Shown here piece by piece: positions 1 to 64,000 of a stretch of 64,000 nt of DNA. The translations under genes were made by a program, and so were the position numbers. The stretch covers positions 310,001-374,000 of the forward strand of contig CP019454.1 of assembly GCA_002951815.1 (NCBI GenBank), read 5' to 3'. Positions within the stretch are counted from its first letter, which is position 1. Every line of letters starts with the position of its first letter. The notes under the pieces are model-generated. The model was not told the DNA's origin. It worked only from the letters and a program-made list of their open reading frames with translations, and did not search any database. This DNA comes from Sulfobacillus thermotolerans. GTDB lineage: Bacteria > Bacillota > Sulfobacillia > Sulfobacillales > Sulfobacillaceae.

Positions 1-310
1 CTTGGCTGATAAGGCGCGCTAACGGATTTAAATCGGAACCGGTCACGGCTAAGTGTTGCAATAGCCCCTCGACAAGGCTTGTGCCGCTGCCCATAAAGGG
101 ATCAAAGAGCGTCCGAATCTGGGGTTGATGCGTGCGAATTAGCTGAATCAAATGCCTGGCCACTTGGGGAATCATCATGGCCGGATAGCTGTGATATCCA
201 TGCGTCCATTCTTTTGTGTTAGCTGCTGGAAAATCCCAGTATCCTGCGGGCCGTTGTAAAAGCGTGCGGCGAATGGCGTCATCAGGCGCTGCTGATAAAG
301 AAATAGGCAC
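1..310 (-). CDS. DNA methyltransferase, N-terminal part (runs off the window)
   Basis: About 103 codons are visible, read from a GTG at 310 behind AAAGGAGG; an in-frame ATG two codons upstream sits directly on the Shine-Dalgarno and is less likely. The peptide contains the motif FDPFMGSGTSLVEG, the S-adenosylmethionine-binding FxGxG loop of amino-methyltransferases, preceded by HGYHSYPAMMIPQVARHLI, which resembles the HxYPAKFIPQI segment of beta-class N4-cytosine or N6-adenine DNA methylases. The catalytic (D/S)PP(Y/W) motif is not in the visible part. It may belong to a restriction-modification system or be a solitary methylase; the missing 3' part would decide. A TRMT11-like tRNA methylase is a weaker alternative. 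Confidence 0.75.
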   Translation of the reverse strand, partial: MPISLSAAPDDAIRRTLLQRPAGYWDFPAANTKEWTHGYHSYPAMMIPQVARHLIQLIRTHQPQIRTLFDPFMGSGTSLVEGLLQHLAVTGSDLNPLARLISQ

Positions 311-463
311 GAACATCCTCCTTTACGCTAGCTAGTGTACCATGACCCCATTTTTTGGACCAGGTGGGTTGGGGGAAAACGATACAGGCTGAAATGGCCA
401 TAACGGGTCGTCTTGCGGGACATGGTAAAATTAGAGCGATGCGGGAAAAGAGGTGGGCTCTTC

Positions 464-1195
464 ATGGCAACTATTGTGGTGGTACTTGCCATTGCGGGGT
501 TATTCGCCTCGCTGACGACAGCCACTTTGGGCGTGGGCGGCGGACTTTTAGTGATGCCCATGCTGGCCTTGTTTTTCCCTGCCCGGTTAATCATTGCGGC
601 GACATTGCCCATGTTTTTAGCCAACGCCATCGTGACCTTTTGGATTTACCGCCATACCTTTCGGACTCGCCGGGTCTGGTGGGTGCTGCCTGGGATTATC
701 ATCGGCATTATGGGCGGGACCGGGATTGTGGCGCATTTGTCTGAGGAACTCTTGCGGATGGTAATAGGTGGCGTTGCGGTCTTTTTTTTGTTGTTTACCG
801 TGCTTGGGGGCGTGCTGTTGAAGAAACAGGCGGCATTTCCCGTCTGGGTTGGGGTGCCCTTGAGTTTGGTGGCGGGCGTCGTGAGTACGTTGTCCAACAT
901 TGGCGGCACGTTGCTTTCGCCTTATGTTTTGTCTGAGAATGCCCCTCCCGTGTATTTTGTGGGAGGCATGAGTTTTTTGTACCTCGTGATGACGGCTCTT
1001 AAGATGGTGACTTTTAGTCTCACAGGGCTGCTGCACTGGTCAGAGATTGGCATGGCCGTTCCGTCGATTCTCACTATCATTTTAGGCGCACGCACCGGTC
1101 AATATCTTCACAAAAAGATTAATGTCCGCTACTTTCGCTGGGTCGTATTAGGGGTCGTCGCGGTTTCGAGCGTTTTGCTCTTAGTCAGTCCCTAA
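464..1195 (+). CDS. TSUP family membrane transporter (TauE/SafE-like)
   Basis: A 243-aa, strongly hydrophobic protein with about eight predicted membrane segments. Early glycine-rich segments (LGVGGGLLVMPML, SNIGGTLLSPYVL) match the two repeated halves of the TSUP/TauE-SafE fold, which exports sulfite, sulfoacetate or other small organic acids. The ATG at 464 is preferred over the upstream in-frame ATG at 413 because it follows an AGAGGTGG-like site and puts the hydrophobic segment at the N-terminus. It converges with the SQR-like gene, stops only 4 nt apart. The substrate cannot be read from sequence; a sulfur oxyanion is plausible given the sulfur genes in this genome. Confidence 0.75.
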   Translation: MATIVVVLAIAGLFASLTTATLGVGGGLLVMPMLALFFPARLIIAATLPMFLANAIVTFWIYRHTFRTRRVWWVLPGIIIGIMGGTGIVAHLSEELLRMVIGGVAVFFLLFTVLGGVLLKKQAAFPVWVGVPLSLVAGVVSTLSNIGGTLLSPYVLSENAPPVYFVGGMSFLYLVMTALKMVTFSLTGLLHWSEIGMAVPSILTIILGARTGQYLHKKINVRYFRWVVLGVVAVSSVLLLVSP

Positions 1196-1199
1196 GATA

Positions 1200-2369
1200 T
1201 TAGGGCATAATGGGCATCCATCCCGAAAATAGTTTGTAGCTATAGTCAAATAGTGATTTGGCTAGGGCAGAGGAAACGCCGGGATGGGCCCATTCATGCC
1301 CTTTACCATAAAGCCAATTGCTCAGGGTAAGCAGCCCTTGGCCCCGTCCCATCCACACGACATGCAAAACGTAGGGATTAAACGGCTTAGGGGTGCCATG
1401 ATGGCGCAGGGCGTAAAAGTGATGAACCGCTGTTCGGGCTTGCATCATCGCAATATGTCCAAGTTTGGGCAATGCCGTACGGCTGATATCGCCCACCCCA
1501 TAAATATTGGGCCACTTTTCATGGACACAAAAAGGGTCGGCCGGAAACCAGCCGTAGCCATCGTCTAACTGACTGACGCGCAAGAGTTCTGATCCATGAT
1601 AGGGAGGAATCCAGATCATGACGTCGGCTTGGACTGCAAGATGACCAACCAAATGAATCGCGTCATGTTCCACGTGATGATATTGCGCCTGGGTGATGAG
1701 GTCGATGTGGCGCTGGGCTAAGAAGCGCGCTAACAATGCCTGGTTTTTAGGCCCAAAGGCTTCCCCGGGAACGGAGGCAGGGGTAATAATGGTCAGCTTC
1801 ACATTTTGACGTTGATTTTGTTGCCGCAACCAAGCGTCAGTAAGGAAGCTGATTTCAAACGCGGGTGCATCTAAAGACCCTGCCAGCCTCGGCGTATCGT
1901 CCGGGGCCTGGGCTAAAGGACCCACGGCTAAGACGATGGACCGCGCACGGTGCAAGCGGTCACCCGACTGCCGTGCCAAATAATCTTCGCACACTCCGCC
2001 GCGCTCAGCGCCTAAGCCCGGGATGGTTTTCCATCCCGGATCGGTGCCCGTGGCAATAAATAGGGTGTCGTAAGACAATGGGGCACGGCTTGCCAGATGG
2101 ACTTGTTGCTGGTGCGGGTCAATACGCATAATCGTGTCGCGGACAAAGTGTTGGCCGGCTTTCTCACACCGCTGCTTCATGGCAATGTGCCACTGATCAG
2201 CCAACGCAGGATGCCCTGCTGCGGCTGTGACAAGCGCGGGACGATAGGTCATGGTGGTCCATTGGTCGACGACCGTGACCTCGAGTTCGCGGGCGGGAAA
2301 TAACTTGTGTAGCCAATAGGCGGTGGCCGATCCGCCAAAACGCGCGCCCAACACCACCACTTTATGCAT
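1200..2369 (-). CDS. SQR/NDH-2-like FAD-dependent oxidoreductase
   Basis: A 389-aa flavoprotein with an N-terminal dinucleotide fold (VVVLGARFGG, where the usual second Gly of GxGxxG is Ala), the ATG motif (LFIATGTDPG) and a C-terminal FAD-binding GVGDI. This is the architecture of sulfide:quinone reductases and type II NADH dehydrogenases, which deliver electrons to quinone at the membrane. Only three Cys are present (about residues 68, 127 and the late 280s); C127 could match the first SQR cysteine, but the canonical pair near 160 and 350 is missing, so sulfide oxidation is doubtful. The ATG at 2369 overlaps the upstream gene by 8 nt, implying translational coupling. Confidence 0.7.
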   Translation of the reverse strand: MHKVVVLGARFGGSATAYWLHKLFPARELEVTVVDQWTTMTYRPALVTAAAGHPALADQWHIAMKQRCEKAGQHFVRDTIMRIDPHQQQVHLASRAPLSYDTLFIATGTDPGWKTIPGLGAERGGVCEDYLARQSGDRLHRARSIVLAVGPLAQAPDDTPRLAGSLDAPAFEISFLTDAWLRQQNQRQNVKLTIITPASVPGEAFGPKNQALLARFLAQRHIDLITQAQYHHVEHDAIHLVGHLAVQADVMIWIPPYHGSELLRVSQLDDGYGWFPADPFCVHEKWPNIYGVGDISRTALPKLGHIAMMQARTAVHHFYALRHHGTPKPFNPYVLHVVWMGRGQGLLTLSNWLYGKGHEWAHPGVSSALAKSLFDYSYKLFSGWMPIMP

Positions 2370-3840
2370 GGCGGTGTACGCTCCGTGGGGACGTGAGTAA
2401 AGCAAATTGTTCGGTCAGACTGGTCAATAGGCGTTGATATTCCGTGGCCAGCGAGGATACTTGTTGGGAGAGGCCGGATTCACCAGGTACGTGTTGACTG
2501 GTGGGGAGTTCCAAAAGAGTTTGGGCTTCTAGGGTGCGCGCAATCAAGGCTTGGCGGCTTAAATTGTGGACATCGCCCAGCCCTAGCGCCTGTAAAATGA
2601 CTTGGAGCTCTTGCGCAGTGGCTTCAAACCAGTGTGTGCCATGCAATACCGCTTGGCCGATGTCAAGGCGAGGGTGGCGATGCTTCGGCGAATCCGCAAA
2701 AACCAACGCGCTGGGGCCTTGAAAAAAGGTTGGCACCAGCCGTTCCACTTGACCGTGACTCATGGCAAATAAGATGGCGGACCCGACGTCGACCGCATCA
2801 GCGCCAAGGGCCAACAGTTTGGCGATATCCGCAGCCCCTTTGGCGCCGCCAGAGGCGATGAGACTTACCCCCTCGATGTGTCGGCTGATGAGCCAATCCC
2901 TGGCCCGTTTGACAGCGGAAGCCGTGGGAATGCCAAAATGATCAGAAATCACGGCAGGACTACCTGCGCTGCCTGCTTCAGACCCATCTATGGTAATGAA
3001 GTCTAAGGAGAGGGCGGTGAGGATAGCCAGATCCGCTTCCAAATGTTGACTGGCTGGAATTTTTACGCCAATGGGCACATCTGGGTTAATCCGGCGTAAG
3101 TAGGGGACCAACCGAAAAAAATCGCGGGGAATCCCGGAATGAAAAACGATTTGATGTTGGCCGGCCATCCGTTTGAGACGCCGGGGAAGATGATGGGTTT
3201 TGTGGACCGCAATTTCGGCTTCTGCGCCTTGCCCTAAATGAATCTCAATCGCATCGGCTAATTTAATCACCGCTCGGCTATGATTCCACGGCCCTTTAGA
3301 CCATTGCAAAATCCAGCGTTGCGCATAGGCGCGTTCTTCTGGGAGAAAGGGGCCTTCACCTGATGAGGCTGCCGTCCCAATGACAGAAGAAATTTGGGCT
3401 AAAGCAAGTTTTGTGTCGGCGGCCAGACCAATGCCGTAGCCCATGGGCGCGATTAACACGGGCAACCGAAGCGTCAGAGGACGCTTGGCGCGGGGACCTA
3501 TCTGGGTGGTGAGTGAAATATTGTGGGTATGCGGATGGGCGTTCGGGTGAAATGTAGCAGGGTCAAACGCCAATTGGTCTAGGAGCGAGGGACTTAAGAC
3601 AAACGAGTCCATGGGGTGTTCGGCGACTTTGCCCGACTGCGCCCGCCGCATGGTCAAGATAATCTCTCGCCAGGACCAAGCCTGGAGGCTATAAAAGAGT
3701 TCCAATATACTAGTGCGTGGCGAGGATCCTAAGAGGTGTTCAACACGGCGAGCCAGCAGGCGTGTGCCGACGAGCGCCGCGGCGATGGCTATAAGAGTGG
3801 CCAAAATGACGCACAGTCCTACGATTAATACGAATCTCAC
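2362..3840 (-). CDS. FMN-binding glutamate synthase family protein, membrane-anchored
   Basis: About 492 aa. One N-terminal transmembrane helix (residues 1-25) is followed by a domain like the central FMN/(beta-alpha)8 barrel of glutamate synthase: ASSGEGPFLPEER, GQGAEAEI, a GVKI strand, TIDGSEAGSAGSP and ASGGAKGAADIAKLLALGADAVDVGS. It lacks the glutaminase domain and the full Fe-S segment of GltB, as in stand-alone proteins of this family, whose substrate is poorly defined. GTG at 3840 lies 7 nt after AGGAG; an ATG at 3846 is an alternative start. The 3' end overlaps the flavoprotein gene by 8 nt, so both are probably made together. Confidence 0.8.
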   Translation of the reverse strand: MRFVLIVGLCVILATLIAIAAALVGTRLLARRVEHLLGSSPRTSILELFYSLQAWSWREIILTMRRAQSGKVAEHPMDSFVLSPSLLDQLAFDPATFHPNAHPHTHNISLTTQIGPRAKRPLTLRLPVLIAPMGYGIGLAADTKLALAQISSVIGTAASSGEGPFLPEERAYAQRWILQWSKGPWNHSRAVIKLADAIEIHLGQGAEAEIAVHKTHHLPRRLKRMAGQHQIVFHSGIPRDFFRLVPYLRRINPDVPIGVKIPASQHLEADLAILTALSLDFITIDGSEAGSAGSPAVISDHFGIPTASAVKRARDWLISRHIEGVSLIASGGAKGAADIAKLLALGADAVDVGSAILFAMSHGQVERLVPTFFQGPSALVFADSPKHRHPRLDIGQAVLHGTHWFEATAQELQVILQALGLGDVHNLSRQALIARTLEAQTLLELPTSQHVPGESGLSQQVSSLATEYQRLLTSLTEQFALLTSPRSVHRHA

Positions 3841-3939
3841 CCGCATACTCCTCTCGCTTTTGTCGCTAGGGTGTGCGCCCATGGTCCGTTTTATGCCGGA
3901 TTTGACAAAAATGGAGCCTTCTTCTGATTCGGCCGTTCG

Positions 3940-4674
3940 CTATGATAATGACCACATGCCTAAAGGATTAGCCGCGCTATCGATATCCATGCCAGGAATA
4001 TCGCAGACCGAAACCTGATGAACATACTGCCAGAGATGAGCAAAGGACAAAAATTCTTGGGGACAAGGCGGCGGTGTATGCGGCGCCTTAATTCGGCCCC
4101 CTGTTACCCAATACAATACGGCCGCGTTGACTCCGACCAATTCATGAATGCGTTTGAGCTGCGACGTCGATGAATAGACGCCTGGCACATAGCCGCTGTC
4201 GGCAACGGTTTGGATCCATGTGTCGACATAAGTGAGCCAGGTTTCAAGGGGCGTGATTTGTTGGGGCTCAAGATTAAGATAAATGGCGGTATGTCGGGGC
4301 TGTGAGACCTGTTGGGCTAAGGCGGCCGCTTCTTGGCCATCATGACGTCCTTGTTCTACGGACTGGATGCCACATGAAAAACGGCGCACCGCATTGGCGC
4401 CAACGTAAATGCTGACCAACCATAATCCGGCGGCAGATAGAGCCTGTGCCTCCCTTAGAGAAAGCGCTGTGAACTGGTAGCAGGGCCCTCCTAAATAGCG
4501 TCCCACAAAGGAATAGCCATGCTGTTTTAAACAAGGGCCTACGGCACTTAAATCTACGTCATTGTCGACCCCATTAAGACAAGATGGATGAGGACGTCGA
4601 CACAAAATCTGGGGGCCGTGTCCCCGCCATAATTTCTGGCGATCTGTTGGAGCTAAGGCGATGCGTTGCGTCAT
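3940..4674 (-). CDS. DUF1906 (Rv2525c-like) glycoside-hydrolase-like protein
   Basis: 244 aa with the pattern of the DUF1906/Rv2525c-like TIM-barrel family: an opening GVDND segment (about residue 35), FVGRYLGG, a central YLNLEPQQ strand where related proteins have acidic barrel residues, GYVPGVYSS and a closing LWQYVHQVSVCDIPGMDID. Members are often secreted and act on, or bind, the cell wall; no clear signal peptide is visible. ATG 4674 has AAGGAGG 7 nt upstream. It lies about 100 nt upstream of the glutamate-synthase-like gene on the same strand and may share its transcript. Catalysis is not proven for the family. Confidence 0.75.
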   Translation of the reverse strand: MTQRIALAPTDRQKLWRGHGPQILCRRPHPSCLNGVDNDVDLSAVGPCLKQHGYSFVGRYLGGPCYQFTALSLREAQALSAAGLWLVSIYVGANAVRRFSCGIQSVEQGRHDGQEAAALAQQVSQPRHTAIYLNLEPQQITPLETWLTYVDTWIQTVADSGYVPGVYSSTSQLKRIHELVGVNAAVLYWVTGGRIKAPHTPPPCPQEFLSFAHLWQYVHQVSVCDIPGMDIDSAANPLGMWSLS

Positions 4675-4721
4675 TGGGATTCCTCCTTGACTAATGGATT
4701 TCCAGACATCAACGACGGAGG

Positions 4722-4755
4722 GAAAGAAAAAAGCCAGAGGGGTGATGCCCTCTGG
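4722..4755 (-). terminator. Rho-independent terminator of the 54-codon gene
   Basis: An 8-bp stem CCAGAGGG/CCCTCTGG with a 6-nt loop is followed on the minus strand by CTTTTTTCTTTCC. It lies about 94 nt after the stop of the small gene at 4849 and just before the DUF1906 gene, so the small gene probably forms its own transcript. Confidence 0.8.
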
Positions 4756-4848
4756 TTTTGGTACTGACCCGGAAGCCTATCGGCAATGTCTTTTAGGAAT
4801 CGGCGCTCCCCCCTGCACGCAAGTCCTCAAGACACTCCTCTAGTCGTG

Positions 4849-5013
4849 TTACGCATGCATCATATGACTAGAAGAAGAGCAGCTCCTACGGTGCGAGTGG
4901 CAAGGCCGTTGCTGGGACAGCAAGAGCCACCATATCAAAAAACTGGGTTCACGCCGGCAGTGGCGGCGGCAGTGATGCGAGTGACTGTAGGAATGTCGCG
5001 ACGAGTCGCTCAT
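4849..5013 (-). CDS. 54-aa His/Ser/Arg/Cys-rich small protein
   Basis: This short frame reads ATG at 5013 to TAA at 4849. AAAGGAGGTG sits about 8 nt before the ATG, and a strong terminator follows. The predicted peptide starts MSDSSRHSYSHSHHCRRHC, has a short hydrophobic core (FLIWWLLL, residues 25-32) and ends in a Cys/His/Ser-rich tail (RPCHSHRRSCSSSSHMMHA). It matches no family I recognise. The composition recalls small spore-coat or metal-binding peptides. Upstream, CATGAATAT resembles a sporulation-sigma -10 (CATANNNTA). The ribosome site and terminator are seen; a spore role is inference. Confidence 0.5.
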   Translation of the reverse strand: MSDSSRHSYSHSHHCRRHCRREPSFLIWWLLLSQQRPCHSHRRSCSSSSHMMHA

Positions 5014-5237
5014 TGGGGAACACCTCCTTTCCGGGAAAAATCTGGTACACTCGCATGATATTCATGGGCGACAACAGTGTGACGGTTGAATAGGACCGTT
5101 TTATTGCGACAGGAGGATGCAGAAGCCCCTATTCCTCTCCTAAGTTTAGTGTTCGGAAAAGGACGAGCACCGCCGATTGTTGCGCTCCGTTGGCTTACGC
5201 TGATGTCGGGTAGCCCGCACAGGAGAGTTCTTGATGG

Positions 5238-5255
5238 CTCCGAAGCTTTTCGGAG
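5238..5255. repeat. Small inverted repeat next to the IS110 remnant
   Basis: CTCCGAA-gctt-TTCGGAG is a perfect 7-bp hairpin about 25 nt before the degenerate transposase start. It may be part of the left end of the decayed element. No other gene can be supported between 5014 and 5280. Confidence 0.4.
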
Positions 5256-5280
5256 GATCTAACCGAGGAGAGGTGAGCGT

Positions 5281-5446
5281 CATGGATCTCGAGGGGTCGT
5301 CCCACAAGGAGCGGGGTGGGACGTGCATAAGAAGATTGTTGTCGTCACCGTATTGACCCCGATGGTGACCTGCGAGCCGGGCGTTTGGGACTCTCACGCA
5401 GGCTCTCTTGGCCTTAGCCGATTGGCTTCAATGGATGTTGGCCTAA
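5281..5446 (+). pseudogene. IS110-family transposase remnant (frameshifted 5' end)
   Basis: Three reading frames must be joined to recover the start of an IS110-type transposase. The frame from ATG 5281 gives HKERGG. A second frame gives VHKKIVVVTVLTP (about 5322-5360), like the opening beta strand with the first catalytic Asp region of the DEDD fold (GLDVHKKxVVVTV). A third frame gives SRAFGTLTQALLALADWLQ (5375-5431) and ends at TAA 5444. Only the first 50 or so residues of the roughly 350-aa family length remain. GAGGAGAGG precedes the ATG. The indels and truncation mean it cannot encode an active enzyme. Confidence 0.65.
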
Positions 5447-5559
5447 ATTGTGGACACCTCGAATTGAGACAAGACCAAGCGGCGGTGACGAGTCGACTAC
5501 TGACTCGGGTGTTGAAATCCGGTTACGCCAAGATGCGACTCCCGAACTGCGCATGGGAA

Positions 5560-5960
5560 GGATGAGGACAACGAACCGACTGCAGAACCTCTGCGGGTGG
5601 GTCAAGCCCATGCTGTGGCTTGTGCATTGGGCAACGTGGGACCAGAACCTAATCATCCCAAATCGCACGCACCGCTTTCGCACCATCGATCACCACGAGC
5701 AACCCGTCCGCGACCGTCAGGCCGCGAGTGGTGAAATTCTGCCATAACGCCGTGACCACGGTGTGATTTTCTGTGGCCCCTTCCACGAATTCCCAGACGC
5801 ATTTGTGATCATCCGCATCCATCCCTAAGGCCCCAACGACCAGATGGTCGGCCACACGTCACCCATCGATCATCACCACGACCCATGGTCGACCGTCCAA
5901 TCGGCGTTGCCAGAAGCGGTCCAACGCTTGCTGAGTCACTTGGATAAAACAGAAGGAATG
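5560..5960 (-). pseudogene. IS256 (mutator-type) transposase remnant with internal stops
   Basis: Read right to left, the frame gives FIQVTQQALDRFWQRRLDG, then VVVMIDG interrupted by TGA (5859-5861), then RVADHLVVGALGMDADDHK, EGATENHTVVTAL and GLLVVIDGAKAVRAIWDD, ended by TAG (5649-5651). After that the same frame continues with RCPMHKPQHGLDPPAEV, which matches the conserved RCQxHKxRNVLDHLPE stretch. These are the central catalytic segments of IS256 transposases, including two of the DDE acidic positions (MIDG, VIDGAK). Both ends of the gene and any terminal repeats are gone. This is an old, inactive insertion. Confidence 0.8.
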
Positions 5961-6082
5961 ACCAAGAGGGTCAGCCGGTGCACCTTTTGCCAAAGGCTCA
6001 CATATTTTACAGCATCACCACAAATCAGCGCTTCCCCTTGGGCGCACTATCCAGTTTAGTTCTGAAATAAGGAGGCACTTCC

Positions 6083-6499
6083 GTGAGTTATAATTCCAGC
6101 ATGCCATTCGAAGATATCTTGCCGCTGCTCCTGTTGAACAATCAACGCGACCTGTTGCCCCTATTGCTACTACTAGGGGAACGCGGGGAATCTTCCCGGT
6201 CCGAAAGCTGTTCATCGGACGATTATCCTGTGCCCTCGAGTTTTAATGCGTACTTGGCTTCATTAGTGGGGGATGTTGTGCGTGTCAGTGTGTCTAACGC
6301 TGTGGACAATGCCTTGACGCTAGTCGGTAATCTCGCTGAAGTGGGGACCGACTTCATCGTGTTGCGCGATGCGACAGCTGCGGGGGTTCCATTGGGGCTC
6401 AAAGACCGGGTGATTATCCCCATTTCGAATGTGGTCGGGATTGATCGGGTTCCGTTTCTTGAGGGCATTTTGCCCCTATTGCTGCGCTTTCGGTCGTAA
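6083..6499 (+). CDS. DUF2642-like protein with Leu-rich segments
   Basis: 138 aa from a GTG 7 nt after AAGGAGG. The N-terminus holds short runs of leucine (LPLLLLNN, LLPLLLLLGE), then a Ser/Cys-rich linker and a C-terminal module: FNAYLASLVGDVVRVSV, LTLVGNLAEVGTDFIVLRD, RVIIPISNVVGI. That module resembles DUF2642-type small beta barrels of Bacillus spore-associated proteins (iGkxVxVxT..G.L.xVgxDyIvl...IPxxxI). The extreme C-terminus repeats the leucine motif (ILPLLLRF). A spore-surface role is inference. It faces the gene for the disordered protein, with a 13-bp inverted repeat between them. Confidence 0.65.
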   Translation: MSYNSSMPFEDILPLLLLNNQRDLLPLLLLLGERGESSRSESCSSDDYPVPSSFNAYLASLVGDVVRVSVSNAVDNALTLVGNLAEVGTDFIVLRDATAAGVPLGLKDRVIIPISNVVGIDRVPFLEGILPLLLRFRS

Positions 6500-6514
6500 A
6501 GCCTGTGGTCAGAC

Positions 6515-6576
6515 CCGAGGTTGCGGAGACGGTGCCTCAACCCGTCATGCGGATGGGGCATCATCCGCAACCTCGG
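6515..6576. repeat. 13-bp perfect inverted repeat between convergent genes
   Basis: CCGAGGTTGCGGA (6515-6527) and TCCGCAACCTCGG (6564-6576) enclose 36 nt that can fold further. It lies between the stops of the DUF2642-like gene and its convergent neighbour. There is no U-tract on either side, so it could be a bidirectional transcript-end hairpin or a protein-binding site. Confidence 0.55.
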
Positions 6577-6601
6577 CCTCCTGGTAAGTTATCTGATGGG
6601 T

Positions 6602-7090
6602 TTAACGCAGAAGATATTGACGCAGAACACTGTGTAAATCGGGTCGTGCATTGGGACGGGTCAAGATGTCTGCAAAAGCTGTCGTAGGACGGGGCTCAGA
6701 GGCCTCACTAGAGGAGGCGGGCGCTTGTGCGCCAATGTCTTGATGCAGCAAGGTGTCAATCGTTTCGAACGCGGAGGCGAGCGCATCCAGGGTCCGAATC
6801 AAATGGCGGAGGTCCTCCACCAACGGCACCGCAGGATTGGGAATGGTGGGCGGCGTCTGTATCTCGTCCGTAGGCATTTCCGGCTCAGGGTCAGTAGACT
6901 CCGGTTCCGTTGGCGCTACTGGTTCCGACGGGCTGCCTTGACGGCTTTCTTCCACGGGGACAGAGGGTTCTGGCACCGTGCGCTCGCTCCAACGTCCCCG
7001 GAGCGGGGCATGGTCGGTGGAAAGATTCCCCTCTTTGGGAAACGCCATGGTGTGGGGCTTTGTGGCTTCATCCGGTCCATTGTTTGGCAT
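6602..7090 (-). CDS. Proline/glutamate-rich hypothetical protein
   Basis: About 162 aa, no recognised family. Residues 20-90 are rich in Pro, Glu, Ser and Thr (PEPSVPVEES, PTEPESTDPEPEMPTDE) and probably disordered. Then comes a predicted amphipathic helix (LVEDLRHLIRTLDALASAFETIDTLL) and a basic end (RPDLHSVLRQYLLR). ATG at 7090 lies about 9 nt after AAGGA; an ATG at 7099 overlaps that site and is less likely. It is convergent with the DUF2642-like gene and divergent from the HipA-like gene, so it may share a regulatory region with the latter. The helix may be a coiled-coil partner-binding element. Confidence 0.55.
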   Translation of the reverse strand: MPNNGPDEATKPHTMAFPKEGNLSTDHAPLRGRWSERTVPEPSVPVEESRQGSPSEPVAPTEPESTDPEPEMPTDEIQTPPTIPNPAVPLVEDLRHLIRTLDALASAFETIDTLLHQDIGAQAPASSSEASEPRPTTAFADILTRPNARPDLHSVLRQYLLR

Positions 7091-7174
7091 CAGCACCATT
7101 CCTTTCTCGTCCTTATAGGTATGCGGACTCCTGACACTCTATGACACCCCGGCTTGGAAAAGGAGACCTACAAT

Positions 7175-8089
7175 ATGATCGCAGTATGGCGCAATGTTCC
7201 GGTGGTTGAGGCGGTAGGATACGTGGGGAGTGGTGGACACGGCGGATCCCGCCCGGTTCTATTGCGGACCCACAGTGGGGAGATTGTGCACGTCAAGCTG
7301 CAATTAAATCCGCAATCCAACCGGAGTTTAGCCGGCGACTGGATTGGTACCTTACTCGGGCAAGCCTTAGACGCGCCTTTTTTGGCGGTTCGGTTGGTGC
7401 GGATTGAGCACGATCAACTGGGGCATTTACCCTTTTTGGTGCGCTCTCGATGGCATCCGGGCTTGCAATTTGGGACCCAGTTTTTAAAGGACGCGGAACC
7501 AGTCAGGCCTAGTACCGTGGGGACTTTGCATAATCTCGACAAATTGCCCTTAGTGGCCTTGATGGAGTCATGGTTGTTCAATTTAGACTTGAAATACTCG
7601 CATATTTTGGCGCACCATCAACGCCTCGTTGTCACCGATCACGGCTTTATCTTTCCTTATGGCCCCAAATGGCTTCCCTCTGATTTGCATCGCTTTCGTC
7701 GTCAGTTTCCCGCCGTCAAGCCTTTAACGGTGCTGGCCATGGCAGCGCCTCAGCGCTTTGATTTTACCCCGGCACTTGATGCCATCATGGCGGTTACGCG
7801 TCAGGATCTCATCGACTTGGTCGATTCGGTGCCGCCTGATTGGGGCCTGTCATCTCACCGCAAGGATGCGATTGTGTCGTTTCTCCTCTTTCGGCAAAGT
7901 CGTCTCGTCCGTGTGGTGGAGTATTTGGAACCCTTGTGGAATCAAGACAAGGGGCAAGAGGCTCGTGTCGTTGAGAACATCGATTTACCAGACGAAAACA
8001 CCGAACCCTATGAGAATGACAGCCCAGAAGCAGTAGTGGCAAGAGAGGACGAGGGCGATGGCGATCAAGATCGTATCCACGGGGCATGA
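7175..8089 (+). CDS. HipA-like kinase-domain protein
   Basis: 304 aa. The start ATG is 8 nt after AAAGGAGA. The N-lobe has GGHGGSRPVLLRT followed by a strand with a candidate ATP-contacting Lys (VHVKLQLNP), then a GDWIGTLLGQALDAP helix, as in HipA-like domains. The catalytic loop reads NLDLKYSHIL, where the family has NxDRxxxN: the Asp remains but the later Asn is His. The metal-binding Asp is kept in VTDHGFIFP. The last 30 residues are very acidic. Activity may therefore be changed or lost. It overlaps the next small gene by 32 nt, and no HipB-like antitoxin lies next to it, so a role outside toxin-antitoxin function is possible. Confidence 0.7.
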   Translation: MIAVWRNVPVVEAVGYVGSGGHGGSRPVLLRTHSGEIVHVKLQLNPQSNRSLAGDWIGTLLGQALDAPFLAVRLVRIEHDQLGHLPFLVRSRWHPGLQFGTQFLKDAEPVRPSTVGTLHNLDKLPLVALMESWLFNLDLKYSHILAHHQRLVVTDHGFIFPYGPKWLPSDLHRFRRQFPAVKPLTVLAMAAPQRFDFTPALDAIMAVTRQDLIDLVDSVPPDWGLSSHRKDAIVSFLLFRQSRLVRVVEYLEPLWNQDKGQEARVVENIDLPDENTEPYENDSPEAVVAREDEGDGDQDRIHGA

Positions 8090-8387
8090 CAGGTACGTGC
8101 TGACGGAAGTCCCTATTAACCGCAGCGTAGTTGAGAAGTTGCAAACCTACCGCGAAGAAGATTGGCCCCATGTTGTGCTGTTGGCGCTGATGACTGGAAT
8201 GGCTCTGGTAGGGCGCCAGGGCGCTGGTCGGTCATCAGAAATACGTGAACCGGGGCGCAATGTGGTACCGCCACAAGACATGCGCCGCTATCTTGAAGAA
8301 GGGTTCCACCAGTTGCTCTCAGGATGGGAGGAGCGGATTGTCCGTGATTTTGAGGCGCTTTTGAGTGATCTAGGAGAGCGGCGGTAA
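8058..8387 (+). CDS. Small hypothetical protein coupled to the HipA-like gene
   Basis: 109 aa in a different frame, overlapping the HipA-like gene by 32 nt, with a weak GAGGAC/GAGGG site before the ATG. Predicted largely helical: KIVSTGHDRYVLTEVPIN, then WPHVVLLALMTGMALVG, possibly membrane-associated, then a charged helix RRYLEEGFHQLLSGWEERIVRDFEALLSDLGERR. No family is recognised. The overlap and codon use consistent with the neighbour support a real partner gene, but a chance frame cannot be ruled out. Confidence 0.5.
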   Translation: MAIKIVSTGHDRYVLTEVPINRSVVEKLQTYREEDWPHVVLLALMTGMALVGRQGAGRSSEIREPGRNVVPPQDMRRYLEEGFHQLLSGWEERIVRDFEALLSDLGERR

Positions 8388-8422
8388 AATCTGCTGCTCC
8401 TCCACATTCGCATGCCAGATGC

Positions 8423-9565
8423 TTAGGCGGGCGGCGATTTCGGGTGATGTCGTCGCCAGCTAGTGACGATGAGTGTCAAAAGGATGGACAAACTAATAAC
8501 GACGAAGCTGTAGCCGAGATCGATAGGGTCAAAGAAATCGACCACTAAATGGGTGGATTGTGTCGGGGTATCGATAAAGCAGGACCCCACCATCATGATG
8601 ATGGCGATAATAAGAGTAGTGGGCATCGTGCTCTTGTAGGACCCTGTAATGAGACGGGAGAAATTGATGCCCATGCAAAAGAGGTTGCTGGCGAGGTAAA
8701 AGACCATACTGCCGGTCCATAGCAGCAAAATAATGAGTCCTGGCCGGCTTAAGTAAAAGGTCGAGACATTCAAGTTGCTGAGTACGTAGACGAGTGGCCA
8801 CCGTAACAAGATGACCGCTTGAGGGCCTAAGGTGCCGACGGTAATGAGATAGACTAAGATCACCACCAATGTTTGAAAGGCAATGGCCCCTAAGGTGACA
8901 CGGCGAATCATGACGATATTCTGGGGGCGGATAAAATGCGATAACGTGGCAGTGACTTCATTTTGTTTCCATAAAAACCACGTGGCTACAATCCCTTGGC
9001 CTACAGGACCGGTATCTTTGAGAGCATGGGGCAAAAAAGCCCACCACGCCTCTACGTGGCCTAGACCCATCCCGGCTAAAATAAAAAACGTGAAGGCAAA
9101 GACGGGAAACCAAAACTGCACATTGCGAGCAAAATTCGAAAGGGAACGCGAAGCGAACCAAGCGGCTTCGGCAATAATCAATCCCTTCATTATCCATAAA
9201 GGTGTGGCAGGATAAAATGACGCGGCCAGCATTTGGGTGAATAAGGTCAAGACGGCCGTATCCAATACGAGGCATAACACGGCATGGATCAGCAGTAAAA
9301 TCCACCGCAAGGGTCCCCATGCGTATCCTAGGCGGTCGACCAAAATGCCGGGAGGTGTGAGCTGAATCCAGATTAACCCCAGTCCTGTCATGCCCAATGC
9401 CAAACAGATGCTGCCTACGACCGCCCAATCCGATTGTGATTGGGCGGCGGTCATGAGGGCTTGCGGCCAAATGTACACCGCGCCGGTGACAATGGACGAC
9501 GCCACCAAGAAGAAATATTCGAGCGATCCTATCGGTTCAACCGTAGACTCGACAAAACGGCTCAT
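8423..9565 (-). CDS. Spore germination receptor subunit B (GerAB family permease)
   Basis: 380 aa with about ten membrane segments in the pattern of GerAB/YndE proteins, a branch of the amino-acid/polyamine/organocation transporters. It starts SRFVESTVEPIGSLEYFFLVAS and later has WFLWKQNEVTATLSHFIRPQ, typical of the family. In spores this inner-membrane subunit is thought to bind the germinant. The ATG at 9565 overlaps the TGA of the gerC gene (ATGA), which selects this start over an in-frame ATG 28 codons upstream. It is the last gene of an A-C-B operon. The germinant cannot be predicted. Confidence 0.88.
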   Translation of the reverse strand: MSRFVESTVEPIGSLEYFFLVASSIVTGAVYIWPQALMTAAQSQSDWAVVGSICLALGMTGLGLIWIQLTPPGILVDRLGYAWGPLRWILLLIHAVLCLVLDTAVLTLFTQMLAASFYPATPLWIMKGLIIAEAAWFASRSLSNFARNVQFWFPVFAFTFFILAGMGLGHVEAWWAFLPHALKDTGPVGQGIVATWFLWKQNEVTATLSHFIRPQNIVMIRRVTLGAIAFQTLVVILVYLITVGTLGPQAVILLRWPLVYVLSNLNVSTFYLSRPGLIILLLWTGSMVFYLASNLFCMGINFSRLITGSYKSTMPTTLIIAIIMMVGSCFIDTPTQSTHLVVDFFDPIDLGYSFVVISLSILLTLIVTSWRRHHPKSPPA

Positions 9566-10662
9566 CGCATTAATCCCTCCCCATAGAGGGTGACAACGAC
9601 CGTTAACGTGGCATGAATGGGGAGAAACCCTGCGTGGGGATGAAACCACGCTTCGCTGCGGTCGTATCCAAAGGGATCCGTATGGGTTTTATTTGCATAG
9701 GCAATAGTGGACAGACATAAGTGCAAAAGGGTTTGTTCGGCACGGTGCGAGATGGAGCGTTCGTCTTGCAACGTCACCCGATTTTGACCCGAAATATCTT
9801 CAATGAAGCCTTTGACGTGCAAGGTCTCACGCACGTTGATAGCGCTTGCCGTCTGAAATGTGTGAAGGGACCTTGTGTCGCTGATCCGGCTGATGCTCAC
9901 GGTTTGTCCATGCCACGGAACGGACAACGTTAGACGTTGCACCTTGCCAGTTAGGTAGCCGAATCCTTGGGTCTGTAGGGGTGAATACAGTACCGGTGGT
10001 CCGCCACTGGCCGGATAGACGTCGATTTGGCGCACGGTTAAGCTCTGCTGTTTCAACTCCACGATGGGTACATAAGGACTAATACCTTGCGAAACCGCAC
10101 TGGACCAGAATTTCCACCCGCGCATGCCAAGTCGTATGGGGGAGCACCGAATGCAGTTAAAATACGCGGCGAGCGCAATGCGGGGCGCAACGATTTGAGG
10201 AGACACATAGTTCATATATTCGGCTAAGGGGCGACCGTCCGCGCCCATCACCCAAAAAGTTTTAGGAATGGTGCCCGCGGCATTGATGGCGTTAATTTGC
10301 GGCCACAGCTGGCGAAAAGTGAGCCGATTATTCCAGATGATTCCCTGAAGCTGTCCCAAATAAAGGGCGCGGGCTGATTTTTCTTGGGCGTGCATGACGG
10401 CATCCGCGAAATTAGGAGCCATCACAGCAATATCGTAATATTCCTCATCGGGTTTTATCGTACTCAAAGCACCAGGAGTTAAGGTGACGTTGGGGAACAC
10501 GAATCGCCAATGGTATTGCCCAGGTATTTTGGAAGCGCGAATACTCAGCATCAACACAATCCCTTGGTGGTCAATGGGCTTAGAATCCCAGCAACCCGTC
10601 AATAGAAAAAGCAGTGGCGTCACGAAAATGGCGATGCGCCATTTCCTTATCAACCGGCTCAC
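9562..10662 (-). CDS. Spore germination receptor lipoprotein subunit C (GerAC family)
   Basis: 366 aa. The N-terminus has a basic start, a hydrophobic stretch and the lipobox LLTGC (Cys about residue 23), followed by WDSKPIDHQGIVLMLSI, the signature opening of GerAC proteins (CWDxxEI). Three alpha/beta domains follow in the family; the C-terminal helix is near LHLCLSTIAYANKTHTDPFGYD. It should be lipidated at the outer face of the spore inner membrane, in a complex with subunits A and B. Both ends overlap their neighbours by 4 nt, giving tight translational coupling. Confidence 0.9.
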   Translation of the reverse strand: MSRLIRKWRIAIFVTPLLFLLTGCWDSKPIDHQGIVLMLSIRASKIPGQYHWRFVFPNVTLTPGALSTIKPDEEYYDIAVMAPNFADAVMHAQEKSARALYLGQLQGIIWNNRLTFRQLWPQINAINAAGTIPKTFWVMGADGRPLAEYMNYVSPQIVAPRIALAAYFNCIRCSPIRLGMRGWKFWSSAVSQGISPYVPIVELKQQSLTVRQIDVYPASGGPPVLYSPLQTQGFGYLTGKVQRLTLSVPWHGQTVSISRISDTRSLHTFQTASAINVRETLHVKGFIEDISGQNRVTLQDERSISHRAEQTLLHLCLSTIAYANKTHTDPFGYDRSEAWFHPHAGFLPIHATLTVVVTLYGEGLMR

Positions 10663-12266
10663 GGCCGTTCCTTTTGGGTTTGACGTAAGTGGGGAATTTC
10701 TTGGACACTGCCGTGACGGCTTAACACCGTGTTGAGCGGGCGAGCTGAGCTGGGGCGTTGCCGCAACATGTCATAGGGCGCGCGCACAAGATAGTCTTTA
10801 AAGTCTTTTATGCGAAATGGGGCGTAGGGCACAAAATAGGGCGTGCCAAATGACGTCATCTGGATCAGGGAGCCAATGAGCGTCATCGTTAGCAGCACGA
10901 TCCCAAAGATGCCAAAGATGTCGGCAGTGACTAAAAGCGCCATATTGATTAAACGCCAGGATCCGGTCAAATCGTAGACAGGCCCGGTGTAAAAGCTCAG
11001 AGCGGTCAGCGTGATGATGACGATGATTTGAGGACTGACAAAACCGGCCTTAACCACAGCCGTGCCGACGACAATCGCTCCAATGATGCCAATGGTGGTG
11101 CCCATGGGTTTCGGGAGACGCAAAGAGGCTTCCCGTAGGATTTCTATAATGATGACCATTAGCACGGCTTCTGCGAAAGGCGAAAAAGGCAGCGCCGCAT
11201 GGCTTCCAAGCGTTATGGCCAGCAAGGGTGCGGGGACCAAATTGGTATTCACTTGAGTCAGGGCAATGTACAGCGCGGGGAAGTAGACCCCCAAAATCCA
11301 CCCTAGCAGACGAATAATGCGTACGAACGAGCTATCGTACCACACTTCTGCGTAGTCCATGGACGTGCGGTAAAAATCGGCTAGGGGAGCAGGAGCAATC
11401 AGCACAAAAGGATCGCCATCGACCAAGATCAGAATTTTTCCTTCCAAAAGGCGCCAACATGCTACATCGACACGTTCTGTTGAACGCATGGTCGGAAATA
11501 TGGACCGGGGATGATCACGAATGAGACCCGAAATCATGGTGGCATTAGCCCGGCCTGAAATTTTGACTTGTTCCAACCGTGCGATTCCCGTTTCGACGAG
11601 AGCCGGATTGGTTAGGCCGTCGAGATAGGCTATAGCCACCGGGGTATGCTGGCGTTCGCCCAAAACCATTTGATGAAAGCGCAAGGATGGGTCTAAGAGG
11701 CGTTGCCGTAGTTGGTTCATCTGGGTCAAGAGCACTTCGTTGAAGGCATCTTCCGGCCCTCTCACACCAATTTCGGTCTGCGGACGCGAGATCGCCCGTT
11801 GTTTATAGGTGACGGTGTCCACGATCCAAACTTTTGGAAAACCTGGGGCAAAGATCAGCGTGTTGCCCGCGGCTAAGGCTCGGATGATGGTATCCCAAGA
11901 ATCTTCAGCGTGAATATGGCCAGGAGTTAAGGTGTTTTCGCCCCACGACGCCGGATCCTCATGGGTTGTTAACAGAGGAGCCACAATATCCTGATCGACC
12001 ATTTGCGTATCGGATAACCCGTCGATGCTGGCTATTAAGACTTTTTCAGGGGCACATGCGGGCACTTGCAGCCACCGCAAGAGGACATCCGGGCTGGTGC
12101 CAAACCCTGATTTGATTCGGTTGTAAGCGGCTTGGACGTTTGGGGTGTAATGCGTTAATGCTAGGGGGCCTTCACTTTGCAGAGCAAGCCAGGCTTCTAG
12201 GGTTTGCAATAAATGCTTGGCAAGGGCTTGAATATCGCGCAGAACCGCTTGATCGTCATAAGCCAA
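10659..12266 (-). CDS. Spore germination receptor subunit A (GerAA/SpoVAF family)
   Basis: 535 aa, read from TTG 12266 about 8 nt after GAGGTGA. The N-terminal soluble half contains KVLIASIDGLSDTQMVDQDIV and a NTLIFAPGFPKVWIVDT segment, then ISRPQTEIGVRGPEDAFNE, the family signature. The C-terminal half has four to five membrane segments and a GTPYFVPYAPFRIKDFKD tail. Together with subunits B and C it forms the nutrient-sensing germinant receptor. First gene of the operon, 65 nt downstream of the Na/Pi transporter start-side intergenic region. Confidence 0.92.
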   Translation of the reverse strand: MAYDDQAVLRDIQALAKHLLQTLEAWLALQSEGPLALTHYTPNVQAAYNRIKSGFGTSPDVLLRWLQVPACAPEKVLIASIDGLSDTQMVDQDIVAPLLTTHEDPASWGENTLTPGHIHAEDSWDTIIRALAAGNTLIFAPGFPKVWIVDTVTYKQRAISRPQTEIGVRGPEDAFNEVLLTQMNQLRQRLLDPSLRFHQMVLGERQHTPVAIAYLDGLTNPALVETGIARLEQVKISGRANATMISGLIRDHPRSIFPTMRSTERVDVACWRLLEGKILILVDGDPFVLIAPAPLADFYRTSMDYAEVWYDSSFVRIIRLLGWILGVYFPALYIALTQVNTNLVPAPLLAITLGSHAALPFSPFAEAVLMVIIIEILREASLRLPKPMGTTIGIIGAIVVGTAVVKAGFVSPQIIVIITLTALSFYTGPVYDLTGSWRLINMALLVTADIFGIFGIVLLTMTLIGSLIQMTSFGTPYFVPYAPFRIKDFKDYLVRAPYDMLRQRPSSARPLNTVLSRHGSVQEIPHLRQTQKERP

Positions 12267-12331
12267 CGGGATATCACCTCGGGGATATGTTGGCTAAAAC
12301 GCTATGGTTTCATGCGCAGCCTCAGAGTGGA

Positions 12332-13930
12332 TTAGATGATGCCAAGTAATGCCCGTGACACCGCGGCAATCCGTCCGGTTAGTAGGGATAAGTCATCGGA
12401 GAGTTCTAACAGTGCTGAGGTAAAGGGTAATTGCGATTCGTCGACTTGGGTGAGGATGCGCAGGCGAATCTTTCCCTCTTGTCGCAAGATCTCGGGATTT
12501 TCTTGCACTAATTGGAGTGCCTGGGCATCGTCATCATGGGCAATAGCTTGCGTTAAGCGGTCGAACTGGGTGTGCAAACGGTCAAGCAGCCTGGCGGTGT
12601 CTTCCCATAAAGAGGGAGGCCAGACAAAATTGCGACGCACCAGTTTATCGCGGGTATTAATGACTTTGATGGCGGTGTCGGATAAGTGCTCAAGATGGTT
12701 GGCCAAATAGAGCAAGCGGACTTGAGCCGATAGGTCGCGTTCGGTCAAGTAGGTCTCTTGGGCCAACTGGAAAAGATAGTGGGTAATGGCGTGGTGCAGC
12801 AGGTCTACATCAGACTCGGCTTGACGCATCGTGCGCGCGATGGTCTCTTGAGGATTCTCTAAGTAATCAGCCAGCAATGCGATGATGTGTTCATGGATAA
12901 TCTGGGCCATGCGAAGAATTTCTTTAGAGGCGCGGGCTAAGGCTTCAGCGGGATCGCCTAGTGCATCGTCTTCCAGCAGGACACTGATGGGCTCGGGTTT
13001 GAGGTCGGGCCACAAACGTTCCATAAGCCGTGACAACGGCCCCAAAAAGGGTAGAAAGACGAAGGCGAGTGCCACATTGAAGAGAGAATGCGCATCGGCC
13101 AATTGACGTCCGGGGCTGTGGTCAATGACCCGCACAGCGGTTTCCAACCATGGCAGTGCCAAGAGGGCTCCTAAAGAGGCCGTAAACTTCATCAGAAAAT
13201 ATGCACCCGCCGTGCGTTTTGCGCTGCGGGAACCGCCAAGCCAGCCGCTATAGAGTGCGGCGGCTGTGGAACCGACGTTGGCAGCTAACACGATGATAAG
13301 ACCCGTGGGCAGGCCGATAAGGCCATGAATACGAAATGTAATGGCGAGCGCAATGACGGTGGCGGAGTTTTGGATCAAGGCGGTGAAGATCATCGCGAGC
13401 AGGTATGCTAATAGTCCATTATGATCAAGCCGGGCCAAGGCGAAGCGCACAGCGGGCACGGTGGAAAGCGTATGCACAGCGGAAATCATCACCATCATGC
13501 CGTAGAAAATGAGCCCGAATCCTAATGTGAGCGAACCTAACGAGGCATTTTCCCGTCCGCGTTGAATGATGCCGATGACGACGCCCACAAAAACGAGAAT
13601 GGGCGCATAGCGGATAAAGTTAAACGAGATAAGCTGAACGGTTAACGTCGTGCCGATCGCAGCGCCGAGAATAACTTCCAGGGCTTGGCGTAGTTCCAAG
13701 AGTCCGGCGCTGACAAAACTGACCACCATGACAGTAATAGCGCTCGAAGAGCCTGCTAGCATCGTGGCGCCGAGCCCAAGAACCATCGACCCCAGAGGGT
13801 TTTTAGTCATGACTAAGAGCAAAGAACGCAGCCAACTCGAGGTTAACCGTTTCAGGCTGTCACTAGTTTGAGAGAGACCAAAAGTAAAAAGCGCCATACC
13901 GCCGACAAGAGATATCCAACTGGCTGTCAT
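12332..13930 (-). CDS. Na+/phosphate cotransporter family protein with PhoU-like tail
   Basis: 532 aa. The membrane part (residues 1-300) has the two repeated QSSS-like re-entrant segments of the NptA/SLC34-type fold: LAGSSSAITVMVVSFVSAG and ALIQNSATVIALAI. The C-terminal 200 residues form helices like PhoU (LARASKEILRMAQIIHEHIIALLADY). Such proteins import phosphate with sodium or act in phosphate homeostasis. The start lies only 3 nt after the phoU stop, so both genes are on one transcript; this pairing supports the phosphate role. Confidence 0.87.
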   Translation of the reverse strand: MTASWISLVGGMALFTFGLSQTSDSLKRLTSSWLRSLLLVMTKNPLGSMVLGLGATMLAGSSSAITVMVVSFVSAGLLELRQALEVILGAAIGTTLTVQLISFNFIRYAPILVFVGVVIGIIQRGRENASLGSLTLGFGLIFYGMMVMISAVHTLSTVPAVRFALARLDHNGLLAYLLAMIFTALIQNSATVIALAITFRIHGLIGLPTGLIIVLAANVGSTAAALYSGWLGGSRSAKRTAGAYFLMKFTASLGALLALPWLETAVRVIDHSPGRQLADAHSLFNVALAFVFLPFLGPLSRLMERLWPDLKPEPISVLLEDDALGDPAEALARASKEILRMAQIIHEHIIALLADYLENPQETIARTMRQAESDVDLLHHAITHYLFQLAQETYLTERDLSAQVRLLYLANHLEHLSDTAIKVINTRDKLVRRNFVWPPSLWEDTARLLDRLHTQFDRLTQAIAHDDDAQALQLVQENPEILRQEGKIRLRILTQVDESQLPFTSALLELSDDLSLLTGRIAAVSRALLGII

Positions 13931-13933
13931 CGG

Positions 13934-14623
13934 TTAGTCCTTCGGGTATTCGGGATTATGGTGTGGCAGCAGGCGAAAAGGACGACGATCGCCCGTTTCC
14001 ACAAACACGGCCATTTCCGCGATGTTCACAGCGTGGTCAGCAATACGTTCAAGGTAGCGAGCCACTAACGATAAGTTACTGGCTTGTTCGATAGCATCGG
14101 GATTTCGGCGCATAACCTGCAACATTTCATCGTGCAACGCGCGGTACAAGTCATCCACTTGATCGTCCCGCCAAAAAACGTCCCGGGCCATGTCTTGGTC
14201 ACGCAAGCGCACGGCTTCTTGCGCACGGTTGACCATGACGAGCGCTTTATGCCCCATGCGGGCAAGGTCATCCAATTTTTTGAAATAGGGTTGTATGGCT
14301 AACCGGTGAGTGACTTCCGCAATATCACAACTATAATCGGCAATGCGCTCCAAGTCGCGGACATTGCGCAGTCCTGCGGCAAGAATTCGGAGGTCTTTTT
14401 GGCGGGGCTGCTGCAAGGAAATAAGCTGCAAAGAATCTTCCTCGATTTGATTGGTTTCATCGTCAATGCTGTCGTCATGGTTTAAAACCCATGTCGCCAG
14501 CTCCTGGTCCTGATGATAGAGGGACGCGAGTGCTTGTTCCAGCATGCGGGAAACCTCTTGTCCCAAAAGATTTACCCGGTCTTTAATCGATTGCAATGAC
14601 CGGTCATAGCTGTTTAAAAACAC
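13934..14623 (-). CDS. phoU: PhoU phosphate-signalling regulator
   Basis: 229 aa in two homologous three-helix halves. The metal-binding signatures are LRNVRDLERIADYSCDIAE (about residue 95) and LVARYLERIADHAVNIAE (about 195), matching the conserved ExxxD of PhoU. It is a cytosolic regulator of Pho signalling and phosphate uptake. The GTG start follows AAGGGGGG. It is the first gene of a two-gene operon with the Na/Pi transporter rather than with pstSCAB. Confidence 0.93.
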   Translation of the reverse strand: MFLNSYDRSLQSIKDRVNLLGQEVSRMLEQALASLYHQDQELATWVLNHDDSIDDETNQIEEDSLQLISLQQPRQKDLRILAAGLRNVRDLERIADYSCDIAEVTHRLAIQPYFKKLDDLARMGHKALVMVNRAQEAVRLRDQDMARDVFWRDDQVDDLYRALHDEMLQVMRRNPDAIEQASNLSLVARYLERIADHAVNIAEMAVFVETGDRRPFRLLPHHNPEYPKD

Positions 14624-14645
14624 CCCGTGCCCCCCCTTCCGCTAG

Positions 14646-14669
14646 ACAGTATCTCTTATTATATACTGT
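14646..14669. promoter_or_regulatory. Dyad overlapping the probable phoU promoter
   Basis: ACAGTAT-N10-ATACTGT forms 7-bp inverted arms 23 nt upstream of phoU and includes the minus-strand TATAAT element. A repressor bound here would block the promoter. It does not match a known Pho box. The rest of 14670-14869, upstream of manC, shows no further clear element. Confidence 0.4.
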
Positions 14670-14869
14670 TAGCCGCCATCGTCCATGCTCTTGACGCGGA
14701 TTATTGCGATGACCGAAAATGGCGAAGACAAGGGCTGAGCCATGAGGGAGAATATGTTACATTTAGTTAAGGAGCATAAGGATTGCGCAGACCGTCTATA
14801 ACCGATTGCGGTAAGACGGCAGGCCAAACAGCATTAATGGCGGTGGCGCACTAAGGAGTCGCACACACT

Positions 14870-15916
14870 ATGGCACGTTGGTTAATTATTTTGGCAGGGG
14901 GACGGGGCGAGCGATTTTGGCCGCTGTCTCGGATGATGCATCCTAAACAATTTTTGACATTGATGGGCAATCACAGCATGATTCGTAGCACTCGGGACCG
15001 CGTGCGTTCACTCATCGGACCAGAAAACACCTTGGTGGTCACGGGCCGGGATTACGTGGAAAAAGTCCAGACGAATTTGCCCGATGTTCCGTCCTCTTTC
15101 ATTTTAGGAGAACCGGTTGGGCGCAATACGGCGCCATCCATTGCATGGGCGGTTCGCGAAATTTATGGAAAAGATGCGGACGCGGTTGTTTTAGTGTTGC
15201 CGTCCGATCACATGATTAAATATCAGAAACGGTTTCAAAAACTAGCCGAGATGGCGCTTAATGCCGCCGAAGTTCACGGCGGCTTTTACACGTTTGGCAT
15301 CGTGCCCACCCACGCTGAAACCGGATATGGTTATATAGAACAAGGGGCAGAAGTCTCTCACGGCATATTCCGTGTCAAGCGGTTTATCGAAAAGCCACCC
15401 GTGGAGGCCGCCCAAGAGATGGTGCAATCGGGACACTTTATGTGGAATTCGGGAATGTTCGTCTTTCGGGCCCATGACTTTTTGGTTGCCGTGGAAGAAC
15501 ATATTCCCGAATTGAGTCAGGGAATTGAAGAATTATGGGCGCACCCGGAGCGCTTAGATACGGTGTTTCCGGCCCTGCCTCAGATTTCCGTGGACCACGG
15601 GATTATGGAGCAAGCGCAAAATGTATTTGTATTGCCCGCCGATATCGGCTGGGACGATGTGGGTACCTTTGCGGCTCTCGCCCGCCATTTGCCCCGCAAT
15701 GACGAGCAAAATGCCGCGCGCGGCCATGCCATTTTTGTCGATAGCCAGAATGTCACCGCGATAAGCGAAGGTCCAGTGGTGTCCTTCATCGGGGTGAAGG
15801 ATCTTTTTGTGGTGGCGACCAAAGATGCGGTCCTCATTTTATCGCCCGACCGTAGCCAGGATGTGCGGCAGGTCGTTCAGGCCCTAAAAGAGGGACAGCA
15901 CGACCATTTGCTCTAA
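14870..15916 (+). CDS. manC: Mannose-1-phosphate guanylyltransferase
   Basis: 348 aa, cytosolic. The nucleotidyltransferase signature ILAGGRGERFWPLSRMMHPKQF is at residues 7-28, with VLPSDHMI at about 110 and FIEKPP at about 170. It converts mannose-1-phosphate and GTP into GDP-mannose for surface polysaccharide or glycoprotein synthesis. The length fits the single-domain form without the C-terminal isomerase. AAGGAG lies 13 nt before the ATG. The galU gene follows after 54 nt and shares the terminator at 16887, so the pair probably supplies nucleotide sugars together. Confidence 0.92.
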   Translation: MARWLIILAGGRGERFWPLSRMMHPKQFLTLMGNHSMIRSTRDRVRSLIGPENTLVVTGRDYVEKVQTNLPDVPSSFILGEPVGRNTAPSIAWAVREIYGKDADAVVLVLPSDHMIKYQKRFQKLAEMALNAAEVHGGFYTFGIVPTHAETGYGYIEQGAEVSHGIFRVKRFIEKPPVEAAQEMVQSGHFMWNSGMFVFRAHDFLVAVEEHIPELSQGIEELWAHPERLDTVFPALPQISVDHGIMEQAQNVFVLPADIGWDDVGTFAALARHLPRNDEQNAARGHAIFVDSQNVTAISEGPVVSFIGVKDLFVVATKDAVLILSPDRSQDVRQVVQALKEGQHDHLL

Positions 15917-15970
15917 GAGGACGAGCCCGCACCCGCGGGTGCATTCTGAGACGAAAGGCAGGCTTACACC

Positions 15971-16864
15971 ATGAACGAAACGGTTAAAAAGGCGGTCATT
16001 CCTGCGGCAGGGCTGGGCACACGGTTTTTGCCCGCCACAAAGGCTCAACCGAAAGAAATGCTATCGCTAATTGACAAACCCACCATCCAATACATTGTCG
16101 AAGAGGCGGTAGCGTCGGGGATTGACGACTTGTTGGTCGTCATTGGGCGCGATAAAGGGAGTATTGAGGACCATTTCGACAGAACCCCCGAGTTAGAGCA
16201 GTATTTAAAGAGCCGTGGGAAACAGGATTTGTTGGACGTTGTCATGAATGTCTCCAAGCTCGCGGATTTGCATTTTATTCGACAGAAAGAGCCGTTGGGT
16301 CTAGGACACGCCGTCTTATCGGCGAAACGCCACGTGGGATTAGAGCCGTTTGCGGTTCTGTTGGGGGATGATGTGATGCAAGGTCAGCCTCCTGTGCTCA
16401 AGCAATTAATCGACCACTGGGAGCCCGGTTTGTCGGTCCTAGCGGTCCAGCCTGTCACGCGGGAAGAGGCGAGCCGTTACGGTATCGTTTACGGGAATTG
16501 GGCGGCAGATGGGCGGTCCTTCCGCGTTTCTCACCTCGTCGAAAAACCGTCTTACGAGGCTGCACCAGAACATCCTTTAGCCATTATGGGTCGTTATATT
16601 CTCGATCCCGGAATATTTCCGGTCTTGGAGCAAATTGAGCCGGGCGCAGGCGGAGAGATTCAATTGACCGATGCTTTGGATGTGATGGCCCGGCAAGGGA
16701 AACTGATTGCGGTCGCGTATGAGGGGAAGCGCTTTGATGTCGGCGAAAAGCTAGGATTCATCAAAGCGACGGTAGAGGCCGCACTGGATCGCGACGACTT
16801 GCGCGATGATGTGGTCCTCTATTTGCGCTCCCTTGTGGAACAGTTGAGCACCGTTTCCAAATAA
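15971..16864 (+). CDS. galU: UTP-glucose-1-phosphate uridylyltransferase
   Basis: 297 aa. The signature AVIPAAGLGTRFLPATKAQPKEML opens the protein (residues 8-31), and LVEKPS and GRYILDPGIFPVLE follow as in bacterial GalU/GtaB. It makes UDP-glucose for cell-envelope glycans and glycolipids. The start has the AAAGGCAGG site about 10 nt upstream. Second gene of the manC-galU unit. Confidence 0.94.
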   Translation: MNETVKKAVIPAAGLGTRFLPATKAQPKEMLSLIDKPTIQYIVEEAVASGIDDLLVVIGRDKGSIEDHFDRTPELEQYLKSRGKQDLLDVVMNVSKLADLHFIRQKEPLGLGHAVLSAKRHVGLEPFAVLLGDDVMQGQPPVLKQLIDHWEPGLSVLAVQPVTREEASRYGIVYGNWAADGRSFRVSHLVEKPSYEAAPEHPLAIMGRYILDPGIFPVLEQIEPGAGGEIQLTDALDVMARQGKLIAVAYEGKRFDVGEKLGFIKATVEAALDRDDLRDDVVLYLRSLVEQLSTVSK

Positions 16865-16886
16865 GACGGGGCTATTTTGCTCATAC

Positions 16887-16917
16887 ACCTCCTCAGTTGG
16901 ATGAGGAGGTCTTTTTG
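16887..16917 (+). terminator. Terminator after manC-galU
   Basis: ACCTCCTCA/TGAGGAGGT 9-bp perfect stem, loop GTTGGA, followed by CTTTTTG, 22 nt after the galU stop. A textbook intrinsic terminator. Confidence 0.93.
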
Positions 16918-16960
16918 TCCCGCTTGTTTGTGTCCCAATTTTGGGATTTTGAGTTCATTG

Positions 16961-16970
16961 TGTCGACAAA
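16961..16970 (-). promoter_or_regulatory. Candidate Spo0A box upstream of spoIIE
   Basis: TTTGTCGACA on the minus strand matches the Spo0A box core (TTTGTCRAA) at eight of nine positions and lies about 90 nt before the spoIIE start. In Bacillus subtilis spoIIE is activated by Spo0A. A 6-bp dyad TGGTTC/GAACCA also lies at 17024-17040. Confidence 0.4.
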
Positions 16971-17060
16971 CAATCGCATGGTCATGGCATTAATTTCCAG
17001 ATTATGCCGTTTGCCATCTGCTATGGTTCCAAATGAACCATGAATAAGGGGGCAGACATA

Positions 17061-19211
17061 GTGGCTGGGACATTATCCATGAATATGCAAGGTGTGGGCG
17101 CGAGAGAACCAAGCCCTAAAGCTCAAAGTCATAAAAAGGACATTCGCAAGATTCAATTGATGATGGCGCTCGTCGGGTTGGTATTAGGACAAGCCATGAT
17201 TTTCCACCGTGCCGCACCGTTCTTATGGATTGTTTTGGTCTTGGTATGGCCTAGGTGGCGTTCTGTCTTTGGGGCCGTGCTGATTGGCGGATTAATTGGC
17301 ACTGTGCTAGGGATTAATTGGATATCGAGTGTGGCTTTGTTAGGACTTGCACTGGCAATTCCCATGCCGTGGCACCGAATAGGACGCGGCTGGATGCAGT
17401 GGCCTCTCGTGGGACTAGGGGCTGGCGGACTCTACTTAGCGGGCCGGGGCGTCAATTCTTTTGAAGCCATTATGGCCGGGCTCATTGGTATGGGAGCCAT
17501 TTTGTTATATTGGGCTGCGCTGCGTCAGATTCATGTGTGGGACACCGGACAAGGCAATCAAGCAACCTTGGTCATGGGCCTGGCAGCGACAGGATCCTTA
17601 ATTGCTGGGCTTGAAGGCTGGATGTTTGGCCCTTTTTCGCCGAGTCTCATCGTGGGGGGCTTGCTAATTTTGGGCGCCGCGGTCCTAAATGGCCCGGCCG
17701 GCGGCGCAGTGGCAGGTGCCACCTTGGGTTTTACATTGGCCGTCAGGGGTTCAGGTCCTGGCGGCGGGCTCGGGATCCTTGTCGTGGGAGGATTTCTTGC
17801 GGGAATCTTAGCGTCTCGACAATGGCGATTGGCGCCTGTGGGCTTGATTGCGGGCATTGTGCTCTACGCGGTGATGGTGCGACTGCCTCATCAAATGACC
17901 ATGCTCTGGGTATCATTGGGCGTGGCAGGCGTGCTCTTTCAAGCCCTGCCGGGATCTTTTGTGACGGCGGCGCGCCTTTGGGTCCAAGTTCTGGTGACCG
18001 GTGAGCGTCCCGACCAGTTGCCGGCGAGGATGGAGCAGATTGCGGGTGTCATGAAGGAAATGGCTCATGCGTTTCAAATTGAAGAAGAAGAGACCGGGCA
18101 GGAAACGAGCCTAGTCGAGGTCGTTGTCGGCCAAGTCTGCCGAAAATGTTCTTTATATCGGTCCTGTTGGGAGGATGAATTTTATCGCTCCTATCGCGGC
18201 CTTCTGGATTTGACAAATCAGCCTACAGGAGAACTCTTGTCTGTCGCGGATTTGAGCGGCGATTTGCAAAAACGCTGTATTCGTCCAGACGCGGTGGTTC
18301 AGGCCGCGAATGTGGCATTAGGCAAGGAGCGGGAGCGCGCGCGCTATCGTCTACGGGTTAAAGAGTCGCGGGCTCTGGCTGAACGTCAACTCGGGGGGTT
18401 GGCTTCTCTTATTCAAGAGATGGCTCAGGATTTGAGCCCTGGTCACATGCCGAGGGCTGGAGTGCGTGTCGTGGAGCCCGCTCTCGATTGTGAAGTGGGG
18501 GTGGCCAAGCGTCCCAGACGTGGGGGTATCGTCACGGGAGATAGCGAGATGGTCTGTGAATTGGGTAAAGACCGCGTGGTCTTTGCGTTATCGGACGGTA
18601 TGGGCGTGGGACCGCGAGCTGCGTGGGAAAGTGGTACGGCGGTTGCTCTTTTAGAACAGCTGTTGAAAGCGGGATTTAATCAAGTCCTGGCGGTGCGTGC
18701 GGTCAATACCACATTGCTTTTACGATCGGTGGAGGATCATTTTGCTACGTTAGATCTTTTGATGGTTGACCGCGTGGGAAAGGGGGCCGAGATGGTTAAG
18801 GTGGCGGCAGCCCCCACATTTCTATGCCGAAATCGCCGCGTGGAAATCATTCGTTCTCACGCGGTACCTGTAGGTATTTTGCAAGAAGTCCACGTGGAGC
18901 CTGTTTATCATACGCTGGATCCCGGCGACCTTATCGTCATGGTGACCGATGGGGTGCTTGAAGGTGCCGATGCGCATGCGGAGGAAACGTTGTCCAAATT
19001 GTTGCAAGAAATGCCTACGGCGAATCCGCAAGTCATGGCGGAAACTATTTTGAGCTATATGCTGGGCCACGATCAAGACGGGCGCGACGATGCCGCTGTG
19101 ATGGTCGTCCAGATAAAGGGCCATCGCCAAGCGAGCCGGATCCCAAGCATCTCAGAACCTAGGGAATGGCAACATATCCCTCCTGTTCCTTTAAAAGCTT
19201 CACGCCGCTAG
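17061..19211 (+). CDS. spoIIE: Stage II sporulation protein E, membrane PP2C phosphatase
   Basis: 716 aa. Residues 30-310 form about ten membrane segments. A central region with VCRKCSLYRSCWEDEFY matches the conserved Cys cluster of SpoIIE. The C-terminal PP2C phosphatase has the metal-site motifs FALSDGMGVGP, MVTDGVLEGA and GRDDAAVMVV. It dephosphorylates the anti-anti-sigma factor SpoIIAA, activating sigma F in the forespore, and works at the polar septum. GTG 17061 is 8 nt after AAGGGGG; the ATG at 17040 has no ribosome site. Full length for the family (about 830 in Bacillus; shorter forms are common in Clostridia). Confidence 0.95.
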   Translation: MAGTLSMNMQGVGAREPSPKAQSHKKDIRKIQLMMALVGLVLGQAMIFHRAAPFLWIVLVLVWPRWRSVFGAVLIGGLIGTVLGINWISSVALLGLALAIPMPWHRIGRGWMQWPLVGLGAGGLYLAGRGVNSFEAIMAGLIGMGAILLYWAALRQIHVWDTGQGNQATLVMGLAATGSLIAGLEGWMFGPFSPSLIVGGLLILGAAVLNGPAGGAVAGATLGFTLAVRGSGPGGGLGILVVGGFLAGILASRQWRLAPVGLIAGIVLYAVMVRLPHQMTMLWVSLGVAGVLFQALPGSFVTAARLWVQVLVTGERPDQLPARMEQIAGVMKEMAHAFQIEEEETGQETSLVEVVVGQVCRKCSLYRSCWEDEFYRSYRGLLDLTNQPTGELLSVADLSGDLQKRCIRPDAVVQAANVALGKERERARYRLRVKESRALAERQLGGLASLIQEMAQDLSPGHMPRAGVRVVEPALDCEVGVAKRPRRGGIVTGDSEMVCELGKDRVVFALSDGMGVGPRAAWESGTAVALLEQLLKAGFNQVLAVRAVNTTLLLRSVEDHFATLDLLMVDRVGKGAEMVKVAAAPTFLCRNRRVEIIRSHAVPVGILQEVHVEPVYHTLDPGDLIVMVTDGVLEGADAHAEETLSKLLQEMPTANPQVMAETILSYMLGHDQDGRDDAAVMVVQIKGHRQASRIPSISEPREWQHIPPVPLKASRR

Positions 19212-19219
19212 GGGTGCAT

Positions 19220-19248
19220 TTGCACCAAATGCGATCGACTTTTATACT
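19220..19248 (+). promoter_or_regulatory. Sigma-A-type promoter for tilS
   Basis: TTGCAC - 17 nt - TATACT, 38 nt before the tilS ATG at 19287. The -35 lies in a small dyad GGTGCA-tt-TGCACC (19214-19227). Confidence 0.75.
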
Positions 19249-19286
19249 ACAAGTCGATGAAGGCCGCTTGCGTGAGAGGACTGCGA

Positions 19287-20657
19287 ATGATGGGTGTGTT
19301 GTCAATCGAACAAAGATTTTTGGACACCGCGCGTCGGTTATGGGCGCCAGGGGCTACGATTATCGTCGGCGTCAGCGGCGGCGCAGATTCTTTAGCGCTG
19401 CTTTTTCTCCTGGCGCGAATTAATCCGCAGTGGCCGGTGACGTTGCAACCCGTCCATGTCGATCACAATCTGCGGTCAAATTCCGCAGACGATGCCGCGT
19501 GGGTGCAACAGGTGGTGCGCGACCGTTTGGGCATGGACGTGGTAGTAGAGGCGATTCACATTGTGCGCGAACGTGGTGAATCATGGGAGATGGCTGCAAG
19601 GCGGGAACGTTACCGGATTTTGCGTTCGTACCGCCAACAGGCAGGACCGGATGCTTGGATTGCTGTGGCACATCACCAGCGCGACCAAGCCGAAACCGTG
19701 CTGATGCGTCTGATTACAGGGACAGGAATTCAAGGATTACAGGGGATGCGAGAAAAAACCCAAGATATTGTGCGTCCTCTCCTCACATTTAGCCCAGGGA
19801 GCTTGCGCGATTATTTGCAAGCGCACGATGTGTCATGGCGGGAGGATCCGACCAACCAAGACCCATATTGGCTTCGAAACCGCATTCGCTGGCAATTACT
19901 GCCGCTTTTACAGACTCGGTTCAATCCGCAAATTGAGACGACCTTAGCGCAGCTGGCTGAGCGGGCGCAGGAAGAATATCAGGTGATTGCCCAAAGCTCC
20001 GAGCAGTTTCTGATATCTTGGAATATCGATGTGCGTGCCGACCCGCTGCTCTTACCCAAAGCCTTTGGCCTGTTGCTGCCTGCTGTCCAGGCCGATGTCA
20101 TGCGGCGGATTGGTCAAGTTCGGGGGCTAAGACTGAGTCAAAAACATATAAGACAGGCACGTGATGGCATAGCCCAATGGCCTAAGCGCTTTCGCGTCTG
20201 GCAAAATGCCCAGGGTGATTGGCTAATTGCCGGGGATAGTGCGGCTATCCACACGTTATGGCCATCTCATGAACTGCCGCTGCAGGGAAGTCTCATGTTG
20301 CCTGGAGGACGCTTAGTCGTCTCACAAACCTTCTATAAGGAACCCCAGGCATCGGCCACTTTCATTAATGCGGACCGATGGAGCGCGTTAAAGGTGAGGG
20401 CGTGGCGACCAGGTGACCGTATCGAGCCCTTGGGGATGGCCGGTCATCATAAGAAACTGCAAGACATTTTTGTGGATGCCAAACTTCCCTGGTCCCAACG
20501 ACGGTTGTGGCCCGTCATTGTGGCGGCAGAGGATGACCGTCTGGTGTTAGCGGTAGCGGGATTGGTAACGGCGGAAGCAGCGCGATGCAAAATTGGTGGC
20601 CGGTGTCATCAGATTGAGTATTTTCAAGGGGATTTCCCGGTTAAAGAAGGAATATAA
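19287..20657 (+). CDS. tilS: tRNA(Ile)-lysidine synthetase
   Basis: 456 aa. The PP-loop ATP-pyrophosphatase motif VSGGADSLALL is near residue 29, with VHVDHNLR and the AHHQRDQAETVLMRL helix following. The C-terminal third has the TilS-specific domain (FVDAKLPWSQRRLWPV). It adds lysine to C34 of the tRNA-Ile with anticodon CAU, allowing AUA decoding. ATG 19287 follows GAGAGGA; an ATG at 19257 lies directly on the promoter's transcription start area. Unlike the usual tilS-hpt-ftsH order, hpt is missing here and ftsH follows directly. Confidence 0.93.
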   Translation: MMGVLSIEQRFLDTARRLWAPGATIIVGVSGGADSLALLFLLARINPQWPVTLQPVHVDHNLRSNSADDAAWVQQVVRDRLGMDVVVEAIHIVRERGESWEMAARRERYRILRSYRQQAGPDAWIAVAHHQRDQAETVLMRLITGTGIQGLQGMREKTQDIVRPLLTFSPGSLRDYLQAHDVSWREDPTNQDPYWLRNRIRWQLLPLLQTRFNPQIETTLAQLAERAQEEYQVIAQSSEQFLISWNIDVRADPLLLPKAFGLLLPAVQADVMRRIGQVRGLRLSQKHIRQARDGIAQWPKRFRVWQNAQGDWLIAGDSAAIHTLWPSHELPLQGSLMLPGGRLVVSQTFYKEPQASATFINADRWSALKVRAWRPGDRIEPLGMAGHHKKLQDIFVDAKLPWSQRRLWPVIVAAEDDRLVLAVAGLVTAEAARCKIGGRCHQIEYFQGDFPVKEGI

Positions 20658-20671
20658 TATTGTGGTATAAT
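20653..20671 (+). promoter_or_regulatory. Probable ftsH promoter, extended -10
   Basis: Two TATAAT hexamers (20653-20658 and 20666-20671); the second is preceded by TGG, an extended -10 (TGnTATAAT). It is 60 nt before the ftsH start and overlaps the end of tilS, allowing separate expression of ftsH. Confidence 0.55.
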
Positions 20672-20730
20672 AACGCAACTTGGCCCATGCACGCCGCTTG
20701 CGGCGCAATCGTGCGAGAGGAGGCCGTTTC

Positions 20731-22545
20731 TTGACAAATCGATGGCTTAGAGGAGGACTGACCATTGTATTGGCGGTGCTCTTCATTGTTACGTTGTGGG
20801 AATTAATGAGTGGACAATCGTCTACAACGACCCAGGAATCATACAGCCGTCTTCTGTCCATGGCACATAGCGGACAGGTCAGCAGCGTGCGTGTGGATCC
20901 TCAAACCCATGTGGTTTATGCGACCACCACGACCGGCAAACAGTTTCAAACGACATACGCGACGGGTGGGACCGCGTCGTTGTCCAACACGCTGACAAAT
21001 GACCATGTCACCGTGAACATTATGAAGCCTGCGACGACGTCCTTTTGGTTGAGCCTCGTAGGCAACATTTTGCCACTGCTCTTGATTGTCTTTATGTTGT
21101 ACTTTTTCTTCAGTCAAACTCAAGGTGGGGGCAATCGGGTCATGCAGTTTGGGAAATCCCGAGCGAAATTGCACACCGATGACCATAACCGGGTGACCTT
21201 TGCTGATGTGGCGGGGGTAGAGGAAGAAAAGCAAGAGCTGCAGGAAGTCGTGGATTTTCTGCGGTATCCTAAAAAGTACTTGGAATTGGGAGCCCGTATT
21301 CCGAAAGGCATCTTGTTGTCGGGACCTCCAGGTACCGGCAAGACGTTATTAGCCAAAGCGGTGGCAGGAGAAGCTGGAGTGCCATTCTTTTCGGAAAGCG
21401 GCTCAGCCTTTGTGGAAATGTTTGTGGGAGTTGGCGCGTCTAGGGTGCGCGATATGTTTGACCAAGCCAAAAAGAATGCCCCGTGCATTCTCTTCATTGA
21501 TGAAATTGACGCCGTGGGCCGAATGCGTGGCGCGGGCTACGGTGGCGGCCATGACGAGCGGGAGCAAACACTAAACCAGCTGTTGGTGGAGATGGACGGC
21601 TTTGGCGTCAATGAAGGCATTATTGTGGTGGCTGCGACGAACCGTCCAGATGTGCTGGATCCTGCCCTATTGCGCCCGGGCCGCTTTGATCGTCAAGTGA
21701 TTATTCACCGCCCGGATGTGCGCGGCCGCGAGGCCATTTTAAAGGTGCATACGCGTGGCAAACCGTTGGCAGATGATGTCACCCTCGATGTCATCGCCAA
21801 GCGCACCCCGGGCTATACGGGAGCGGATCTTGCGAACTTGTGTAATGAAGCCGCATTATTGGCGGCACGGGGCCGGGAGCGCACAATTCACATGAGTGAC
21901 TTTGAGGAAGCTGCGGAGCGCATTATGGCAGGGCCTCAAAAAAAGAGCCGGATCGTCACCGAAAAGGAAAAAAAGGCCGTGGCTTTTCACGAATCGGGTC
22001 ACACCTTGGTAGGAATGTTGGTGCCCCACGGGGATCCGGTGCACAAAGTGACGATTATTCCGCGAGGCATGGCGATGGGCTACACGCTACCCTTACCCGA
22101 TGAGGACCGGTATTTGGTCACGAAGTCGCAGATTCTCGATCAGGTCGCGATGGCATTGGGAGGACGGGCGGCGGAAGAGCTTGTCTTTGGGGAGATTTCC
22201 ACAGGAGCGCAAAACGACCTCGAGAAGTCCACATCCATGGTTCGGCAGATGATTACCGAATATGGAATGTCGGATGAGTTGGGCCCCATGACCTATGGGG
22301 AGAAGCAAGATCAAGTGTTTTTGGGACGAGATATTGGACGCGATCGCGATTATGGAGAAGATGTAGCGTCGGCGATTGACCGCGAAGTGCAGCAAATTGT
22401 CACGGAACAGTATCAACGCGCGAAGCACATCTTAATGACGCACCGGGTGACCTTAAATCGTCTGGCCTTAACCTTGATGGAAAAGGAAACCTTATTGGCC
22501 GATGAACTCGAGTCCATTGTGAAAGGTCGCGAAGTGGCCATTTAA
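20731..22545 (+). CDS. ftsH: ATP-dependent zinc metalloprotease FtsH
   Basis: 604 aa. Two N-terminal membrane helices (about residues 8-25 and 95-120) flank a short extracytoplasmic domain. The AAA module has Walker A GPPGTGKT (about 197), Walker [12 protein letters not shown] and the SRH arginine region [17 protein letters not shown]. The protease zinc site is HESGH (about 420) in place of the more common HEAGH. It degrades membrane and regulatory proteins as a hexamer and in Bacillus helps control Spo0A phosphorylation. TTG 20731 lies 8 nt after GAGAGGAGG; an upstream TTG at 20680 would add a basic leader without a ribosome site. Confidence 0.96.
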
Positions 22546-22550
22546 GTGGG

Positions 22551-22591
22551 TAGCCTGAAAAACTCGTGATATTTCACGGGGTTTCAGGCTA
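22551..22591 (+). terminator. Hairpin after ftsH
   Basis: AGCCTGAAA and TTTCAGGCT form a 9-bp stem extended inward by CGTGA/TTCACG. The tail (ATTCTTA) is only weakly U-rich, so termination may be partial, allowing read-through into the peptidase genes. Confidence 0.6.
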
Positions 22592-22623
22592 TTCTTATGG
22601 TAAGACGGAAAGGAGTGGATGGA

Positions 22624-23925
22624 TTGTCCACAGCGGAAGCAACAGCGTTTATCGGCACGATGGAGCAGGGCACGGGCTGGTTTTGTTTTCCAACCAAGCG
22701 GTTCAAAACAATTACCTTGCATGCCTTTTGGATTAATCAATTAAGCCGTCAGGAGGCCGCTTTAGGAGCGTTGTTGCCCCATGTGATGCAGCGGGGCACG
22801 ACAAGCTGGCCGACCTTCCAACGCATGGAGCAAACTTTGGAATCGTTATATGGGGCATCGTTTCGAGCGGACGTGGGCAAGATGGGCGACAAACAGTTGT
22901 TGTCCTTTCATTTGGAAATTGTCAACGGCAAGTATTTGCCCGGTCATCCCGATACGCTAACACAAGGATTGGAATTTTTGTACGAGGTGCTCGAACAGCC
23001 GCTAACGGACGGGCAGAGCTTTGTTCCGGCTATCGTGGATCAAGAAAAAGACTTATTGCGCCGGCAGATTCAATCGTTGATTAATGATAAAGGACAATAT
23101 GCCTTAACCCGTCTGATTGAACAAATGGCGGACGGAAGGGCTTTTGGTCTGCGGAAGTTAGGGACGATCGACGAGCTCGACCGCATCACGCCGCAAAGTC
23201 TCTTCCGCCATTATGAAGCCGTCAAGGGGCACAAACCCTTTGTCTTGTTTGCCGTAGGGGATGTGGACCCTAAAACCATTGAGCGGTTTATGGCCCGCTA
23301 TCAAACGCGTCAAGCAGATATGTTGGAACCTATCGCTCCTTACACGCAACGATTTCATGACCGGACGTTGATTGAGCGTCAAAACGTTCAACAGGGCAAG
23401 GTCAATATGGGATACCATACCGGAATTACGTTAACGGATCTGCGGTATCCGGCTTTGATGATGTACGCGGGCATTTTGGGGGGATTTCCTCATTCCAAGC
23501 TGTTCTTGAATGTACGGGAAAAGGCGTCGTTGGCATACTATGCATATGCCCGCGTTGATGCTGCTTTAGGGGCGATGCTGATTGGCGCGGGGATCGAGTT
23601 TGAGGATTTTGACCCTGCGATTCAAATTATTGGTGAACAGCTCGATGCTATGGCGCAAGGCGAGATTAGCGAACAAGAATGGGAGTTTACGTTGCGTGCT
23701 TTTGAAAACGATATTTTGTCTGAAGAAGACAATCCCAGTCAGATCATTGCACGCCAACTAGAACAAATTCTCATGGGCGGCGGTCAATCGGGCACGGCGC
23801 TCATTCAAGCCTTACATAATGTGACACGGGAACAAGTCCAAGAGGTGGCAAAGGCCGTGAGCCTCGACACGATTTTCTTTTTAACCCAAGCCGAAGACGT
23901 ACAGAGACAGGAGGAGGCCCAATGA
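22624..23925 (+). CDS. M16-family peptidase-like protein, non-catalytic subunit (YmfF-like)
   Basis: About 433 aa. It has the two M16 halves (IMEQ/LLPHVMQRGT... and the later RYPALMMYAGILGGFPHSKLFLNVREKASLAYYAYAR), matching Bacillus YmfF. The inverted zinc motif HxxEH is absent: the position reads LLPHVMQRGT. The distal R/Y pair that positions substrate (REKASLAYY) is kept. Such subunits pair with an active partner and bind substrate. TTG 22624, 8 nt after AAGGAG, is chosen over the ATG at 22597. It overlaps the next gene by 4 nt. Confidence 0.85.
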   Translation: MSTAEATAFIGTMEQGTGWFCFPTKRFKTITLHAFWINQLSRQEAALGALLPHVMQRGTTSWPTFQRMEQTLESLYGASFRADVGKMGDKQLLSFHLEIVNGKYLPGHPDTLTQGLEFLYEVLEQPLTDGQSFVPAIVDQEKDLLRRQIQSLINDKGQYALTRLIEQMADGRAFGLRKLGTIDELDRITPQSLFRHYEAVKGHKPFVLFAVGDVDPKTIERFMARYQTRQADMLEPIAPYTQRFHDRTLIERQNVQQGKVNMGYHTGITLTDLRYPALMMYAGILGGFPHSKLFLNVREKASLAYYAYARVDAALGAMLIGAGIEFEDFDPAIQIIGEQLDAMAQGEISEQEWEFTLRAFENDILSEEDNPSQIIARQLEQILMGGGQSGTALIQALHNVTREQVQEVAKAVSLDTIFFLTQAEDVQRQEEAQ

Positions 23926-25217
23926 GTGTTATGAATCAGACGCTCGAAAATGCGGCGATTGGCGAGAAGCGCATCCAGACCGTCTTATCGTCGGGGCTCA
24001 CCGTCGTTGTGATTCCCCGCCCGGGCTTTCACAAAACCTTTGCGACTTTTGCGACCCGGTATGGGTCGATAGACAACGCATTTCATGATCCCAAGACGCA
24101 CGATATTATTACAGTCCCGGACGGCATCGCCCACTTTTTGGAGCATAAAATGTTTGAGAAAGAGGGCGGGGGTGATGCGTTTGATGATTTTGCGCGGCTT
24201 GGCGCCTCCTCTAATGCCTATACGGACTACACATCTACGACCTTTCTTTTTCAAACGACGAGCCACGTGAAAGAGAACCTCACGGTTTTGTTAGATTTTG
24301 TTCAAAGTCCTTATTTTACAGAAGCCAACGTCAATAAAGAGAAGGGCATCATCGAGCAGGAGATTCGCATGTACCTGGATATGCCAGGGGATCGACTGCA
24401 TTCGAATTTGATGAAGGCGCTTTATGTAAATCATCCCGTGCGTATTGACATCGCGGGCAGTGTGGAATCGATTCGCACGATTACGCCAGAGGATTTATAT
24501 ACGTGTTACCAGACTTTTTACCACCCCAGTAATATGATTCTTCTTGTGATTGGCGATGTCGATGCATCTGAGATTATCGACTGGGTGCGGAGCAACCAAG
24601 AGCCAAAAGGATATGCCTTTCAAGGTCCCGTGGTGGCGGTGTATCCGGAAGAGCCATCCACCGTCCATCAGAAGCATGTGGAAAAAACGATGGTGGTCTC
24701 GATGCCTTTGTTTGTGATGGGATATAAGGATGCTGAGGTCGGGCTAACTGGTAAGGCTCTCTTGCACCGGGAAATCACCTATGGCTTGATGTGGCAAATG
24801 CTCTGTGGCAAAAGTTCCGGGTTGTTTCAAGAATTGTATCGTGAGGGTCTGATTAACGACCGCTTTTATGCGCGTTATGGTGGATCTACGACCTTTGGCT
24901 TTAGCGCCTTGGGTGGAGAAACGCCGGATCCCGAAAAACTCGAAGCCAGGTTGGTTGAGGGGCTAGTGAAGGCTCCCTTAACCCAAGAGGATTTAGATCG
25001 CGCCAAACGGCGGGAAATGGGAGAGTTTATCGGATTGTTTCAAAACCCCGAAGAACTTGCCTATGCGTATAATAGTCTCTTTTTCCGTGGGATTGATATC
25101 TATGATTATATGGATACCGTCCAACACGTTACCCTGGAAGATATTCAACAAGCGCGGAGCACGCATCTACAAGAACCGCAGCGTGCCGTCTCGGTGATTC
25201 GTCCGCAAAATCCATAA
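23922..25217 (+). CDS. M16-family zinc peptidase, catalytic subunit (YmfH-like)
   Basis: 431 aa. The inverted zinc motif HFLEH with the downstream Glu region (EKGIIEQEIRMYLD) is intact at about residues 69-150, placing it with YmfH and the mitochondrial-processing-peptidase family. The second half is the inactive clamshell domain (REITYGLMWQMLCGKSSGLFQELYREGLINDRF). It should work with the upstream inactive subunit as a heterodimer on short peptides or leader sequences. ATG 23922 overlaps the upstream TGA (ATGA) with AGGAGG nearby. The natural substrate is unknown. Confidence 0.88.
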   Translation: MSVMNQTLENAAIGEKRIQTVLSSGLTVVVIPRPGFHKTFATFATRYGSIDNAFHDPKTHDIITVPDGIAHFLEHKMFEKEGGGDAFDDFARLGASSNAYTDYTSTTFLFQTTSHVKENLTVLLDFVQSPYFTEANVNKEKGIIEQEIRMYLDMPGDRLHSNLMKALYVNHPVRIDIAGSVESIRTITPEDLYTCYQTFYHPSNMILLVIGDVDASEIIDWVRSNQEPKGYAFQGPVVAVYPEEPSTVHQKHVEKTMVVSMPLFVMGYKDAEVGLTGKALLHREITYGLMWQMLCGKSSGLFQELYREGLINDRFYARYGGSTTFGFSALGGETPDPEKLEARLVEGLVKAPLTQEDLDRAKRREMGEFIGLFQNPEELAYAYNSLFFRGIDIYDYMDTVQHVTLEDIQQARSTHLQEPQRAVSVIRPQNP

Positions 25218-25240
25218 ATCGAGAAGAGAGGACTAAAGCC

Positions 25241-26779
25241 ATGCCCCATGTCACATTATCGGGGGAGGGCTTAACGATAGCCCAAACCTATGCCATTGCA
25301 AAACATTACGATCCTGTGGAGTTAGACCGGGAGGCCGCCATGAACATGGCGGCCTCCCGTCGTATGGTAGTACGTTACCTGGATGAAGAGCGTACGGTCT
25401 ATGGCGTCACGACCGGTTTTGGCCGATTTAGCGAGGTAGTTATTCCTGCAGATAAAAGGCATACCCTTCAAGTGAACTTGTTACGCAGTCATAGTGCGGG
25501 GGTGGGCACGCCGTTTTCTGAAACGGTCGTTCGGGGCATGATGGCGCTGCGTGCTAATGCTTTAGCCAAGGGATATTCGGGCGTGCGCCCCGTGGTCGTA
25601 GAGCAACTGGTGAACCTGTTGAATAAGAACGTCGTTCCCGTGATTCCATCCCAAGGGTCGGTGGGGGCCAGTGGGGATTTAGCGCCATTGGCCCACCTTG
25701 CGTTAGTGCTCATTGGCGAAGGCATGGCCACATATCAAGGACAGGTGCTCCCGGGTGCAAAAGCTTTGGAACGTGCTGGTCTGACACCTTTAGTGTTAGA
25801 AGCCAAAGAAGGGTTGGCCTTGATTAATGGCACTCAGGCGATGGGAGCGATGGGGGTGTTAGCTGTCCACGAAGCCACAGGATTGGCCGATTGGGCGGAT
25901 GCGGCAGCGGCTTTGAGTATCGATGTGCTTAGGGGGATTCCCTTGGCATTTCATCCCGCCGTTGCCCGTGTACGTCCTCATCCTGGCCAGGCTTTGGTGC
26001 AGCAGCATCTGCGGGATTTGCTGCACGGTAGCCAATTGACGACGAGCCCTGGACAATTGCGGGTGCAAGATGCCTATTCCCTGCGAACCACACCACAAGT
26101 GCATGGGGCCGCACGCGAGGGTTTAGCCCATATTGCTGACGTAGTGACCGCGGAGTTGAATAGCGCGACAGACAATCCCCTTCTTTTTGCCGACGAGGAT
26201 ATGGTCATTTCGGCGGGCAATTTCCATGGGGAACCGCTGGCATTGGTCTTGGATTATTTAGGGATCGTGGCCGCAGAATGGGCCAGCATTAGTGAACGCC
26301 GCATTGAGCGCATGGTCAATCCCACGTTGTCCGGACTCCCAGCATTTCTTACCACCCATGGGGGATTGCATTCCGGACTGATGTTAGCTCAGTACACAGC
26401 GGCGAGTCTGGTCTCAGAGAATAAGGTGTGGGCTCATCCGTCGAGTGTGGATTCCATCCCAACGTCAGCAAACCAAGAGGATCATGTCTCCATGGGGACG
26501 ACCTCAGCGCGCAAATCGTTAACGATTGTGGGGAACTTGCGCTATGTGCTGGCGATTGAGCTGTTGGCGGGTGCGCAGGCAGCGGATTTAATTGGACCGA
26601 CCTTGCTGGCGCCTGCGACCCGCAAGGTCTATGAATGGGTGCGCACGATGGTGCCGACGCTTGAGGATGACCGTTCTCCAGCGGCCGATATCGAAGTTGT
26701 TGCCGCTGCGATGCTGAGTGAACCAGGACAGCAAGTGTTGAATGAACTAGGCTTGGGGCGTGGCATCATTGTCTCATGA
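25241..26779 (+). CDS. hutH: Histidine ammonia-lyase
   Basis: 512 aa, the usual family length. The self-forming MIO cofactor triad Ala-Ser-Gly lies in GSVGASGDLAPLAHLALVLIGEG (about residues 143-145). Other signatures are YGVTTGFGRF, LNKNVVPVIPSQGS and the NFHGEPLALVLD segment. It removes ammonia from histidine to give urocanate, the first step of histidine use. No hutU, hutI or hutG is next to it, although an amidohydrolase lies 8.5 kb downstream. AGAGAGGA precedes the ATG; it follows the peptidase pair by 23 nt and may be co-transcribed. Confidence 0.93.
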   Translation: MPHVTLSGEGLTIAQTYAIAKHYDPVELDREAAMNMAASRRMVVRYLDEERTVYGVTTGFGRFSEVVIPADKRHTLQVNLLRSHSAGVGTPFSETVVRGMMALRANALAKGYSGVRPVVVEQLVNLLNKNVVPVIPSQGSVGASGDLAPLAHLALVLIGEGMATYQGQVLPGAKALERAGLTPLVLEAKEGLALINGTQAMGAMGVLAVHEATGLADWADAAAALSIDVLRGIPLAFHPAVARVRPHPGQALVQQHLRDLLHGSQLTTSPGQLRVQDAYSLRTTPQVHGAAREGLAHIADVVTAELNSATDNPLLFADEDMVISAGNFHGEPLALVLDYLGIVAAEWASISERRIERMVNPTLSGLPAFLTTHGGLHSGLMLAQYTAASLVSENKVWAHPSSVDSIPTSANQEDHVSMGTTSARKSLTIVGNLRYVLAIELLAGAQAADLIGPTLLAPATRKVYEWVRTMVPTLEDDRSPAADIEVVAAAMLSEPGQQVLNELGLGRGIIVS

Positions 26780-26784
26780 TGCTG

Positions 26785-26816
26785 GCCCGCTTCCCGCCCC
26801 TAGGTGGGAAGCGGGC
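26785..26816. other. Hairpin between convergent hutH and HAD genes
   Basis: GCCCGCTTCCC/GGGAAGCGGGC, an 11-bp perfect stem with a 10-nt loop, starts 6 nt after hutH and covers the HAD gene stop. No U-tract on either side; it could stop both transcripts or act as a 3'-end RNA stabiliser. Confidence 0.5.
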
Positions 26817-27618
26817 GCAGCAAGTCCTTTCGCCATGCCCACGAGAGAGCGGCGGAGACGGGATCAGAGCAAGGGACAGGGGTAATGTAGTCTGCCACCT
26901 GATGGCAGGCTTCGAGCCCTTCGCCGACCGCGACACTTACGCCGGCCCATTGCAGCATAGGAAGGTCGTTCATGCCGTCGCCAATGGCGAGCACTTCATG
27001 TGGCTTGATGTGGTATAGGTGCGCTAAATGTTGGAGGCCTTCCGCCTTGGTCACACGCGGCGCACAGATATTGACCTCTTGGTAACCGATATGGCTAAAG
27101 ACTGTCAATTCATAATCGGGGCCTTGATAGCCAAAATCATCAATAAATTGTGTGACCTTGCGGTTACCTAGCATTAAAATTTCCAAAGGCTCAGTTTCTA
27201 TGGCGGTGTCCTCCGTGATTACTTGGTCTTCGGGTTTTTGCCATACGTCATAGTCGGGAGGAAATTGCGTGAATAGGACAGGGTTGGCATATCCCAAATA
27301 GCAGCGCAGGTGCGCGTGGTGTCGAAATCCCCAGCGCATCATTTCTTGCGTTCTCGTGATCGGGACGCCGTGTCGGTAGAGATCAGGCTGGGGCAGCGCG
27401 GGGTTGAAGACATACGCTCCATTATGCGCGACAATGGGACCTGAGATACCAAGCTCGCGCTGAACACGTACCGCGGTGCGCCAGCTTCGGCCTGTCGCGA
27501 CGACGACGTGCAGCCCTTGGAGCCAGAGTTGATGCAGTTCGTGCGCGGCTTGCGGGCGCACGTGTGCTGCCTCATCGAGCAAGGTGCCATCCAAGTCACA
27601 TGCAATCATCCGAATCAT
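26800..27618 (-). CDS. Cof-type HAD-superfamily phosphatase
   Basis: 272 aa. HAD motif I is MIACDLDGTLLDE at the N-terminus, motif II is VVATGRS, and motif IV is AIGDGMNDLPML (about residue 220), the pattern of Cof/YidA-type phosphatases with a C2 cap. These hydrolyse sugar phosphates, FMN or pyridoxal phosphate; the substrate cannot be assigned. ATG 27618 lies 9 nt after GAGG; an ATG two codons upstream (27624) is an alternative. It is divergent from the addB-like gene. Confidence 0.87.
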   Translation of the reverse strand: MIRMIACDLDGTLLDEAAHVRPQAAHELHQLWLQGLHVVVATGRSWRTAVRVQRELGISGPIVAHNGAYVFNPALPQPDLYRHGVPITRTQEMMRWGFRHHAHLRCYLGYANPVLFTQFPPDYDVWQKPEDQVITEDTAIETEPLEILMLGNRKVTQFIDDFGYQGPDYELTVFSHIGYQEVNICAPRVTKAEGLQHLAHLYHIKPHEVLAIGDGMNDLPMLQWAGVSVAVGEGLEACHQVADYITPVPCSDPVSAALSWAWRKDLLRPLPT

Positions 27619-27715
27619 GAACATGCGCCTCTTTTCTATCCCGACATTGCGCAGGGATTCTGTCTCATACCGCGTATATATAAAGAAAGCTTGACACCTT
27701 AGGAGGGGGAAGCCC

Positions 27716-30184
27716 GTGGTAAGACTTGTCCTAGGCTCTGCGTCCGATTTACTGGAACGGTTGACCGACCAAGCCCGCCAACAGACGCAGCCGTGGGGTC
27801 TTGTCGTGCCCAATCAGACACTCGCGGCGTTCTTGTCTGACCAACTGCGCCAACCTGAAGAGAGTCACCTCCCTGAAATCATCAGTTTGTGGGACTTGGC
27901 GCGATCGTTATTGCCTCAGGGTGTCCATGTTGCACCGATCGGGATGGAAAAAGCGCTCGCCTTTTTGTTAGCGCGTGATTTTGCCCAGAGTTTGCCCCTT
28001 GATGTCCCGGGTATCTATCTTAGCATTGTCCGTCATGCTTTAGAACTACGCCGTCGCCATATTTCTCTGCCCGCCTCAGGTGGGATTGACTGGCCCCGAA
28101 TTACACAGTGGTTAGAAGGGGTTATACCCACCCGGGTTTACGATGAACTGAGGGTATATCAATATGCGCAGACCGTGAAAAGTGTTCGCCCTTGGCAATC
28201 TTTAGTCCTGTACGGCTATGTGGAAGCTCATGCTGCGCAATGGCAATTTATCAAGGCCCTAGCTGCACGCTATCCGCTTACGGTCTATACACCATGGCTG
28301 CACCATTATAGCAATCAACTTGCCGAGCCATGGGTCAATGCGTGGCGAGAGGAAGGCGCGGTGATTGAGGAAATCCCCGCGCACAGGTCTTCTGCACGGG
28401 AGTTGGGGGTACGGGTGAGAAAGGGGACGCCGTTGTTGGAGAAGGTGGCCGGCCATTTGCAAGCCCAAGGCGCAGAGGATCATCTGCTCATTGTGACAGG
28501 CCAAGAGCCTGAACCTTTGTTGCAATTTGCCAAGCGCCGCGGGGTGGTTGTAGCGGAGGACGTTGGGCCGTATCGGCTTGCTCGTAATGTCTGGCAGGCG
28601 TTTTGGCGCATTGTCCGCCATACCCACGATGATGCGGACCACAGGAATTGGCTGGAAGTGATGGCAGTGCGCGGAACCGGGGCCCAAGAAGCCGCCCGGT
28701 TTGCACAACGGTGGTCGGAGGACATTCACCGAGCCTCTTCGTGGACAGAGGTGGTCGCGTTGGTGCAACAAGCCGCCGCATTTCATGGACTCGAGGCTCT
28801 GACACGGTCGCTTAAAGGAGCAGATGATTGGGCTTTGTTCGATCACTGGCCATGGCGGCCCAATGCGGATTTACTGGATGAGATGTGGGCTTTGTTGCCC
28901 TTTCAGCCAGCCTTTCAACGCGCGCAAGAGGGGCTCAGGTGGGCACACGGCTTAAATGCCCGGCTCTTGACGGCGTCTGTGATAACGGTGGTGGCCGCCG
29001 AGGAGGGGACATTTCCCCGCGCACCTAGCCCCGATCCCTTATGGCCGGCGCATTTGGCGCAAGACTTTGGGTTGCCGGCATCTACCCATGGTCGTGATCA
29101 AGACCTGCATCTCATGCATTTGCTCCAAGAATCAGGGGCTCGTGAACTGTGGTGGTTTGGCTATGAGGACGGCAATGCCCTATGGCCTATAGGCATTAAT
29201 CCAGAACCCGTCTCGATCAACCCCAAAGACCTAAAGTCAGTTAGGCCAGAAGACGATGGGCGGTCGGCTTTATGGTACCGCAGCCACTATGACAGCAAAG
29301 CATTTGACGACTATACAGGGCGGATCGGCACAGACGTTGCGCAAGAATTGGTGTCTTTGAAAGCCTCTCCCTCGGCTCTCGAGGCATTTGGTACCTGTCC
29401 CTTGGCATTTTTTTATGGACGTGTTTTACAAATTCCTGCAGATTCCCCCGAAGATGGTTTGGCGGTGCCTGCGGCCTTACGCGGCCAATGGGTCCATGCG
29501 GTTTTAGAGAAAATGGTGACCTACGGACAAGAGCTGACGCTGGATGTGTTGTACGCGTGGGTCAATGAGGTGTCTGCCATGGATATGGGGCCTGGATCCC
29601 CGGTGGGGCCCGTGCTAGAGAATGCGCGAGACGACATTGTCCGCGAATTGTGGCAAGTATGGCCCTTGGTACGGCCATCTAAACCGTTTCTGACAGAGTA
29701 TCCAGTTGAGTTTACGGTGCAGGCCGGAGATGTGTTATGGCAATTGTCTGGGCGTATTGACCGCATTGATGGGTGGAAAACGCAAGAACTTCTCATTACA
29801 GACTATAAAACGGGGACCTTATCTGATCCCAATCATGTGCGTCCAGACAACTTGCAGATGCCCTTGTACCGCCAAGCCTTGGCGCAGAGTGTGCCGGGGG
29901 CTACGGTGAGCGCGCGTCTATTCGGCGTGTCTTTGCACAATCAATTCCAAGAAAAAGTCTTAGACGTGGCGAAAATGCCGCGCGGGCGGGTCGAAAATAT
30001 TTTGGCAGCCATGGCGCAGCGCATGGTGGCGGGCGACTTTTTGCCTCTGCCGCAATTAACGGCGGATCCGTGCCGGTTATGTCCGTACACGGGATTGTGC
30101 CCAGGCGACATTAAGGCAGAGGCGCGCCGCAAACATGAGACAGAGGGCGCATATTGGACATTATGGGAGGATCAACAAGGGTGA
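27716..30184 (+). CDS. AddB-like PD-(D/E)XK nuclease
   Basis: 822 aa, against about 1150 for Bacillus AddB. The N-terminus reads LVLGSASDLLERL without a Walker A lysine, so the helicase-like region is inactive, as in several AddB/AdnA relatives. The C-terminal nuclease has LITDYKTGTLSD (about 695), where Asp and Lys are catalytic. Four Cys (about 560, 786, 789, 795; CxxCx5C) match the Fe-S cluster that clamps the AddB nuclease. It should process DNA ends for recombinational repair with the next gene. The GTG start follows AGGAGGGGG. It overlaps the helicase gene by 4 nt. Confidence 0.8.
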   Translation: MVRLVLGSASDLLERLTDQARQQTQPWGLVVPNQTLAAFLSDQLRQPEESHLPEIISLWDLARSLLPQGVHVAPIGMEKALAFLLARDFAQSLPLDVPGIYLSIVRHALELRRRHISLPASGGIDWPRITQWLEGVIPTRVYDELRVYQYAQTVKSVRPWQSLVLYGYVEAHAAQWQFIKALAARYPLTVYTPWLHHYSNQLAEPWVNAWREEGAVIEEIPAHRSSARELGVRVRKGTPLLEKVAGHLQAQGAEDHLLIVTGQEPEPLLQFAKRRGVVVAEDVGPYRLARNVWQAFWRIVRHTHDDADHRNWLEVMAVRGTGAQEAARFAQRWSEDIHRASSWTEVVALVQQAAAFHGLEALTRSLKGADDWALFDHWPWRPNADLLDEMWALLPFQPAFQRAQEGLRWAHGLNARLLTASVITVVAAEEGTFPRAPSPDPLWPAHLAQDFGLPASTHGRDQDLHLMHLLQESGARELWWFGYEDGNALWPIGINPEPVSINPKDLKSVRPEDDGRSALWYRSHYDSKAFDDYTGRIGTDVAQELVSLKASPSALEAFGTCPLAFFYGRVLQIPADSPEDGLAVPAALRGQWVHAVLEKMVTYGQELTLDVLYAWVNEVSAMDMGPGSPVGPVLENARDDIVRELWQVWPLVRPSKPFLTEYPVEFTVQAGDVLWQLSGRIDRIDGWKTQELLITDYKTGTLSDPNHVRPDNLQMPLYRQALAQSVPGATVSARLFGVSLHNQFQEKVLDVAKMPRGRVENILAAMAQRMVAGDFLPLPQLTADPCRLCPYTGLCPGDIKAEARRKHETEGAYWTLWEDQQG

Positions 30185-32649
30185 GCCAAGCACAGCGTCC
30201 GCGCGTCGTGGATCAAGAAACCCGCGACCGCATTATCACGGATTTTCGCCATAATATTGTGGTTGAAGCGGGAGCGGGAACGGGCAAGACAACGCTCATG
30301 GTGGCGCGCACCGTTTACGCCGTGGTTCACCAACGGATGTCTTTGGACCGAATCGCCTTGATCACTTTTATGGAAAAAGCTGCTGATGAAATTCGCTCCC
30401 GGTTGGCGATGCGCCTTGAGGACGTCATCCGCGAGGGGGATCCTCTCGAGGCGGCATTAGCCCAAAGGGCCTTGGAGCAATTGCCTGGGGCCGCGATTAC
30501 CACGATTCATGGATTTGCGATGCGGACTTTGCAGCGCATGGGGCCTCGTGCCGCGGTGCCGCTCAATTTTCGGGTCATGGATCCGTATGAGCAAGATGAG
30601 TTGTTTGATCAGGCTTTTCGCGCCTGGTTAGCGTCGGATGGGACAGCAGCGGAATGCACGCGTACGATCTTAGGCTTGGGCTTGCCCTTTGAACGGTTTC
30701 ATACCATGGCGAAAATGCTTAGCCAAGAGCCGGACATTCCTAGCTATTCAGCCACCAAGCCCGGATTGGATTGGGTCGATGAGCTATTGGCAACGGGCGA
30801 AAAATGGATGCAGCGGGCTCAGGATCTGGCGGCGGAGGATGATCAAGGACGTCTGCAAATCTATGACATTGTGCGGTTTATGCGTTCGCTGAAAACCCTG
30901 GACCGTGCCGCATGGTATAAGGCCTTGGCCAGTTGGCAAGTGGGGGCACCGAAGGGAAACCGCAAGAAGTGGGCCGAGGCCTCAGCGCTGGCGGAACAAA
31001 AGGAGTGGGTGGCAGACCTGAAAGAGTCCCTGGCAGCGTTTCGGCAGCACCTCGCTGACTACCTCCTCGCCGAATTTTTATCGCTTATGACGCAAGGGTT
31101 CTTGCCATTTTGGAAAGATTTTCGCTGGCAGCGAGGGCAACTCACGTTTGATGATTTGTTGTGGGAAGCTCGCCACGTTTTGCGGAGGGGGCGTGGCGAA
31201 GAGCGAGACTACGACATGATTATGGTGGATGAGTTTCAGGATACGGATGCGGTGCAGGCAGAAATTATCATCCGGACCTTGAATCCATCATGGCAAGGCG
31301 ATTGGACAAAGGCGCCGGTGCCTGCAGGTTCTTTGTTTGTGGTGGGGGATCCCAAGCAGTCCATTTACCGGTTCCGTGGTGCCAGCGTGGAAACCTATCA
31401 AATGGTACGTGCTCAGTTGCAGCAGCAAGGGGCCTTGCTGCTTGATATTGTGCAAAATTTTCGGTCGCGTCCTGAAATCATTGAACCGGTCAATACCCTC
31501 TTTACGGAAAATTGGCCACAGCAACTAGACCCCGCCCGTCCCTATGTCGCTCCATATACACCCCTTGTCCCGTACATGCCAGCTGATGAAGCCCCGCGGT
31601 TTATCGTTCAAGGGGGACCTACCGACGGTTCAGCCTATGACGAACGACTTTTTCAAGCCCGCCTCATTGCTGAATGGCTAAAGCAGTGGGTGGTCAGCGA
31701 AAAGCTGGCGATTTTAGATCCGCAAAATGGGGCTACGCGCATGGCTACTTTAGGCGATGTGGCGTTGTTGATTCCCAACCGGACGGGCATGAGCATTTAT
31801 CAAGACGTCTTGACACAAGTGGGGTTAGCGGTGGCACCCGAAGGCGGCATTCGGTTTTTTGAACGGGATGAAGTGCGCGGATTTCAGCAGTTTCTCTCGG
31901 CATTGCGCAAGCCGCAGGCTGTCTTGCCCATTGTCGCATGGCTGAGTTCTCCATGGGTGGGCATTTCGCATAGAGAGTTGGCCCAGCATCGCCGTTTAGG
32001 CGGAACATTTGCTTATCTGGAGGCCAATGCCCAAGGCCATCCGGCGGTTCTTCGGGCCTTAGCGCAATTGCGGAATTGGCACCAACAGTGGTGGGCATGG
32101 CGGGCTGAAGATTTTTTTTGGGCCCTTTATGATTGGAGTGGACTACCTGCGGCCCTCAGCGCGCGTCAAGACGCGGGGGCTTTGGCTAATCTTGAAAAAC
32201 TTGCGGATTTGAGCCGTGACTTAGGGGATCTTTGGGGTATTGATAAGTTGTGCCAATGGTTGGAACGTAAGGTTCAGCTGCGCGATAAAGAAGAGGAAGG
32301 GCCGTTGCCCACGGAGAATGATGCGGTTCATATTTTCACGGTGCACCGAGCGAAAGGCTTAGAGTGGCCGATTGTCATCGTGGCCAATTGGCACTCACGT
32401 CCTCGGGCAACGCATCCGGGTTTGCGTTTGTCCCAAGGGCGGATTGCCTTAGCCAGTAAGGATCTTCTCAGCCGCGATTGGGAAGCATTAGAGCAAGAAG
32501 AACGCGTGCGCCAAGACGCGGAACGCGAACGCTTGTATTATGTAGCGTTGACCCGGGCGCGCGATTATTTAGTGGTGATTGATACCTATGCGCCTGATAA
32601 ATCCAATGCGTGGAATCTCTATCCCCGCTGGGGCGCTTCCAAGCATTAG
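30181..32649 (+). CDS. UvrD/AddA-like superfamily 1 helicase without nuclease domain
   Basis: About 822 aa. Helicase motifs are in order: Walker A VVEAGAGTGKTTLMVAR (about residue 37), Walker B MIMVDEFQDTDAVQAE (about 350), motif III VVGDPKQSIYRFRGA, motif V IFTVHRAKGLEWPIV and motif VI RERLYYVALTRARDYL. The chain ends about 30 residues after motif VI, so the RecB-type nuclease domain of classic AddA (about 1200 aa) is absent. GTG 30181 forms a GTGA overlap with the upstream stop and has GGGAGG upstream. The pair would be an AddAB-like motor with a single nuclease. Confidence 0.85.
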   Translation: MSQAQRPRVVDQETRDRIITDFRHNIVVEAGAGTGKTTLMVARTVYAVVHQRMSLDRIALITFMEKAADEIRSRLAMRLEDVIREGDPLEAALAQRALEQLPGAAITTIHGFAMRTLQRMGPRAAVPLNFRVMDPYEQDELFDQAFRAWLASDGTAAECTRTILGLGLPFERFHTMAKMLSQEPDIPSYSATKPGLDWVDELLATGEKWMQRAQDLAAEDDQGRLQIYDIVRFMRSLKTLDRAAWYKALASWQVGAPKGNRKKWAEASALAEQKEWVADLKESLAAFRQHLADYLLAEFLSLMTQGFLPFWKDFRWQRGQLTFDDLLWEARHVLRRGRGEERDYDMIMVDEFQDTDAVQAEIIIRTLNPSWQGDWTKAPVPAGSLFVVGDPKQSIYRFRGASVETYQMVRAQLQQQGALLLDIVQNFRSRPEIIEPVNTLFTENWPQQLDPARPYVAPYTPLVPYMPADEAPRFIVQGGPTDGSAYDERLFQARLIAEWLKQWVVSEKLAILDPQNGATRMATLGDVALLIPNRTGMSIYQDVLTQVGLAVAPEGGIRFFERDEVRGFQQFLSALRKPQAVLPIVAWLSSPWVGISHRELAQHRRLGGTFAYLEANAQGHPAVLRALAQLRNWHQQWWAWRAEDFFWALYDWSGLPAALSARQDAGALANLEKLADLSRDLGDLWGIDKLCQWLERKVQLRDKEEEGPLPTENDAVHIFTVHRAKGLEWPIVIVANWHSRPRATHPGLRLSQGRIALASKDLLSRDWEALEQEERVRQDAERERLYYVALTRARDYLVVIDTYAPDKSNAWNLYPRWGASKH

Positions 32650-33977
32650 CCATTCTCGACCCGGTCCTTGCCCAGTCGTTTGGCTTGATATAGAGCCGCA
32701 TCGGCGCGGTGAATGGCCGTTTCCGGGGTATCTTCACGCTCTAGTGCGGTGAGGCCCAAGCTAATGGTGACGGCGGTACCAATATGAAAGTCGTGCTGGC
32801 GTGTTGCGGTGCGAAGACGTTCGGCTAACTGATAGGCTGCGTCCAAAGACGTGTCGGGAATAATAATGGTAAATTCCTCTCCACCATAGCGCGCAAAGAT
32901 GTCACTGCTGCGTAAGTTGCTGCGGATGATCCGGACAACTTCGCGAAGCACGCGGTCGCCCGTATGATGGCCGAGAGCATCATTGAGTTGTTTGAAGTTG
33001 TCTAAGTCAAACATGATCAGCACGGGACGTCTGCGGCCTAAGGCGTGCTCGTGTAAGATGGCTTGCAAGGCCCGGTCAAACATCCGGCGGTTGTAAATCC
33101 CGGTGAGGCTATCCACTTCCGATAAGGTACGATAGCGTTCTTTTTCCTGCCACAGTTGATGTTCTTGCAGAACAGTTTCTGTCACATCGGAAGCGACCGC
33201 TAAGATGACCCACTGGTGGTTGTGCCACAAAGTGCGAGACGCTATCCGGGCCCAGATGGGTCGCTCGGTCCGCCCTTTGATTTGAATGGGGGGATATTCT
33301 TCGGTAAACGATTCGCCCGCTAGCCGTCTTTGAATGTTGATCTGCATGCGGTGACGCAGATCATCGCTTACGGCGAGAACATCCCATAAGTGCATGTGTG
33401 TGAACTCTTCGGGCGTATATCCACACCACGTCACCGTAGCGGGATTCACATAAAGAAATTTTTCGCGAGCAATGACGACGGGAGTAGGGATGGCATCTAG
33501 CACTTGATAAAAGGTGGCCGCTTCCTGGTCCATTTGCTCTTTTAAGGCCATAGTTTCGGTAATATCGATATAGTTGGCGAGGCGTACCATGCGTCCTTGA
33601 TAAAACACCGAAGTGGCATAGGCTTGCAGCCAAATAGGCTGTTGATCTTTGCGCACGGCTTTAATGAGGGTGGCTGTGACATGGTTGGGATCTTGCAGTC
33701 CTAGGGCAATGGACGCCTGAATCTGGGATTTATAGGGTTCTTGCAAGACGTCCCAAACATAGAGCGACTGCAATTCTTGGGCCGAATAGCCCAACATTTT
33801 TTGCAAAGCCGCATTGGCATAAAGAAATCGGTCCGTATGCAAGTCCACGCCCACAAGCATCCGGTCGGTTAGCAGATTGAAGAACTCGTCCCACTGGTGC
33901 GCTTGGGCGGGTAGGTCCCCGGGTCGCGCTGGATGTCTTCGGTAACGCGTTTGTTCTTCTCCTCTTTCCAGCAACAA
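32646..33977 (-). CDS. PAS-PAS-GGDEF diguanylate cyclase
   Basis: About 440 aa: two PAS domains (about 30-140 with FLYANAALQKMLGYSAQELQ, and 150-260 with FLYVNPATVTWCGYTPEEF), then a GGDEF domain from about 275. The active site reads GGEEF, and the inhibitory I-site RSSD sits exactly five residues before it, so c-di-GMP feedback is expected. It makes cyclic di-GMP from two GTP in response to a ligand bound by PAS. The start is uncertain: TTG 33977 is the best in-frame choice near GAAAGAGGAG, but longer forms to 34163 exist. It overlaps the helicase stop by 4 nt, convergently. Confidence 0.82.
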   Translation of the reverse strand: MLLERGEEQTRYRRHPARPGDLPAQAHQWDEFFNLLTDRMLVGVDLHTDRFLYANAALQKMLGYSAQELQSLYVWDVLQEPYKSQIQASIALGLQDPNHVTATLIKAVRKDQQPIWLQAYATSVFYQGRMVRLANYIDITETMALKEQMDQEAATFYQVLDAIPTPVVIAREKFLYVNPATVTWCGYTPEEFTHMHLWDVLAVSDDLRHRMQINIQRRLAGESFTEEYPPIQIKGRTERPIWARIASRTLWHNHQWVILAVASDVTETVLQEHQLWQEKERYRTLSEVDSLTGIYNRRMFDRALQAILHEHALGRRRPVLIMFDLDNFKQLNDALGHHTGDRVLREVVRIIRSNLRSSDIFARYGGEEFTIIIPDTSLDAAYQLAERLRTATRQHDFHIGTAVTISLGLTALEREDTPETAIHRADAALYQAKRLGKDRVENG

Positions 33978-34135
33978 ACAGCCAAAGCGTCTCAAAGTAC
34001 CGCGGTGAGCTTTGGCCTTTCTCCTAGTGTAACGATGTTGCAGCAAAAAAACAAAGGATTTTGGGTGATGTCTTTTTTGCCACGAGGACATGTCTTTTGG
34101 GATGCACGCATAACGTGAAGGAGGAGGGGAGGCGG

Positions 34136-35176
34136 GTGGCAAACAGGCGGCGACAGGCAGCAATTGCGGTGGCGGTGTTGGGCCTGGCTATGGGAGTCGT
34201 AGCAAAAGGGATGCACCGGGTGCAGTTTTGGAAAATGAGTGATCAGGCGCGGATCGTGTGGCAGGCGCCTTTTGGAACCGGAGAAACGCATTTGGGCGTG
34301 GCACGAGGCCTTGACGGTCAGCAATATGGTCCTCTGGCCTTTGCCTATGCGCACAAGAATTTTTGGATTGCTGATTCTTACCGCAATCGGATTATCGAAT
34401 CCACTGACCCTTGGAAAACTGTGAGCGTGCCCGGGACTATCATTGACGAGTTGGTTTTTGTCCGCCGCGCGTTATATTTTGTGGATAACCAGCAGCTGGC
34501 CGTCTACCGGCTCGCTGACCAGCATATCACCAAAGTGATTCAACTGCAGGCGCCTAAAGGGCAGACTGAAGCAATTTGGCACTTGGCAGCCGATGGAGGC
34601 GACTTGCTGCTAGAAGGGGTGCGGCTTGGTCATGGAGAGTCCGTAATGTGGTTGGCTAAATATTCTGCCCAGGGGCGGCAGATTGCGATGTTAAATCTGG
34701 CCAAGAGTGCTTGGGATAGTCCTTTGCAAGTGCAGCCCACGTATCCGGTTACGGCGGTAGTCCGGTCATTTGAGCCAGGCCCTAGTGGAGGCCTTTACGT
34801 CGAAGCGGCCAGCAGTGACCGGTATCAGCGCATGGTTTGGGTGTATAGTCGACACAATCATCTGGTACGCAAAGTGCCGATTGTCTCGCCAGAACCGATT
34901 GTGCATAGTGAACTCTTGGGCGTCAACCGCTGGGGATGGATTTATATGGGTCTCAATCTCAATGTCTCGGGCCGCGCGTTAGTCGAAGTGGTTCAGCCCG
35001 GAGGAGAAAGTACGACGCTCAAGGTGCATGCCGTGCCAATTAAGAGCGTAGTATACGGGACGGTGGGCCCTACCGGGGCACTTTATTTGCTACAAAGCAC
35101 GGCGAATGAATACCGCATTGCCCGCTGGGGCCTGACCCCTCAAACGCATTGGGTGTGGCACATGCCTCACTTGTGA
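34136..35176 (+). CDS. Membrane-anchored protein, predicted beta-propeller
   Basis: 346 aa. A basic N-terminus is followed by a hydrophobic signal or anchor segment (IAVAVLGLAMGVVAKGM). The remainder is beta-rich with repeated blocks such as FWIADSYRNRIIES, LYFVDNQQLAVYRL and VMWLAKYSAQGRQIAML, resembling NHL or SMP-30 propeller blades, but no family is certain. It is probably outside the cytoplasm. GTG 34136 follows AAGGAGGAGGGGAGG; an ATG at 34061 is unlikely, having no such site. It is divergent from the diguanylate cyclase. Confidence 0.55.
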   Translation: MANRRRQAAIAVAVLGLAMGVVAKGMHRVQFWKMSDQARIVWQAPFGTGETHLGVARGLDGQQYGPLAFAYAHKNFWIADSYRNRIIESTDPWKTVSVPGTIIDELVFVRRALYFVDNQQLAVYRLADQHITKVIQLQAPKGQTEAIWHLAADGGDLLLEGVRLGHGESVMWLAKYSAQGRQIAMLNLAKSAWDSPLQVQPTYPVTAVVRSFEPGPSGGLYVEAASSDRYQRMVWVYSRHNHLVRKVPIVSPEPIVHSELLGVNRWGWIYMGLNLNVSGRALVEVVQPGGESTTLKVHAVPIKSVVYGTVGPTGALYLLQSTANEYRIARWGLTPQTHWVWHMPHL

Positions 35177-35269
35177 TAGGCTTTTTGCTGTCAAGCGGCC
35201 TGGCGGTGTATGATGGCGGAAGAGATTGCTCAAAGGCTTTCGACATTATACGTGAATATGAGGGATAGC

Positions 35270-36445
35270 ATGCTGGCTATAGTAGGAGGACGAGTCGAGA
35301 CCATCAGCCACGGGGCCATTGCTGGAGGCACCGTGCTGATAGATGATGATGGACAGATTGTCGCCGTCGGCACAGACGTATGGGTGCCAGAGCATGCCCA
35401 AGTCATTGATGCGCATGGACAATACGTATTGCCGGGATTTATTGATTCACATACCCATCTTGGCGTCTTCAATGACGGTGAGGGACGCGAGGGAGCCGAT
35501 GGCAATGAAATGACGCATCCCGTGACTCCGGGGATTCGGGCTATTGATGGCTTTAACCCAGCGGATGTTGCGTTGCGCGATGCGATTCAAGGGGGCATCA
35601 CGGCAGCGTGGGTAACGCCTGGCAGTGGCAATGTCGTTGGGGGACAAGGTGCGACGCTTAGGCTTGTCGGACACAATGTTATGGATATGATTTTGAAAGC
35701 ACCTTCGGGCATGAAAAGTGCGATGGGGGAGAACCCCAAACGCGTCTACGGCACCGACAAGAAGTTTCCAATGACGCGCATGGGAGTGGCTAAAGCTCTG
35801 CGTGAGGCATTTATCGCTGCCGACAATTACCGCAAACGCTTGGAAAATGATCCTCACACGGAGCGTAACCTGGATCAAGAAGCCATGGTCCAAGTGTTGG
35901 AGAGGCACATTCCACTGCGGACTCATGCGCACCGAGCAGACGACATCTTAACCGCGTTGCGCATCGCCCAAGAATTTGGGGTACAGCAAATTATTGAACA
36001 CGGCACTGAGGCCTTCAAAGTGATGGATGCATTGCTCGCGTATAACGTCCCTGTGTCGTTGGGCCCGGGTCTTGTCGCGCGCGTCAAACCCGAAGTGCGC
36101 GAACGGGGATTCGCTCAAGCAGGCATTTTAGCCCGAGCGGGGGTCAAAATTTCGTTAATCACAGACCACCCAGTGGTGCCGGTGCAATACTTGGTGGTCT
36201 CTGCGGCGCTAGCGGTGCGGGAGGGGCTAGAAGAAGTCGAGGCGCTTAGGGCCATCACCCAAAATGCCGCCGATTTTTGTCTCGTCGGTGACCGCCTAGG
36301 CTCTTTGGATCCGGGTAAAGATGGGGATGTGGTGATCTGGAGTGGCCATCCTTTTGAGTACCGCAGTGTCGTGGACAAGACCATTGTGGCGGGGCGCGTC
36401 GTGTATGATCGGCAACGAGCCCAGGAGGTGCGCCGTGGAGAGTAA
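35270..36445 (+). CDS. Amidohydrolase (imidazolonepropionase-like metal hydrolase)
   Basis: About 391 aa. It has the amidohydrolase barrel metal motif GFIDSHTHLG near residue 65, a second His region (LRTHAHRADD, IIEHGTEAF) and the catalytic Asp in ITDHPVVP near 300. The N- and C-terminal beta-sandwich strands frame the barrel (VIDAHGQYVLPG, LDPGKDGDVVIWSGHPF). The closest relatives are bacterial amidohydrolases annotated like HutI; the true substrate is unknown. ATG 35270 follows GAGGGAT; ATGs at 35210 and 35255 are alternatives. It overlaps folP by 11 nt, linking it to the folate genes. Confidence 0.8.
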   Translation: MLAIVGGRVETISHGAIAGGTVLIDDDGQIVAVGTDVWVPEHAQVIDAHGQYVLPGFIDSHTHLGVFNDGEGREGADGNEMTHPVTPGIRAIDGFNPADVALRDAIQGGITAAWVTPGSGNVVGGQGATLRLVGHNVMDMILKAPSGMKSAMGENPKRVYGTDKKFPMTRMGVAKALREAFIAADNYRKRLENDPHTERNLDQEAMVQVLERHIPLRTHAHRADDILTALRIAQEFGVQQIIEHGTEAFKVMDALLAYNVPVSLGPGLVARVKPEVRERGFAQAGILARAGVKISLITDHPVVPVQYLVVSAALAVREGLEEVEALRAITQNAADFCLVGDRLGSLDPGKDGDVVIWSGHPFEYRSVVDKTIVAGRVVYDRQRAQEVRRGE

Positions 36446-37274
36446 CACGCGCATTTTTCGCTGTGGAACCCGTCCCTTACAGCTCGGTTCAAGGACTTAT
36501 GTGATGGGGATTGTCAATGTGACGCCGGACTCCTTTTCGGATGGGGGACGCTACGACGATCCGGTCCGAGCTGTGGATCAGACAGCTCAACTCATTGCCG
36601 ATGGCGCCGACATCATTGATGTCGGCGCGGAATCGACTCGCCCAGGATATCAGCCCGTCGATGTCGAAACGGAATGGCGCCGATTGGAAGAGCCCTTGCG
36701 CCAAATCCGGGCCCGTTGGCCTGCCGTGCGACTCTCCGTCGATACCCAAAAGGCTGAAGTCGCGCGCCGGGCGATTGCCTTGGGAGTGGATATTATCAAT
36801 GACATTCAAGGTTTTCAAGGGGATCCGGAGATGATTCGGGTGCTGGCGGATAGCAACGCCGGCTATATTATGATGTTTAACCGACCCGTTCCGTGGCCCG
36901 ATGGCGTGGTGGATCTTGGCGAGATGGAGGAATTTTTTGTTCAAGGCTTGCAACGCGCTCGGGCTTATCACATCGACGACGACCGGATTTTGCTTGACCC
37001 TGGTCTAGGATTTGCGTATAGCGGTGCGGCCAGTTGGACAGTCTTGCGCCATTTACCCGCGTTGTCTGGGATGGGAGCGGGATTGTTGCTAGGTCCGAGT
37101 CGCAAGCGCTTCTTGGGCACACTCACGGGGAAGCCTCCCTTAGAGCGGGATGTGGCCACAGCCACCGTGTGTGCCATTGCAGCGATGCACCACGTCGATG
37201 TCATGCGTGTACATAATGTTGCGCTCACGCGCGATGCGGTCGCGGTGGCCGATCGGTGGCAATATCATGAGTGA
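36435..37274 (+). CDS. folP: Dihydropteroate synthase
   Basis: 279 aa. The two DHPS signatures are MGIVNVTPDSFSDGG and DIIDVGAESTRPG, followed by a conserved GPSRKRF near residue 218. It joins pterin pyrophosphate with p-aminobenzoate to make dihydropteroate and is the sulfonamide target. GTG 36435 is 4 nt after AGGAGGTG and overlaps the amidohydrolase stop by 11 nt. folB starts 8 nt before its end; the cluster folP-folB-folK is the classic folate arrangement. Confidence 0.96.
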   Translation: MESNTRIFRCGTRPLQLGSRTYVMGIVNVTPDSFSDGGRYDDPVRAVDQTAQLIADGADIIDVGAESTRPGYQPVDVETEWRRLEEPLRQIRARWPAVRLSVDTQKAEVARRAIALGVDIINDIQGFQGDPEMIRVLADSNAGYIMMFNRPVPWPDGVVDLGEMEEFFVQGLQRARAYHIDDDRILLDPGLGFAYSGAASWTVLRHLPALSGMGAGLLLGPSRKRFLGTLTGKPPLERDVATATVCAIAAMHHVDVMRVHNVALTRDAVAVADRWQYHE

Positions 37275-37626
37275 CTGGATTCGGTTGAAGGATTTGCAAT
37301 ATCAAGCGAAACATGGCGCGTTACCCCACGAGAAAAATATTCCGCAACCCTTCCAAGTCGATGTCGACATAGGGCTCGATACGCGCAGTGCGGCGTTACA
37401 GGACAAGCTATCCGAAACCATTAACTATGCTATGGTGGTCAGCCGCATCAATCACGTGATGGCAGCTCCTCCGGTCAATTTATTGGAGACCCTGGCGCAA
37501 CGCATTGCTGACGAGGTACTGGCATTGCCGCGTGTGATAGCAGTGCGGGTGCGCGTTCGCAAAATGGCGCCGCCTGTTGATGGCGTGTTGGGGCACGTAG
37601 AAGTGGAGATTTGGCGTGATGCCTAA
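37267..37626 (+). CDS. folB: Dihydroneopterin aldolase
   Basis: 119 aa, the usual length. It starts SDWIRLKDLQYQAKHGALPHEKN and has FQVDVDIGLDT and VRVRKMAPPVDG, where the Glu22/Tyr/Lys active-site residues of FolB lie. It splits dihydroneopterin to hydroxymethyl-dihydropterin and glycolaldehyde. ATG 37267 overlaps folP by 8 nt. Confidence 0.94.
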   Translation: MSDWIRLKDLQYQAKHGALPHEKNIPQPFQVDVDIGLDTRSAALQDKLSETINYAMVVSRINHVMAAPPVNLLETLAQRIADEVLALPRVIAVRVRVRKMAPPVDGVLGHVEVEIWRDA

Positions 37627-38119
37627 GGTGTATATCGGCTTCGGGGGCAATTTGGGCAATCCGTTAGGATGTTTTGCTCAAGGATTGGAGTGGCTGCAGG
37701 GCGCGGGGCGGGTGACGGGGTGTTCGGGGATCTACCGAACAGCTCCGCAAGGCGGACCGTCCCAACCCGATTATTTGAATGCTGTTCTGTGTCTGGATAC
37801 CTTGTGGGATTGGCAGCGTTTGCTGGGCCAAATGCAGGCGGCTGAAGCGGCTTGCGGGCGCGAGCGCGGTGAGCGGTTTGGGCCCAGAACGTTAGACCTT
37901 GACATCTTGTTGTGGGGGGAAGAGCGTATTGACGAACCGCAATTACAAGTGCCGCATCCCCGTCTCGCTCAACGGCGGTTTGTGCTAGAGCCTTTGGCGG
38001 AAATCGATCCGCAGCTCACGATTCCGGGCGTGGGTCACATCCAGGGGTTGCTTGCTGCGGTGGCTAATCAACCGGTCACCCGGCTCATGAATTGGACTTG
38101 TGGGGGGAGCATCCGATGA
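37619..38119 (+). CDS. folK: 2-amino-4-hydroxy-6-hydroxymethyldihydropteridine diphosphokinase
   Basis: 166 aa. The opening KVYIGFGGNLGNP and the signature RFGPRTLDLDILLWG (about residues 82-98) mark HPPK, which transfers pyrophosphate from ATP to the pterin. It takes the FolB product and feeds FolP. GTG 37616 and ATG 37619 are adjacent possible starts; both overlap folB. It overlaps birA by 4 nt. Confidence 0.95.
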   Translation: MPKVYIGFGGNLGNPLGCFAQGLEWLQGAGRVTGCSGIYRTAPQGGPSQPDYLNAVLCLDTLWDWQRLLGQMQAAEAACGRERGERFGPRTLDLDILLWGEERIDEPQLQVPHPRLAQRRFVLEPLAEIDPQLTIPGVGHIQGLLAAVANQPVTRLMNWTCGGSIR

Positions 38120-38886
38120 AAAGTAAGGAGCCAAGGTGGCTTGGAGCGGATTTGACCCAGCTGGCTCGTGTGGGGTCAACAAACCAGGTCTTGCGCGAGC
38201 GGATGCGCCGCGAACACGTTCCGGAAGGGGCCGTCGTGTTAGCGCGAGAACAAACGGCTGGGCGGGGGCGTCTGGGCCGGGTATGGTGGTCTCCGCCTAA
38301 TCAAGGCTTATATGTGTCGGTGCTCTTATACCCGCCCAGAACACGACAAGGGGGCATTCTTAGTCTGTTGGCCGGGGTTGCTTTGACGGATGCCGTGGAG
38401 CAGGCCACAGGGATGACACCGGGCTTAAAGTGGCCTAACGATGCCGTGATGGGCGGAAAAAAATACGCCGGCATTTTAGTGGAAGGAGGAACGGAGCCAC
38501 AACCGTGGGCGATCGTGGGAATGGGAATTAATGTCCTGGGAACCGTCCCAGAAGACTTTCCCCACGCTACCACACTGAGTCAAGAACTGGGTAAGGATGT
38601 TGACATAGAGGGTCTTTGGAGACATTTGGCTAAGGCTTTAGAGCAGCGCTATGAACAATGGCTGGAGGATGGTAATGCGCCCATTATTGCGCAGTGGAAA
38701 ACAGTCAGCGTGACGCTAGGCTACGCGGTGGAGGTGCGAACCCCTTCGGGGCTTATCACCGGAATTGCGGAAGACGTCTCGGACGATGGGACATTGTGGA
38801 TTCGTCAGGGACCTGACCGCGTTCCGGTGATGAGCGGGGAAGTCAGTCTAAGGTTGGCCAATGGAGCCTATGCGCCTCGGACTTAA
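38116..38886 (+). CDS. birA: Biotin-[acetyl-CoA-carboxylase] ligase
   Basis: 256 aa. The catalytic signature EQTAGRGRLGRVWWSP (about residue 47) binds biotinyl-5'-AMP, followed by LKWPNDAVMGGKKYAGILVE. It lacks an N-terminal HTH domain, so it is the ligase-only form that attaches biotin to carboxylases and does not regulate genes. The ATG lies in ATGA with the folK stop and GGGGGAG upstream. The stop overlaps the convergent ribH stop. Confidence 0.94.
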   Translation: MKSKEPRWLGADLTQLARVGSTNQVLRERMRREHVPEGAVVLAREQTAGRGRLGRVWWSPPNQGLYVSVLLYPPRTRQGGILSLLAGVALTDAVEQATGMTPGLKWPNDAVMGGKKYAGILVEGGTEPQPWAIVGMGINVLGTVPEDFPHATTLSQELGKDVDIEGLWRHLAKALEQRYEQWLEDGNAPIIAQWKTVSVTLGYAVEVRTPSGLITGIAEDVSDDGTLWIRQGPDRVPVMSGEVSLRLANGAYAPRT

Positions 38887-39353
38887 TCTTTTTGCAAACG
38901 GTGGTATAAGTTGGCCATTTCGATGGCGGACAGCGCCGCTTCCGCGCCTTTATTGCCGGATTTTCCATCGGCTCGGTCCTCCGCTTGGGCCATGGTATCA
39001 GTGGTCAAGACCCCAAAAATGATAGGCATAGGGCTGTGCCGAGCGAGATCTGCAATGGCGCTGGTGGCGGCCGATGCAATGAAATCGAAATGAGGCGTTT
39101 CGCCCCGGACAATGGCTCCCAGTGTAATAATGGCGGCGTACTTTTGATTCACGAGTCGGTTGACCAGATTCGGAATTTCAAAGGCGCCGGGAACCCAAAA
39201 CACATCGATATTGTCTGCAGGAACTCCGTGGCGAATGAGCGTATCAACGGCGCCTTCGAGCAAGCGATCGGTGACCCGCTGATTGAAGCGGCTCACGACA
39301 ATCGCCCATGATTGGCTGGAATACGTGGTGAGAAATCCTTGATGTTCTGACAC
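38883..39353 (-). CDS. ribH: 6,7-dimethyl-8-ribityllumazine synthase
   Basis: 156 aa. The N-terminal AIVVSRFNQRVTDRLLEGA, the VPGAFEIP strand-loop and the catalytic His in RGETPHFDFI (about 88) define lumazine synthase. It condenses the RibB and RibD products to make the substrate of RibE. The GTG start is about 11 nt after GAGGT. Last gene of the rib operon, 48 nt after ribBA. Confidence 0.95.
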   Translation of the reverse strand: MSEHQGFLTTYSSQSWAIVVSRFNQRVTDRLLEGAVDTLIRHGVPADNIDVFWVPGAFEIPNLVNRLVNQKYAAIITLGAIVRGETPHFDFIASAATSAIADLARHSPMPIIFGVLTTDTMAQAEDRADGKSGNKGAEAALSAIEMANLYHRLQKD

Positions 39354-39401
39354 GGCAGTATGAGACCTCGCTTTTCGTATAATGATGGGAGACTGGAACC
39401 G

Positions 39402-40616
39402 TCAGTCCATCCAATGTCCCATTTTGACTTTTTTGGTTTCGAGATAAAAGGCATTTTCCTCGCGAGGTGGGGATTGAATAGGAACCCGCTCAACAATGCG
39501 TAAGCCATAGCCACCTAACGCGTGGTACTTTTTCGGATTGTTGGTCAGAAGGCGCATGTTCCGTACGCCTAAATCAGCTAATATCTGCGAGCCCACGCCA
39601 TAGTCTCGGGAATCGGCGGGAAATCCTAAAGCTTGGTTGGCGGAGACGGTGTCGTAACCGGCTTCTTGCAAGGCATAGGCTTTGATCTTATTGGCCAGGC
39701 CGATGCCTCGGCCTTCTTGGCGCATATACAATAAGACGCCGCGCCCTTCTTGGGCGATCATGCGCAAAGCCATATCCAACTGGTCTCCGCAGTCACACCG
39801 TTTGGATCCAAACACGTCACCTGTGAGGCATTCCGAGTGGACCCGGACTAATACCGGTTCGCCATTGGCGACGTCACCCATTACGAGCGCCAAATGCGTA
39901 TCTTTCGTTTCCTTTTCCGTATACGCAATAGCGGTAAAGGTTCCGTAACGGGTGGGTAGTTGGGCCCGACCTTCGCGGATAAAGAGGGTTTCTTGATGGC
40001 GTCGGTAGCGAATCAGGTCGGCGATGGTAATCAGCTTGAGCCCGTGTTCGCGCCGAAATTCTTGGAGGCGTGGCAAGCGGGCCATGGTACCATTGTCGTC
40101 CATGATTTCACAGATAACAGCGGCCGGAGTCAACCCGGCAAGACGCGCTAAATCCACACTGGCTTCGGTATGGCCGGGGCGTCTTAATACCCCACCATCT
40201 TTCGCACGGAGCGGAAACAAGTGGCCGGGGCGCACAAAATCCTCGGGTTTGCTCGAAGGATCAATAAGGGCCCGAACGGTGGCTGCCCGGTCATGGGCCG
40301 AGATGCCGGTTGTGGTTGTGTTCTTGGCATCGACGGAGATAGTAAACGCGGTGTCCATGGATTCATCGGGTGCCCCTACCATCGAGGGGATTTGTAATTC
40401 TTCGAGCCGTTCTTTGGTCATGGGAACACAAATGAGTCCGCGCCCCCATTGTGCCATGAAATTGATGGCCTCAGGCGTCACAAAGTCGGCGGCCATGACC
40501 AAATCGCCTTCGTTTTCACGATCTTCATCGTCGACAACCACGATCATCTTGCCTTGCCGAAGATCTTCTATGGCTTCAGGAATGGTATTAAATTCCCTGT
40601 GCTGTTCTTCTGTCAT
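39402..40616 (-). CDS. ribBA: Bifunctional DHBP synthase / GTP cyclohydrolase II
   Basis: 404 aa. Residues 1-200 form the RibB domain with [19 protein letters not shown] (metal and substrate site). The C-terminal RibA domain has the zinc ligands [15 protein letters not shown] and the RQEGRGIGL signature. One part makes 3,4-dihydroxybutanone phosphate; the other opens GTP, giving both starting compounds for riboflavin. The ATG overlaps the ribE stop by 4 nt. Confidence 0.97.
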
Positions 40617-41236
40617 TGGATGCTTGACCTCTTTTCGTTGTCAACGTAGGGCGTGAGCAATTGCTGCACGTATTTTCCCAACACATCAAATTCTAAATTC
40701 ACAAACTGTCCGACGCTTAAGGACCCCAAAGTGGTATGGGATTGTGTAAACGGAATCAATGTGACCTGGAATTGACCGGGCTCAGCATGCACGACCGTCA
40801 AACTGACACCATCGATCGTAATGGAGCCAAATGGCACAATCAGGCGTTGAAATTCCTGGGGATAGGCGAAGGTGACGTGATGGGCTTCGCCCTCTGACAC
40901 CACGCTGACCACGGTTCCCTGGGTGTCAATGTGTCCTTGTACCCAGTGACCTCCCAGTCGGGTCGTTGGTGTAACCGATCGCTCGAGATTCACTAATGAG
41001 GGGACGGACAAGCTGCCGAGGGTCGTAATCGCGAGCGTGGTCGGAGTACATTCGACTTGAAAGTGATCGGGGGTGGTGGCTGTCACCGTCAAGCAAACGC
41101 CATTAACGGAGACCGATTCTCCAAGCGCGAGCTGATGGGCAAAAGGAGCATTAATAGTCAAGGTACGCGCATGGGCGTCTTTGCTACTGTCCGTGGCCGT
41201 TAACTGGCCTACGGCTTCAACTAATCCACTAAACAT
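40613..41236 (-). CDS. ribE: Riboflavin synthase alpha subunit
   Basis: 207 aa made of two lumazine-binding repeats. [12 protein letters not shown] opens the first, and each half has the SVNGVCLTV or TIDGVSLTV strand. It converts two lumazines to riboflavin and a pyrimidine. ATG 41236 is 8 nt after GGAGGG and overlaps ribD by 8 nt; a longer in-frame start at 41296 is ruled out because the protein normally begins MFSG. Confidence 0.96.
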
Positions 41237-42359
41237 GTAGTAGCCCTCCTTCGAGGTCAACGTCACGGCCAAGAAATTGGGCGTGAATAAGAACATCTGG
41301 TCCTAAACGGCGGACGGACAGAGGCTTTAGCTGCCACGCGTCGCTCAAGGCGCTGACGCCGTGTCCTCCAACAGGGGTCGGAGCTTCGCCGCCAATGATT
41401 AGGGGTCCAATGAAGCTATACCATTCGTCCGCAAGACCCGCGGCGATGAATGCGGCATGGACTGTGGGACCTCCTTCAACTAATACGGATAAGAGATGGC
41501 GCTGGGCACATTCGTGTAAGACTTCGGCGAGATCCACGGTGCCATGTGGGTCGGCGGGGACTTCAATGACTTCACCGCCCGCAGAAAAAATCTCTCGCTG
41601 CCATGGTTCGGGGGCTTGATTCGTGGTAAACACCAACGTAGGCGCGGTAGAAGACACGGAAAAAATGCGCGCGTCAGGCGGCGTCCGACCATGGCTATCT
41701 AAGACGATACGCACCGGATCTGATCCGGGGCTTTTTCCTCGGTAAGTCAGGGCGGGTTCGTCAGCCAAGATGGTATTGACGCCTACTAAGATGGCATCAT
41801 GCTGGCGGCGCAGGGTATGCGTGAAAGCCAACGCCTTAGCATGCGTAATATATTTCGAATCCCCTGTCTTCGTCGCCACTTTGCCATCAAGACTCATGGC
41901 TGCCTTTAAAGTGACAAAGGGACGTCGTTGTTGGCTCCACGTGACAAAAAATTTGTTGAGAAGCGCTGCCTCGGTTTCGCCATCGCCAACGGTCACCGTA
42001 ATGCCGGCTTCTTGAAGACGTTCGATGCCACCCCCTTTAACTTCGGGGTTGGGATCTTTCATGGCGATGACCACATGCGCGATACCGGCTGAGATAATGG
42101 CGTCCGTGCACGGAGGAGTCCTCCCGGTGTGGTTACAAGGCTCGAGCGTCACGTATAACGTGCCGCCTTGGGCGCGTGATCCCGCTTGGGCTAAGGCACC
42201 CACTTCGGCATGGGGGCCGCCCGGCCGCTTGTGGTATCCTTCTCCCACCAGAATGCCGTCTTTGTCTGTCACTACGGCACCCACCATAGGGTTGGGTGAG
42301 GTGGTGTAACGCCCGCGGCGGGCCAGTCTCAAGGCACGCTCCATCATTGGACTGCTCAA
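41229..42359 (-). CDS. ribD: Bifunctional pyrimidine deaminase / reductase
   Basis: About 376 aa. The deaminase domain has HAEVGALAQAG and the zinc ligands PCNHTGRTPPCTD. The reductase domain has PFVTLKAAMSLDGKVAT and VLVEGGPTVHAAF. It performs the second and third steps of riboflavin synthesis. TTG 42359 is 5 nt after GGAGGGAG, the only good ribosome site left between the riboswitch terminator and the coding region; an ATG at 42374 lies next to the terminator's U-run and is less likely. Confidence 0.94.
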   Translation of the reverse strand: MSSPMMERALRLARRGRYTTSPNPMVGAVVTDKDGILVGEGYHKRPGGPHAEVGALAQAGSRAQGGTLYVTLEPCNHTGRTPPCTDAIISAGIAHVVIAMKDPNPEVKGGGIERLQEAGITVTVGDGETEAALLNKFFVTWSQQRRPFVTLKAAMSLDGKVATKTGDSKYITHAKALAFTHTLRRQHDAILVGVNTILADEPALTYRGKSPGSDPVRIVLDSHGRTPPDARIFSVSSTAPTLVFTTNQAPEPWQREIFSAGGEVIEVPADPHGTVDLAEVLHECAQRHLLSVLVEGGPTVHAAFIAAGLADEWYSFIGPLIIGGEAPTPVGGHGVSALSDAWQLKPLSVRRLGPDVLIHAQFLGRDVDLEGGLLHV

Positions 42360-42373
42360 GTGAACTCCCTCCA

Positions 42374-42403
42374 TAAACAAAAAATCCCCCAATTTCGGGG
42401 GAT
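42374..42403 (-). terminator. Riboswitch-controlled terminator before ribD
   Basis: Stem ATCCCCC/GGGGGAT with a 6-nt loop is followed by TTTTTTGTTT on the minus strand, 35 nt downstream of the FMN aptamer. This is the expression platform: FMN binding should favour termination before ribD. Confidence 0.88.
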
Positions 42404-42437
42404 GGCAAAATTATATAGACCATAATTAGGCCTATAA

Positions 42438-42586
42438 CCTTCTCCCATCCAGACTATACTGTCGGCGCCGGGATTACACCGGACTCCTGCCATATGATTG
42501 GCTCGCGGGCTCCTCAACATTCGTGAGTTTACCGCCGGTCGGGAATTGAGGCCACGAAACGCCTCTCACCACGCCCCGAAGGTCTT
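42438..42586 (-). ncRNA. FMN riboswitch (RFN element)
   Basis: Reading the minus strand, the conserved RFN blocks appear in order: CTTCGGGGCGTGGTGA, AATTCCCGACCGGCGGTA, GAGCCCGCGAGC, a CGGTGTAATCCCGG arm, GCCGACAGTATAGTCTGGAT and GGGAGAAGG. The distal arms close with CCTT/AAGG. The order and spacing are those of FMN aptamers upstream of rib genes. FMN binding controls the rib operon through the following terminator. Confidence 0.96.
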
Positions 42587-42596
42587 AATAGGGCCT

Positions 42597-42625
42597 ATTG
42601 TAGGTCTTTTGTCACAAAAGATCAA
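42597..42625 (-). promoter_or_regulatory. rib operon promoter with a palindrome in the spacer
   Basis: TTGATC - 17 nt - TACAAT on the minus strand, just upstream of the riboswitch. The spacer plus two bases (42605-42621) is a perfect 17-nt odd palindrome, TCTTTTGT-c-ACAAAAGA. A DNA-binding protein there would directly block the polymerase. Confidence 0.75.
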
Positions 42626-42653
42626 CTAGGGTGGCGTTGTCAGCGGTGGGGGT

Positions 42654-42666
42654 CCCTGTCACAGGG
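42654..42666. repeat. Palindrome CCCTGT-c-ACAGGG
   Basis: A 13-nt palindrome, centre 47 nt from that of the rib-promoter palindrome and sharing the core TGTCACA. It may be a second site for the same regulator. The remaining intergenic 42667-42910 holds several possible RNA stems (GAAATGGG/CCTATTTC, GGGTA/TACCC) but no gene or known riboswitch. Confidence 0.45.
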
Positions 42667-42910
42667 CAATTGTCGGCATCTGATGCGGAGCCTTGGAACG
42701 CATAAAGGGCATGCAAGGGCCATCACCGATGTATCTTGAGGGTTTGTCCGAAAGACTAAGCGAAATGGGCCCGGTTGGACCTATTTCCCTTGCAGGGTCT
42801 CAGGGTATGGTTTAGCTACCCACTCGTGTAGGGATGGAGTGCCAACGTCATGGGCATTGCTAGCCCCAAGAAGGATAGGGCGAGGGAATCGGTTAAAAGG
42901 ATGGGTGTAT

Positions 42911-43417
42911 ATGATGAACCGTGTTGTTGTCGCAATTAATGGATCCCCGGCTTGCATGCAAGCTTTGGATGTAGCAGCGAAGATGATTGCCCCGTCAGGG
43001 ACGGTGTTGTGTGTTGATGTTGAGGATATTATGGCCTTTTACCGGGAGTACGCGGTCGATTCTTATGAGGGTGAAATGGCAGAAGACGCCGAGTTCTTTC
43101 GCAATGAGTGGAATAAAGAAGCGCGAAAGATAAAGGAAGACGTGTTGCACAAAGCGTCTGACTTGCACCTTGCTGCCGAATGGCACATTTTGAAATTGAA
43201 ACCTGGGCAAGGCGGGCCAGCCGAAGCGTTGTATAAATTTGCCCAACGCGAGAAGGCGGAGGCGATTTTAGTGGGACAACACCGCGGATCGCATCTTATT
43301 GAAGGATTGTTGGGAAGTTTTCCTCGCTGGTTAGTCACGCATAGTGCTTTGCCCGTCGTCGTTGTGCCCCCTCCACAGTCAAAAGAGGCAAGGGCCGCTG
43401 AGGGACAAAACGCGTGA
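42911..43417 (+). CDS. Universal stress protein family
   Basis: About 168 aa. It has the UspA alpha/beta fold: RVVVAINGSPACMQALDVAAKM at the N-terminus, and the ATP-binding end AILVGQHRGSHLIEGLLGSFPRWLVTHSALPVVVV, a variant of G-x2-G-x9-G-S. The middle has a long charged helix (FFRNEWNKEARKIKEDVL). Such proteins bind ATP and respond to stress. ATGs at 42911 and 42914 are adjacent possible starts after AAGGA. It is followed by a small gene 25 nt away, and both probably end at the terminator at 43797. Confidence 0.85.
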   Translation: MMNRVVVAINGSPACMQALDVAAKMIAPSGTVLCVDVEDIMAFYREYAVDSYEGEMAEDAEFFRNEWNKEARKIKEDVLHKASDLHLAAEWHILKLKPGQGGPAEALYKFAQREKAEAILVGQHRGSHLIEGLLGSFPRWLVTHSALPVVVVPPPQSKEARAAEGQNA

Positions 43418-43442
43418 TGGGAGTTAGAAAGGGGGACTAAAT

Positions 43443-43784
43443 ATGGAACATCCATCGCAGCACCATAAAGATATGTGGGATCCCATAGAGTCGGAGACCG
43501 TGCCGCCTGCCAATGACAAGCTGCCGGAAGGAGCTCACCGCACGCCTCCCAAAGGATATCCTGTTGACCGCAGCGCCTATGCGATTCCGCAGTGGTATGC
43601 GCTGCCCATCGACACCCCTGAGCATGCTCGCAACGCTGCCAGTCGATTTCCGCAAATGGATGTGTACCAGGTGTTGTCCGAGGAGGACCGCCGGATAATA
43701 TGGCAACGCATTGTGCAGGCGGAGCGCCGTTTTGGTATTGAGCCCGGCCCAGACGTCCTGAGACGGGCGGGATATGAGGGCTAG
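43443..43784 (+). CDS. Small conserved-looking hypothetical protein
   Basis: 113 aa with AAGGGGG before the ATG. Polar and proline-rich first half (PPANDKLPEGAHRTPPKGYPVDRSAYAIPQWYALPIDTPEHARNAAS), then a helical charged part (VYQVLSEEDRRIIWQRIVQAERRFG) and an RRAGYEG end. No recognised family. The good ribosome site and its own terminator support a real gene transcribed with the stress protein. Confidence 0.65.
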   Translation: MEHPSQHHKDMWDPIESETVPPANDKLPEGAHRTPPKGYPVDRSAYAIPQWYALPIDTPEHARNAASRFPQMDVYQVLSEEDRRIIWQRIVQAERRFGIEPGPDVLRRAGYEG

Positions 43785-43796
43785 AAGCATATAACA

Positions 43797-43825
43797 GCCG
43801 CAAGAGCACATCTTGCGGCATTTTT
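43797..43825 (+). terminator. Terminator of the stress-protein unit
   Basis: GCCGCAAGA/TCTTGCGGC 9-bp stem with a 5-nt loop, then ATTTTTT, 12 nt after the small gene. Intrinsic terminator. Confidence 0.92.
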
Positions 43826-44010
43826 TAATGAAAATCTTTGCGATTAGGAACCTTGGCGGTTATGGTTCCGGCTCTTTGGAATAAGAAAAGAAAGGCGAGC
43901 AGAAGTCGCCTGGATTGGTAAAATGATCCAAGTCGCCCACAAAGTTGTACGATAATAGCGCTAAGTGGTGCTCTTCACTAGGGGCGGTCCGTCGATAAGG
44001 GGGAGCGGGA

Positions 44011-45453
44011 ATGGATACCACAAAATTCGATGTTGTCACCATTGGCGCGGGACCAGGAGCCACTCCTGCCGCCCTTTACTTGGCACGTCACAGCAAGCGG
44101 GTCGCGGTGATAGAGCAAGGACACGCGTTGGGGGGCACGTGTCTATTGGAAGGATGTATCCCTTCGAAAATTTATTTAGAAACCGCCAAACGCATAAGAG
44201 ATATACAGGAGGCGGCACGTTTTGGACTGGCTAACGCTCAATTTCAGGAACTGGCCCTGTCTGTTTTGACGGAACGGAAGCAGAAAATTTTGCGGCAACG
44301 GTCTTTAGAAATGCAACAACGTTTGACTCAGTTAGGGGTCACCGTCGTCTATGGCCGTGCTGATTTTTTAGATGCACATCACGTCGTCGTGCAAACTGGC
44401 GATGCCCGGAAAATCCTATCGGCAGACTATATTATCGCGAGCCCCGGCTCGCGGCCTAAGCCTCTACGGGTTCCTGAAGCGGATGATGCATCGTTGTGGA
44501 CTAACGCCCAAGCGTTAAAGCTAGACACCATCCCATCATCCTTATGCATCGTCGGGGGAGGATATATCGGGGCAGAATTGGCCACGTTGTATCAGGCACT
44601 GGGTACCCGCGTGCATGTGTTGGAGGCAGCATCTCGCATATTGGCCTCGGAAGATCCCGCCATTGGGGCGTATTTGACGAAAAACTGGTCGAGTGCCATC
44701 AATCCCATCGAGGTCGAAACCGATGTCCGGGTTACGCGTATTGAGACGCGTCCTGATGGTCGATGGACAGTCGGATATAATCATCCATTAAGAGGCTTTC
44801 GTCGGAAAACGGTGGACCGCGTATTGGTTGCCATTGGGCGAGAACCGAATACGGGGCAGATGGCATGGGACAAGGTGGGGATTACGCTTGGGCCGCGGGG
44901 GGAAGTGCCGGTGAATCGTTATTTTCAAACGACAGTGCCTCATATTTACGCGCCGGGCGACGTGAATGGACAAATCATGCTAGCCCATGCGGCAGCGCGG
45001 CAATCCTCTATTGTGGCCCAGCATATTTTGAAAAAGCCAACCGCGGCTGCTCATGACATTGTGCCCCATGTCATCATGTCTTCACCAGAAATTGCGGCGG
45101 TCGGTGCTGATACACGGTCATTGGTGATGCACCCCACCTGGCGGGTCACGCAGTGGCAATACCAGCACAGCGTTCGTCCCTTGGTGGCCGGAGATGAGAG
45201 GGGCTTTGCCCAATTGATTTGGGACCGGGCAACGCATAAGATTATGGGATGTCAGATTATTGGTTTAGGGGCTTCAGAGCTGATTAGCGAGATGACGCAG
45301 GTCATGACCCACCAAGGAACGCTCGAATCTTTCGTCGAGGCGGTTCATCCTCATCCGACGCTGCATGAGGTGGTCACGGACCTAGCGATGAAGGCGCTGA
45401 TAGAGGCCCAGAGCGAAACAGCGCAAGAGGGCGGGGCAATCAGGACAGACTAA
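44011..45453 (+). CDS. Dihydrolipoamide-dehydrogenase-like flavoprotein
   Basis: 480 aa, a class I pyridine-nucleotide disulfide oxidoreductase. FAD site IGAGPGATPAALYLA, redox disulfide GGTCLLEGCIPSK (about residues 43-54), NAD site IVGGGYIGAELATLYQALG, second FAD site YAPGDVNG, and the C-terminal catalytic HPHPTLHEVV. It resembles lipoamide dehydrogenase or mercuric-reductase-type enzymes; no C-terminal Cys pair or HMA domain is present, which argues against mercury reduction. No 2-oxoacid dehydrogenase genes are adjacent, so a sulfur or thiol role is possible. AAGGGGGAG precedes the ATG. Confidence 0.85.
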   Translation: MDTTKFDVVTIGAGPGATPAALYLARHSKRVAVIEQGHALGGTCLLEGCIPSKIYLETAKRIRDIQEAARFGLANAQFQELALSVLTERKQKILRQRSLEMQQRLTQLGVTVVYGRADFLDAHHVVVQTGDARKILSADYIIASPGSRPKPLRVPEADDASLWTNAQALKLDTIPSSLCIVGGGYIGAELATLYQALGTRVHVLEAASRILASEDPAIGAYLTKNWSSAINPIEVETDVRVTRIETRPDGRWTVGYNHPLRGFRRKTVDRVLVAIGREPNTGQMAWDKVGITLGPRGEVPVNRYFQTTVPHIYAPGDVNGQIMLAHAAARQSSIVAQHILKKPTAAAHDIVPHVIMSSPEIAAVGADTRSLVMHPTWRVTQWQYQHSVRPLVAGDERGFAQLIWDRATHKIMGCQIIGLGASELISEMTQVMTHQGTLESFVEAVHPHPTLHEVVTDLAMKALIEAQSETAQEGGAIRTD

Positions 45454-45532
45454 ACCCGTTCGCGCAAAGTTGCGGGTGTGTAAATTGAGTGGGGAGGAAA
45501 GGCAGCGTTGAACCTTGATGCTGCTGAGGCGC

Positions 45533-46741
45533 ATGAAGTCTAAAAGCATTGGTCCAGCAGGGCTGTTGACAATTGCGTCGCTGGATCAATTGGCGATTAC
45601 GATGTCGCAACAAGGCTTATCCATACTTAGTGTCGCGTTTAAAGAATATGCTCGCCTGGGCGTCACGCAAATGGGTATTTTGTTTTCCACTGTGGCGTTA
45701 GGAGCCGTTATTGGCATGATTCCCGCTGGCATCGCCCTGGACCGCTTCGGATCACGCCGCGTGGCATGGATGGCAGGGAGTGCCATCCTCGTCGTGATGG
45801 GGCTTTTGGCCATGTTGTTACCACGTAATTTTTGGGCTTTGGAAGCGCTATTAAGTCTGGTCGGATTTTTTCTTCCGGCGTTGTCCTTGACGGGAACGAC
45901 CGCTATTACACATGTCTTTGATGGATCGTCGCGGGAGGGCGTGGCCATTGGAATCCGCCAGGCCGCAACTCCCTTAGGGGGGATTTTAGCTGCCAGTTTA
46001 TTTCCATTTCTCGTAAAAACTTGGTCGCTGGCCACGGTGCTTTGGGTCATTGCTGTAAATGCCGGCGGGTGGACGCTGGCATTTGCCTGGGCGCTTGCGC
46101 CCACGAATCACTCGCCGCGAGCGGCCATGCCTGCGACGCAAGGGCTCAAAAGTCTGGTAGAGGTATTGCGGCCCTTGAAATATCCGTTGTTGATCAGTTT
46201 GCTATTGTCGCCGGGTCAATATGCCCTACTGACGTATGCACTGTTAGATTTGCACGACCGTTGGCATGTGCACATGGGTATTGCGGGGCCTATTATAGCG
46301 CTGGCGTTGTTGGGAGGATTTCTGGCCCGGATTTATATGGGTAAGATGATGGACAAAGGGGCACATAGTATTCCGTGGCTGATTGCGTTAACCAGCAGTG
46401 TGGGCGTTTTGTCATTGGTGTTATGGGCTATCATTCCGCACGGCATACCACTCGTGGTGATTATTCTTATCTTTTTTGCACTCGGCGCGGGCCTTGATGG
46501 CTGGAACGCTTTGTTGACGGCGTGGGTAGCCCAAAAAAGCTCAGCATCGCAACGCGGCATTGCGTTGGGGTTGACAGGCATGGCCGGGTTTATAGGCATT
46601 GTACTCTTCTTGCCGATTTTTGGCCTGATTATCCGTTGGTCTGACTCCTATCGTCCTGCATGGGGGCTTTTGGCGTTGATTTATCTCGTGGGCATAGGAC
46701 TGCTAGCCTATGCAAAACGCGTCTCGCACAAGACGATCTGA
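45533..46741 (+). CDS. MFS transporter
   Basis: About 402 aa with twelve predicted membrane segments. The loop 2-3 signature is GIALDRFGSRRVAWMAG (MFS motif A-like), and the second half begins after a polar loop near residue 205 (NHSPRAAMPATQGLKS). Substrate unknown. ATG 45533 follows GAGG; ATG 45518 and TTG 45515 are possible longer starts. It is followed by the chromate transporter pair after 50 nt, interrupted by a small dyad (ATCCTAC/GTAGGAT, 46743-46759). Confidence 0.85.
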   Translation: MKSKSIGPAGLLTIASLDQLAITMSQQGLSILSVAFKEYARLGVTQMGILFSTVALGAVIGMIPAGIALDRFGSRRVAWMAGSAILVVMGLLAMLLPRNFWALEALLSLVGFFLPALSLTGTTAITHVFDGSSREGVAIGIRQAATPLGGILAASLFPFLVKTWSLATVLWVIAVNAGGWTLAFAWALAPTNHSPRAAMPATQGLKSLVEVLRPLKYPLLISLLLSPGQYALLTYALLDLHDRWHVHMGIAGPIIALALLGGFLARIYMGKMMDKGAHSIPWLIALTSSVGVLSLVLWAIIPHGIPLVVIILIFFALGAGLDGWNALLTAWVAQKSSASQRGIALGLTGMAGFIGIVLFLPIFGLIIRWSDSYRPAWGLLALIYLVGIGLLAYAKRVSHKTI

Positions 46742-46791
46742 TATCCTACTTAGTAGGATGAATGCTAAGTGGGCTCGTGAGGAAGGAGGTT

Positions 46792-47322
46792 GTGAAGGAT
46801 ATCGGACATGTCGTAGCGCTGGTGCTGAATTTTTTGTGGGTGGGATTGTTGGGATTTGGCGGGGGCTTTGGCATGATTCCTTTGATGAAAAGTGCCACCT
46901 TGTCCCACCACTGGTTGAGTGTTGCCACTTTTGACAAGGCTATTGCGATGGGGCAGATTACCCCAGGCCCGGTAGCCATTAGTGCCACCTTTATCGGGGA
47001 GCGGGTGGCAGGTCCCCTCGGAGCGCTCGTGGCGACGATTGCCGTTTTTACCCCGTCTTTAGTCGTCATTGTTGTGCTCAGTCATTGGTTTACCCGTTTG
47101 AAAAAAGTGCTCGCGGTGCAAAATGTTTTGTTTGCTACATTAGCGGCTGTCACGGGGTTAATTGCAGGGGTGGCGATGACCTTGGGAGAATCCTTGATTC
47201 ATGCCTGGACTGGGGCGGTATTGGCCTTAGTGGTGGCGATAGTGGCTCTGCGCTGGAAAGTGCCGTATTGGTCGATTATTCTTGGTGCGGGAGTGGTGGG
47301 CGCGATATGGTTTCGTCCTTAA
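46792..47322 (+). CDS. Chromate transporter, first half (short CHR)
   Basis: About 176 aa. It has the CHR signature GLLGFGGGFGMIPLM and ITPGPVAISATFIGERVAG. This is one half of a split ChrA-type protein; the other half follows. The pair is thought to export chromate or a related oxyanion, though function is uncertain in this branch. GTG 46792 is preferred but overlaps AAGGAGG closely; ATG 46762 is an alternative. Confidence 0.85.
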   Translation: MKDIGHVVALVLNFLWVGLLGFGGGFGMIPLMKSATLSHHWLSVATFDKAIAMGQITPGPVAISATFIGERVAGPLGALVATIAVFTPSLVVIVVLSHWFTRLKKVLAVQNVLFATLAAVTGLIAGVAMTLGESLIHAWTGAVLALVVAIVALRWKVPYWSIILGAGVVGAIWFRP

Positions 47323-47347
47323 CTTGGAGTCATGAAGGGAGCGAATC

Positions 47348-47950
47348 GTGGTGAATGCGCCTGTCCGGAGGCCCCGCCCCACCTTGCTCGCTTTAATGCG
47401 GGTCTACACAAAAATCGGCATTTTAGGCTTTGGTGGGGGGTATGCCGTGCTGTCGTTTATCCGTAGCGAAGTGGTGGATGGTCACGCATGGATCGATGCC
47501 GAGCAATTTGACAATGTTGTCGAAATGAGTGCTTTTGCACCAGGACCTACCACGTCTAATGTTTTGGCCGCCATTGCCTACCGCCTGCAAGGGTGGAAAG
47601 GCTTGGTGATGGGCACCATTGCCGCCTTGTGGCCGTCTTTTCTGTTAATTATGTTGTTGGCCGTCACGACGCGTATCTTGCATAATCCCTGGTTAACGGG
47701 TGCGTTGCATGGTATTGAGGTGGCTGTCGTGGGCCTGTTAATTGACGTGGTTTGGACATTATGGAAAGATGTTCCGAAAGCCGTCGTCACCGCAATATTA
47801 GCGCTTTTGTCATTGGCCCTGACTGTTTTGGGACTCAACCCCGTTATCACGATTGGAATAGCTGCAGCCATTGGGCTACTCGATTTTTTGATAAGGCGCC
47901 AACCGCTTTCTCGGGGCAGCAAACCTACGTCTGAGATTCACCACGAATAA
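47348..47950 (+). CDS. Chromate transporter, second half (short CHR)
   Basis: 200 aa, homologous to the first half: YTKIGILGFGGGYAVLSFI, FAPGPTTSNVLAAIAYRLQGW and VAVVGLLIDVVWTLWKD. GTG start with GAAGGGAG upstream, 25 nt after the first-half gene, so the two are made together and probably form a heterodimer with antiparallel halves. It converges on moeA with 158 nt between; that gap holds a weak hairpin (CCTGT/ACAGG, 48038-48058) and no gene. Confidence 0.87.
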   Translation: MVNAPVRRPRPTLLALMRVYTKIGILGFGGGYAVLSFIRSEVVDGHAWIDAEQFDNVVEMSAFAPGPTTSNVLAAIAYRLQGWKGLVMGTIAALWPSFLLIMLLAVTTRILHNPWLTGALHGIEVAVVGLLIDVVWTLWKDVPKAVVTAILALLSLALTVLGLNPVITIGIAAAIGLLDFLIRRQPLSRGSKPTSEIHHE

Positions 47951-48108
47951 ATTTAGAGCTGAAATGTCTAAGACCAGGTCGAGATATTGTCAAACGGCTA
48001 CGCGCCCGCACCAAGCCGGGGGATGGGCTGAGTTCCGCCTGTTTGTCAAACCGACAGGATCATGGCTCAGTTTTGCGCCGCTTTCGCTTCCCGCGCCCGT
48101 CTCCGATT

Positions 48109-49329
48109 TTAAAATCCTGAGCGTAAGAGCATGACTGTCATGATCTCACCGGCTTTGTAGGGCCCGGTATCAGGGGGGACGATCATGAGGGCGTCAGCCC
48201 CAATCCATGAGGATTGCACCGCGGAATCTTGTTGCGCATAGGGGTGGACCCACAACTGGCCGTGTTCTGTCACCAAGCGACTGCGCACATAATGCCAGCG
48301 GTCTTGAATCTCTGTGAATGGTTCAAAGAGGGGCAATGCCAATGTAAGACGGCGCCAGTTGGCGTCTGCTAACCAGGTGCGAATCATGGGGCGCACAAAC
48401 AATTCAAAGGTCACAAGGGCTGAGACGGGATTACCGGGCAGGCCAAAGAACGGGCGGCCGTGGAGCATGCCAAAGGCTAAGGGTTTACCGGGTTTCATAT
48501 TGACGCGCCATAATTCGAGCTGACCTTCTTCTTCCAGTACTTGTTTGACCCAGTCAAAATCGCCGACGGATACGCCGCCCGAACTTAAAATGATATCTGC
48601 CGTTTGGGCTTCAGCCAAGCGGGAAGCAATCGCTTCTTTGGTATCACGCGCGGGAGGCAAAAGCCAAGGTTTCCCACCCGCCGCAGTTATAGCCGCGGCG
48701 AGCGCGTAGCTATTGGAATTGCGAATTTGACCGGGTCCCAGAGGCTGACCTGGCGGGACCAACTCATCGCCTGTTGACACGATAGCTACGTGGGGCTTGG
48801 GCATGACGGGAACGTGGTCCATCCCTAATGACGCGAGGATACCGATTAAGGGCGGACTCAAGACGGTGCCAGGCTCTAAAATCTTTTGGCCGGCGCGCAT
48901 GTCTTGCCCGGCTTGGCGGACATTTTGCCCGGGAGATACGGGGGCCCATGCCGACATGCGGCCTGGGGCAGGCGTTGTTGTCCATTCCACTTGAATCACG
49001 GCGTCAGCCCCTGGGGGTAAGGGGGCTCCTGTCATGATCTTATAGGCTTCACCAGATTGGAGCGGCCGGGAAAGGGGGTGCCCTGCGGCAATGACGCCAC
49101 GTACCTCCAAAGAGACGGGATTTTCCCGCGAAGCCTTGGCCAGGTCGGCCGCGTGCACAGCATATCCGTCCATTGAGCTGTTGGTAAACCCGGGAATATC
49201 CTCGTGACAGGCTATGGGGGCGGCCACGATGCGCCCCAATGCGTCCATTAAGGAGATGAGTTCGGGAGTCTTACGCGGGGGAACATGAGCCAAGATGCGA
49301 GATTGCGCCTCTTCCACAGACATCAGCAT
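48109..49329 (-). CDS. moeA: Molybdopterin molybdotransferase
   Basis: 406 aa, four-domain MoeA. Motifs: EDIPGFTNSSMDGYAV (about residue 43), GDELVPPGQPLGPGQIRNSN, LSSGGVSVGDFD and FFGLPGNPVSALVTFE. It inserts molybdate into adenylated molybdopterin. No other moco genes are in the window. AGGAATT precedes ATG 49329. It is divergent from coaX. Confidence 0.94.
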   Translation of the reverse strand: MLMSVEEAQSRILAHVPPRKTPELISLMDALGRIVAAPIACHEDIPGFTNSSMDGYAVHAADLAKASRENPVSLEVRGVIAAGHPLSRPLQSGEAYKIMTGAPLPPGADAVIQVEWTTTPAPGRMSAWAPVSPGQNVRQAGQDMRAGQKILEPGTVLSPPLIGILASLGMDHVPVMPKPHVAIVSTGDELVPPGQPLGPGQIRNSNSYALAAAITAAGGKPWLLPPARDTKEAIASRLAEAQTADIILSSGGVSVGDFDWVKQVLEEEGQLELWRVNMKPGKPLAFGMLHGRPFFGLPGNPVSALVTFELFVRPMIRTWLADANWRRLTLALPLFEPFTEIQDRWHYVRSRLVTEHGQLWVHPYAQQDSAVQSSWIGADALMIVPPDTGPYKAGEIMTVMLLRSGF

Positions 49330-49477
49330 GCCAATTCCTGCCTTTCATCACGACCGTTCGCATTCAGATGGTTTTTATTTTAGCAAATAGCGGCAAGCTT
49401 GGGGCAAGACTTGCTCAAGAGTCTTGACCATGGGATGATGAAAAGCATCGGAGCGAATAAAGAAAGGGGAGACATCG

Positions 49478-50269
49478 GTGGATTCCCCGCTGCGGTTTGT
49501 CGACTATTTATTGGCAATTGATATTGGGAATACCCATATTAAAGTGGGGCTGTTTCATGATGGCGTATGGCAAGAAGAATGGCGGCTATCGACGGATGTT
49601 AGACGAACGGCCGATGAATACCGCGTGCCTTTGCGCGGGTTTTTGCGAGAAGTGCTTGTGGAGCAAGTGGATCAGGTTGTGATGGCGTCGGTGGTGCCGC
49701 TTCTTGCACCTGTTTTTCACCGCGTTGCCAGCGCTTTATCCGATGCTCCGCCACTGGAAATTACGCCGCCCGGCTATGGGTTGAAAGTGCAATACCAGCC
49801 ACCGGATTCTTTGGGGGCGGACCGCTTTGTCACTGCTTTAGGGGCATGGCGAAAATATGGCACGAATTTAGTGGTTGTCGATGTGGGGACCACGGCCACA
49901 GTTGATGCGGTCTCGCGTGACGGGGTATTTTTAGGCGGCATGATTGCGCCTGGTCCCCATTTTCTCTCACAGGCATTGGCCCAAGGAACGGCACGCCTGC
50001 CACTGATTCCCCCGGCCATTCCTGACAAGCTACTTGGACAAAATACCCAAGAAGCGATTGCTGTGGGAGTTGGGCATGGTTTTATTGGGATGGTGAGCGA
50101 ACTCATCGCCAGGACCTGGCAGGTGCTAGGGGATGAGGCCCCCATCATTTTAACGGGAGGGTGGGCTCAGCGCATTCAGCCGCATTTGCGGTTTCCTGTG
50201 CACCTAGAACCGACTTTGACGCTTGATGGACTGCGCTATGCAGCAGAATATCATTTCGGCAGAGGATAA
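49478..50269 (+). CDS. coaX: Type III pantothenate kinase
   Basis: 263 aa. The ATP-phosphate loop LLAIDIGNTHIKVGLF is at the N-terminus, then SLGADRFV, VVVDVGTTATVDAV and GGMIAPG, which define CoaX. It makes phosphopantothenate, the first step to coenzyme A. The GTG start follows AAGGGGAG. In many Firmicutes it sits near ftsH and dus; here it heads a different group. Confidence 0.95.
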   Translation: MDSPLRFVDYLLAIDIGNTHIKVGLFHDGVWQEEWRLSTDVRRTADEYRVPLRGFLREVLVEQVDQVVMASVVPLLAPVFHRVASALSDAPPLEITPPGYGLKVQYQPPDSLGADRFVTALGAWRKYGTNLVVVDVGTTATVDAVSRDGVFLGGMIAPGPHFLSQALAQGTARLPLIPPAIPDKLLGQNTQEAIAVGVGHGFIGMVSELIARTWQVLGDEAPIILTGGWAQRIQPHLRFPVHLEPTLTLDGLRYAAEYHFGRG

Positions 50270-50326
50270 CCGGGGCACAATTAGGGAACGTGGGCATAGG
50301 ATAGTTCCGGATGGAGGGAGATGCCC

Positions 50327-51592
50327 ATGCCCACAGCAGGGTTAAAAGACAGAGCCGTGGTACGTGAGGGGTTTTTAAGGCTGGTATCGTCTCGTAATGC
50401 GGTGGCTGGCATTTGGCACGGCTTGCTACCCTTAGAACAGGTGGCGTGGCCCCAATGGTCGCGGGAGGCCTTTGAGCGGGAGCGCCAAGAGTGGCTGATG
50501 CTCTCGGAATCAACGGTAGGTCACCAAGACCGTGACGTGCATCACTGGGGGCGGTACGCGCGAATGGCAGCTAGTCGCTTGCAAGCGGGAGGATGGCAGT
50601 CGCCCCAAGCCCCATTGCGCCATGCCAGGACGCAGCTGCTGGCTGTCATGCTTTTAGATCCCAAGAATCAAGAAGGCGTCTTGGAACGGACTGTCAAAGA
50701 ATTGGCGTCATGGCTTGATCGATTGCCTACTGAACGGGGAGTCGACCCTCTGGAAAGAGCGCAACTGGTCAGTCAGGCTGACGCCTTGGGGATGGTTGTC
50801 GCCAAGGCTGTGGAAACATGCCAAGACAGCCAACTGACGGTGTCGCCGATTCGTGAGGCGGTTGGGCGATATATGGACCGGGTGCCGATACAAGACTTCG
50901 GAGCCGATCCGATTCCCTGGCGCGCAACGGCCCATGTCAATACCTGGAAGTGGCATCAAAGACGGGAGCAGTTTGTCATGCCTGCTTTAGCTCCTATACC
51001 CAAGGTGTCCGTAGACCAATGGATTAGGGATTTAGATAGTTGTTGCCGAGGCGATGGGAAAGAGGCGCCATGGCATGTCGAGCGGGTAGCGCATTTAGGA
51101 ACCCAAAGCTGGGTGAGACTTTTTCCCAAGCCTACCGTGTATGGCGGTGCGCAGAGTTATGGTCCATTGCTTCTCAGCCGTCTTCTATGCTGGTGGGCAG
51201 ATAGGGCTTCGGCGGACCCATTGACGTGGCTCTTAAGTGATCCGCCAGCTCTTGAAGCCGGTCTCTACGGGTTGGCAGGTATCGTGGGATCTGACACAAC
51301 ATTGCCTGTCGTGTCTTTAGCAGCCCAACATTACCGCGTCCTGTGCGACGTCTTAGCGGTGGCCGACGCGTGGTTATGGTTGGAAGGAGCCGATCCGGAT
51401 CAAGTGGCTACGTGGCTTGGACAATGGTTTAAACCGGCCGACGCGTGGCGCTGGGCGCTTAGTTTGACTAGCGATGTGAGCCGCAAGGTCGCCGCTGCTG
51501 AGCTGGATGAGGAACATGGCGGGCAGGTGGCCTCTTCGGGATGGGAGTGGGACGGATGGGACGACGGGCCGATAAGGTGGGTCGCGCCTTAA
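50327..51592 (+). CDS. Unknown 421-aa helical protein
   Basis: 421 aa, no recognised family and no membrane segment. Trp is unusually frequent (for example WHGLLPLEQVAWPQW, WKWHQRREQF). Predicted mainly helical, with a C-terminal LLLSRLLCWWADRASADPLTWLLSDPP and an acidic Gly/Trp-rich end (SGWEWDGWDDGPIRW). ATG 50327 is 6 nt after GGAGGGAG; ATG 50321 overlaps it. It lies between coaX and moxR with about 50 nt on each side, so it is likely part of the MoxR unit. Confidence 0.7.
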   Translation: MPTAGLKDRAVVREGFLRLVSSRNAVAGIWHGLLPLEQVAWPQWSREAFERERQEWLMLSESTVGHQDRDVHHWGRYARMAASRLQAGGWQSPQAPLRHARTQLLAVMLLDPKNQEGVLERTVKELASWLDRLPTERGVDPLERAQLVSQADALGMVVAKAVETCQDSQLTVSPIREAVGRYMDRVPIQDFGADPIPWRATAHVNTWKWHQRREQFVMPALAPIPKVSVDQWIRDLDSCCRGDGKEAPWHVERVAHLGTQSWVRLFPKPTVYGGAQSYGPLLLSRLLCWWADRASADPLTWLLSDPPALEAGLYGLAGIVGSDTTLPVVSLAAQHYRVLCDVLAVADAWLWLEGADPDQVATWLGQWFKPADAWRWALSLTSDVSRKVAAAELDEEHGGQVASSGWEWDGWDDGPIRWVAP

Positions 51593-51637
51593 ACAAAAGC
51601 ATAGAGGCCTGGTTGGCGAAATAAAGGAGGGGGGCGG

Positions 51638-52576
51638 ATGTCGCCTCAACAATTATTGGACAAGCTTACAGGTTATGTTGTCGGAAAACGCCAGCCTGCG
51701 CTCTGGACCGTCTCTGCTTTGGTCGCTGGCGGCCATATTCTGATTGAGGATGTGCCTGGCGTCGCCAAGACCCGATTGGCACGCACGCTGGCACGCCTGT
51801 TAGATTTATCCTATGCACGGATTCAAGCGACACCTGATGTATTGCCCTCAGACATTACGGGCGCTATGATTTATGATCCCAGTAACCAGACGATGACGTT
51901 TCGTCAGGGACCCATTTTTCACCAAGTCGTCTTGGTAGATGAAATCAACCGAGCTACGCCGCGGGCTCAATCGGCCTTGCTCGAAGCGATGGAAGATAGG
52001 GAAGTTAGCGCGGATTCGGAAACCTACTCTTTGCCGCAGCCCTTTTTCGTTATGGCCACAGCGAACCCCGTCGAGATGGCAGGGACCTTTCCCCTGCCTG
52101 AAGCCCAAAAAGATCGGTTCTGGCTGTCGTTTGGATTGGGCTATCCGACGGCGGATGAAGAATTTGAGATTCTCACCCGATTTTCCAGAAACGATACGAG
52201 CGATGTGCCAAGCCCTTTGGCTTCCGCTGCCGACCTCTTGCGCTGGCAAGACGCGTCGCAGCAAGTGCATATATCGGATGACATCGTGCGCTACGTAGTG
52301 GATATTGTGCAGGCGACGCGTGAGCATCCCCGCATTTCTTTGGGGGCTTCGCCCCGGGCCGCTGTTCAATGGATACGAATTTTACGGGCGTACGCATGGG
52401 TGCAAGGAAGAAATTATGTGATCCCCGATGACGTGCAGGTATCGCTGCCGGTGGTATTAGGGCATCGCTTAATCGTGGCAGGAGGCATACGTGGAGGGAC
52501 TTGGGGCGAACGCCAACAGGCCGTGCGTGACGTGTTGAACGAGATTGTGGCTCAGATTGCGGTGCCAGTGGAATGA
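51638..52576 (+). CDS. MoxR-type AAA+ ATPase
   Basis: 312 aa. Walker A reads EDVPGVAKTRLARTLA, the MoxR variant with AKT; Walker B is VVLVDEINRATPRAQSALLEAMED; sensor 1 is VMATANP. The C-terminal lid carries LGASPRAAVQWIR. MoxR ATPases act as chaperones with DUF58 or VWA proteins. AAGGAGG is upstream. It overlaps the DUF58 gene by 4 nt. Confidence 0.93.
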   Translation: MSPQQLLDKLTGYVVGKRQPALWTVSALVAGGHILIEDVPGVAKTRLARTLARLLDLSYARIQATPDVLPSDITGAMIYDPSNQTMTFRQGPIFHQVVLVDEINRATPRAQSALLEAMEDREVSADSETYSLPQPFFVMATANPVEMAGTFPLPEAQKDRFWLSFGLGYPTADEEFEILTRFSRNDTSDVPSPLASAADLLRWQDASQQVHISDDIVRYVVDIVQATREHPRISLGASPRAAVQWIRILRAYAWVQGRNYVIPDDVQVSLPVVLGHRLIVAGGIRGGTWGERQQAVRDVLNEIVAQIAVPVE

Positions 52577-53787
52577 TGCGAGGGACTGAACAGCCGGTTT
52601 GGTTGTTGGAAGCCCTTGCGGCCTTGCTGGTGCTGGCCGGAATCATTGCGGGACGCGCGCTGTGGATAATCATAGGCTTCTTCGTGGCCGCTGTCATCCT
52701 CTTATCGCAGAAGTGGGCACGCCGTACCTACGCGGCTCTGATCATTGACAGCATACCGCAGCAAATCACCTTGGAAATTGGCCAAGAATGGCTCTACAGC
52801 GTGTCTATCAGCAATCCTTTAGCCATAGCTGCTGGATGGATTCGCGTGCGACAAGAAATTCCCCAGGGTTTGGTGCAGGATGACGGCAGCCATCACGTGG
52901 GCGCCGAATTTGTGTTAGGGGAATATCAAAAAGCGCGTGTGGTCTGGCCCCTAAAAGGCGTGGCGCGAGGTCGCTGGATATTGGGGGACACGACACTGGT
53001 GCAAAGCGATTTGTGGGGGTGGCGGGAAACGGTTCAAAAGCGCTTTCTCCCGACCGTGGTCACGGTGTGGCCACGGCGCTTTGACATCGATCTGCCATTG
53101 TGGCAGGCGGTGCGAGAGTTGGGAGAAACCAAGGGATGGCTCTGGGACGAACCAGATCCATCATACTACCGGGGGATTCGGCCTTACCGGTACGGGGAAC
53201 CCTTGCGTGATGTGCATCCGTTTGCTTCGGCACGAGCCGGCACCCTGATGGTGAAGGAGGTCGAGCGGGTTCGTGCTCTATCGGTCGATATCATTTGCCA
53301 TCCTTATACCGCCGACGTGCCTTGGCATGGGATTGACATGCAAGCGGTTGAAACGTGTTTGAGCCTGGCGGCCAGTGCCGTGCAGACCGCGTTCGATCAA
53401 GGCCTAGCGTGTGGATTGACCATATCCTGTGCGCTGCCAGGATTAGGTCATGGCGTCTCTTTAGAGCCTACCATGGCGATGGCCGCGCGCGCAGAATATT
53501 TCACGAATTTAGCATGGGCCGTTGCGACCCCTGCGGTATCTACCAATGTTCAGGGATTATTAGAGAACTTGTTGCGGCAAGAACGGCCTGCGGGTCTTTT
53601 GTTGGTGGTATCGCCCAAGTGGGACGAGGCCGTCGACCTGTTATTGCAACGATTGTCAAGCCAAGGACATGTGATCGGCTGGCTGAGTGCGGGGTCTAGT
53701 GTGCAGCTACCCACCGTGGTTGATGTGCACTGGGCGTGGACTGAAGGAGGCGTGGTGCATGAGACGCGTACTAGCAGCGGGCGTTGA
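52573..53787 (+). CDS. DUF58-domain membrane protein
   Basis: 404 aa. Two N-terminal membrane segments (about residues 10-45), an extracytoplasmic-like beta region, and the DUF58 signature PDPSYYRGIRPYRYGEPLRDVHPFASAR (about 195-222, YxxGDxxrxIxW-type). It pairs with MoxR; such modules often support envelope or polysaccharide assembly. ATG in an ATGA overlap with moxR. Confidence 0.87.
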   Translation: MMRGTEQPVWLLEALAALLVLAGIIAGRALWIIIGFFVAAVILLSQKWARRTYAALIIDSIPQQITLEIGQEWLYSVSISNPLAIAAGWIRVRQEIPQGLVQDDGSHHVGAEFVLGEYQKARVVWPLKGVARGRWILGDTTLVQSDLWGWRETVQKRFLPTVVTVWPRRFDIDLPLWQAVRELGETKGWLWDEPDPSYYRGIRPYRYGEPLRDVHPFASARAGTLMVKEVERVRALSVDIICHPYTADVPWHGIDMQAVETCLSLAASAVQTAFDQGLACGLTISCALPGLGHGVSLEPTMAMAARAEYFTNLAWAVATPAVSTNVQGLLENLLRQERPAGLLLVVSPKWDEAVDLLLQRLSSQGHVIGWLSAGSSVQLPTVVDVHWAWTEGGVVHETRTSSGR

Positions 53788-54772
53788 CTTGTCATGGATG
53801 CTTTTAGGCGTGGAAATGGTCTCTCACAACCTATGGATGGTCGGTATCGCGGGATTATTTTACTTGGCCGTGGGAATTCCCGGGCGTGCTCGTATGCGCA
53901 CGGCAGGGGTAGCGGGTCTTGCGCTTAGCGCTGTGGTGCTAGGGCACTGGGTGGGCGTTTTGGTGGTGGGGGGGATTTTAGGGATTCAGCGGGTAAGATA
54001 TCTGGGGCGTTATGTTGTGGCGTTGGTGGCATGGACGATTTTAGCCTGGCAATACCGTCTCGTAGGCCAAATAGGGCTATTGCTGGTCGCTGGGGGTGGG
54101 CTATTAGTCTTGCTGCCTTGGCCTCAATCGACGTGGCAAACGGCTCTGCGTATTGTCGGTGGGGCGTGGGCCTTGGCAATGCTAGGAGCGGGCATGTTAT
54201 GGGTTATCCCTTGGACTGTTTTGGTGGCCAATACGTTGGGATGGGTGGGGGCAGGCGCTGCAGGTCTTCTATTGTGGCTTGTGCCCCATCTTCATCGCAA
54301 AGAGACCGCAACGCGTCATATCACTCACCCTTTCACCCGACCTTGGCTAACCCATGCAACCCGCGCCGATATGTCGGGGGTTGTGGTAATGATCGCTCTG
54401 CTTTTACTCATGGGGATAGTGCTCTTAGCATGGCGACTGCGATTGAAAAGCCATCCGGTATCTTCCGTTTCTAAGACATCAGATATGGTGGTGATAGAGT
54501 CATTACCCAAAGGTCCACCAATACCTAGACCGGCGCGGTTAACGCCCGTGCGGCACGTGGTATCCCGAGGATTGCGACAAGCGGCACAGCACCACCAAGG
54601 CAAACGCCAGGGAGAAACCCTGCGTCAATGGTTGACCGCGAAAGGGTTTGGAGAATGGGGAAGAACGATAGCGGAGATTTATGAACAGGTGCGCTATGGC
54701 ATGGAGGATGATACGAAAACGCGCGCCAATGAGGTGCAGCGGCTTTGGCGGAAAGTCACGAGGCCTAGGTAA
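53759..54772 (+). CDS. Integral membrane protein of the MoxR-DUF58 unit
   Basis: About 337 aa with eight or so membrane segments in residues 1-190 and one near 220-240, then a cytosolic C-terminal region with ETLRQWLTAKGFGEWGRTIAEIYEQVRYGMEDDTKT, resembling the DUF4129 tail of transglutaminase-like MoxR partners. The transglutaminase domain itself is missing. ATG 53759 is 8 nt after AGGAGG and overlaps the DUF58 gene by 29 nt. A 236-nt A+T-rich gap follows. Confidence 0.65.
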   Translation: MRRVLAAGVDLSWMLLGVEMVSHNLWMVGIAGLFYLAVGIPGRARMRTAGVAGLALSAVVLGHWVGVLVVGGILGIQRVRYLGRYVVALVAWTILAWQYRLVGQIGLLLVAGGGLLVLLPWPQSTWQTALRIVGGAWALAMLGAGMLWVIPWTVLVANTLGWVGAGAAGLLLWLVPHLHRKETATRHITHPFTRPWLTHATRADMSGVVVMIALLLLMGIVLLAWRLRLKSHPVSSVSKTSDMVVIESLPKGPPIPRPARLTPVRHVVSRGLRQAAQHHQGKRQGETLRQWLTAKGFGEWGRTIAEIYEQVRYGMEDDTKTRANEVQRLWRKVTRPR

Positions 54773-54954
54773 TCCTAACTGGTTATTGAGAAACTCAAAA
54801 ATGTCTAGAGCGCAACGCATTAAGTAGACAATACAACCGAGATATCTAGCCCGGGAGAAGCATATAAAAATCCAATAGGGTTGCAAATAATTTGACATGG
54901 TTCCGATAAAATAAAAAACTATTTTGAACTAATAGTCTGCGTATTCATATATCG

Positions 54955-54963
54955 TGGTAAAAT
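54955..54963 (+). promoter_or_regulatory. Probable promoter of the sulfur operon (extended -10)
   Basis: TGGTAAAAT, 46 nt before the DsrE start, in an unusually A+T-rich stretch (54773-55008). The -35 is weak. It resembles the ftsH and dus elements. Confidence 0.45.
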
Positions 54964-55008
54964 AAAAATCGCAATCCAAGCACTTACCCTACTTTGGGAG
55001 GCACTGTG

Positions 55009-55407
55009 ATGGCCGAGGAAACAATAAATCTTATGGTTCTTTCTGGTGAGTACAGCCGGTTGCACGCGGCTGCCATGCTTAGTGTGGTGGCAAGCAGTTA
55101 TGGGAAGCCCGTCAACGTGTTTGTCTCGATGGAGGCATTGCCCGCTTTTCATAAAGATCCCAATATCGCTGGGTCCGCGCTGGTTAAAGGGCCAGTTGCC
55201 CAAAAAATTGCAGCATCTGGTGGACAAGACTTTATAGAATTATTTCAACAAGCAAAAGACTTTGGCGAGGTTAAGCTATATGCCTGTGGACTGGTGATGG
55301 ATTTATATCATTGGACGCTAGGTGAGATGCATCCCGTTTTTGATGAGGTGATGGGGGTGGCGGGCTTTTTGGCTAAAGCCGAAGGGCAGCCGACATTGAC
55401 GTTTTAA
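55009..55407 (+). CDS. DsrE-family protein
   Basis: 132 aa. The DsrE fold is indicated by LMVLSGEYSRLHAAAMLSVVASSYGKPVNVFVS and the conserved Cys in VKLYACGLVMDL (C93), the position that carries sulfane sulfur in DsrE/TusD-type proteins. It should shuttle persulfide sulfur in the cytosol. ATG 55009 is 7 nt after GGGAGG. First of four genes with TusA and SQR. Confidence 0.85.
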   Translation: MAEETINLMVLSGEYSRLHAAAMLSVVASSYGKPVNVFVSMEALPAFHKDPNIAGSALVKGPVAQKIAASGGQDFIELFQQAKDFGEVKLYACGLVMDLYHWTLGEMHPVFDEVMGVAGFLAKAEGQPTLTF

Positions 55408-55492
55408 CGATGTGGCCTATGTATGGGGATACTCGCCGTTTTAATGGTTGATCCCGAGAGATCTCTTTAGAGAAAGGCAGGTTGAGCAGATC

Positions 55493-55723
55493 GTGGATGA
55501 TATTAAAGTGATTGATGCGCGCGGATCGTTCTGCCCAGGGCCGCTTATGGAATTGATTAAGGGCATTCGTCAGGAAGCTGTTGGTACCGTGTTTGAGATC
55601 TGGTCGTCGGATGCAGGCAGCGCGAAAGATATTCCCGAATGGGTGGCGCGTGCAGGTCATGAAGTTGTGCAAAATCGCGAAGAAGACGGCATTTATAAGG
55701 TGCAAGTCAAAAAAGTCCGATAA
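55493..55723 (+). CDS. TusA-family sulfurtransferase
   Basis: 76 aa. The CPxP motif FCPGPLMELIKGI (Cys14) accepts sulfane sulfur. The downstream part SDAGSAKDIPEWVARAGHE fits the SirA/TusA fold. It would take sulfur from or give it to the DsrE protein. GTG 55493 lies after an AAAGGCAGG site; a TTG at 55448 is an alternative longer start. Confidence 0.87.
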   Translation: MDDIKVIDARGSFCPGPLMELIKGIRQEAVGTVFEIWSSDAGSAKDIPEWVARAGHEVVQNREEDGIYKVQVKKVR

Positions 55724-55765
55724 AAGGTTTCATATTATCTATTGCAAAAGGGAGGACGTCGGAAG

Positions 55766-56905
55766 ATGCAGCGAATCGTGATTCTTGGAGGCGGAGTCGG
55801 CGGCACCATTGTCGCCAATCAAGTCGCACGGCAAATGGGCACCGAGCTTCGTACAGGGGCATTAGACATTACGGTTATTTCAGAATCCGCACAGCATGTT
55901 TACCAACCGATGTTTTTATACATTGCCTTTGACCAAGTGGTGCCCGCCGAAGCTCAAAAACCCGAACGTGACATCTTAGATCGGCATGTGCATTTGAAAG
56001 TGGGCAATGCGGAACGAATAGACCGTGAAGCCCAAGCTGTGATTATGCAAGATGGCGAGAAAATCTCCTACGATTATCTTGTGATTGCAACAGGCAGCCG
56101 GCCGGCCCCGGAAACGATTCCCGGATTGACCGAAGGAGGGCATATTTTTTACACCGAAGAGGGGGCCCTTAAATTACGCGAAGCGTTGCACAATTTTCAA
56201 GGGGGCCGCATTGTGGTGACTGTTGGTGTACCACACAAATGCCCGGTAGCCCCACTTGAATTCACATTTATGGTGCAGGAATGGATGAAAGCGCGTGGTT
56301 TAGGTGACAAAACGGAATTGGTTTATACGTATCCCATTGGCCGCATCCATTCCCTTGAACCCGTTGCAAACTGGGCCACACCCGTGTTTGCGGAGCGGGG
56401 CATCGAATCTCATATCTATTTCAATCCGGAAAATGTGGATCCCGCGAAGCGCACAATCACCAGCTTAGAAGGAGAAACGCTGAATTATGACCTTCTTGTT
56501 GCGATCCCACCCCATCGCGGTCAGGACATTATTAGCCGCTCGGAATTGGGCGATGCGGGCAATTGGATTCCAACCGACCGCTACTCATTGCGGATGGAAG
56601 GTGCGGACAATATCTTTGTGTTGGGAGATGCCACTAATCTTCCCATTAGTAAAGCAGGTTCCACGGCGCATTTTGAGGCAGACGTCGTGGCGGCCAATCT
56701 CGTCAATTTGCTACGGGGTGGCTTAGGTTCCGTTCGCTATGACGGCAAAGTCTTTTGTTTCATTGAAACTGGCTTGAAGAATGCGACCTACATTCAGTTT
56801 GACTATGCGCATCCGCCCAAACCCCAAGAACCGACCGAGATGATTCATATGTTCAAGCTCGCCTATAACCGCATGTATTGGCTCACCCCAGCAGGTGTTC
56901 TATAA
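55766..56905 (+). CDS. Sulfide:quinone oxidoreductase-like flavoprotein
   Basis: 379 aa. FAD site IVILGGGVGGTIVANQVA, ATG motif YLVIATGSRP and C-terminal FVLGDATNLPISKAGSTAHFEA. Two Cys at about 159 (GVPHKCPVAPLEF) and 331 (VFCFIETG) are placed as the redox pair of SQRs that use only two cysteines. It oxidises sulfide to polysulfide and passes electrons to quinone at the membrane. ATG 55766 follows GGGAGG. The neighbours DsrE and TusA would handle the sulfur product. Confidence 0.87.
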   Translation: MQRIVILGGGVGGTIVANQVARQMGTELRTGALDITVISESAQHVYQPMFLYIAFDQVVPAEAQKPERDILDRHVHLKVGNAERIDREAQAVIMQDGEKISYDYLVIATGSRPAPETIPGLTEGGHIFYTEEGALKLREALHNFQGGRIVVTVGVPHKCPVAPLEFTFMVQEWMKARGLGDKTELVYTYPIGRIHSLEPVANWATPVFAERGIESHIYFNPENVDPAKRTITSLEGETLNYDLLVAIPPHRGQDIISRSELGDAGNWIPTDRYSLRMEGADNIFVLGDATNLPISKAGSTAHFEADVVAANLVNLLRGGLGSVRYDGKVFCFIETGLKNATYIQFDYAHPPKPQEPTEMIHMFKLAYNRMYWLTPAGVL

Positions 56906-56941
56906 GGTGCCGGGCAGAGAATACAGAAAGGACGTAAGCGT

Positions 56942-57949
56942 ATGGCTGCCATTGAAGTTTCGGAAGAAACCCTAGGAGAATGGAAAGCGCTGCTCACGGC
57001 GTTTCGTGACAGTGCGACGCCGCAGATGGCGGAGCGGATTGGAACGATGTTGAGTACGGTTGGAGAATTGGCGGCCAAGGCGCAAGATCCGGCTGCTGGC
57101 CGCACGGTGGATACAATCTTAGAGCATGAAGCCGTCATTCAGTCGACATTGGTGCAGTTGGCGCGCTGGCATCAAGATGGCACGTGGGACGCGTTGGTGG
57201 AGCTTGCTTCGCTGGCCGCAGCTTTTAAAGCGTCGGCGACGCCGCCTATGGCGGAGCGGGTTGGCTCTTTACTGTCCAATATGGGAGAACTCACGGCACT
57301 GGCTGCGAGTGACGAGGCGAAAAAGGCGGCCCAGGAGCTGATCGAGCGGGCGCCGTCGCTTACGCAAGCGGCTCTTCAGCTAGATGTGTGGCAGCATGAC
57401 GGCACATGGGATGCAATTAAGGAGTTTACGGCATTGCTGACGGCTGTGAAAAGTTCTGCCAGTCCTGCGATGGCTGAGCGCGTTGCCTCGTTATTGTCGT
57501 CGCTGGGCTCTTTGGCCGCCAGGGCATCAGAACCTGAAACCGTCTCAGCGCTCAATTTTGTGCTGGATAATCAAAATGCCATGATGAGTTTGTTTCAACA
57601 GATGGTGTCATGGCAACATGATGGCACATGGGCCGCTATTGTGGACTTTTCCTCTTTAATCAGTGCTGTGCGTGACTCGGCCACAACGCAAATGGTGGAG
57701 CGTGTGTCCGGCATCGTCGTGGAAGCGTCGCGAGCGCTTGACGGAGCTATCCGTTCAGGATTGTTAGACTTAGGACTCAAAATTATGGATGCTGCCGCCA
57801 GTGCCGTAGAGGAAGCCAAGGCGGATCCGCAGAAAATGACGGCAATGGGACTGTTGCGTGCACTTAAAGACCCTGATGTCCAAGTGGGCGTGAAGATGAT
57901 TATTAACGTACTGAAAAAAGTGCCGCACATCATGGAAGGGGTCAGCTAA
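56942..57949 (+). CDS. DUF1641-like protein built of four 74-residue repeats
   Basis: 335 aa. The motif SATPxMAER(I/V) occurs at residues 24-33, 98-107, 172-181 and, diverged, 246-255, and W(H/Q)xDGTW at 76, 150 and 224: an exact 74-residue period. The units are helical and hydrophobic. It resembles DUF1641 helical proteins found next to sulfur and formate oxidoreductases. The RBS is AGAAAGGACGT. It is the fourth gene of the sulfur unit, 36 nt after the SQR gene, and could anchor or scaffold it. This is inference. Confidence 0.75.
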
Positions 57950-58087
57950 CCGCATACCTTTTTAAAGAAGTGGGGAGCGGCCAAACATGCCCTTCCGGAC
58001 GCCTGTTTTGTAAGTGAGTTCCTCGTCAGTCTGCTACGAATGGTTTTTTGCCCACTCGTGGCGCTGATTGGAGAGGGACTCATTTTG

Positions 58088-58600
58088 TCATGGCCGATTA
58101 TTGTCTGGCGCGTTTCTTTCATTGGAGCAGTTTTGATATTCGCGAACCGATTCGCTGAGCTTTTGGAGGTAATAGGCGAGGCGCGCACGCTCACCTTCGG
58201 GCCAGTCGTCCAAGATGTCCTTATAGACTTCCAGACGGGCGCTTTTCATCAATTTAAATTGATCTCGACCATATTGCGTGGCCTGAACGCGGTGTACCCG
58301 GGAATTATGAGGTTCTGGGACGCGTTCTAAGAGGCCTTTGGCCTCCATGGCGGAGACTTGGCGACTCATGGTCGACAAATCGACTTTGAGCTCGCCCGCC
58401 AAATCTTGCACAGCAGGCGGATCAGGGTGACTTAGTACTTCGTGCAAAATTAAGTAAGCGGAACGGTCCAATGCTGCGATGCGCGGGTCACGGGGATGCG
58501 CTGCGGTCACAAGCCGGACCAAAGCGGCTACGGCATATTCCACCTGCGCTACGCTATCGTCATGAATACGGCATTGCCCCTTTACGGATCTTAACGACAT
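58088..58600 (-). CDS. MarR-family transcriptional regulator
   Basis: 170 aa. The winged HTH has ALDRSAYLILHEVLSHPDPPAVQDLAGELKVDLSTMSRQVSAMEAKGLLER, where the recognition helix is STMSRQVSAME, and the wing PHNSRVHRVQATQYG. Dimerisation helices flank it. It probably represses the divergent MFS gene through the duplicated operator at 58618-58663 and itself by the same site. The ATG at 58600 has only a weak AGGATGG site. Confidence 0.9.
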   Translation of the reverse strand: MSLRSVKGQCRIHDDSVAQVEYAVAALVRLVTAAHPRDPRIAALDRSAYLILHEVLSHPDPPAVQDLAGELKVDLSTMSRQVSAMEAKGLLERVPEPHNSRVHRVQATQYGRDQFKLMKSARLEVYKDILDDWPEGERARLAYYLQKLSESVREYQNCSNERNAPDNNRP

Positions 58601-58617
58601 CCATCCTAGCCATGAAC

Positions 58618-58663
58618 GTTAACTTGTATGATACAACAACGATATTGTATCATACAAGTTAAC
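58618..58663. promoter_or_regulatory. Duplicated MarR operator, 19-bp perfect inverted repeat
   Basis: GTTAACTTGTATGATACAA (58618-58636) is repeated as its exact reverse complement at 58645-58663, with 8 nt between. Each arm contains its own 13-nt palindrome, TTGTAT-n-ATACAA, centres 58630 and 58651: 21 bp, two helical turns apart. It fills the gap between marR and the MFS gene and overlaps both promoters. Confidence 0.9.
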
Positions 58664-58681
58664 GCATAAGGAGGAATTTCA

Positions 58682-59863
58682 ATGAAACATTATCCGTCTG
58701 CCGTGTGGGCGACGGCGTTTGCGACATTTGTGGCGTTTATGGGCATTGGGGTGGTCGATCCGATTTTGCCGTTGATTGGACGGGCTATGGGAGCAACCCC
58801 GTCTCAGGTGGAATGGCTGTTTACGAGCTACATTGCGGTCATGGCGTTGACCATGCTGATTTCTGGCGTGTTAGGTACCCGCTTGGGGGGTAAACGCACG
58901 ATGATGCTGGGATTGGGAATGGTTGTTGTCTTTGCCACCTGTTCAGGGTTGTCCCCGTCTATCCCGATTTTAGCGATATTTCGCGGGGGCTGGGGCCTTG
59001 GCAATGCCTTCTTCACATCCACAGCCTTGTCCATTATTGTAGGATTGTCGACGGGCGGCATGGGGCCGGCAATTACCTTATATGAAGCCGCCTTAGGACT
59101 GGGAATTGCGTCGGGTCCCTTACTGGGTGGAGCGCTCGGCAGCCTCAATTGGCGGGATCCCTTTTTCGGGACGGCGTCGTTGATGGCTATTGCCTTTTTG
59201 GCGACGTGGACTTTGGTTAAAGAGCCGCCAGCAAAAGAGGTGCCAAGGACTGCGCGGGATATTTTTCGGGCGTTGGGTGACCGCGCGATTTTAACGAATG
59301 CATTGATTGGGTTGAGCTATAGCTATGCCTTCTTTACTATTTTAGCCTATTCACCGCTCACGTTAGGCCGGCTAAAAGCGATTACCTTGGGATATACCTA
59401 CTTTTTCTGGGGAATATTGGTGGCATTTTCATCCGTGGTGGTGGTGAACTGGCTACTACGCCGCATGAAGCCGGTGACGATATTATCCTTAAATTTGCCG
59501 TTTATTGTGATTCTCTTTGTATTAGCAGGAATTCTGCCTGGTTATGCACTGTTGTACATTGTGGTGATTACAGGGTTTTTTTGCGGCATCGCCAACGCGT
59601 TGTTTACGACGCTGGCCATGGAGATATCCCCTTACTCAAGGTCCATTTCTTCGGGAGCCTATAATTTTCTGCGGTGGGCTGGAGCGGCAGTGGCTCCGAT
59701 CTTGTCCGGATTAATCGGACAGCATTTCGGGATGACGGTACCGTTTTTTGTATCGGCTGGCATTTTATGCATCGGAATCATTGCCTTATTAAGCCAGGGC
59801 CACGTCCTGACTACAGCGCTTGAGCGCCATAGCACAATGGGGGAAGTGGCGAGTCAAGGATAG
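58682..59863 (+). CDS. MFS drug-resistance-type transporter
   Basis: 393 aa, twelve membrane segments. DHA1-like signatures: WLFTSYIAVMALTMLISGVLGTRLGGKRTMM (motif A) and GGWGLGNAFFTSTALSIIVG (motif C-like). It probably exports a small toxic compound that is also the effector of the divergent MarR protein. ATG 8 nt after AAGGAGG. It ends before the hairpins at 59876. Confidence 0.9.
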   Translation: MKHYPSAVWATAFATFVAFMGIGVVDPILPLIGRAMGATPSQVEWLFTSYIAVMALTMLISGVLGTRLGGKRTMMLGLGMVVVFATCSGLSPSIPILAIFRGGWGLGNAFFTSTALSIIVGLSTGGMGPAITLYEAALGLGIASGPLLGGALGSLNWRDPFFGTASLMAIAFLATWTLVKEPPAKEVPRTARDIFRALGDRAILTNALIGLSYSYAFFTILAYSPLTLGRLKAITLGYTYFFWGILVAFSSVVVVNWLLRRMKPVTILSLNLPFIVILFVLAGILPGYALLYIVVITGFFCGIANALFTTLAMEISPYSRSISSGAYNFLRWAGAAVAPILSGLIGQHFGMTVPFFVSAGILCIGIIALLSQGHVLTTALERHSTMGEVASQG

Positions 59864-59875
59864 GGTTGGTGGGTT

Positions 59876-59897
59876 AAAAGCGGTGTGCTTTTTTCTT
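59876..59897 (+). terminator. Terminator after the MFS gene
   Basis: AAAAGC/GCTTTT with a 5-nt loop, then TTCTT. Downstream, an 11-bp perfect stem AGGGGATTGCT/AGCAATCCCCT (59901-59930) adds a second hairpin without U-run. The remaining sequence to 60096 shows no other feature. Confidence 0.6.
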
Positions 59898-60096
59898 AAT
59901 AGGGGATTGCTTATTCATGAGCAATCCCCTAGTGTTCGTTAAAAGGGAGAAGTTGCTTGCACCAAGCAGAGAAAAAAGGTTGAAACCTAGGGTAAGTGTT
60001 TTATGGGTCTCGGGCGTGCAGCGTTGACCTTTGGTTTCGCCACGCCATATCTTTGGAGCGAGCTGGGAATGCTACAGGAAAATAGGAGGCGATATG

Positions 60097-60921
60097 ATGG
60101 ACAAGTCGTTGGTCGCCTGGGTGATGAGTCCCGTCGTGATGGCAGGACTTCTGATAGGTGTGCCCCCAGCCCATGCCCAATGGGTCGCGGAAAACAGCCG
60201 TGGCGTTGTTACGGTTCCTAATTACCCCGGCAGTGTCAAAACGTCAGCACATTTAGGGAATTCTCCCTTTGGATTTCCTACTGCCGGCGGTGTCCAGGAA
60301 TTTATGTCCACGGCCTACCGAGTGCCGACGTCTACCGCAACGGCGGAAAGATGGTTTACCCGCGCTTTGGAGCAACGAGGCTACCGGGTGTTAAGCAAGG
60401 CGGAAAGTAGCGATGGAAACGTATCGGATACCATTCAAGCGATAGAGTTTGGCCAGGGTATCCAAAACAATCAGGAAATTGCCTTGAACTTTCGCCCAGT
60501 AGGGCCTCATGCGTGTTTCATGGCCTATGAAACCCTATCCTATACGCCGCCAACTCGCCCGGCATCGACCAAAATTCTTAACCCGCAAGAGATTGCGGAC
60601 ATTCGGGTCGTCTATCATCCGTGGCGCTACGGCGCTTCCGCGCAGCATTTTGTTCTGCGTCAACGGAAAAAAATTAACCAAATCGTTCGCATTTTGAATG
60701 CATTGCCTCCAAGCAGTCCTTTTATGGAAGGGTGTGCGGATGATTTTGGACAAGGAGCCACGCTGACAATTGATTTTATTCACCAGCCAGCGTGGGTGAT
60801 TCAAGACAATGCGGCCTGTGAGACGGTTTCGGTTCCCGGTGCGCCTCCGCTAACCGATACGGCGGGGCGGCTTTATCATGCTCTAGGCGTCGATGCTGCC
60901 GAAGTGTTCCACAAAACGTGA
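60097..60921 (+). CDS. Secreted protein of unknown function
   Basis: About 274 aa. A signal peptide (DKSLVAWVMSPVVMAGLLIGVPPAHA, cleavage before QWVAEN) is followed by a mixed alpha/beta protein. YRVPTSTATAERWFTRALEQRGYRV looks like a helical domain; later RVVYHPWRYGASAQHFVLRQRKKINQIVRILNALP. Three or four Cys in the mature part (HACFMAYE, EGCADDF, NAACETVS) could form disulfides. No family recognised. AGGAGG is 7 nt before ATG 60097; ATG 60094 is adjacent. Confidence 0.7.
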   Translation: MDKSLVAWVMSPVVMAGLLIGVPPAHAQWVAENSRGVVTVPNYPGSVKTSAHLGNSPFGFPTAGGVQEFMSTAYRVPTSTATAERWFTRALEQRGYRVLSKAESSDGNVSDTIQAIEFGQGIQNNQEIALNFRPVGPHACFMAYETLSYTPPTRPASTKILNPQEIADIRVVYHPWRYGASAQHFVLRQRKKINQIVRILNALPPSSPFMEGCADDFGQGATLTIDFIHQPAWVIQDNAACETVSVPGAPPLTDTAGRLYHALGVDAAEVFHKT

Positions 60922-60931
60922 TGCGCGGATC

Positions 60932-62206
60932 TTACGGGGACGCGGGACTTTTGACCTCGTATTGGGCCATGATGGTCGGAAATAAAATGACGTAACCGAG
61001 CTGCAGCCCAGCCGCAATTATGAAGGGCCAGACTAAGGATCCCATGTTGATGAACCAGCCTCCCACGGCTGGACCCACAGCGGCGGGAAGGCTCCAGGAG
61101 ACGGCGTTTAAACTGCTGGCAAAGCCACGACGCTTATCGCGGACAAGCGAAAGGCTAAAGGCTTGCCGAGCGCCGACCGAGCCGCGATTGACAATTGAAC
61201 GGACCACATAGAGTACGGCCGCTATCGTAAAACTTGGCATAAAAGGAATCCCAATCAGGAGTACTACCCCAAGCAGGCGCGGAATCACGATAGAACGAAT
61301 AAGACCGATCGATTCGGATACCCGGCCGATGATGAGGGATGAGATGCCCGTAAGAAAAAATGTCAGTCCATAGACGGGCCCAATTTCGGCGGGGCCTACC
61401 CCGAATTTGACATTAAACCAGTATGGTAACAAAGGGGCGACGAGTCCGATGCCGAGGGCGTTGATCGTATTGACAATGGCAAGCAGTGTGAGCGCCCTGT
61501 TTTCGCGGCGATGAATGGCGTGTTCCTCGGGAACCCCGTCGGTCTTTGATGCAGACTCGGAAGGATGAGCATTATGCCGTGGGGATTCATGAATGCTGTA
61601 AATTTGGGCTAAGTTGATAAGGGCCATCAGCAAGTTCAGCAAGAATAGCGGCAAATAGGCCTGTGCGCCCCGTGCTCCCGGAATCATATGCGGCAATACT
61701 GCAGCCAACAGGGATCCAATTCCCATGCCCCAAAACTGTAGACCCGCATTAAAGCTGAACACAGAACCTCGGCGCGGTCCGGGAATGGATTGGGCGAGCC
61801 ATGCCTGTTCTGCCGGAGCGAAAGGACCGGATGATCCGTTGGCGCCGCGCCCAAACCCAAAAATTGCTGCGGTCACGACAATAATCCAGGCTGCGGGGTG
61901 GATAATGATGGCGGCCATGCCGACGGTCAGACCGATTTCATAGATGAGTAAGAAAAGACGGCGGCCGATGCGGTCGCTGACAATGCCCACCAAGAGGCTC
62001 AGAACCGCGCCAGATAGGCCACCCGCCATCAAGAGCAATCCCACGTCGACCGCACTCCAACCTCTTGCTTTGAGATAGAGGGTAAAGTCGACAGCGAGGG
62101 CACCTTGGGCGATACTCCGAAGAAAACGGGCCGCAATGAGGCGTTGGGCAACCGTGCCTAGAGAGTGCCAGCCTTTGCGTGTATAAGGAGAGGGAGCGCT
62201 GCTCAC
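60932..62206 (-). CDS. MFS transporter under MarR control
   Basis: 424 aa, twelve membrane segments; MFS motif A variant LLVGIVSDRIGRRLFLLIYE and an internal half-repeat SLIIGRVSESIGLIRSIVIPRLLG. A long cytosolic loop (about residues 205-235, rich in His and Glu) splits the halves. Probable efflux pump. Its ATG overlaps the upstream marR stop by 4 nt, so both are one operon. Confidence 0.88.
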   Translation of the reverse strand: MSSAPSPYTRKGWHSLGTVAQRLIAARFLRSIAQGALAVDFTLYLKARGWSAVDVGLLLMAGGLSGAVLSLLVGIVSDRIGRRLFLLIYEIGLTVGMAAIIIHPAAWIIVVTAAIFGFGRGANGSSGPFAPAEQAWLAQSIPGPRRGSVFSFNAGLQFWGMGIGSLLAAVLPHMIPGARGAQAYLPLFLLNLLMALINLAQIYSIHESPRHNAHPSESASKTDGVPEEHAIHRRENRALTLLAIVNTINALGIGLVAPLLPYWFNVKFGVGPAEIGPVYGLTFFLTGISSLIIGRVSESIGLIRSIVIPRLLGVVLLIGIPFMPSFTIAAVLYVVRSIVNRGSVGARQAFSLSLVRDKRRGFASSLNAVSWSLPAAVGPAVGGWFINMGSLVWPFIIAAGLQLGYVILFPTIMAQYEVKSPASP

Positions 62207-62631
62207 GATAGGGTCATCTTCTTTCCATAGGACATAGTCGGATCGGTAATCTTTTTGAGTAGAGTGAGAAGGTTTTCTTGCTCCTCCGGGCTTAAAGGTT
62301 TGAGCAAGCTTTGGACTCTCGTCAAGAAAGCCGCCTCTGCGATGTGCAGCACCTGCCGCCCGGTTTCGGTGAGGGTGACACAGACCGTTCGTTGGTCGCC
62401 TACAGGACTGTGACGTGCGACAATGCCTTCAGCTTGAAGTTTGTCAATCATTTGCGTTACACCTGGCGACGAGATGTTGAGACGCTCGGCTAATTCGGAA
62501 ATCGTGAGAGAGGAGTGCGTCAACTTTAATAGCAACCGCAACTTAGGGCGAGATAAAGTGCCGTATTGTCCGCCCAAAGCATCTTGCAGAGCGATGAGTG
62601 CCATGAGCATTTGGCGAGATTGTGGGTCCAT
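62203..62631 (-). CDS. MarR-family transcriptional regulator
   Basis: 142 aa. The winged HTH reads LTISELAERLNISSPGVTQMIDKLQAEGIVARHSPVGDQRTVCVTLTETG, a textbook MarR core with the wing DQRT. First gene of an operon with the MFS pump, expected to be autorepressed. ATG 62631 is 8 nt after AGGAGG; a longer ATG at 62664 lies outside the ribosome site. Confidence 0.92.
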   Translation of the reverse strand: MDPQSRQMLMALIALQDALGGQYGTLSRPKLRLLLKLTHSSLTISELAERLNISSPGVTQMIDKLQAEGIVARHSPVGDQRTVCVTLTETGRQVLHIAEAAFLTRVQSLLKPLSPEEQENLLTLLKKITDPTMSYGKKMTLS

Positions 62632-62671
62632 TGCACAAACCTCCTGAATATGAGGCGAGCACACTCATTTT

Positions 62672-62682
62672 AGTAACTTACT
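62672..62682. promoter_or_regulatory. Candidate MarR operator upstream of the marR-MFS operon
   Basis: AGTAA-c-TTACT, an 11-nt palindrome, lies just downstream of a minus-strand TATAAT (62684-62691 region), about 40 nt before the marR start. A site here would allow autorepression. The stretch 62700-62889 has no further clear feature. Confidence 0.5.
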
Positions 62683-62889
62683 TAATTATAACAAGAAATC
62701 CACGGTCCTATGCAACAAAGACCCGCTGGCAGAATTTCTGGAAAAAATTCCCGAGGACGTTGTGAGAGAGAAGTTTCCCGCCTAAAATAATTGAGGAGAG
62801 AAATGGCTCCACAAGTGTTATGGGAGACTATAGGCAAGAGGCTCTGTAGCGATGCTAGCTTGCGGCCCGGAATAAGGGTCAAATGATTA

Positions 62890-62898
62890 TGGTATAAT
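62890..62898 (+). promoter_or_regulatory. Extended -10 promoter for dus
   Basis: TGGTATAAT, with flanking bases (TTATGGTATAATAGCG) nearly the same as at ftsH (TTGTGGTATAATAACG). No good -35 at 17 nt, consistent with an extended -10 element. Confidence 0.6.
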
Positions 62899-62970
62899 AG
62901 CGTGGCAAATTTTAAGAAGGTGATCGTTGTTGTTCATCACCAAACGGGAAGGAGGCTACGGTTTTCCGCG

Positions 62971-63957
62971 ATGAAAATTGGACCCATGACGATTGATCCA
63001 CCTGTGATGCTTGCTCCGATGGCAGGCGTGTCTAACCGGGCGTTTCGTGCGATTGCCCGAAAACAGGGTGCAACGTTATGCATTACAGAGATGGTGAATG
63101 CGAACGCCTTATTGCATAAGAGTGCTAAGAGTTACTGGTTGATGGAAATTGATCCGCAAGAAACTCCTGTGGGGATTCAAATAGCAGGGTCAGACCCTGA
63201 GATGATGGCAGAGGCAGCACGCGAGGCGGCCGCACAAGGATGTGACCTTATTGACATCAATATGGGCTGTCCCGTGCCCAAGGTTGTCAAGAACGGTGAT
63301 GGGTCTGCGTTGCTAAACGATATTCCGGGAGCCGTAGCCGTGGTGCAAGCGGTGGTGAATGCGGTCGATATTCCTGTTACCGTGAAGATGCGTGCCGGAT
63401 GGGACCATCATTCGATTACCGCCCCGCAACTGGCTGAGGCTTTTGAGCGCGTGGGAGCGGCGGCATTAACCATTCATGCGCGTACCCGAGATGACCAATA
63501 CGTACGGCCAGCGAACTGGGACTTTATTCGTCAAGTGAAAGAACGCGTGTCTATACCCGTTATTGGCAATGGAGATATCAAAACGCCCGAAGATGCTGTG
63601 CGGATGATGGAACAGACCCATGCGGATGGGGTCATGGTGGAACGCGCCTCATTTGGTGATCCGTGGATCTTTCGCCGGATTACGGAGTTTGTTCGTACAG
63701 GTCAGCATCTCTCCCCCCCATCAGCTGAAGAACGCGCAGCAATGGCGCGTTTACACACGCAAAGGATGGTTGAAGTGAAGGGTGAGGTGGTGGGGATTCG
63801 CGAGATGCGCAAGCAATTAGCATGGTATTTGCGGGGCACAACGGGATCCGCGGCTTTTCGCAGTCGGTCGACGTCGATCGAGACGTTGGAAGATGCCGAG
63901 CGACTCATTGCGGAGTGGTTGAATCATGCACGCAATGAGGATTTGACGTGGATTTAA
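62971..63957 (+). CDS. dus: tRNA-dihydrouridine synthase (DusB type)
   Basis: About 328 aa. The FMN barrel signatures are VMLAPMAGVSNRAFRAIAR at the N-terminus, the catalytic Cys in DINMGCPVPKVVKNGDGSALL (about 103), IHARTRDDQY and IGNGDI. It reduces uridines in the tRNA D-loop using NADPH. ATG 62971 lies 15 nt after AAGGAGG, a long spacing; the GTG at 62902 would add a poorly conserved leader. Confidence 0.93.
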   Translation: MKIGPMTIDPPVMLAPMAGVSNRAFRAIARKQGATLCITEMVNANALLHKSAKSYWLMEIDPQETPVGIQIAGSDPEMMAEAAREAAAQGCDLIDINMGCPVPKVVKNGDGSALLNDIPGAVAVVQAVVNAVDIPVTVKMRAGWDHHSITAPQLAEAFERVGAAALTIHARTRDDQYVRPANWDFIRQVKERVSIPVIGNGDIKTPEDAVRMMEQTHADGVMVERASFGDPWIFRRITEFVRTGQHLSPPSAEERAAMARLHTQRMVEVKGEVVGIREMRKQLAWYLRGTTGSAAFRSRSTSIETLEDAERLIAEWLNHARNEDLTWI

Positions 63958-64000
63958 TCCGCATCGGAGACAAAGTGGTCAGTTTGTCCCGCATTACCGA
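63948..64000 (+). CDS. Start of a downstream gene (partial)
   Basis: GTG 63948, 8 nt after GAGG, overlaps the dus stop by 10 nt and opens VDLIRIGDKVVSLSRIT before the window ends. The first 17 residues resemble the start of small HTH regulators sometimes found after dus in related Firmicutes, but too little is visible to assign a function. Confidence 0.5.
   Translation, partial: MDLIRIGDKVVSLSRIT

Follow-up and report, generated by a model that had tools for sequence, protein, structure and literature searches.

A minus-strand frame of 54 codons in the genome of Sulfobacillus thermotolerans is, as read from its sequence, almost certainly a protein-coding gene. It belongs to a lineage-specific and previously unnamed family of microproteins in acid-loving spore-formers, whose genes lie beside the gene for LPLL138, a 138-aa protein with a predicted Sm-like domain, and near a HipA-like kinase gene. 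This linkage is new beyond the first-pass annotation of the DNA. We consider it probable that the microprotein is expressed late in the mother cell in a sigma-K-type manner and, with LPLL138, forms part of the structure of the spore coat or crust.

The spore coats of organisms beyond Bacillus and Clostridium are poorly known, and a literature search for Sulfobacillus and spore coat returned one hit, a mention in passing. The locus described here provides a concrete and testable entry to the way in which an acidophilic lineage with uses in bioleaching assembles its spore surface, and it connects sporulation with a HipA-like kinase and with a fold of the Sm-like kind. The window is the whole stretch of DNA analysed, 64,000 nucleotides long, and corresponds to bases 310,001-374,000 of a genome with one contig (3,317,203 bp). 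The features discussed are collected in Table 1.

Table 1. Position and description of the features of the microprotein locus in the window
Feature	Position	Strand	Description
Microprotein gene	4849-5013	-	54 aa, rich in His, Arg, Ser and Cys; ATG start, 54 codons and TAA stop, MSDSSRHSYSHSHHCRRHCRREPSFLIWWLLLSQQRPCHSHRRSCSSSSHMMHA; FLIWWLLL core
Shine-Dalgarno sequence of microprotein gene	5021-5030	-	AAAGGAGGTG; 10/10 match, 7 bases 5' of the ATG
Intrinsic terminator-like hairpin of microprotein gene	4734-4755	-	8-bp stem, then T tract CTTTTTTCTT
3'-UTR element of microprotein gene	4796-4831	-	CTTGAGGACTTGCGTGCAGGGGGGAGCGCCGATTCC; conserved in G001
Promoter-like site of microprotein gene	5054-5082	-	TCACA-N14-GAATATCATG; sigma-K-like consensus match 10/12
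Sigma-K-like promoter of LPLL138 (putative)	5980-6009	+	GCACC-N15-ACATATTTTA; 11/12, equalled by 0.28% of background tiles
LPLL138 gene	6083-6499	+	138 aa; N-terminus with two Leu-rich segments, then a Ser/acidic linker and a predicted Sm-like domain
Gene for 165-aa hydrophilic protein	6602-7099	-	between LPLL138 and the kinase-like gene
HipA_2-like kinase gene	7175-8089	+	PF20613 match just below the cut-off; same neighbourhood as LPLL138
gerA-type germination operon	8423-12266	-	GerAA, GerAC and GerAB-like (PF03323, PF25198/PF05504, PF03845)

A conserved coding frame with its own expression signals

The first-pass annotation had proposed a minus-strand frame with a strong Shine-Dalgarno sequence and a terminator, and the frame was found where it had placed it, with both signals beside it. 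The nearest relative, a second species of the genus (G001), carries a 60-aa orthologue at the same place with 79-80% amino acid identity (E 4.5e-16). The Shine-Dalgarno sequence is unchanged in G001, and an 18-bp stem occupies the place equivalent to the terminator. Indels inside the frame keep the reading frame, and most nucleotide differences fall in third positions (14, 6 and 30 differences at codon positions 1, 2 and 3). In other orthologous pairs of the family dN is well below dS (for example 0 and 0.16, 0.025 and 0.73, 0.095 and 0.70). This is the pattern of purifying selection on a conserved reading frame. Lack of a conserved frame in related strains had been named in advance as evidence against the gene; G001 has the frame. 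The antisense 90-aa frame (4786-5058, plus strand) was rejected as a real gene, having no family match and with the codon bias lying on the sense frame.

RNA elements and an RNA reading of the transcript

The region of the 3'-UTR element shows 89% identity over 53 nt in G001, above that of the coding region. An Rfam scan in and around the microprotein gene, including this element, gave no match. A 24-nt element, AATCNGCGCTNCCCCNTGNNCGCA, occurs at 4798-4821 and 6023-6046 (plus strand), the only two copies in the genome by a pattern derived from these same two copies. One site falls in the 3' UTR of the microprotein gene, in antisense, the other in the LPLL138 leader, and both are strongly conserved in G001. 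Pairing between this 3' UTR and the LPLL138 leader was considered and rejected; the predicted duplex energy is unexceptional against shuffled sequences (7/500 and 14/500 as good) and also against other tiles of the window.

Could the transcript work mainly as RNA, the frame being incidental? When G000 is compared with G001, the flanks of the gene on both the 5' and the 3' side show higher conservation than the frame, and the 24-nt element common to the peptide 3' UTR and the LPLL138 leader would suit such a function. Set against this, the codon-position bias, the frame-preserving indels and the spread of the protein family over seven genera that do not have flanks in common render the RNA reading extremely improbable.

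A microprotein family linked to LPLL138

The LPLL138 neighbourhoods of 17 genomes (345 kb in total) were screened mechanically for ORFs of 25-110 codons that combined a Shine-Dalgarno match of 5 or more, an H/R/S/C/Y content of 40% or higher and an uninterrupted run of five L/I/V/F/M/W residues, with first-order random sequence as the control. The screen recovered 22 ORFs, against a mean of 0.2 expected in 345 kb of random sequence. All lie near LPLL138, the window's microprotein gene among them, with one or two per genome in 17 of the 17 genomes that encode full-length LPLL138. The microprotein frame thus stands beyond chance, because its orthologue in G001 keeps the frame and because such ORFs exceed expectation so widely. 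Where a genome has two copies (G003, G004, G022, G024 and G026), the peptides are arranged in tandem with LPLL138 downstream on the same strand.

A profile of the 22 members was searched against 61 whole genomes, a partly circular comparison, and its matches at E < 1e-3 fell nowhere but at LPLL138 loci, in the same 17 genomes that carry that gene. With the window's own genus left out of the profile, the microprotein frame scored E 1.1e-4 in a search of 9,712 frames and was the best of the window, where no other frame fell below E 0.5. Leave-one-genus-out profiles placed the right frame on top in nearly every locus and missed the divergent, weak members of G029 and G015. A weak family-like frame was also seen just 5' of the G005 peptide (L082:7510-7647, plus strand; held-out profile E 0.03), perhaps a second, diverged copy.

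Family members are 38-67 aa long and share a basic His/Arg/Ser N-terminus, a hydrophobic core of 7-9 residues, polar residues and a Ser/Arg-rich tail. Some of the members have a (V/L/P)P-x-(I/V)-R-S-like motif at the C-terminus. The core of the window's member is replaced by LLLLLLLL in many others, and the G029 peptide has a Ser-His run. Leu and His codons are used in mixture, unlike what a simple nucleotide repeat would give. AlphaFold2 predicts one short helix in the window's microprotein (residues 24-33) with low confidence (pLDDT 65).

No fitting family was found for the microproteins in Pfam or NCBIfam, which bears out the first-pass annotation in its statement that no known family matched. 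They are thus a conserved addition missing from the curated libraries searched. Plasmid and viral collections held no relatives, no sequence tie to named coat proteins was detected, and a literature search for a matching small coat protein found none. The YjcZ-type sporulation proteins of Bacillus are very short, with a hydrophobic stretch and a sporulation context, features that the microproteins share; the microproteins differ in their polar His/Arg/Ser flanks and in matching no NCBIfam or Pfam entry.

The 54 residues of the window's member include 9 His and 4 Cys, and it could be a small peptide that binds or buffers metals in a metal-loving acidophile, a role that may or may not be tied to spores. 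The host is described as extremely metal-resistant in the title of PMC7409299. Metal binding had been offered earlier as one option, and the composition keeps it possible; since 6 of the 22 members lack Cys, however, it probably does not define the family. His is reduced to three residues in two members, while the basic, hydrophobic and Ser-Arg layout is kept, and the promoters and neighbourhood are sporulation-like. We therefore find metal handling as the main role quite unlikely.

Small sporulation regulators exist, and a short hydrophobic core with basic flanks would be in keeping with a regulatory or membrane-associated microprotein, one that, like SpoVM or CmpA, helps to localise or time assembly and is not itself structural. 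A core of 7-9 residues is, however, too short for a membrane span, and the rapidly changing Ser/Arg/His tails appear structural; a regulatory role is unlikely.

LPLL138 and the neighbouring genes

Full-length LPLL138 is encoded in 17 of 61 genomes, and 154 genomes of the class, when searched, added just partial paralogues and one weak distant match. The Leu-rich N-terminal segments read EDLLPLLLL and RDLLPLLLLLG. The C-terminal domain is confidently modelled by AlphaFold2 as one helix and five strands (pLDDT about 90), and the best Foldseek matches of this model are all Sm/LSm proteins, with E values as low as 9e-5 and a TM to target near 0.7. The domain is therefore predicted to adopt the Sm fold, a helix with a five-stranded barrel. 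LPLL138 differs from the Sm/LSm proteins in its additional Leu-rich and Ser/acidic N-terminus and in its sequence, which matched nothing in Pfam or NCBIfam and nothing significant among PDB sequences (best E 0.36).

The microprotein gene is syntenic with LPLL138, the gene for the 165-aa protein and the HipA_2-like gene. Homologues of the 165-aa protein stand at the equivalent place in eight other loci. All 13 kinase-like neighbours match PF20613 (best E 6.7e-12); the window's protein scores 26.1 bits, just below the 27-bit Pfam gathering cut-off. Lys K41, Asp D138 and Asp-His-Gly 155-157 (D155-H-G) are invariant among them, as in HipA_2-like kinases, and the HipA-like protein is thus consistent with a kinase fold. 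The LPLL138-linked member is distinct in sitting among spore genes.

The occurrence of a HipA-like fold beside small proteins recalls toxin-antitoxin or peptide-signalling units, and the kinase-like gene and the peptides might form one that has nothing to do with spores. None of the neighbours examined was noted as HipB-like, though, and sigma-K-like sites precede LPLL138 while gerA adjoins the locus in the window. Such a unit is very unlikely.

On the other side of the microprotein gene, a gene at 3940-4674 (minus strand) encodes a 244-aa Rv2525c-like glycoside hydrolase. Its G001 counterpart is 663 aa long with two peptidoglycan-binding domains.

Sigma-K-like promoters and the link to sporulation

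The 110 nt 5' of each gene were scored at 12 positions against the sigma-K consensus published for B. subtilis (KCACM / GCATANNNTA, as given in PMC3416734), with 110-nt tiles as background. The score of the site before the microprotein gene is reached by 2.4% of background tiles. Both boxes are identical in G001, and the form GTCA[CT]-N-TGAATANNATG is present before five further peptides. The same site can equally be read as a 9/12 sigma-70-type promoter, of which 0.7 would be expected by chance in the region. These two readings leave the promoter type ambiguous from sequence alone. No strict B. subtilis sigma-E pattern was found 5' of the gene.

Across the family, sigma-K-like sites of at least 10/12 precede 11 of the 22 peptides (0.54 expected; as the genomes are related, the count overstates the evidence), and several members have no recognisable site. 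Sites of at least 11/12 precede 6 of the 17 LPLL138 genes, against 0.05 expected, in related genomes that are not independent. Sigma-K/E/G-type factors are present in the window's genome. The earlier proposal of a real, sporulation-linked gene is well supported by the conservation of the frame, the sigma-K-like sites of the family and the spore-germination neighbours.

A proposed role at the spore surface

The microprotein would most likely be made late in sporulation, in the mother cell, from a sigma-K-type promoter, and would probably join LPLL138 as a structural part of the coat or crust of the spore. The spore coat is our best inference for its location. LPLL138 is complementary to the microproteins, with its Leu-rich segments, its Ser/acidic linker and an Sm-like fold of a kind that forms oligomers; this design suggests that the two touch directly, by way of the Leu cores and of their opposite charges. 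The Ser-rich tails of the microproteins may be substrates of the HipA-like kinase encoded alongside.

The arrangement is reminiscent of the CotB/CotG/CotH coat phosphorylation module of B. subtilis (PMC7821199), whose clustered genes encode a kinase, a coat protein rich in Ser and a basic protein rich in Ser and Arg. The LPLL138 locus likewise groups genes for a protein of kinase fold and for Ser-rich and basic Ser/Arg-rich disordered proteins. The kinase-like partner is, however, of the HipA_2 type with no CotH-family match, and the microproteins are very small, have a Leu core and show no Ser/Lys/Arg tandem repeats in the alignment. No sequence match was found between the proteins of the LPLL138 locus and CotB, CotG or CotH, which are thus not homologous by this test. 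A wider proposal is that Sulfobacillus and its relatives separately evolved a spore-surface phosphorylation module, unrelated to CotH/CotB/CotG, with a HipA-type kinase, an oligomeric Sm-fold scaffold, Leu-core micropeptides and possible cross-talk between the 3' end of the peptide mRNA and the scaffold leader. We hold this to be a speculative and rather doubtful extension.

Sequence between the microprotein gene and LPLL138

The interval from the microprotein gene to LPLL138 (5100-5980) holds about 0.76 kb more sequence than in G001. The extra sequence before LPLL138 is possibly a decayed insertion; no transposase family was recognised in it, and the sole match was a sub-threshold one to DUF6409. 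Five species of the genus (L079, L080, L081, L082 and L085) have an inverted repeat of the type CCGGACCTTAGG...CCTTAGGTCCGG, perhaps an attenuator or a terminator, that separates the peptide gene from LPLL138.
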